Source: a virus. From it: a DNA stretch of 21,076 nucleotides. Each line of letters opens with the position of its first letter. Position 1 is the first letter of the stretch. Under the pieces are notes generated by a model. The model ran no database searches. It saw only the letters and a list, made by a program, of their open reading frames with translations, and was not told where the DNA came from. Shown one piece after another: positions 1 through 21,076 of this stretch. A program made the translations under genes and the position numbers. The DNA is taken from IMG/VR virus record IMGVR_UViG_3300022074_000453, positions 1-21,076 of that record. One strand, given 5' to 3'.

Positions 1-140
1 ACATCTACCATTTGGTATACGTCAGCTGCGTTTGGTGCTGCAGTTATTGTGATTTTTCCCTTTCTAACACCTACATTTCCACTTGGAAAAGGCTTGAAAG
101 ATTGGTTACCACTAACCATGTCACTTGTAAAAGTTGCCAT
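1..140 (-). CDS. Partial leftward phage gene, N-terminal 46 residues, unknown function
   Basis: On the minus strand an ATG at 140 opens a frame that stays open to the window edge. It begins MATFTSDMVSGNQSFKPFPS and has 46 complete codons. An AAAGGTGA ribosome-binding site lies a few bases upstream. A promoter-like TTGACA/TATGAC pair and an inverted repeat precede it in the gap at 141-236, which supports a real start. The sequence has no signal peptide or membrane segment. It looks like the start of a small soluble phage protein, possibly virion-associated, but the family is not recognised. It is divergent from the replication block, so it belongs to a separate leftward transcript that continues outside the window. 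Confidence 0.7.
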   Translation of the reverse strand, partial: MATFTSDMVSGNQSFKPFPSGNVGVRKGKITITAAPNAADVYQMVD

Positions 141-159
141 AATTTCACCTTTAGTTGTT

Positions 160-183
160 ATGTTACCCAAAATTAGGTAACAT
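160..183. repeat. 8-bp inverted repeat, likely operator or leader hairpin
   Basis: ATGTTACC (160-167) and GGTAACAT (176-183) are perfect reverse complements separated by eight bases. The repeat lies between the predicted leftward transcription start (near 182) and the start codon at 140. It could be a repressor site covering the start of transcription or a hairpin in the leader RNA. It has no T-run on either side, so it is unlikely to be an intrinsic terminator. Confidence 0.5.
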
Positions 184-190
184 CTATAGT
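161..190 (+). promoter_or_regulatory. Weak candidate rightward promoter
   Basis: TATAGT (185-190) is a fair -10 box, preceded at 18 bp by the poor -35 TGTTAC (161-166). It would start transcription near 197, upstream of the first rightward gene. It overlaps the leftward -10 box and the inverted repeat, so the two promoters would exclude each other. The -35 match is poor and the call is tentative. A short AAAGG/CCTTT hairpin (194-198, 206-210) follows it. Confidence 0.25.
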
Positions 191-217
191 CATAAAGGCA
201 CAATACCTTTTTGTCAA
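189..217 (-). promoter_or_regulatory. Candidate leftward sigma70-type promoter
   Basis: Read on the minus strand, a perfect TTGACA (217 to 212) is followed after 17 bases by TATGAC (194 to 189, four of six matches to TATAAT). Transcription would start near 182 and give a leader of about 40 nt for the gene starting at 140. The inverted repeat at 160-183 would then fall at the very start of the transcript. Box quality and spacing are good, but there is no experimental support. Confidence 0.5.
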
Positions 218-218
218 C

Positions 219-235
219 TAATTAAGGAGTAATTA
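219..235 (+). promoter_or_regulatory. Ribosome-binding site in a hairpin loop
   Basis: TAATTA (219-224) and TAATTA (230-235) can pair as a 6-bp all-AU stem. The loop is AGGAG (225-229), the ribosome-binding site of the gene that starts at 237. GGA in a hairpin loop over a ribosome-binding site is the hallmark of CsrA/RsmA binding sites, and a CsrA homologue is encoded downstream in the same block (2468-2653). The stem is weak, so this is suggestive only. Confidence 0.35.
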
Positions 236-236
236 A

Positions 237-452
237 ATGACACCACCCAAGTATGTATATGTAAAACGCAATCCTGTGCATCCTTATACATACAATGATC
301 CAACCGATTTACCTTATATACAATGGAAATACGTCCGTATATCAGTAGCTTACACCATGTATACCAGTAAACAAATTGGTTGGGAACGTGCAAAACGTAG
401 CGAGTACGAAGATTGGTGTATCAAAATAAAAAAATTCAAGGAGGAACTATGA
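237..452 (+). CDS. Small phage protein of unknown function (71 aa)
   Basis: This is the first gene of the rightward replication block. The ATG is preceded by AAGGAG at 224-229 with good spacing. The product is rich in Tyr and Lys (for example MTPPKYVYVKRNPVHPY), with no signal peptide, membrane segment or recognisable domain. Its last codons overlap the start of the next gene at 449 by four bases (ATGA), which indicates coupled translation. Position at the head of an early operon suggests an accessory or host-takeover protein, but no function can be assigned. Confidence 0.7.
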   Translation: MTPPKYVYVKRNPVHPYTYNDPTDLPYIQWKYVRISVAYTMYTSKQIGWERAKRSEYEDWCIKIKKFKEEL

Positions 453-679
453 AAGTACAAATATTAATTAAAAATTCTAGATGGGGACATGATTACGAAG
501 TAGTTAAAGCAGATGCTTTTTTTAATAATAAAAATTTAGAAGAAAATTATCGTCAACAAAAAGAAGACGATTGGCATCATTATTTACGTGACGATGGTGT
601 TAAAGTAACAGAAGATGATTACGTTGAATGGTATGGCGATCATCAACCAATACAATTAGAAGTTCAGGAGGAACTCTAA
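449..679 (+). CDS. Small acidic phage protein of unknown function (76 aa)
   Basis: The start at 449 (MKVQILIKNSRWGHDYEVV) is chosen over an upstream in-frame ATG at 413 because a strong AAGGAGG lies just before it and because it gives a four-base overlap with the preceding gene. The product is acidic and aromatic, with a cluster of Asp, Glu, His and Trp (KEDDWHHYLRDDG, near residues 38-50). No family is recognised. The stop overlaps the polymerase start as TAATG, and the same AGGAGGAACT leader precedes both this gene and the polymerase. Confidence 0.75.
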   Translation: MKVQILIKNSRWGHDYEVVKADAFFNNKNLEENYRQQKEDDWHHYLRDDGVKVTEDDYVEWYGDHQPIQLEVQEEL

Positions 680-2478
680 TGCAAAAAATTTATTTAGATT
701 TCGAAACTTATTACGATGTGCAACTGTCGCTTACAAAGATGTCAACAGTTCAATACATTAACCACACAGATTTTAAAGTCTGGGGCGTGGGAATAAAGGT
801 TGAAAATAATGAAACCGAGTGGTACTCAGAAGATGAAACCCCCTCCGTTTTGGAACAAATTGATTGGAGTAATACTGCCGTCGTTTGTCATAATACATTA
901 TTTGATGCTTATATTCTTACACAATATTTTGGGTACAAGCCTGCGTACTATTACGACACAGCGGCCATGAGTCGGGGTTTGTATCCAAATATGTCTGCTC
1001 GACTAAAAGATTGCGTCGTGCGTGAATTCCCATCTCGAACCGATTTACGTAAGGGAGAAGAATTAGTTAACGCTAAAGGCGTGCGTGATTTAGATCCTCA
1101 CCTTGACGCAGAAATAGGCGGATATTGTATCCAGGATGTCGACTTGACGTACGAGCTCTTCCAAAGTTATGTACGTAATTATCCAAACAAAGAACTAGAT
1201 CTAATAGATCTTACTGTACGTATGTTTGTAGAACCAAAACTTATATTGGACCGTGGACTACTAACAACTTATAAAGATGAAATAACAACGCGCACAGAAG
1301 CTGCAATCCAGGACTCAGGTGTAACACGAGAGGTTCTAGCATCACAAGTAAAATTTAAAGAATATCTCGAATCATTAGATATTGTAGTACCTACGAAAAA
1401 AAGCCCTACAACAGGTTTACAAATACCTGCATTCGGTAAAAATGACAGCGCTTACATACAAATGTGTAACATGTATCCAGAACATTCGTGTATATGGGAA
1501 GCCAGAGAGCTAGTAAAATCACGTATTGAAGAGACTCGTGCTCAAAGATTTATTGACTCTACTAACCCTGACGGTACATTCAGCGTACCACTACGTTATT
1601 ATGCTGCACATACAGGCCGTTTTGGTGGTTCGGACAAAATCAATTTGCAGAACTTGCCAAGAGGATCAACACTTAGGCGTGCGATTATGGCTCCCGAAGG
1701 ACAACGACTGTACATAGCTGATCTGTCTAACATTGAAGCACGTATGCTTGCCTGGCTGGCTAAAGAACACGAACTCGTGCAAGCTTTTGCCACAGGCCGT
1801 GATGTATATTGTGAATTTGCTTCACAAATATATGGCCGTGCAATTACAAAAAACAATAAGCTAGAAAGATATGTAGGTAAAACAGCTATACTCGGTCTGG
1901 GGTATGGAATGGGAGCCGATAAATTTAAACTAACACTTAAAACTGGTTCTCCTTCTGTTGATATATCTGATTCTGTAGCACAAAACATTGTTATGCAGTA
2001 TCGTGGTATGTATCCCAACATTCCCCGACTTTGGTCCGGAATGAAAGATGCACTTTTCCAAATGGTAAACCCACGTGGTGTAGGTTTAAAATATGGACCT
2101 CTTACTATTAACCGAAAAGCTCTTGAGTTACCAAACAATATGTCACTTAAATATCCAGAACTGCGTTTTCAAGGAGGCCAATTTGTGTACGATACTAACA
2201 AAGGTACTTTTATACGCACACACGGCCCTAGAGTTACAGAAAATGTAGTTCAAGCACTTGCTCGTATAGTTATTACAGATCAAATGCTAGACATACAAAC
2301 ATTACCTGAAGTAGACCTAGTCATGCAGGTACACGACGAAATTATAGCTATTGGCTCTAAAGTAGATGCTGATGCTACAATGGATAAAATTATCCAAATA
2401 ATGCGTACACCTCCTGAATGGTGTGGCGATTTACCGCTCGACGCTGAAGGTGGCGTAAGTAAAATATATGACAAATAA
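679..2478 (+). CDS. polA: Family A DNA polymerase with 3'-5' exonuclease domain
   Basis: This is the replicative DNA polymerase of the phage (599 aa). The start at 679 has AGGAGG upstream and overlaps the previous stop as TAATG; a longer frame from 628 is rejected. The N-terminal proofreading domain shows exo motif I as DFET (Asp7, Glu9), motif II as HNTLFDAY (Asp76) and motif III as YCIQD (Tyr149, Asp153). The polymerase domain has HTGRFGG near 311, motif A LYIADLSNIEAR with metal-binding Asp348, motif B with Arg397, Lys401 and Tyr409-Gly410, and motif C VHDE (Asp553, Glu554). The residue matching E. coli Phe762 is Leu405. There is no 5'-3' exonuclease domain, as is usual for phage enzymes. 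It lies beside the primase-helicase and should work with it at the fork. Confidence 0.96.
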   Translation: MQKIYLDFETYYDVQLSLTKMSTVQYINHTDFKVWGVGIKVENNETEWYSEDETPSVLEQIDWSNTAVVCHNTLFDAYILTQYFGYKPAYYYDTAAMSRGLYPNMSARLKDCVVREFPSRTDLRKGEELVNAKGVRDLDPHLDAEIGGYCIQDVDLTYELFQSYVRNYPNKELDLIDLTVRMFVEPKLILDRGLLTTYKDEITTRTEAAIQDSGVTREVLASQVKFKEYLESLDIVVPTKKSPTTGLQIPAFGKNDSAYIQMCNMYPEHSCIWEARELVKSRIEETRAQRFIDSTNPDGTFSVPLRYYAAHTGRFGGSDKINLQNLPRGSTLRRAIMAPEGQRLYIADLSNIEARMLAWLAKEHELVQAFATGRDVYCEFASQIYGRAITKNNKLERYVGKTAILGLGYGMGADKFKLTLKTGSPSVDISDSVAQNIVMQYRGMYPNIPRLWSGMKDALFQMVNPRGVGLKYGPLTINRKALELPNNMSLKYPELRFQGGQFVYDTNKGTFIRTHGPRVTENVVQALARIVITDQMLDIQTLPEVDLVMQVHDEIIAIGSKVDADATMDKIIQIMRTPPEWCGDLPLDAEGGVSKIYDK

Positions 2479-2653
2479 AAACTTAATACTCACTAGAAAA
2501 ACAGGCGATCGTGTAATAGTCCATCAAAACGGACGTAAATTATGTACGATAACTATAACCAATATCTCAACTGCGCAATGCAAATTAGGCTTCGAAGCCG
2601 ATAAATCTGTACGTATAGATAGAGAGGAAGTATACTTAGATAAGGAGATTTAA
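2468..2653 (+). CDS. csrA: CsrA/RsmA-family RNA-binding translational regulator
   Basis: This 61-aa protein matches CsrA over nearly its full length. It has the N-terminal LILTRKTGD signature (residues 6-14) and the C-terminal LGFEADKSVRIDREEVY region. Arg10 and Arg52 match the two RNA-contacting arginines of CsrA (Arg6 and Arg44 in E. coli). CsrA dimers bind GGA in mRNA leader hairpins and usually block translation of genes for carbon storage, motility and biofilm. The gene overlaps the polymerase 3' end by 11 bases and is followed two bases later by the primase gene, so it is co-transcribed with replication genes and should be made early. It could regulate host mRNAs, phage mRNAs or both. 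Confidence 0.9.
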   Translation: MTNKNLILTRKTGDRVIVHQNGRKLCTITITNISTAQCKLGFEADKSVRIDREEVYLDKEI

Positions 2654-2655
2654 AT

Positions 2656-5148
2656 ATGGAAATTGTTTTCTTAAAAGCCAAGAAACCTTTATCCAAAGAA
2701 ATATCAGAAGAGGGAGTCAAACCATATCCACTTATAAAGAATTTTAGTTCTGAACATTATGATATATCTGTAGACAAAAAAGGTTTTAATAAATTATATA
2801 AATTACTTACACAACAAGCCGCAGCTGGAGCTTGTTTACACAAAGGATTACTTAAACGTCCACTTAATGATGAGCCCAGAGCTTTTATGTGTGATCGTAC
2901 TGCAACTACAGAATTACTTGTAATAGATATAGACGGTCTTCCGTACAAAACAGGTAATGTTGGTATTGGTACTGTCGCGGAACAAATAGTTTTACAATTA
3001 CCAGAGTGTTTTCATAATGTAAGTTACATTGCCCAAGCTAGTGCTTCTTTAGGTTTTAAAAAGAATACTGTGTCAATGCATCTATTTTTTCTTTTAGACA
3101 TGCCTGTACATCCAAAAACTTTAAAAGATTTTATTCGCATGGTAAATTATGACAGCAATTTTCTTGCTGAACAAATAACCTTATCAGCTAATGGTCAAAG
3201 TTTATCTTATATATTAGATCCTTCAGTAACAGATAATAGTAAATTAATATACATAGCTCCTCCTACTTTTGTAGGGGTAGAAGATCCTTACTTAAATGAA
3301 AGATTTGTTAAAGTTGACCGTGGTTCGCCAACTCTTGAGATCTCCTCTTCTTTAATTGGTGTAAATCCTGAAAAGGTACACACCCTTGGTTTGCAGATTA
3401 AAGATAATCTTAGGAAGAAAAACAACCTTCCAAAAAGAGTAGGTAAAGTAACTACGGTCAACGTCTCAGGAGAAGCACATGAGGTGTTACAAAACCCAGA
3501 CAAAATGACCATCCAAATCTCTCGTGTGTCCGAACCTTTTGTTAACTGTAATGTAAACAATGGTGACAGCGGTGCATATTATTTTGTATTGACTAACCCA
3601 CATTACATGTACAACTTTAAAGGAGAACCTGTTTGGGAAATAGAAAAAGCAGATCCTGATTTTTATCGCAGTATCTTTGAAATATTTGCAGATAAAATAG
3701 ATACAGAATCTAAAAAGAAACCAATCGTATTACGTGATTTTTTTACAGATACATATTACAACGGAGTGTATGATGAAACAAAACAACAATTTGACGATGA
3801 GTACCCGCTCACGCCCACCGCTAAAAGCAGTGTTAATGATTTCCTTAAGTCTCATGGTCGCCCTACCATGGATTTTGTTCCAGATGCTCGTGTTGTTTTT
3901 GATCCAAGCAGTGATAAAGGTGTGGACTTGGAGACCGTTCCATACTCAGTAAATTTATTTAGGCGTACACCTTATATGTTACGAGCAGAAGAAAATGTAA
4001 AAGAACTTTCATATGGTGAAGCAATTCAAATAGCAAAAGTTGCACCTAATTTTTATAAACTTATGATGCACGCACTTGGTAACGGTAAACCAGAATTTGA
4101 ACATTTTATAAATTGGTTAGCTTATATATACCAATACAAAAAGAAAACAATGACTGCATGGATATTTACGGGCATACCAGGGACTGGTAAAGGCTTGTTT
4201 GTACATAAAATACTTAAACCTTTATTTGGTGAAATGCAAACGCCAATGAGAGCATTAGAAAATATAGAAGAACAATTTAATTTATATATGAGAACAGCAT
4301 TGTTTTTAGTAGTTGATGAGTTTCGTATGGCTGATTCAGGATCTGTAGGGCGTATGGCCGATAAACTTAAACATCAAATTACAGAACCTAATCTTACAAT
4401 ACGTGCAATGCGTACTAATCAAATAGAGTTGCCATCTTTTACAAACTTTTTATTTCTTACAAACAGAGCAGATGCAGTCAAGATAGAAGACAGCGACAGA
4501 AGATACAACGTAGCTCCTAGACAAGAACAGAAAATAGAAGAAACGCATCCAGAGTTATTACAAAATTTAAATACGTTGGAACCAGAGTTGTATATTGTTG
4601 CAGGCATATTACAAAAATTTAAAGTTGATGCACGTATGGCACATACAGCTTTAGAAAACGATGCAAAAAAAGAAATGAAAGAAGTATCTATGTCTATTAT
4701 AGAAGAGTTTGCAAATGCAATACGTACACGCAACCTTGAGTATTTTGCAGACGTATTAGATATACCACTTGCAAATACATTTGACGCAGGTGGTATTAGC
4801 ACAGCACAAAGATATCTTAAAGATTGGTTAGCTGGTGTAGGACAAGAACAAGTTATACCTTTAGCTCACTTTAAAGTTGTATACGATGTACTTACAGATA
4901 GTCGTAATACTTTATCACAACGAGAGTTTTCTAAACGTATGTCACGACTAAATATTAAAACTGCACGTAAACGTATTAGTAAAGATCGTGCAGCTGGTAT
5001 ACCCCGTGGGGTTGTGTTGACATGGAAAATAGATAATAATGTTTTACAACAGTTAATAAAAGAACATTTTGACGAAAGGGATTTAAACTTATTAGATAAT
5101 GGACAATCTAACGCAACCCAATCGTCCAGACCTAATAGCAACAGTTGA
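2656..5148 (+). CDS. Primase-helicase: AEP-like primase fused to SF3-type helicase
   Basis: A large 830-aa replication protein with AAGGAG before its ATG. The N-terminal part carries LLVIDIDG (Asp91, Asp93) and a later SMH (140-142), followed by DPSVTDNSKLIYIAPPTF (188-205). This fits the metal-binding and nucleotide-binding motifs of archaeo-eukaryotic (prim-pol) primases. The C-terminal half has a P-loop TGIPGTGKG (Lys512), Walker B FLVVDEF (Asp554, Glu555), a sensor FLTNRAD around Asn603 and a DRR pair near 614-616. This fits the DUF5906/SF3 helicase type found in phage primase-helicases. The likely role is to unwind DNA and prime synthesis for the polymerase encoded just upstream. The last 50 bases overlap the nuclease gene that follows. 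Confidence 0.88.
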   Translation: MEIVFLKAKKPLSKEISEEGVKPYPLIKNFSSEHYDISVDKKGFNKLYKLLTQQAAAGACLHKGLLKRPLNDEPRAFMCDRTATTELLVIDIDGLPYKTGNVGIGTVAEQIVLQLPECFHNVSYIAQASASLGFKKNTVSMHLFFLLDMPVHPKTLKDFIRMVNYDSNFLAEQITLSANGQSLSYILDPSVTDNSKLIYIAPPTFVGVEDPYLNERFVKVDRGSPTLEISSSLIGVNPEKVHTLGLQIKDNLRKKNNLPKRVGKVTTVNVSGEAHEVLQNPDKMTIQISRVSEPFVNCNVNNGDSGAYYFVLTNPHYMYNFKGEPVWEIEKADPDFYRSIFEIFADKIDTESKKKPIVLRDFFTDTYYNGVYDETKQQFDDEYPLTPTAKSSVNDFLKSHGRPTMDFVPDARVVFDPSSDKGVDLETVPYSVNLFRRTPYMLRAEENVKELSYGEAIQIAKVAPNFYKLMMHALGNGKPEFEHFINWLAYIYQYKKKTMTAWIFTGIPGTGKGLFVHKILKPLFGEMQTPMRALENIEEQFNLYMRTALFLVVDEFRMADSGSVGRMADKLKHQITEPNLTIRAMRTNQIELPSFTNFLFLTNRADAVKIEDSDRRYNVAPRQEQKIEETHPELLQNLNTLEPELYIVAGILQKFKVDARMAHTALENDAKKEMKEVSMSIIEEFANAIRTRNLEYFADVLDIPLANTFDAGGISTAQRYLKDWLAGVGQEQVIPLAHFKVVYDVLTDSRNTLSQREFSKRMSRLNIKTARKRISKDRAAGIPRGVVLTWKIDNNVLQQLIKEHFDERDLNLLDNGQSNATQSSRPNSNS

Positions 5149-5854
5149 GGTCACGGAGGATATCGAACTAGGGCTAGTACCTGCATGGTCATACTCCGCC
5201 TTAAAAACCTTTGAATCTTGCGCTTATCGCACTTACATTTCTAAAGTAAAACGTGTGCAAGAAGACTATGGACCTGCAGCAGAACGCGGTACGCGTATAC
5301 ATGATCAGGCAGAACAATATGTACGTAGCGAAATGTCTGAATTACCAGATTCACTCAAGAAATTTTCACAAAAATTTTTAGAGCTAAAACAACTTTTTGC
5401 AGATGGAAAAGTCCAAACTGAAGGAGAATGGGGGTTTACCTTATCCTGGGAACCAACAGGTTGGATTTCTCCTGACACTTGGGCACGTGTAAAATTAGAT
5501 GCATTCGTACAAGAAACAGATACATCAGCTCGTGTAATAGATTACAAAACAGGTAAACAACTTGGCAATGAAATTGCGCACAGCCAACAAGCTTTAATAT
5601 ATGCAATAAGTACTTTTTTTATGTTTCCAGATTTAGAAATACTAAACACAGAACTTTGGTATTTAGACCACGGTACAACTATGGAACAAACATATACGCG
5701 AGATGAAGCTATGCTTTTTATGCCTAAGCTACATGAGCGAGCAATAACTATGACTACTGCTACTAAATTTCCACCAAACCCTAGTACATATAACTGTAGG
5801 TGGTGTTCTTTTGGTAAAGGTCAAGAACCCCATTGTGAATGGGGAATAAGTTAA
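5099..5854 (+). CDS. PD-(D/E)XK nuclease, Cas4/RecB-like, probable Fe-S cluster
   Basis: A 251-aa nuclease of the Cas4/AddB/RecB-like group. Motifs are SYSALKTFESC near the N-terminus, RGTRIHDQAE with His68, the catalytic set Asp134 (VKLDAF), Asp148 and Lys150 (VIDYKTGK), and the helix Gln (HSQQALIYA, 161-169). Four cysteines, Cys41 near the start and Cys233, Cys236 and Cys246 at the end, are placed as in 4Fe-4S Cas4/AddB enzymes. The likely role is 5'-3' or end-processing exonuclease in phage recombination or host DNA degradation. ATG 5099 is the only plausible in-frame start and gives a 50-base overlap with the primase-helicase, with no clear ribosome-binding site, so translation is probably coupled. 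No CRISPR array or cas1/cas2 is present. Confidence 0.88.
   Translation: MDNLTQPNRPDLIATVEVTEDIELGLVPAWSYSALKTFESCAYRTYISKVKRVQEDYGPAAERGTRIHDQAEQYVRSEMSELPDSLKKFSQKFLELKQLFADGKVQTEGEWGFTLSWEPTGWISPDTWARVKLDAFVQETDTSARVIDYKTGKQLGNEIAHSQQALIYAISTFFMFPDLEILNTELWYLDHGTTMEQTYTRDEAMLFMPKLHERAITMTTATKFPPNPSTYNCRWCSFGKGQEPHCEWGIS
5828..5844 (+). repeat. Strong 7-bp hairpin at the 3' end of the nuclease gene
   Basis: CCCCATT (5828-5834) and AATGGGG (5838-5844) form a perfect 7-bp stem with a three-base loop (GTG), ten bases before the stop codon end. It lies inside coding sequence and covers the Cys246 codon region. No U-run follows, so it is not a standard intrinsic terminator. It could slow or process the transcript at this operon boundary, because a promoter-like sequence starts within it. 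Confidence 0.35.
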
Positions 5855-5861
5855 GTATAAT
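5833..5861 (+). promoter_or_regulatory. Candidate rightward sigma70-type promoter
   Basis: TTGTGA (5833-5838, four of six to consensus) is followed by exactly 17 bases and a perfect TATAAT (5856-5861). Transcription would start near 5868 and give a leader of about 48 nt for the helicase gene at 5916. It sits in the only sizeable gap of this part of the block, which adds weight. Confidence 0.5.
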
Positions 5862-5874
5862 TAACATTACATAA

Positions 5875-5900
5875 GCGTTCACCCAAATAACACCGAACGC
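5875..5900. repeat. Inverted repeat GCGTTC/GAACGC in the helicase leader
   Basis: GCGTTC (5875-5880) and GAACGC (5895-5900) are perfect reverse complements, 14 bases apart. They start a few bases after the predicted transcription start of the promoter at 5833-5861. A regulator half-site pair or a leader RNA hairpin are both possible. The arms share the CGTTC/GAACG core with the palindrome at 7650-7659. Confidence 0.35.
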
Positions 5901-5915
5901 AATGGTGGAGTATAG

Positions 5916-7262
5916 ATGATAAATAATAATATCCCTGCGCCTTACGCGCATCAAAAAACCACAACTGATTTTATTATAAACACCAAACAGTGTTTAATTA
6001 CATCAGATCCTGGTACTGGCAAAACACGAGCCGTGCTCGATGCACATGCTGCACTCGGGGGTCGCACGTTAGTTCTTGCTCCTCTTTCTATTCTTGAAGC
6101 CGCATGGGGAGAAGACATAAATAAATTTACCCCTGGGCTTACATATGGAGTTGCGTATGCAAAAAATAGAGAAAAAATATTTAAAGATACTAGCTTTGAT
6201 ATAGTTATAACTAATTTTGAAGCTGTTAACTTTTTACAAAAAAATCCACAATATTGTAAACAATTTAATAATATTGTTATCGATGAGTTTACAGCTTTTA
6301 AAAATCGTACAGCTAAACGTAGTAAAAGTCTTGCAAAAATTATCGGACATTTTACAAATAGAATTGCTATGTCAGGCACTCCTAACAGTAATACTATTTT
6401 AGATATTTGGCACCCAACTTACTTAATAGATAATGGTAAACGTTTAGGTACAAGATTTTATGCTTTTAGGCATCAAGCTTGTACACCAAAATTTAATGGT
6501 TTTGCTAATGAATGGATAGATAAACCCGGTATAGAAGAAACTATAGCAGATAGATTATCTGACATATCTATACGATTTGCTTTATCAGATTGTATAGATC
6601 TACCAGACAATATTGTACGTACTATTAATACAAAACTAACTCCTAATATACAAAAACAATATAAAACATTAGCTGAAGAATCAGTCCTGTACACTAAATC
6701 AGGCACAGTTAATGCAATCAACGCTGCTGCTCGTGTCAAAAAACTGTTACAACTTGTGACAGGCGCCGTGTACGACGAAGATGGTGTGGTCCAGTTTGTA
6801 CACCAAGAACGTTACGACATAGTCATGACTCTTGTAGCACAACGTGCACATAGTCTTGTAGCATTCAATTGGAAGCACGAACGTGACGCGCTAGTAGATT
6901 TAGCTAACAAAGAAGGTATTACATATGACATTATTGACGGCACAGTACCAGCAGAAAAACGTAAAAATATAGTTGCTAGATATCAAGCAGGTCAAATACG
7001 TGTGTTGTTTTGTCATCCACAATCAGCTTCTCATGGTTTAACACTTACTCGTGCAAACACTGTAATCTGGTGTTCGCCTACGTACAATGCTGAGCATTAC
7101 CAACAATTTAATCAGCGTATATACAGAGCAGGTCAAACACAAAAGACCGAAACAATACTTATCCAAGCAAGAAATACTTGGGAACCTGAAGTATACAAAA
7201 AACTTAATACTAAGTTAGGTCGTATGGAAAACTTATTACATATCTTAAAGGAGGTATCATGA
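5916..7262 (+). CDS. SNF2-like superfamily 2 DNA helicase
   Basis: A 448-aa two-domain SF2 ATPase. Motif I is SDPGTGKT (30-37), motif Ia VLAPLSIL, motif II VIDEF (Asp123, Glu124), motif III SGTP (153-156), motif V ASHGLTLTRAN (371-381) and motif VI FNQRIYRAGQ (398-407) with the arginine fingers. The N-terminal PAPYAHQKTT is the Q-motif-like helicase start. Proteins of this type are common in phage replication or recombination modules and use ATP to translocate on DNA, remodelling forks or recombination intermediates. It is about the minimal length for the family, with no extra nuclease domain. A GGAG lies upstream of the ATG. The gene overlaps the next by four bases (ATGA). Confidence 0.92.
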   Translation: MINNNIPAPYAHQKTTTDFIINTKQCLITSDPGTGKTRAVLDAHAALGGRTLVLAPLSILEAAWGEDINKFTPGLTYGVAYAKNREKIFKDTSFDIVITNFEAVNFLQKNPQYCKQFNNIVIDEFTAFKNRTAKRSKSLAKIIGHFTNRIAMSGTPNSNTILDIWHPTYLIDNGKRLGTRFYAFRHQACTPKFNGFANEWIDKPGIEETIADRLSDISIRFALSDCIDLPDNIVRTINTKLTPNIQKQYKTLAEESVLYTKSGTVNAINAAARVKKLLQLVTGAVYDEDGVVQFVHQERYDIVMTLVAQRAHSLVAFNWKHERDALVDLANKEGITYDIIDGTVPAEKRKNIVARYQAGQIRVLFCHPQSASHGLTLTRANTVIWCSPTYNAEHYQQFNQRIYRAGQTQKTETILIQARNTWEPEVYKKLNTKLGRMENLLHILKEVS

Positions 7263-7627
7263 AAAAATTAAATGATTTATTAGCAGAAACAGCTAAAGTT
7301 CGTAATCAAATTAAAGTTGTGCAATCAGAAGAAAAACTTCTTAAATCACAACAACGCGAACTAGAAAGTCAAATATCTATTAGGATGCAAGAGCAAGGAC
7401 TCGACAAGATTTCTAATGATATTTGTACAATTTCACTTAAAAATGAGATTGTGCCAACTGTAGAGGACTGGGACCAATTGCATGAGCATGTAACTAAAAC
7501 TAATCAATTTGAGTTATTGCAAAAACGCGTGTCTGCAACCGCTTACAGAGAACTTATAGCATCTGGTATAGATGTACCTGGTGTTAAAAGTACGGAGTTG
7601 ACCCGAATAAATTTTAGGTCAGCATAA
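7259..7627 (+). CDS. Conserved phage protein with N-terminal coiled coil (122 aa)
   Basis: A strong AAAGGAGG precedes the start, which overlaps the helicase stop as ATGA. Residues 1-45 form a charged heptad-like coiled coil (for example EEKLLKSQQRELESQISIRM). The C-terminal half (VPTVEDWDQLHEHV, FELLQKRVS, IDVPGVKS) resembles a family of uncharacterised phage proteins that lie next to recombination or single-strand-binding genes. Function is unknown. Its position suggests an accessory to the SNF2-like helicase upstream or to the DNA-metabolism protein downstream. Confidence 0.8.
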   Translation: MKKLNDLLAETAKVRNQIKVVQSEEKLLKSQQRELESQISIRMQEQGLDKISNDICTISLKNEIVPTVEDWDQLHEHVTKTNQFELLQKRVSATAYRELIASGIDVPGVKSTELTRINFRSA

Positions 7628-7628
7628 T
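7598..7628 (+). promoter_or_regulatory. Tentative rightward promoter upstream of the 7660 gene
   Basis: TTGACC (7598-7603, five of six) and CATAAT (7623-7628, five of six) are 19 bases apart, longer than ideal. The predicted start near 7635 would give a short leader for the gene at 7660. The spacing makes this uncertain. Confidence 0.3.
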
Positions 7629-7649
7629 ATTAATATTAGATAAAAAAGG

Positions 7650-7659
7650 AGAACGTTCT
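7650..7659. repeat. Perfect palindrome AGAACGTTCT between RBS and start codon
   Basis: The 10-bp palindrome AGAACGTTCT fills the space between the AAAAAAGGAG ribosome-binding site and the ATG at 7660. It could be an operator or could modulate translation initiation. It contains the GAACG/CGTTC core seen in the inverted repeat before the helicase gene. Confidence 0.3.
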
Positions 7660-8337
7660 ATGTCTAATGATATAAGTATAGTAACGAGCAATATGCCTGC
7701 TCATGTAAAACAAGGCAACAACCTGGGTAATGAAAACATTAGCTCAGAACATTTATCTACTCCACGTTTGAAACAGCTGCAGCAGTTATCAAATGAAGTA
7801 GATGAAAACCACAGCGAGTATATTGATGGCGCTAAAGTTGGCGACTTCATTAATACTGTAACTAAAGAAAACTACGGTAAAGAACTTTATCTAGTTAATG
7901 TGCACTTCAAAGAAGAATTTGTTGTGTGGAAACAACTAGAAAAAGGTGGCGGACTTGTAGGTACATTTCCTACACAAGATAAAGCTTTAGAACATTTAGA
8001 AAGCGAAAGTCTTAAGGTAGAAGATTATGATATAAACAGAACTCAAACTCATACTTTGTTAAAAGTAAATGAAAAGTCAGGTGATATATCAGAAATACCT
8101 TTCTTATTTGATTGCGCAATTTCTAAGTTAAGAGTATCTAGAGAATGGAATACTCAAATTATGAAATTAGGTGGCGATAGATTTGCTTCTTTATGGAAAA
8201 TGGCTTCAGTTCAAACTGCTAATAAAACAGGACAACGATTTATGAATATCGCTGTATCTAATGTAGGTTGGTTAAAAGAAGAAACTTATAATGTAGCAAA
8301 AAGTTTTTACGAAAAGACTTTTGCTAACAACTCCTAG
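7660..8337 (+). CDS. Conserved phage DNA-metabolism-associated protein, possible ssDNA-binding (225 aa)
   Basis: A 225-aa soluble protein with a strong AAAAAAGGAG leader. Notable segments are TPRLKQLQQLSNEVDEN (53-69), a GAKVGDFINTVT turn (57-84 region), a beta-rich core ELYLVNVHFKEEFVVWKQLE, and a Trp-containing segment near the C-terminus (VGWLKEETYNVAKSFYEKTF). Similar proteins occur in many phage replication modules near exonuclease and annealing genes and are sometimes described as ssDNA-binding. I cannot identify an OB-fold motif by eye, and the C-terminus lacks the acidic tail of typical SSBs. The functional statement is therefore inference from context. Confidence 0.75.
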   Translation: MSNDISIVTSNMPAHVKQGNNLGNENISSEHLSTPRLKQLQQLSNEVDENHSEYIDGAKVGDFINTVTKENYGKELYLVNVHFKEEFVVWKQLEKGGGLVGTFPTQDKALEHLESESLKVEDYDINRTQTHTLLKVNEKSGDISEIPFLFDCAISKLRVSREWNTQIMKLGGDRFASLWKMASVQTANKTGQRFMNIAVSNVGWLKEETYNVAKSFYEKTFANNS

Positions 8338-8346
8338 ATAAGTATT

Positions 8347-8383
8347 CGTACGGGTGCGAACCATCTCTTCGCACCCAAGTACG
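8347..8383 (+). repeat. Long hairpin between the 7660 and 8401 genes
   Basis: GGGTGCGAA (8352-8360) and TTCGCACCC (8368-8376) pair perfectly over 9 bp with a seven-base loop. After a two-base bulge, CGTAC (8347-8351) and GTACG (8379-8383) extend the stem by 5 bp. It fills most of the 63-base gap. No U-run follows on either strand, so it is either a weak or factor-assisted terminator, an RNA processing or stability element, or a protein-binding palindrome. Confidence 0.5.
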
Positions 8384-8400
8384 TATGCTATACTCTTTAT

Positions 8401-8799
8401 GTGCAAGAAAAGGAGTTCATAAACAAAGTGCATAAGCACTTGTCTAAAAAAATTTATCGTTGGAAGATAAATGATCCATATCATGGCGGTGTGCCTGATA
8501 CTTATTACTCAGGCCCTAATGATCATTGTTGGATAGAATATAAATACAAAGATAAATTACCACTAAAAGAAACATCTAAAATAAAAATTAACTTATCACA
8601 ACAACAAAGACTTTGGTTAATGCGTCAAGCAGAACATGATGTATATACATACGTAGTATTTGGTTCTGGAGATCTTGTGTACGTAACTGAAGATTTTAAA
8701 CTTAAAGAAATTACTTTAAAAGAATTTAATAAAAACGCAGTTCCATTTAAAGATTTTATACAAGCACTTACAAAACACTGTTTAGGAGACACAAAATGA
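8401..8799 (+). CDS. VRR-NUC/Holliday-resolvase-like PD-(D/E)XK nuclease
   Basis: A small 132-aa nuclease. It has an N-terminal Glu-containing helix (EKEFINKVHKHL), then KINDPYHGGVPD with catalytic Asp33, then WIEYKYKD with Glu46 and Lys48, and KINLSQQQRLWLMRQAEHD as the conserved following helix. This order matches VRR-NUC and related phage nucleases that cut branched or structured DNA. The likely role is resolving recombination or packaging intermediates. The GTG at 8401 is used because it keeps the conserved N-terminal helix. It has no ribosome-binding site, whereas an in-frame GTG at 8428 lies 12 bases after AAAAGGAG and would lose part of the helix, so the start is uncertain. Confidence 0.75.
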   Translation: MQEKEFINKVHKHLSKKIYRWKINDPYHGGVPDTYYSGPNDHCWIEYKYKDKLPLKETSKIKINLSQQQRLWLMRQAEHDVYTYVVFGSGDLVYVTEDFKLKEITLKEFNKNAVPFKDFIQALTKHCLGDTK

Positions 8800-9023
8800 C
8801 AGATATGGTTAACTCACCACCTCACTACAACATGGGAGGCATAGAATGTATAGATGCAATAGAAGCTAGTATGACACCAGAAGCTTTTAAAGGTTACTTA
8901 AAAGGTAACATACAAAAGTATATGTGGCGATATGAAGCTAAGAAAGGGGTCGAAGACCTTAAAAAAGCAGAATGGTATCTAAACAGACTACTTAAAACCT
9001 TAAAAAAAACTAAAATTGTATAG
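8796..9023 (+). CDS. DUF3310 family phage protein (75 aa)
   Basis: The sequence matches the DUF3310 pattern along its whole length: VNSPPHYNMGGIECIDAIE (5-23), FKGYLKGNIQKYMWRY (31-46), then GVEDLKKAEWYLNRLL. Members are common in phages and sometimes labelled nucleotide kinase-like, but no catalytic role is established and no P-loop is visible here. The ATG overlaps the stop of the nuclease gene by four bases (ATGA). It is the last rightward gene before the convergent gap. Confidence 0.88.
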   Translation: MTDMVNSPPHYNMGGIECIDAIEASMTPEAFKGYLKGNIQKYMWRYEAKKGVEDLKKAEWYLNRLLKTLKKTKIV

Positions 9024-9117
9024 AAGCCACGGAGAAGCTCTCTAACGCATTACACATGTTTTTGATGTCTGCACAAGGACCATGTGCTTAAAACGTCTTA
9101 CAATAAATACTGTGAGG
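9024..9117. other. Convergent intergenic gap between early and late blocks
   Basis: The rightward block ends at 9023 and the leftward block ends at 9118, so both transcripts should stop here. I see no GC-rich hairpin followed by a T-run on either strand, so termination may be factor-dependent. The only clear structure is the short hairpin at 9071-9087. No tRNA cloverleaf and no credible small gene is present. Confidence 0.5.
9071..9087 (+). promoter_or_regulatory. CsrA-site-like hairpin in the 3' region of the early transcript
   Basis: GCACA (9071-9075) and TGTGC (9083-9087) pair, leaving the loop AGGACCA. On the rightward RNA the sequence CACAAGGA in a hairpin with GGA in the loop resembles the known CsrA target (ACAAGGA with GGA in a loop). 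It is downstream of the csrA-containing transcript. This could be a regulatory or sponge element or chance. Confidence 0.25.
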
Positions 9118-9345
9118 TCATTTTCTCTTAAAAGACCTATTTTTTGATCTATGTTGTAAAACTACGTTACTTCGTGAATTATTTGCAGGATTTCCATCTA
9201 TATGGTGTATATCTATTTGACTTCCTTTCCTAACCCTACCTTCTTTTAACATTTGTCTACGTATTTTATTACGAGCAGCACGTCTTTTCTTTTGTTCAGG
9301 AGAAGAATGGTAGTTTGCATATTCTCCTTTATAGTTTCTAGCCAT
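9118..9345 (-). CDS. Small HNH-type endonuclease-like phage protein (75 aa)
   Basis: A basic 75-aa protein starting MARNYKGEYANYHSSPEQKK, a start shared by many small phage HNH proteins. It has a Lys/Arg-rich N-terminal half and the HNH-like core DIHHIDGNPANN (45-56), with His47 and His48, Asp50, Asn52 and Asn60. The usual C-terminal metal-binding His is not obvious, so activity is uncertain. The role could be DNA nicking during packaging or a free-standing homing endonuclease. Its ATG follows the stop of the cyclase gene directly (TAGATG), and GAAGGTG in the cyclase 3' end serves as its ribosome-binding site. It is the last gene of the leftward block. Confidence 0.75.
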   Translation of the reverse strand: MARNYKGEYANYHSSPEQKKRRAARNKIRRQMLKEGRVRKGSQIDIHHIDGNPANNSRSNVVLQHRSKNRSFKRK

Positions 9346-11094
9346 CTATATAGTATACACCTTCAAAGCTTTTGTTTTACCTTTTACTTTTATCGTATCG
9401 TGTAAGCAACATTTGTCTATCTTCTGTGCTGTACGTTCTCCAATCAATATATCTACACCCGCTTCTTTAGTTGCACTCTCTAATCGTGCAGCTATGTTCA
9501 CAGCATCTCCTATTGCTGAATAATCAAATCTAGTATCACTACCCATATTACCTATTATTGCTTCGCCAGTATTTATACCTATACCTATAGCTATTGGCTC
9601 AGGTAATTCAGTTTGTAACATACGTATTGCTATTCGTATGTCCTGGCCACAGGCGACAGCACGTTTTTCATGTTCATCTAAGTTTAGGGGGGAGTTAAAG
9701 ATAGCCATGCATGCGTCGCCTATGAACTTATCAACCATACCCCCGTGTGCTTGTATGCATTTGACTTGTTCAGTAAGAACTTTATTCATAATTTTAGTAA
9801 CTTGTTCTGGTTCTAATTTTTCAGATAAGTTTGTAAATCCTCTAACGTCAGTAAATAAAAACGTACAAGTTCGCTTTTCACCTCCTAACTTAAGTAACTT
9901 TGGATTATTTTGTAATCGTGCAACTTGTCTAGGATCTAAGTAATGCTCAAACTGTTTTTTAATTAACTGTCGTAGCTTAAACTGCTCATTAAATCTTAAA
10001 TAAAATTCTTGTATAGATATAAGTATAGCTGATAATATACTATAAGTTACATCTATAAGTATATTAGATGTAATTAAATACCAACCACCGACCGCGGTCA
10101 ACGACACGAGGCCCACGGTCCCTACTATGGTTCCGACCAACCCAAATGTACGTATTATAAATATTGTTAATAGTAATACTGTTACAAGTATAAGTAATTC
10201 ATATAGTAGTGCAGTGCCTGGTATTGCTGGTACGTTTACGGTCATGCTTTCAGCTAACGCAGCTTGTACATGGTGGGGGTACAATAACCCAACTGGCGTA
10301 GCTATTTGAGGCATTACACCTTTTGCACTTACCCCTACAAACACAAACTTATCTTTTACATTCATCTCATCTAAACTAGTGCTTGGGGTGTCAATCCAAG
10401 AAACCCACCTACGCCCAATGCTATCTACGGGTATCTGTGCATACCCAGCTACAGTAAGTTCTTCTATTTGGCCTTGCTGTCCTTTAATTATGTAAGTATC
10501 TGCACCTGCCAGCATTTTGATAACCTGCACACCAAAGGATGGAGTCCAACCATCTGGAGTTTGAAGCAACAAAGGTAATCGTCTTACTAAATTATCTACA
10601 TCAGTTCGTGCAACTGCCAGCCCCTGGTAAGCAGACTCTGCTAGCACGGGCACATTTCCAATAACACCTTGAGATTCAATACCTTGTATAGGTTCTCCGT
10701 CTCCTAATATAACTGTGCCTGTAGTTGGTGCGTAAGAAGCCCCTCCTTCAAAGGTAGCAATGACACTTGGTATCTGTAAAAGTGCATCTGCAAATGCTTG
10801 ATCGCCACTAAATCTATCTTCTTGTGGGAAAGCAACAACCCAACCAACTCCTACCGCACCTGCTTCCATAAGGTTTAATTGAATACGTGCAAGATCCTGA
10901 CGAGGATATGGCCAACCGCCCGCAAGTGCTACATCTTCTTCTGTTATATCTAACGTGGTAAACCAGCCAGAAGGATCTGGTGTTTGTACGAGGGCGTCAA
11001 ATGTTTTTAGTTTAAGAACTTCTAATGCTTGCCAGTTAAAAAGTAACGGCACACAAAGTATAGGTATGCTAATTAACGAAATCCATTTCTTCAC
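9346..11094 (-). CDS. Membrane-bound CHASE2-domain class III adenylate cyclase
   Basis: A 582-aa sensor cyclase. It has an N-terminal membrane segment (5-20), then a periplasmic CHASE2-like domain (about 25-285) with typical features (LKTFDAL, WPYPRQDLARI, VGVGWVVAFP, DKFVFVGVSA). Three membrane helices follow (about 296-315, 318-340, 346-362), then a linker and a catalytic domain (about 405-582). Catalytic residues are intact: metal-binding Asp416 (FTDVRGF) and Asp460 (FIGD), substrate Lys456, Ser526 at the base-selecting position (DYSAIGD), and Asn533 and Arg537 for the transition state. Lys with Ser/Thr fits the ATP-using class IIIb pattern, so cAMP is the likely product. The start is a GTG seven bases after AAGGAGG. 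It follows the FecR stop by one base. An enzyme of this kind is highly unusual in a phage. Confidence 0.93.
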   Translation of the reverse strand: MKKWISLISIPILCVPLLFNWQALEVLKLKTFDALVQTPDPSGWFTTLDITEEDVALAGGWPYPRQDLARIQLNLMEAGAVGVGWVVAFPQEDRFSGDQAFADALLQIPSVIATFEGGASYAPTTGTVILGDGEPIQGIESQGVIGNVPVLAESAYQGLAVARTDVDNLVRRLPLLLQTPDGWTPSFGVQVIKMLAGADTYIIKGQQGQIEELTVAGYAQIPVDSIGRRWVSWIDTPSTSLDEMNVKDKFVFVGVSAKGVMPQIATPVGLLYPHHVQAALAESMTVNVPAIPGTALLYELLILVTVLLLTIFIIRTFGLVGTIVGTVGLVSLTAVGGWYLITSNILIDVTYSILSAILISIQEFYLRFNEQFKLRQLIKKQFEHYLDPRQVARLQNNPKLLKLGGEKRTCTFLFTDVRGFTNLSEKLEPEQVTKIMNKVLTEQVKCIQAHGGMVDKFIGDACMAIFNSPLNLDEHEKRAVACGQDIRIAIRMLQTELPEPIAIGIGINTGEAIIGNMGSDTRFDYSAIGDAVNIAARLESATKEAGVDILIGERTAQKIDKCCLHDTIKVKGKTKALKVYTI

Positions 11095-11095
11095 C

Positions 11096-12214
11096 TTATC
11101 CTCCTTGAGTGATTGTTATAATAGAATCTCCTCCACCATTAATTTTAACAACGTTAGAAACTCCATCTTGTATAAATATTACTGTATAAGACTCACTTCC
11201 ATTTACATCTAGTTGTACAGACTCACTTACACTTCTTCTTAAGCTTACTACATTTCCTGTTATTAATGTAGTAATTTGTGTATCAGGGTCTTTGCCCAAC
11301 AAAGTCCCAGTTATTTGCGTGCTGGTGGCTTGTGCTAGCTGGTCTTCTTCCTCTGCGACAGCTAAAGCATCTAATACATTCAACAGATCTTCAAGATAGT
11401 TGACATCTAAAAAGTTTATATCTAGTTCTGTAAACTCTAAATCATCTTCACCTAAGTAATCTACATCTAAATAATCAATATCAAGTTCGTTAAAATCCAA
11501 TACGCTTTCGCTTTGTGTAGCTGTGGACTCTTCTGTGGATAACTTTTCTTTCTCAGGTGGTGTAACAATCAACATATTGTCTATAACATCAAGAGTTAAA
11601 TCTAAAATAACTGGTTTAGTTGGGGCTGATTCGTATACAGAAACGGTAGTAGCCTGGTATGGTTTGTTCAGTAAAACCGTGCCCATAGCGGTAACTACCT
11701 CTATTTCACCACTAGATAATCCATAAGGGTCAGGTAGTAAAATAATTAAACTACGGCCTAGCTCATCTACTGTAGCAGTAAAGTCTGTACCCCTAATTGC
11801 TATGTCAGCTGTGGGTGTGGATAACTTTATATTGCTCTTGTTTATTTTGTTTAAATTACTACTAATAAACCTAGCTGTGCCAAGGCCAAAGGTAAGGGCC
11901 ATTTTTGACTTACTTGGGTCAGGGTCGAATACATACTCTGTGATAACCAACTTAGAGTGCTCAGTTAGTTTTACTATAGAATCATCAAGAAAGGTGATGG
12001 CCATACGGCCGTCTCTAGTAATAGCTTCATCATTGCTTTGTATAGCAAATTTTAAATTAGCGTCGTACGGTTTGTCTCTTACTATTTGAGCTGAACCATT
12101 TAGCTCAGATATATCTCCAATATTAGCAGCTTGTGCTTGTACCTTGGTCGTTTTGAACGACACAAACAGTAGAAGAAGCGTTGCCACCAATTGATATAAT
12201 TTTAAGCCAGTCAT
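11096..12214 (-). CDS. Exported FecR-domain protein with acidic repeats and curlin-like C-terminus
   Basis: A 372-aa protein with a signal peptide (hydrophobic 9-20, likely cleavage after QAQA near 29). Residues about 35-195 form a FecR-type domain (AITRDGRMAITFLDDSIVKL; STPTADIAIRGTDFTATVD). Residues 241-280 hold two tandem 20-residue acidic repeats (FNELDIDYLDVDYL and FTELDINFLDVNYL). The C-terminal IFIQDGVSNVVKING (346-360) and SIITITQGG fit the curlin Q-x-G-x-x-N pattern. FecR domains of this kind bind surface or signal partners in the periplasm or outside the cell. As I recall, they are often encoded beside CHASE2 cyclases in bacteria, as here. The ATG lies inside the preceding curlin-like gene (92-base overlap); only this start keeps the signal peptide. 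No other role is visible. Confidence 0.85.
   Translation of the reverse strand: MTGLKLYQLVATLLLLFVSFKTTKVQAQAANIGDISELNGSAQIVRDKPYDANLKFAIQSNDEAITRDGRMAITFLDDSIVKLTEHSKLVITEYVFDPDPSKSKMALTFGLGTARFISSNLNKINKSNIKLSTPTADIAIRGTDFTATVDELGRSLIILLPDPYGLSSGEIEVVTAMGTVLLNKPYQATTVSVYESAPTKPVILDLTLDVIDNMLIVTPPEKEKLSTEESTATQSESVLDFNELDIDYLDVDYLGEDDLEFTELDINFLDVNYLEDLLNVLDALAVAEEEDQLAQATSTQITGTLLGKDPDTQITTLITGNVVSLRRSVSESVQLDVNGSESYTVIFIQDGVSNVVKINGGGDSIITITQGG
11375..11494 (-). repeat. Two tandem 60-bp repeats encoding acidic 20-residue units
   Basis: The repeats encode residues 241-260 and 261-280 of the FecR-domain protein. Both share the pattern F-x-E-L-D-I-x-x-L-D-V-x-Y-L. The nucleotide copies have diverged but are in frame. 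The units could form an acidic calcium- or partner-binding spacer between the FecR domain and the curlin-like tail. Confidence 0.6.
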
Positions 12215-12848
12215 TATCTTGGGTACTCAGTTGTTGAATATTAAATGTTCTTTGTCCACCTGTATGGTCTAAGTAAAAATATCCACCAGCTGATGCATTC
12301 ACACCTGTACCTGTATAAGTAACCGCATTGTCTGAACCGTCTATATCCATATAGTTAGTTGCCCCATCAATATTTATATTTGATGTAACTGTGTTGTTAG
12401 AACCTTGAATAATCCAATCTAAATCTAAACTAGCTGCTAAAGCAGTAGTGCCTTGGTTTAAGGTAAATGTGTTACCACTACCTGTAACTGAAACGTTTTG
12501 ATTAGAACCGTTAGCTCCGTACGTGTTGGTTGGATCAACCTGAATAGTGAACGTGTTCGTAGAACCAGTAAAATTATAAACACCAGTAAAACTGTCTGCT
12601 AAAATATCACCAAGAAACTTGTTAGTGTTTCCAATCATATTTATGTCTAAAGTTAGACCCGTGCCGTCTAAATCAAACGCAGTCAAATTGCCTGCTGTAG
12701 ATTGTAAACCGCCTATGATGTTAGAAATACCTAGTTGTTCTAGGTCTATGTTAGCGCCAGTACCTGACTGGTCAACATATATCTCGTTGTCTGCTCCAGT
12801 AACTCCTATACAAAAAACAGCAAGTAGACTTATAAGCTTGTTTTTCAT
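12123..12848 (-). CDS. Secreted curlin-repeat (CsgA/CsgB-like) protein
   Basis: A 241-aa exported protein. Residues 1-19 form a signal peptide (MKNKLISLLAVFCIGVTGA). Residues 21-45 (NEIYVDQSGTGANIDLEQLG, then ISNII) are a textbook curlin repeat with the Q-x-G-x-x-N spacing. Further looser units follow through residue 180, with recurrent GSxNT/GSGNT turns near 95, 123, 149 and 171, between short beta-strand-like stretches. The composition is rich in Gly, Asn, Thr and Ser. Two cysteines close the protein (229 and 241). The likely role is the amyloid-like or beta-solenoid substrate exported through the CsgG pore encoded just upstream. The repeats are less regular than in E. coli CsgA, so it may be a nucleator or an adhesin rather than the main fibre. 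A GAGGT site lies in the csgG end. Confidence 0.82.
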   Translation of the reverse strand: MKNKLISLLAVFCIGVTGADNEIYVDQSGTGANIDLEQLGISNIIGGLQSTAGNLTAFDLDGTGLTLDINMIGNTNKFLGDILADSFTGVYNFTGSTNTFTIQVDPTNTYGANGSNQNVSVTGSGNTFTLNQGTTALAASLDLDWIIQGSNNTVTSNINIDGATNYMDIDGSDNAVTYTGTGVNASAGGYFYLDHTGGQRTFNIQQLSTQDNDWLKIISIGGNASSTVCVVQNDQGTSTSC

Positions 12849-12853
12849 AATAA

Positions 12854-13690
12854 TTATTCTACCTCTTCAATTTCATCTTGTCTATTCCAATATTTTTTCT
12901 CATATCCAAGATTAACTATTTCTAATATACCGCCTTCAATCGCTTTCATTAAAGCAATTGTAGATGACTCGTTTCTAGCATTACCAAACTCTACCTCTAC
13001 TAGTTCTGTCCCAGCTTCTATAAATCTAAACACATCTTCAGATCTACCATAACTAAATATAGTTTTTTGACTTAACACCTCTAATAAAACCTCACCTGTA
13101 GCTACAGAAACCATACGTAAACTTACAGTAATGTTATCTTCTCTATACTGCACACTGCTACCTATGCCAAGATACCTAGCTCCTGATCCACCACTTTCTA
13201 AATTAGCTTCGTAGGATATAACAGCACCTTCTATTAGTATGCCTGCAAATAATAAAGGCGCTAATTGTTTTTTCTTTTCTTCTTCGGTTGCAAATTGTTC
13301 TCTAGCGCTACGAATCAGCTGTCTTTCCTTTGTGAGGTTGTCCAGTCCTACCCGTTCAACTACCCTAAAAAATTGACCATTGCCTGCATGTTTAAGGGCT
13401 CTTATAAGTAGTGCGTTGGGTTGTTGAGTAATAGCAGTACTAAATAAAGCAAACTCGCTATTGCTTTTTCTTTGTCCTGTTTGGTCGGTAAAGGCGGTAG
13501 GGTATACAGCTACTACTGGGCTTACTTTTGGTATAGGTACATTTTTAAGTTCAGCAGACTGCAGGCTTTGAATGTTTACAACATTATATGCAGAAAATCT
13601 ATTCTCATAAGTGTCTTCAAGTTGGTCGAGTGTGGAGCAACTAGAAAGTAAAAGTACCAATAGGTATTGTGATTTCTGTAACTGTGCCAT
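12854..13690 (-). CDS. csgG: CsgG, outer-membrane curli secretion channel lipoprotein
   Basis: A 278-aa protein that is clearly CsgG. It has a lipoprotein signal with lipobox LSSC (Cys18), then VVAVYPTAFTDQTGQRK (59-75), FFRVVERVGLDNLTKERQLI (107-126), ILIEGAVISYEANLESGGSG (151-170), ARYLGIGSSVQY and VSVATGEVL. CsgG forms a nonameric beta-barrel pore in the outer membrane that exports curli subunits. In the constriction loop the equivalent of E. coli Phe56 is kept (Phe83, LFSTAI), but Tyr51 and Asn55 are not. Length is normal for the family. The gene overlaps csgF by 50 bases and is followed by the curlin-like gene five bases on. The order csgF-csgG-curlin suggests a working export unit, although CsgE is absent in the window. 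Confidence 0.95.
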   Translation of the reverse strand: MAQLQKSQYLLVLLLSSCSTLDQLEDTYENRFSAYNVVNIQSLQSAELKNVPIPKVSPVVAVYPTAFTDQTGQRKSNSEFALFSTAITQQPNALLIRALKHAGNGQFFRVVERVGLDNLTKERQLIRSAREQFATEEEKKKQLAPLLFAGILIEGAVISYEANLESGGSGARYLGIGSSVQYREDNITVSLRMVSVATGEVLLEVLSQKTIFSYGRSEDVFRFIEAGTELVEVEFGNARNESSTIALMKAIEGGILEIVNLGYEKKYWNRQDEIEEVE

Positions 13691-14156
13691 CTGCTTCCGT
13701 TATTTTTAAGGTTAGTGTTACGCCATCGCTAGTATACTCTATAGTGTTACCTTCTAGGGTTATAGTACCTTCTGTGCTTGGCGTTTCTCCAAACAAGTTA
13801 TTTACTAACTGCCTTGATAACTCTGCGTATACTCTTGATTCTAGGTTACGCATAAATCTTGCAAGGGTAGAGTTTTCTTTTTCTCTTTCCATTTCTTCTT
13901 GTAAAGCTTTTATCTCTTCTTTAATGGTTAGCTTACGGCTAAACTCTTGGTTTTCTATAGTAAGGTAATGCGAGCTAGTGCCTACGCCATTAAAACTAGG
14001 TGATTTAAATTTGTGCGTAATAGTATCTGCTTTTAGATTTGTAACAAATATACCCACGATTAATATAATCGCAATGACTACTGCACCTTGTGCAATTCTA
14101 AGTTTTTCTTTTTGTTCTTGCACTAATTGTTTTTTTGTTTTCTTTTTTTTCTTCAT
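13641..14156 (-). CDS. csgF: CsgF-like curli assembly factor with membrane-anchor N-terminus
   Basis: The 171-aa protein shows the CsgF signature after its hydrophobic segment: DTITHKFKSPSFNG (44-57), matching the CsgF N-terminus that plugs into CsgG. A region with FMRNLESRVYAELSRQLVNN (101-120) follows, and then beta-rich ITLEGNTIEYTSDG, TLTLKITEADGTVTEITIP. It differs from ordinary CsgF by a Lys-rich 20-residue leader (MKKKKKTKKQ) before the hydrophobic stretch (23-38) and by a charged coiled-coil insert (about 75-98). LKA at 41-43 could be a signal peptidase site; otherwise the protein stays anchored in the inner membrane. CsgF normally caps the CsgG pore at the cell surface. The start has an AGAGGT site and overlaps the upstream gene by 59 bases. 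Confidence 0.85.
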   Translation of the reverse strand: MKKKKKTKKQLVQEQKEKLRIAQGAVVIAIILIVGIFVTNLKADTITHKFKSPSFNGVGTSSHYLTIENQEFSRKLTIKEEIKALQEEMEREKENSTLARFMRNLESRVYAELSRQLVNNLFGETPSTEGTITLEGNTIEYTSDGVTLTLKITEADGTVTEITIPIGTFTF

Positions 14157-14409
14157 TTTCTAATACCTCTTTATTCTTGTTTTTTAAAACAGTATTAACC
14201 TTTGTTTGTAATCGTATCATATCTTGATCTAACAGGCGAAGTTGATCGGTCAATCGTATAATCGTCATTTTCATTTCTTCTACTGCTGGGTTAATAGTAT
14301 TGTTTACTGTAGTCCAAACGTAATACACAAAATAACCTAGGCCAACGACCATAACTACAGGGAAACCAAAGTCAGCAATTAGCTGAGCTACACTAATCTC
14401 GCCTTGCAT
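14098..14409 (-). CDS. Small membrane protein with C-terminal coiled coil, holin-like (copy A)
   Basis: A 103-aa protein with a short N-terminus, one membrane helix (about 14-35, PVVMVVGLGYFVYYVWTTV) and a charged coiled coil (40-80), ending in a very basic tail (ENKKTISARTKRKT). This topology resembles YvrJ/BhlA-type small phage membrane proteins that are often called holins. It is paralogous to the next gene upstream (14393-14686): both share LIAxxGxP, a YF in the helix, and DMIRLQTKV versus DIIRIDTSV. The gene overlaps csgF by 59 bases and its partner by 17. A lysis role is likely but not shown. Confidence 0.7.
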   Translation of the reverse strand: MQGEISVAQLIADFGFPVVMVVGLGYFVYYVWTTVNNTINPAVEEMKMTIIRLTDQLRLLDQDMIRLQTKVNTVLKNKNKEVLENEEKKENKKTISARTKRKT

Positions 14410-14686
14410 CTATCTTGCCGTCTTCAACAAAATTTTCTGCTCTAGCTATTCTATCTAAGTCTGGAGGTAAGTTGAGTGCGCTAGATACTGATGTATCAAT
14501 GCGAATGATATCGTTGTTCATAATGGATGCTCTGGTTATAAGCATTTTTGTAATTCCTTGCACCGTTTTTATTTCATCAACTAAACTGCACATTAATTGT
14601 TTCATTACAAGGAATATGAAATATGCCATAACCAAAGCACCAGCAATCGGTACTCCAACCTCAGCTATGAGGTTGAATATTTCCAT
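14393..14686 (-). CDS. Small membrane protein, holin-like (copy B)
   Basis: A 97-aa protein with an N-terminal membrane helix (about 8-29, VPIAGALVMAYFIFLVMKQL), then an amphipathic or coiled region (35-70) and an acidic/basic tail. It is the paralogue of the gene at 14098-14409 and probably arose by tandem duplication. The ATG overlaps the stop of the holin-like gene upstream (TAATG). Paired membrane proteins of this size in a lysis cassette may form a holin/antiholin or pinholin-like set, which is inference. Confidence 0.7.
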   Translation of the reverse strand: MEIFNLIAEVGVPIAGALVMAYFIFLVMKQLMCSLVDEIKTVQGITKMLITRASIMNNDIIRIDTSVSSALNLPPDLDRIARAENFVEDGKIDARRD

Positions 14687-15072
14687 TACTTATCTTCGCC
14701 CTTGAAGCTTTTAGATGCTCCTGAAGTTCCCGCATACAAACCAAACCAAGCTGCTCCTGCACCTACAACAATAGATATAAGACCTGATTGTTCAAAGCTC
14801 GGTTCTGGTAAATCCATAAACCACATAACAGTTGTATACAATAATATTATATACACAGTTAAAAACATTCTCGGAAATATTCTCCAAGAGTCTACAGCTT
14901 GTGCTAAATGAATCCATTTTTGATGTGGATTAACATTTGTAACATCTTCTAATTCTCTAATCTTATCTTTTAATGCAGATATCTCTTGAATCATAGCCAT
15001 GAACTTATTAAGGTCCATCTCTACTTCGTTACGATCCATGTCTCCGCCAAATCTTCCTTGTCCATCATTCAT
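14686..15072 (-). CDS. Holin-like membrane protein (128 aa)
   Basis: A soluble, charged N-terminus (1-60) with a coiled coil (KFMAMIQEISALKDKIRELE) is followed by two membrane helices (about 66-86 and 96-114). The membrane part reads WRIFPRMFLTVYIILLY and ISIVVGAGAAWFGLYAGTS. This arrangement is common in marine phages as a putative holin. The start overlaps the nuclease stop as TAATG. Neighbouring spanins and small membrane proteins support a lysis role, forming inner-membrane holes at the end of infection. No endolysin is seen in this window. Confidence 0.7.
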   Translation of the reverse strand: MNDGQGRFGGDMDRNEVEMDLNKFMAMIQEISALKDKIRELEDVTNVNPHQKWIHLAQAVDSWRIFPRMFLTVYIILLYTTVMWFMDLPEPSFEQSGLISIVVGAGAAWFGLYAGTSGASKSFKGEDK

Positions 15073-15452
15073 TAGTAATCACCCCATATTTTAGTTTTCT
15101 TTCCGCCTTCATAAATAACTGCATGCCCCTCGTCTATAAGCATTTGACAAATATCTTTGCCCTCTTCTGTATATGGTATACCCAGTATACGGCCATATTT
15201 TCCTTTACCAAGAGACTTAACCTTTATACTACCTACACAAAGTTCTTTAAGTCTTTCTTTAGCAGCAAGGCCTAGTTTCTTTTCTGCTAAGTCTCGTGTT
15301 CTTGATTCTGGGGTGTCTATCCCAGCCAACCGTACTCTTTGCTTGTGTAACTTAACGTCAAACCCAAGGTCGAGCGAACAGTCAAAGGTGTCCCCATCAA
15401 CGATTCGCTCCAAGGTTGCGTTATAAACAAAAGCATCTGGTGCTTGTGCCAT
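15072..15452 (-). CDS. Staphylococcal-nuclease-like (SNase) enzyme
   Basis: A compact 126-aa thermonuclease homologue. All key residues of the family can be placed: Asp21 (VDGDTF), Arg41 (VRLAGID), Asp46, Thr47 and Glu49 (DTPES), and Arg88 (YGRIL). These match staphylococcal Asp21, Arg35, Asp40, Thr41, Glu43 and Arg87. The enzyme should cut DNA or RNA in a calcium-dependent way. There is no signal peptide, so it would act inside the cell, for example degrading host nucleic acid, unless released at lysis. The ATG is preceded by AAAGGAGAAG and sits directly after the stop of the 55-aa gene. Confidence 0.92.
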   Translation of the reverse strand: MAQAPDAFVYNATLERIVDGDTFDCSLDLGFDVKLHKQRVRLAGIDTPESRTRDLAEKKLGLAAKERLKELCVGSIKVKSLGKGKYGRILGIPYTEEGKDICQMLIDEGHAVIYEGGKKTKIWGDY

Positions 15453-15620
15453 TTACTTCTCCTTTGCTTTACCTATGTTTAATGCAAGTAACTCAATACA
15501 TTTATAAAATTTACCAAGCATTGCATCATCTTTTGGTGTGGGTGTTAAGCTACAAATAATACTTGCAAGTGCAATAACACCTGTAACTATCCCAATCCAA
15601 TCTCCTATAAATCCAAACAT
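15453..15620 (-). CDS. Small membrane protein (55 aa)
   Basis: A short frame starts at the ATG at 15620, with an excellent GGGAGGAAATT leader, and ends exactly one base before the nuclease start. It reads MFGFIGDWIGIVTGVIALAS, then IICSLTPTPKDDAMLGKFYK and CIELLALNIGKAKEK. One membrane helix (about 8-24) is followed by a TPTPKDD turn and an amphipathic helix. Similar small proteins occur in phage lysis regions. Function is unknown; a holin-associated or lysis-regulating role is possible. It fills what would otherwise be a 200-base gap. Confidence 0.8.
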   Translation of the reverse strand: MFGFIGDWIGIVTGVIALASIICSLTPTPKDDAMLGKFYKCIELLALNIGKAKEK

Positions 15621-15659
15621 AATTTCCTCCCTTACTTTTGGAACCTTAAGTTTAACAGA

Positions 15660-16043
15660 TTATTCTTCTTTTTCATTAACTGTTACCTTTCTATAGTAAA
15701 CAACAACATCTTTAAGTTCGGTTATGTATCTTTTAATTTCTTGCATGTTGTATGCCATAGTCTCGTAATCGGGTACGGTCATAGCTAAAAATACTAGTTC
15801 ACCTTCTTGTTCTTCTATAAGAGCAAACTGTTCCTCAAAGTTTTCTGGGGTTATAGTAAGCCACCTAACTTGCTTAAGGTCTATTTCTCTTGGCATAACT
15901 GGTTGCACTATGGTTCTATCCATAGGTTTAGCAGTTACTTCTATCTGTTTAGTCGGAAGTAGGCTGCAACTGCAAGCCATCATCAAGATCATCAACAGTA
16001 GCGCTGATGTTCTCAATGTCTTCCATGATATGTTTTGTACCAT
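15660..16043 (-). CDS. Putative outer-membrane spanin (Rz1-like lipoprotein)
   Basis: A 127-aa protein with an N-terminal signal (ALLLMILMMACSC) containing a loose lipobox before Cys24 or Cys26. A proline-rich stretch follows (PTKQ...KPMDRTIVQPVMP), then a conserved domain with DLKQVRWLTITPENFEEQF, LVFLAMTVPDYETMAYN and RYITELKDVVVYY. It starts inside the 3' end of the upstream i-spanin-like gene (95-base overlap in another frame), the classic Rz/Rz1 arrangement. AAGGAAG precedes the start. It would sit in the outer membrane and pair with the i-spanin to fuse the membranes at lysis. It is longer than lambda Rz1, so the assignment rests on signal, topology and gene overlap. Confidence 0.65.
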   Translation of the reverse strand: MVQNISWKTLRTSALLLMILMMACSCSLLPTKQIEVTAKPMDRTIVQPVMPREIDLKQVRWLTITPENFEEQFALIEEQEGELVFLAMTVPDYETMAYNMQEIKRYITELKDVVVYYRKVTVNEKEE

Positions 16044-16344
16044 TATTTATCTTCCTTTGCATGTCAACTGGGTCACCCATAATTTTGTCACTCAGTTCGT
16101 AGTTTTTAATAAATTCTGAATATCTGTTTAATTCTCTTTGTGCTGCTTGACTCTTTACCGTCATGTTTTGTAGCTCTGTAGTTTGTAAAGCAAAGTCATT
16201 TTGTAAAGAAGCTATTGCTTCTTCTTGTGTAGCTACAGCGCCCTCTAGTTGTAGGTTATTTTGTTTTAAAGTTATGTTTTCTTGGTAGAGCCAATAACCA
16301 CCTAACCCCAAAACTATAATAATACCTATTAAAACTTGTTGCAT
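15949..16344 (-). CDS. Putative inner-membrane spanin (Rz-like)
   Basis: A 131-aa protein with an N-terminal membrane anchor (4-20, VLIGIIIVLGLGGYWLY) and a long coiled coil facing the periplasm (25-90, for example QEEAIASLQNDFALQ). Then come GDPVDMQRKINNGTKHIMED and a C-terminal acidic helix. This is the topology of Rz-type i-spanins. The ATG overlaps the previous stop as TAATG with GAGGA just upstream. The overlap with the lipoprotein gene that follows supports the spanin-pair interpretation. Confidence 0.75.
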   Translation of the reverse strand: MQQVLIGIIIVLGLGGYWLYQENITLKQNNLQLEGAVATQEEAIASLQNDFALQTTELQNMTVKSQAAQRELNRYSEFIKNYELSDKIMGDPVDMQRKINNGTKHIMEDIENISATVDDLDDGLQLQPTSD

Positions 16345-16574
16345 TAAGCGTCCTCGATAATATAGTTTAGCCCACCTGCACTTCGATACTCAATAACGTT
16401 GTTATCTTCATCTTTAAATTTAAGGTGTTTTTCTTTTTGGATTAGTATCTTTTTAGATATATAAGTTCTGTCATCTGAGTCTCCATACTCTTTGTTAAAA
16501 GATACTGTGACTTTGTAACGCGTTCTAAATAGATCTACAATCCACTGTATTATTTTTTTGCATGACTCCTTCAT
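16344..16574 (-). CDS. Conserved small phage protein of unknown function (76 aa)
   Basis: The product starts MKESCKKIIQWIVDLF and continues with a motif-rich segment (YKVTVSFNKEYGDSDDRTYI, 20-39) and KILIQKEKHLKFKDED. Similar short proteins are found in marine phages near lysis genes, but no function is known. The N-terminal helix is amphipathic and the rest looks like a small beta fold. There is a weak ribosome-binding site, and the stop overlaps the i-spanin start. Confidence 0.7.
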   Translation of the reverse strand: MKESCKKIIQWIVDLFRTRYKVTVSFNKEYGDSDDRTYISKKILIQKEKHLKFKDEDNNVIEYRSAGGLNYIIEDA

Positions 16575-16586
16575 GTATGTGCCTAA

Positions 16587-16778
16587 TTATTTTCCTACTG
16601 CTTTTTGTGCCTTTTTGTGTGCGGCAGTAAAAGTACTGCCTTTCATCATAAGATTCTTCATATATTTCATATGCTTTGGAGTATGATGTTTTGAGTGACG
16701 TGTCATACTAGCTTGTTGCCTTTTGGTCAAAGCCTTTTTCTTTATAGGTTTTTTCTTTGTTTTTCTTTTATAAGCCAT
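16587..16778 (-). CDS. Small very basic phage protein (63 aa)
   Basis: A 63-aa protein dominated by Lys, Arg and His (MAYKRKTKKKPIKKKALTKR), followed by a conserved-looking helix-turn segment (SKHHTPKHMKYMKNLMMKGS) and a Lys-rich end. It should bind nucleic acid or act as a small virion-associated basic protein. Homologous-looking proteins occur in marine phages between structural and lysis genes. No clear ribosome-binding site is seen, so translation may depend on the upstream gene. Function is unknown. Confidence 0.65.
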   Translation of the reverse strand: MAYKRKTKKKPIKKKALTKRQQASMTRHSKHHTPKHMKYMKNLMMKGSTFTAAHKKAQKAVGK

Positions 16779-16789
16779 GGTTTATATTA

Positions 16790-17143
16790 TCATGTTCCGT
16801 CACTATCTGGAACACCATACAATAAGTTTGTAAATGCCACATCTAAATTATTATTACTTGCAAAAAAAGTAGTAATCCAACCTTTTGCTATATCGTTTGT
16901 TACATCTGCTATTTCTACAAACCCACTATCTGATGTATCTACAGTAGAGGGATTAAAAGCAATCATCTCATCTTCTAAAGTGTAAGTATTACCACTGCCG
17001 TCGGTATCTGTGCCTACTACTTTAAAATGTACGTTGTATACAATGCTTTTACCGTTTTCTGTTATTTGTTTGTGATAAATATTTTTAACCGTTATCTCAG
17101 TAGTAAAGGTATGTAGATCTGATACTGTGCTATTCCAGGCCAT
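16790..17143 (-). CDS. Phage protein of unknown function, likely virion-associated (117 aa)
   Basis: A 117-aa soluble, beta-rich protein beginning MAWNSTVSDLHTFTTEITVK, with AGGAG before the ATG. Segments such as IVYNVHFKVVGTDTDGSGNT and an acidic Ser/Asp end resemble small structural or tail-adjacent proteins. Its place directly after the tail fibre gene supports a virion or assembly role. No family is recognised. Confidence 0.7.
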   Translation of the reverse strand: MAWNSTVSDLHTFTTEITVKNIYHKQITENGKSIVYNVHFKVVGTDTDGSGNTYTLEDEMIAFNPSTVDTSDSGFVEIADVTNDIAKGWITTFFASNNNLDVAFTNLLYGVPDSDGT

Positions 17144-17154
17144 TTAATATTCTC

Positions 17155-19317
17155 CTATGAACTAAACTTAATAAATCTAGCATCTGCTCCTCCCATTAAT
17201 TGAAAATTGCTATCGCCTTGTGCATAAATAAAAATGTTAAGAGTTCCTGAGCCTGTGTATCTAAAAGCTAGGGGTATATTTGAACTATCTTTGCCCGTAG
17301 TTAACCTACTACTGCTTATCCAACCCCCTGTTAAATATTGTAAATCTGGTGTAACTAAAATAGCGTGAGAGGCGCTTTCAGTTATTTTTGTAGTGTCAGA
17401 GAAAGTAACACTAGTATTAACATTATTTGAACTACTAGGGCCAAAGGTACCGTCTGAAACTAAAAAGCTAATAGTTTTAATTTGCCCAGCAAAAGATCCT
17501 TTAAATACTCTTATGTATCCTGTATAAAACCCAGCGCCCGAACCTATTTCAGCTACGTGTCTATAGTTAAGATCATTTTCGTGCCAGTAACCTAACGTAG
17601 TGCCTGTTTTTTCTCCGCCGTTTGATGGTAAAGATAAATCAGTTGTATTTATTTTCGCTGCTGTAATAGTATTAGCACCAATTCTGTCAGCAGATATTGT
17701 GCCCGCATTTATCTTGTCAGCACTTAAATCATTTATTTTTGCATTAGTTATCTGCGCGTCAGCTATGAGTGCAGTTGTAATATTTGCTAAAGCAATCTTA
17801 GCCGTTGTAACTTGTAGATCACCTATCTTAGCGGTTGTAATAGCCGCAGTACCAATTTTTCCACTTTCTATAGTTGCATCAGCTATACGTGCATTTGTTA
17901 TAGCTCCGTCTTGTATACGTGCACTGTCTATAAAAACCGTACCGCCGCTAACAATAAAAGGTGCTACATTAGCATTAGTTCCGTTCCATATCGCAAACTT
18001 ATCTGCTTGGAACTGCACGAATGATTGTGCGCCTGAGCCATCACTAGCACTAGACCCAATAACCATACCAGCTACAGACTTACTACCATTTGATTCAGTA
18101 GTAGCTTGTAACACAAACATAGCGTTAAGATCGCCTGTATGACTAGCTGTAGTAGTATTTAAAGTAGTAATAGAACTAGAATTACCCCCAACAGTGGATG
18201 TCAAACTATTAATACTATTTGTTAAAGCTGTATCTGCGTTAGCTCTTGTTGTAGCTTCAGAGGTAATTGAAGCAGTAAGGGTGTTGTTATTATTTGTAAC
18301 TGTAGAAGTTAAGCTAGTTATATCTGAAGCTAAAGCCGTATCTGCATTTGCCCTTGTTGTTTGTTCAGTAGATATAGCAGACGTATTTGAATTTACAGTA
18401 GTCGTCAAACTAGTCAAAGAAGACGCAGTAGCACTTTGTGCGTTAGTAACAGTAACTATGTCTCCCTGTGCTGTAGCCATAGCTGCAGTTAAAGTGCTTC
18501 CTGTAAAACTAGTGCTACCAAATAATGTAACTAATGTCGCATCACGCCCTGCTACCCAAGCATTGTTTGCTGCATTTCTCGTGTATATTTGGCCATCATC
18601 TGTATCAAACCATATATCATTTACAACCAATGCAGATCCATCTTCTCTTACAGTAGGGGCACCACTGCTTCTTATGACTCTAGCAGGTACTGCAGCTTCA
18701 GTAGTTATTAGTCCTGTAATTATAGAATAGCCTGGAAGCTGTTGAAGCGTTTCAGATAACTGTTGCATAACAGCTGCAATGTTCTCTACTGTATTTGCTT
18801 TAGTACCATTAGTTTTGTTAAAGGGACCTCTTACATTATCAGTGCTTACAAACCTAACCCAATAAAAATAAGTTTGGTCATAACCTACAGGGTCAGTAAT
18901 AATAAAAGAAGCAGTAGTTGTTATAAGAGTTGCAGTGCCTACTTCATCATCTCTTGAACGCCACACCTCTGTAAAAGCATGATTGTTGTATTGAGCAGGA
19001 TTCCAATCTACAATAATTTCTGTAAAAGCACCAGAAGCTTCTAATCCTGTAGGGGCAGGAGGGATATCAAGATTTCCTGGGGGGTCTTTATCTGGAGGGA
19101 GAAAATCAATTGGACCATTTGGGTCAAAAGGTCTGTTGCTAAATTGTTTAGCTAGTCCACTATCTATAAGTTCTCTAAGAGTTATAGCTCTATCTAACGG
19201 ATCACCACGTCTACCTAATCGTATTTCTTGTGCTTCTTTCATAGAGTCAAGAGTGTCTCGTAACTCTCTGTCTACGGTTGTAGGTATATTTTTTAGGGCA
19301 GGAACTTTGGTACTCAT
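17155..19317 (-). CDS. Tail tip/fibre protein with FN3 and DUF1983-like domains
   Basis: A 720-aa virion protein. A leader region (1-80) ends in a Pro-rich stretch, followed by a fibronectin type III domain (about 84-175, PPAPTGLEA to SRDDEVGTA and YFYWVRFVSTDNVRG). A small beta segment follows (218-260, NDIWFDTDDGQIYTRNA), then a Ser/Thr-rich coiled stalk (290-390) with the TRANADTAL unit at 321-329 and 357-365. Next are a DUF1983-like domain (about 395-465, MFVLQATTESNGSKSVAGMV) and AKI/ARI repeats (465-555), then a C-terminal beta domain. This order resembles the C-terminal part of lambda gpJ and central tail fibres that contact the host receptor. The ATG overlaps the upstream stop as TAATG with TAAGGG before it. 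Confidence 0.88.
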   Translation of the reverse strand: MSTKVPALKNIPTTVDRELRDTLDSMKEAQEIRLGRRGDPLDRAITLRELIDSGLAKQFSNRPFDPNGPIDFLPPDKDPPGNLDIPPAPTGLEASGAFTEIIVDWNPAQYNNHAFTEVWRSRDDEVGTATLITTTASFIITDPVGYDQTYFYWVRFVSTDNVRGPFNKTNGTKANTVENIAAVMQQLSETLQQLPGYSIITGLITTEAAVPARVIRSSGAPTVREDGSALVVNDIWFDTDDGQIYTRNAANNAWVAGRDATLVTLFGSTSFTGSTLTAAMATAQGDIVTVTNAQSATASSLTSLTTTVNSNTSAISTEQTTRANADTALASDITSLTSTVTNNNNTLTASITSEATTRANADTALTNSINSLTSTVGGNSSSITTLNTTTASHTGDLNAMFVLQATTESNGSKSVAGMVIGSSASDGSGAQSFVQFQADKFAIWNGTNANVAPFIVSGGTVFIDSARIQDGAITNARIADATIESGKIGTAAITTAKIGDLQVTTAKIALANITTALIADAQITNAKINDLSADKINAGTISADRIGANTITAAKINTTDLSLPSNGGEKTGTTLGYWHENDLNYRHVAEIGSGAGFYTGYIRVFKGSFAGQIKTISFLVSDGTFGPSSSNNVNTSVTFSDTTKITESASHAILVTPDLQYLTGGWISSSRLTTGKDSSNIPLAFRYTGSGTLNIFIYAQGDSNFQLMGGADARFIKFSS
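18221..18360 (-). repeat. Imperfect 32-bp direct repeat in the fibre stalk
   Basis: Two copies at 18221-18252 and 18329-18360 start 108 bases apart. They encode the TTRANADTAL units of the fibre stalk and match at most positions. In-frame repeats of this kind allow stalk length change by recombination. Confidence 0.5.
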
Positions 19318-21076
19318 TAGATAGCCCTTAGTTCATCTATTGATTCCCCTACACAAATTTCATTAACAACAGTAGCTCCTTCAACTTCTACTGCAAAAGT
19401 TTTATGGACACTAGCTGGTAAACGAACAACAGGTTCTGTTATAGAGGTAGAACTAAAGCTAGGTGTAGTTCCAGTTACGGTAAAAGCACTACCAGAAGTA
19501 GCTATGACACTATTGTATATAATACTACCATCTCCATATACTTTTACTCTTACGGGATAGGTTTCTGCATCTACCTTAGCAAACCCCATACTAGTAGGTT
19601 TAGGCATAACATACTCTTTAGACTTCCAATTGTAAGTTAAATTAGTGTTACTACCTTGGAACTTTTTAATCGTGTTGCTTATAATTAAATATAACTGGCT
19701 ATCGTCTGGATCTGTATGTCCGCCTCGTATTAAGCCACTTGCATCTAAATCTACAAAACTAGTTCCATCAGATACTCTTGGGTCAAAAATAAAACCACCA
19801 TAGCCACTACCTGTAGAATAAAAACCTATGTACCTTTCTTCCCACATAAAACCTGTAATAGTCGCAGGATAATATATAGATTGCCATTGACTAGGAGTTA
19901 TTATAGCTTCAGTCATATTACGTACACTTGTGCCTTCAGCTGCAATCAAGCCATCCGGGCTAGCATATATAACATATGGGCCCATATCTACTAAAGATCT
20001 TTTGTTTAAATTAGCGTGTGAGCTTTCTATACGTATAGCAGTCATAGAAGAAGGATCTGAGCCAGTTACTAGATAAGGCACACTTTTTGTAGTAACTAAA
20101 ATACCATTAGACACAACTTTCATACCTACTATTTCTTCTTCTAATGTAATTCTATAGTTTGCTGGCCAAGCATGAGGTAAAAAAGCTTCAGAAAAACATA
20201 TACGTTTACCTGTAAAACCTGCAAACACGCCCCCTGGTAACGCACATAGTCCCTTCATAGGCCCATCAGGATATAAAGCGGTATCGTCATCTGGTGGTGC
20301 AATCCACGTAGTAGAAGGTATAACCTCAGCTAGTTCATTGTTATTTGATGTATCTGAAAAAGTAGTTGTAGCAAGTGTTACCTCTCCTACAAATTGAAAT
20401 GCGGTGGTATTTGAGCCTGTGTTAGATCTGTATATACGTTTTTTAGATAAATTAGTATTGGATTTTGCACTACTAGTTTCTAAGTTACTTAAGCTGACTG
20501 TTTGGTTATCATCTGTTGTTATAACAGTAGAAGCAGCAGAAGGTGGTCCTTCTTCTCCATATGCTGTTACAAAGGTATAAACATAAGATGTTTCAAAGTC
20601 TATATTAGCATCTGATGGCCCACCAAAAGAAGCACCATTTGTTACAGAGCCTGAAGCCCCGTTACCAGTAGCAGAACCACTTGTTTCTACTGTAAGAGTT
20701 GTGCCAGAGGGGGTAGATACTATTTTAAAATCTCCGTTTATCTCATCGGCCGTAAGGCCATTTGTATCACTAAAACCCGCAAGTGTAACGAACTGATTTG
20801 CGGCACTATTATGAGCACTTGCAGTAGTTACGGTTATAGTACCAGAGCCACTTGCAGTAGTTACCGTTGCATTTATTTGTGTTGGAGAGGCCACAGCCAC
20901 AGTTGGAGCAGCTGTAGGTGCGGGTACGCCTAGCCTATAAAAAGCATTAGGGTAAGGTGCACTACCTAAAATAATATCACTTCTACCCATTCTAGGAAAA
21001 GATTGACCAGACCAATAAATCGTGTCATTAGTATCTCCTGCTATGGGCCCACGCACGACATCTACATCTTCATCAA
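19317..21076 (-). CDS. Phage structural (tail/baseplate-type) protein, N-terminus outside the window
   Basis: At least 586 residues of a large virion protein. The frame is open to the window edge (in-frame codons upstream of the GTG at 21056 read DEDVDVV), so the true start lies outside and this gene is partial. The visible N-terminal part has DVVRGPIAGDTNDTIYWSGQ, typical of a family of phage structural proteins next to tail genes. An Ig/FN3-like Ser/Thr-rich insert (about 45-240) follows. Then comes a conserved core (PMKGLCALPGGVFAGFTGK, ICFSEAFLPHAWP, GMKVVSNGILVTTKSVPYLV, PYVIYASPDGLIA) that looks like repeated beta-blades. The stop overlaps the tail fibre start as TAATG. A role in the tail hub or tail-to-fibre connection is inferred from position. 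Confidence 0.8.
   Translation of the reverse strand, partial: DEDVDVVRGPIAGDTNDTIYWSGQSFPRMGRSDIILGSAPYPNAFYRLGVPAPTAAPTVAVASPTQINATVTTASGSGTITVTTASAHNSAANQFVTLAGFSDTNGLTADEINGDFKIVSTPSGTTLTVETSGSATGNGASGSVTNGASFGGPSDANIDFETSYVYTFVTAYGEEGPPSAASTVITTDDNQTVSLSNLETSSAKSNTNLSKKRIYRSNTGSNTTAFQFVGEVTLATTTFSDTSNNNELAEVIPSTTWIAPPDDDTALYPDGPMKGLCALPGGVFAGFTGKRICFSEAFLPHAWPANYRITLEEEIVGMKVVSNGILVTTKSVPYLVTGSDPSSMTAIRIESSHANLNKRSLVDMGPYVIYASPDGLIAAEGTSVRNMTEAIITPSQWQSIYYPATITGFMWEERYIGFYSTGSGYGGFIFDPRVSDGTSFVDLDASGLIRGGHTDPDDSQLYLIISNTIKKFQGSNTNLTYNWKSKEYVMPKPTSMGFAKVDAETYPVRVKVYGDGSIIYNSVIATSGSAFTVTGTTPSFSSTSITEPVVRLPASVHKTFAVEVEGATVVNEICVGESIDELRAI

What the first reader, a model, noticed from the sequence alone, without database searches (positions are those of the whole stretch)
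9346..14156. A phage late operon carries a curli-type export unit linked to a FecR protein and a CHASE2 cyclase
Five consecutive leftward genes encode CsgF, CsgG, a secreted curlin-repeat protein, an exported FecR-domain protein and a transmembrane CHASE2 class III cyclase. They overlap or abut each other and sit between phage lysis genes and the end of the late block, so they are part of the phage. I recall reports of csgG/csgF-like genes in marine phages, but not of the full set with a substrate, a FecR protein and a cyclase. Possible roles (inference): building an adhesive or amyloid layer on infected cells, blocking superinfection, sensing the surface and raising cAMP, or an adapted lysis channel.
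Basis: partly seen in the sequence, partly recalled or inferred. Interest (0 to 1): 0.92.

Follow-up and report, generated by a model that had tools for sequence, protein, structure and literature searches.

The report
Marine phage curli-export gene cassette
A marine phage carries a compact set of genes for exporting a curli-like fibre protein plus a membrane cAMP-making sensor; the set was already published in other ocean phages, but this phage belongs to a different lineage that has swapped part of the set with them.

Summary
Five leftward genes at 9346-14156 encode CsgF, CsgG, a curlin-like repeat protein, a FecR-domain protein and a CHASE2 class III adenylyl cyclase. They sit between phage spanin/nuclease genes and the convergent replication genes. 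The contig is not a chimaera: independent contigs share both junctions. In IMG/VR, 71 of 71 loci with room carry all five genes in the same order, and 103 of 103 have one or two small membrane-protein genes directly upstream.

The novelty claim fails. The same set, with substrate, FecR and cyclase, was published in 2022 for HTVC023P-type pelagi-podophages and pelagimyophages (PMC9599517), and it is annotated in cultured HTVC008M and Melnitz.

New here: (i) this phage is not HTVC023P-type, so a further lineage carries the cassette; (ii) its CsgF-CsgG-curlin-FecR block is near HTVC023P-type phages while its cyclase follows its own lineage, so the block was swapped and FecR travels with curli, not with the cyclase; (iii) the FecR protein ends in a curlin-like stretch; (iv) the upstream genes, probably the published 'histidine kinases', lack an HATPase domain; (v) the SAR11-type family almost lacks cAMP receptors.

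Best reading: late secretion of a curlin coat on infected cells. Its function is untested.

The parts
14393..14686 (-). Small membrane protein 1 (97 aa, one TM helix, phrog_18771); first gene of the cassette
   Evidence: at least one such gene in 103/103 loci with room upstream of CsgF; no kinase domain
14098..14409 (-). Small membrane protein 2 (103 aa, one TM helix, phrog_18771; weak similarity to a holin family, phrog_4898)
13641..14156 (-). CsgF (171 aa)
   Evidence: PF10614 E 2.8e-16; phrog_35372 E 2.9e-43
12854..13690 (-). CsgG pore lipoprotein (278 aa), lipobox Cys18
   Evidence: PF03783 E 1.8e-47; solved CsgG E 2.3e-45; Cys18 invariant in 16 relatives
12123..12848 (-). Curlin-like secreted repeat protein (241 aa), probable export substrate
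   Evidence: Curlin_rpt in 13/30 relatives; beta-solenoid model, pLDDT 83
11096..12214 (-). Exported FecR-domain protein (372 aa): FecR domain, acidic linker, C-terminal beta domain with curlin-like end
   Evidence: PF04773 E 3.5e-8; model and matches to PupR and an adhesin anchoring domain; C-terminus against curlin
9346..11094 (-). CHASE2 class III adenylyl cyclase (582 aa)
   Evidence: PF05226 E 9e-29, PF00211 E 3e-20; catalytic residues conserved
15660..16344 (-). Context: overlapping Rz/Rz1-like spanin genes upstream of the cassette
   Evidence: phrog_812 and phrog_739
15072..15452 (-). Context: SNase-like nuclease
   Evidence: PF00565 E 9.2e-14
9118..9345 (-). Context: small HNH-like ORF that ends the late block
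   Evidence: phrog_4590 E 2.7e-13, HNH families

Best explanation
The cassette is a phage-borne type VIII (curli-type) secretion unit with an attached signalling cyclase, expressed late (inferred from its place in the late block). Shown from sequence: a CsgG-type lipoprotein pore, CsgF, a curlin-repeat substrate, an exported FecR-domain protein and a CHASE2 adenylyl cyclase with intact catalytic residues, always together and in order. Inferred: the host Sec pathway exports the proteins; CsgG and CsgF form an outer-membrane pore that releases the curlin-like beta-solenoid, which assembles on the surface of the infected cell. The FecR protein acts with the curlin (anchor, nucleator or substrate monitor), since it ends in a curlin-like stretch and travels with the curli genes. 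The CHASE2 cyclase reads an envelope signal and makes cAMP, but through a target other than CRP if the host is SAR11-like. The most likely benefit is altering the infected cell's surface (shielding against superinfection, or holding neighbouring cells or virions close) rather than lysis itself.
For: Complete set in 71/71 loci with room, no mixed strands, overlapping ORFs. CsgG conserved along its length, lipobox Cys invariant. Curlin repeats in relatives and a confident beta-solenoid model. Cyclase metal and substrate residues conserved. FecR domain matches the PupR periplasmic signalling domain and an adhesin cell-surface anchoring domain; its C-terminus resembles the curlin C-terminus. CsgF-CsgG-curlin-FecR were exchanged as a block between phage lineages without the cyclase. 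The SAR11-type family lacks its own CsgG (2/99, both on phage contigs). Published expression in ocean metatranscriptomes (PMC9599517).
Against: No experiment shows fibres; Melnitz infection gave no visible clumping (PMC9004378). No CsgE or CsgC was found. The curlin-like protein of the window itself has no significant Pfam curlin hit and no significant Foldseek match. Pore-constriction residues differ from E. coli CsgG. Position near spanins is equally compatible with a lysis role. The cAMP target is unknown. The host of this phage is not established.
Confidence: 0.5

Rival explanations
1. CsgG-CsgF is repurposed as a lysis-timing channel (secretin or pinholin analogue), as proposed for Melnitz; the cassette lies in the lysis region and starts with holin-like membrane proteins.
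For: Spanins lie next to the cassette, on either side in different phages; small one-TM proteins always precede CsgF, one with weak holin similarity; proposal in PMC9004378.
Against: A curlin-like substrate gene and FecR protein are present in every complete locus, which a bare channel would not need; the Melnitz argument assumed no fibre gene, whereas its own record annotates two curlin-repeat genes.
Confidence: 0.2
2. CsgG is an ungated import pore that lets scarce nutrients or cofactors into the infected cell, with FecR and the cyclase sensing the envelope (suggested in PMC9599517 and PMC7029224).
For: No CsgE gate; FecR is known from iron-citrate signalling; proposals.
Against: Does not explain CsgF, the curlin-like protein present in every complete locus, or the curlin-like end of FecR. 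The FecR domain is a general periplasmic module also found in long repeat proteins, not a mark of iron uptake.
Confidence: 0.1
3. FecR and the CHASE2 cyclase form a dedicated sensor pair that regulates the curli unit, like FecR plus CHASE2 kinase in the Burkholderia biofilm operon.
For: FecR genes lie beside CHASE2 cyclases in 8 of 16 alphaproteobacterial loci (two of them picked because FecR was known); a FecR/LysM protein with a CHASE2 kinase lies in an operon needed for biofilm in PMC5192318; the two genes are adjacent here.
Against: In this phage FecR was exchanged together with the curli genes and separately from the cyclase; the SAR11-type family and the phages lack CRP-type cAMP receptors.
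Confidence: 0.2

Closest known systems
T8SS cassette of HTVC023P-type pelagi-podophages (PMC9599517, 2022)
   Same: CsgF-CsgG-CsgA/B-FecR-(second curlin)-adenylate cyclase in the same order, with one or two genes before CsgF
   Different: The window phage shares almost no core genes with HTVC023P; its cyclase follows another lineage; the genes before CsgF lack the HATPase domain of a histidine kinase; the cyclase is recognised here as CHASE2-type
Cassette of Pelagibacter phage HTVC008M and Methylophilales phage Melnitz (PMC7029224, PMC9004378)
   Same: Same genes in the same order, with small membrane-protein genes before CsgF
   Different: T4-like myophages; an extra curlin gene between FecR and cyclase; proteins only 32-43% identical for CsgG, FecR and cyclase
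Bacterial curli (type VIII) operons
   Same: CsgG, CsgF and curlin-repeat proteins
   Different: In 10 cellular CsgF loci no FecR, CHASE2 cyclase or small membrane gene was found nearby; no CsgE, CsgC or CsgD here
FecR plus CHASE2 signalling loci, e.g. the Burkholderia BiofilmReg operon (PMC5192318)
   Same: A periplasmic FecR protein encoded near a CHASE2 membrane sensor
   Different: There the CHASE2 protein is a histidine kinase with a response regulator; here it is an adenylyl cyclase and FecR is tied to the curli genes

Membership tests
Type VIII (curli) secretion system | CsgG-type outer-membrane lipoprotein pore | tested here: met
   PF03783 E 1.8e-47, solved CsgG E 2.3e-45, lipobox Cys invariant
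Type VIII (curli) secretion system | CsgF | tested here: met
   PF10614 E 2.8e-16, above cut-off
Type VIII (curli) secretion system | Curlin-repeat substrate | tested here: inconclusive
   Window protein has no significant hit; 13/30 relatives hit Curlin_rpt; beta-solenoid model
Type VIII (curli) secretion system | Secretion and assembly of surface amyloid | not testable with these tools
   Needs an experiment
Published pelagiphage T8SS cassette | Conserved order CsgF-CsgG-curlin-FecR-cyclase | tested here: met
   Window and 71/71 loci with room; HTVC008M and Melnitz
Published pelagiphage T8SS cassette | Histidine kinase gene before CsgF, as reported in PMC9599517 | tested here: not met
   Small one-TM proteins; no HATPase_c in 20 phage records, no kinase family hit. 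That the paper means these genes is inferred from position
HTVC023P-type phage | Shared core genes | tested here: not met
   Only a 24% polymerase match to HTVC023P (50 of 61 kb compared); no locus carries both gene sets
Class III adenylyl cyclase | Two metal Asp, purine-binding Lys, transition-state Asn and Arg | tested here: met
   D416, D460, K456, N533, R537 present; all but N533 invariant in 11 sequences; residue roles from knowledge of the family
Class III adenylyl cyclase | cAMP production | not testable with these tools
   Needs an assay

The most novel reading that the evidence does not exclude
The exported FecR protein is a structural partner of the curlin, an anchor or nucleator with a curlin-like tail; the four-gene block CsgF-CsgG-curlin-FecR is a unit that moves between unrelated marine phages; and the cyclase makes cAMP in hosts without CRP-type receptors, acting through an undescribed target.
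Probability: 0.2. Interest if true: 0.7.

Novelty: new member of a known kind. Interest (0 to 1): 0.4.

Why it matters
Very small ocean bacteria that appear to lack curli genes would acquire a surface-protein export line only when infected. The cassette was known; this analysis shows that a further phage lineage carries it, that parts are exchanged between lineages, that FecR travels with the curlin genes rather than the cyclase, and that a published 'histidine kinase' label probably needs correction. These points narrow what should be tested at the bench.

Tried and rejected
Chimaeric contig: rejected, both junctions recur on independent contigs. HTVC023P-type identity: rejected. Cellular origin of the whole five-gene set: the CsgG search of genome contigs returned mainly phage contigs binned into marine MAGs, and 10 cellular CsgF loci had no FecR or cyclase nearby; distant FecR homologues could have been missed at that threshold. 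Phage-encoded cAMP receptor: none in 20 records, several of them fragments. Foldseek with the curlin model: no significant match; the VIA match to the CsgA fibril (8enq, Z 8.8, rmsd 8.9, 98 residues) is one of many beta-solenoids and not specific. Rfam: no RNA element, so no glutamine riboswitch in this fragment. Promoter scan: no more sites than in shuffles. Megablast to known phages: no match. CsgF against solved structures by single sequence: no match.

Full report
WHAT IS THERE. The window is a 21,076-base virus record. Rightward genes (DNA polymerase, primase, exonuclease, helicase) converge on a leftward late block with internal virion protein, tail fibre, Rz/Rz1 spanins and an SNase-like nuclease. 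The end of the late block holds two small membrane proteins and then CsgF, CsgG, a curlin-like protein, a FecR-domain protein and a CHASE2 class III cyclase, followed by a small HNH-like ORF. Pfam confirms CsgF, CsgG, FecR, CHASE2 and the cyclase domain above curated cut-offs. The curlin-like protein is assigned through relatives: Curlin_rpt hits 13 of 30, related genes occupy the same slot in HTVC008M and Melnitz, and the model is a confident beta-solenoid (pLDDT 83).

IS IT A REAL UNIT? Two IMG/VR scans gave 386 relatives of CsgG and at least 598 of the cyclase, with the best 80 loci of each kept. About 117 loci, a few contigs counted twice, carry the five genes in the same order. Of 71 loci with room for the whole set around CsgG, 71 have all five; of 103 with room upstream of CsgF, 103 have one or two of the small membrane genes; no locus has mixed strands and neighbouring ORFs overlap at the median. 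The window's own phage flanks recur beside the cassette on other contigs, e.g. L006, L007, L017, L086, L095, L097. A chimaera is excluded.

IS IT KNOWN? Yes. PMC9599517 (2022) reports, in HTVC023P-type podoviruses, CsgF, CsgG and CsgA/B, preceded by one or two 'histidine kinases' and followed by FecR, often a second curlin gene and an adenylate cyclase; the same in Myoviridae; detection at all 65 GOV2.0 stations and expression in metatranscriptomes. PMC7029224 (2020) named 'sibling capture' and PMC9004378 (2022) a lysis-timing pore, with no clumping seen. HTVC008M and Melnitz records annotate most parts.

WHAT IS ADDED. (1) Lineage. HTVC023P (50 of 61 kb fetched) shares only a 24%-identical polymerase with the window. 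Among cassette loci, 27 carry window-type core genes, 71 carry HTVC023P-type genes (65 under the stricter rule), none both. The nearest named phages for the polymerase and primase are KPP25-like Pseudomonas phages and relatives at about 30-35%.

(2) Exchange. A CsgG tree labelled by lineage needs at least four label changes on well-supported branches. The window's CsgF, CsgG, curlin and FecR have median identities of 79-86% to HTVC023P-type phages, against 58-65% to the less close members of its own lineage; the cyclase shows the reverse, 58% against 73.5%. The change of pattern falls at the FecR-cyclase border. FecR thus belongs with the export block. This also separates phage FecR from the cellular habit of lying near CHASE2 cyclases, seen in 8 of 16 alphaproteobacterial loci (two of these, L280 and L281, were brought in ahead of their rank because a FecR hit was known; 6 of 14 otherwise).

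(3) FecR architecture. AlphaFold2 gives a FecR domain, a disordered acidic linker and a C-terminal beta domain (mean pLDDT 69). The domain matches PupR (6ovk, Z 15.9, rmsd 2.4, 136 residues) and a cell-surface anchoring domain (5ix9, Z 10.0, rmsd 1.9, 72 residues). The last 40 or so residues align to the curlin C-terminus with score 26.3; 150 column shuffles reach at most 22.0 and the reversed profile 12.6; the hhalign probability is only 22%. This is a lead, not proof.

(4) 'Histidine kinase'. The genes before CsgF encode proteins of about 81-117 aa; those of the window have one TM helix each. No HATPase_c domain exists in 20 phage records including complete HTVC008M and Melnitz, while all 14 control genomes score, and no kinase family appears among ten members. 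That the paper's label refers to these genes is inferred from position and number; its figures were not available.

(5) cAMP. The catalytic residues are intact: metal Asp416 and Asp460, Lys456, Asn533, Arg537, with Ser/Thr at 526 as in class IIIb adenylyl cyclases (roles from knowledge of the family). In 99 genomes of the family of a Pelagibacter MAG, a cNMP-binding domain is found in 4, and in two of these it lies in long open frames of 870 or more codons unlike CRP; 20 phage records have none. CsgG is found in 2 of these 99, both phage-cassette contigs binned into MAGs. Host assignment of the window itself is inference.

MECHANISM. Best supported: late export of a curlin-like solenoid through CsgG-CsgF to the surface of the infected cell, with FecR as a curlin partner and the CHASE2 cyclase as an envelope sensor. 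Export competence is inferred from homology; surface assembly and benefit are not shown. CsgG keeps the family sequence, but of the E. coli constriction residues Tyr51, Asn55 and Phe56 (numbering from general knowledge) only the Phe is kept in the alignment, so pore properties may differ. The lysis-channel rival is weakened by the universal presence of a curlin-like gene, and the import rival by CsgF, curlin and the curlin-like FecR tail.

VERDICT. The window is a phage lineage not covered by that work as far as could be tested, with evidence of block exchange and one likely correction to a published annotation.

Noticed in passing
L163-L175 (genome contigs): Phage cassette contigs are binned into species genomes labelled Flavobacteriaceae, Planctomycetaceae, Synechococcus, Maricaulis, Sphingobacteriales and Pelagibacter, so surveys of csgG in marine MAGs are contaminated by phage.
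   Followed up: partly
window 12123-12214: The curlin and FecR ORFs overlap by 92 bases, so the end of the curlin gene also encodes the signal-peptide region of the FecR protein; the overlap is conserved (median -92 over 135 loci, longest-ORF starts).
   Followed up: partly
L205-L234 and L274-L289: In Alphaproteobacteria FecR domains often sit at the N-terminus of very long proteins (up to thousands of codons), frequently divergent from a CHASE2 cyclase gene.
   Followed up: partly
phage record OR851715.1: A 1,499-base unannotated record named Salmonella phage S.Kent 1-2-1 encodes a CsgG relative (41%); it may be bacterial csgG DNA mislabelled as phage.
   Followed up: no
window 14393-14686 and 14098-14409: The two small membrane proteins hit the same family (phrog_18771) but are only 18% identical, which suggests an old duplication.
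   Followed up: no
L003 (Melnitz), 12541-14592: The Melnitz cyclase has Ser where the transition-state Asn is expected (GDSVSTAARIES), so its activity may be reduced or lost.
   Followed up: no
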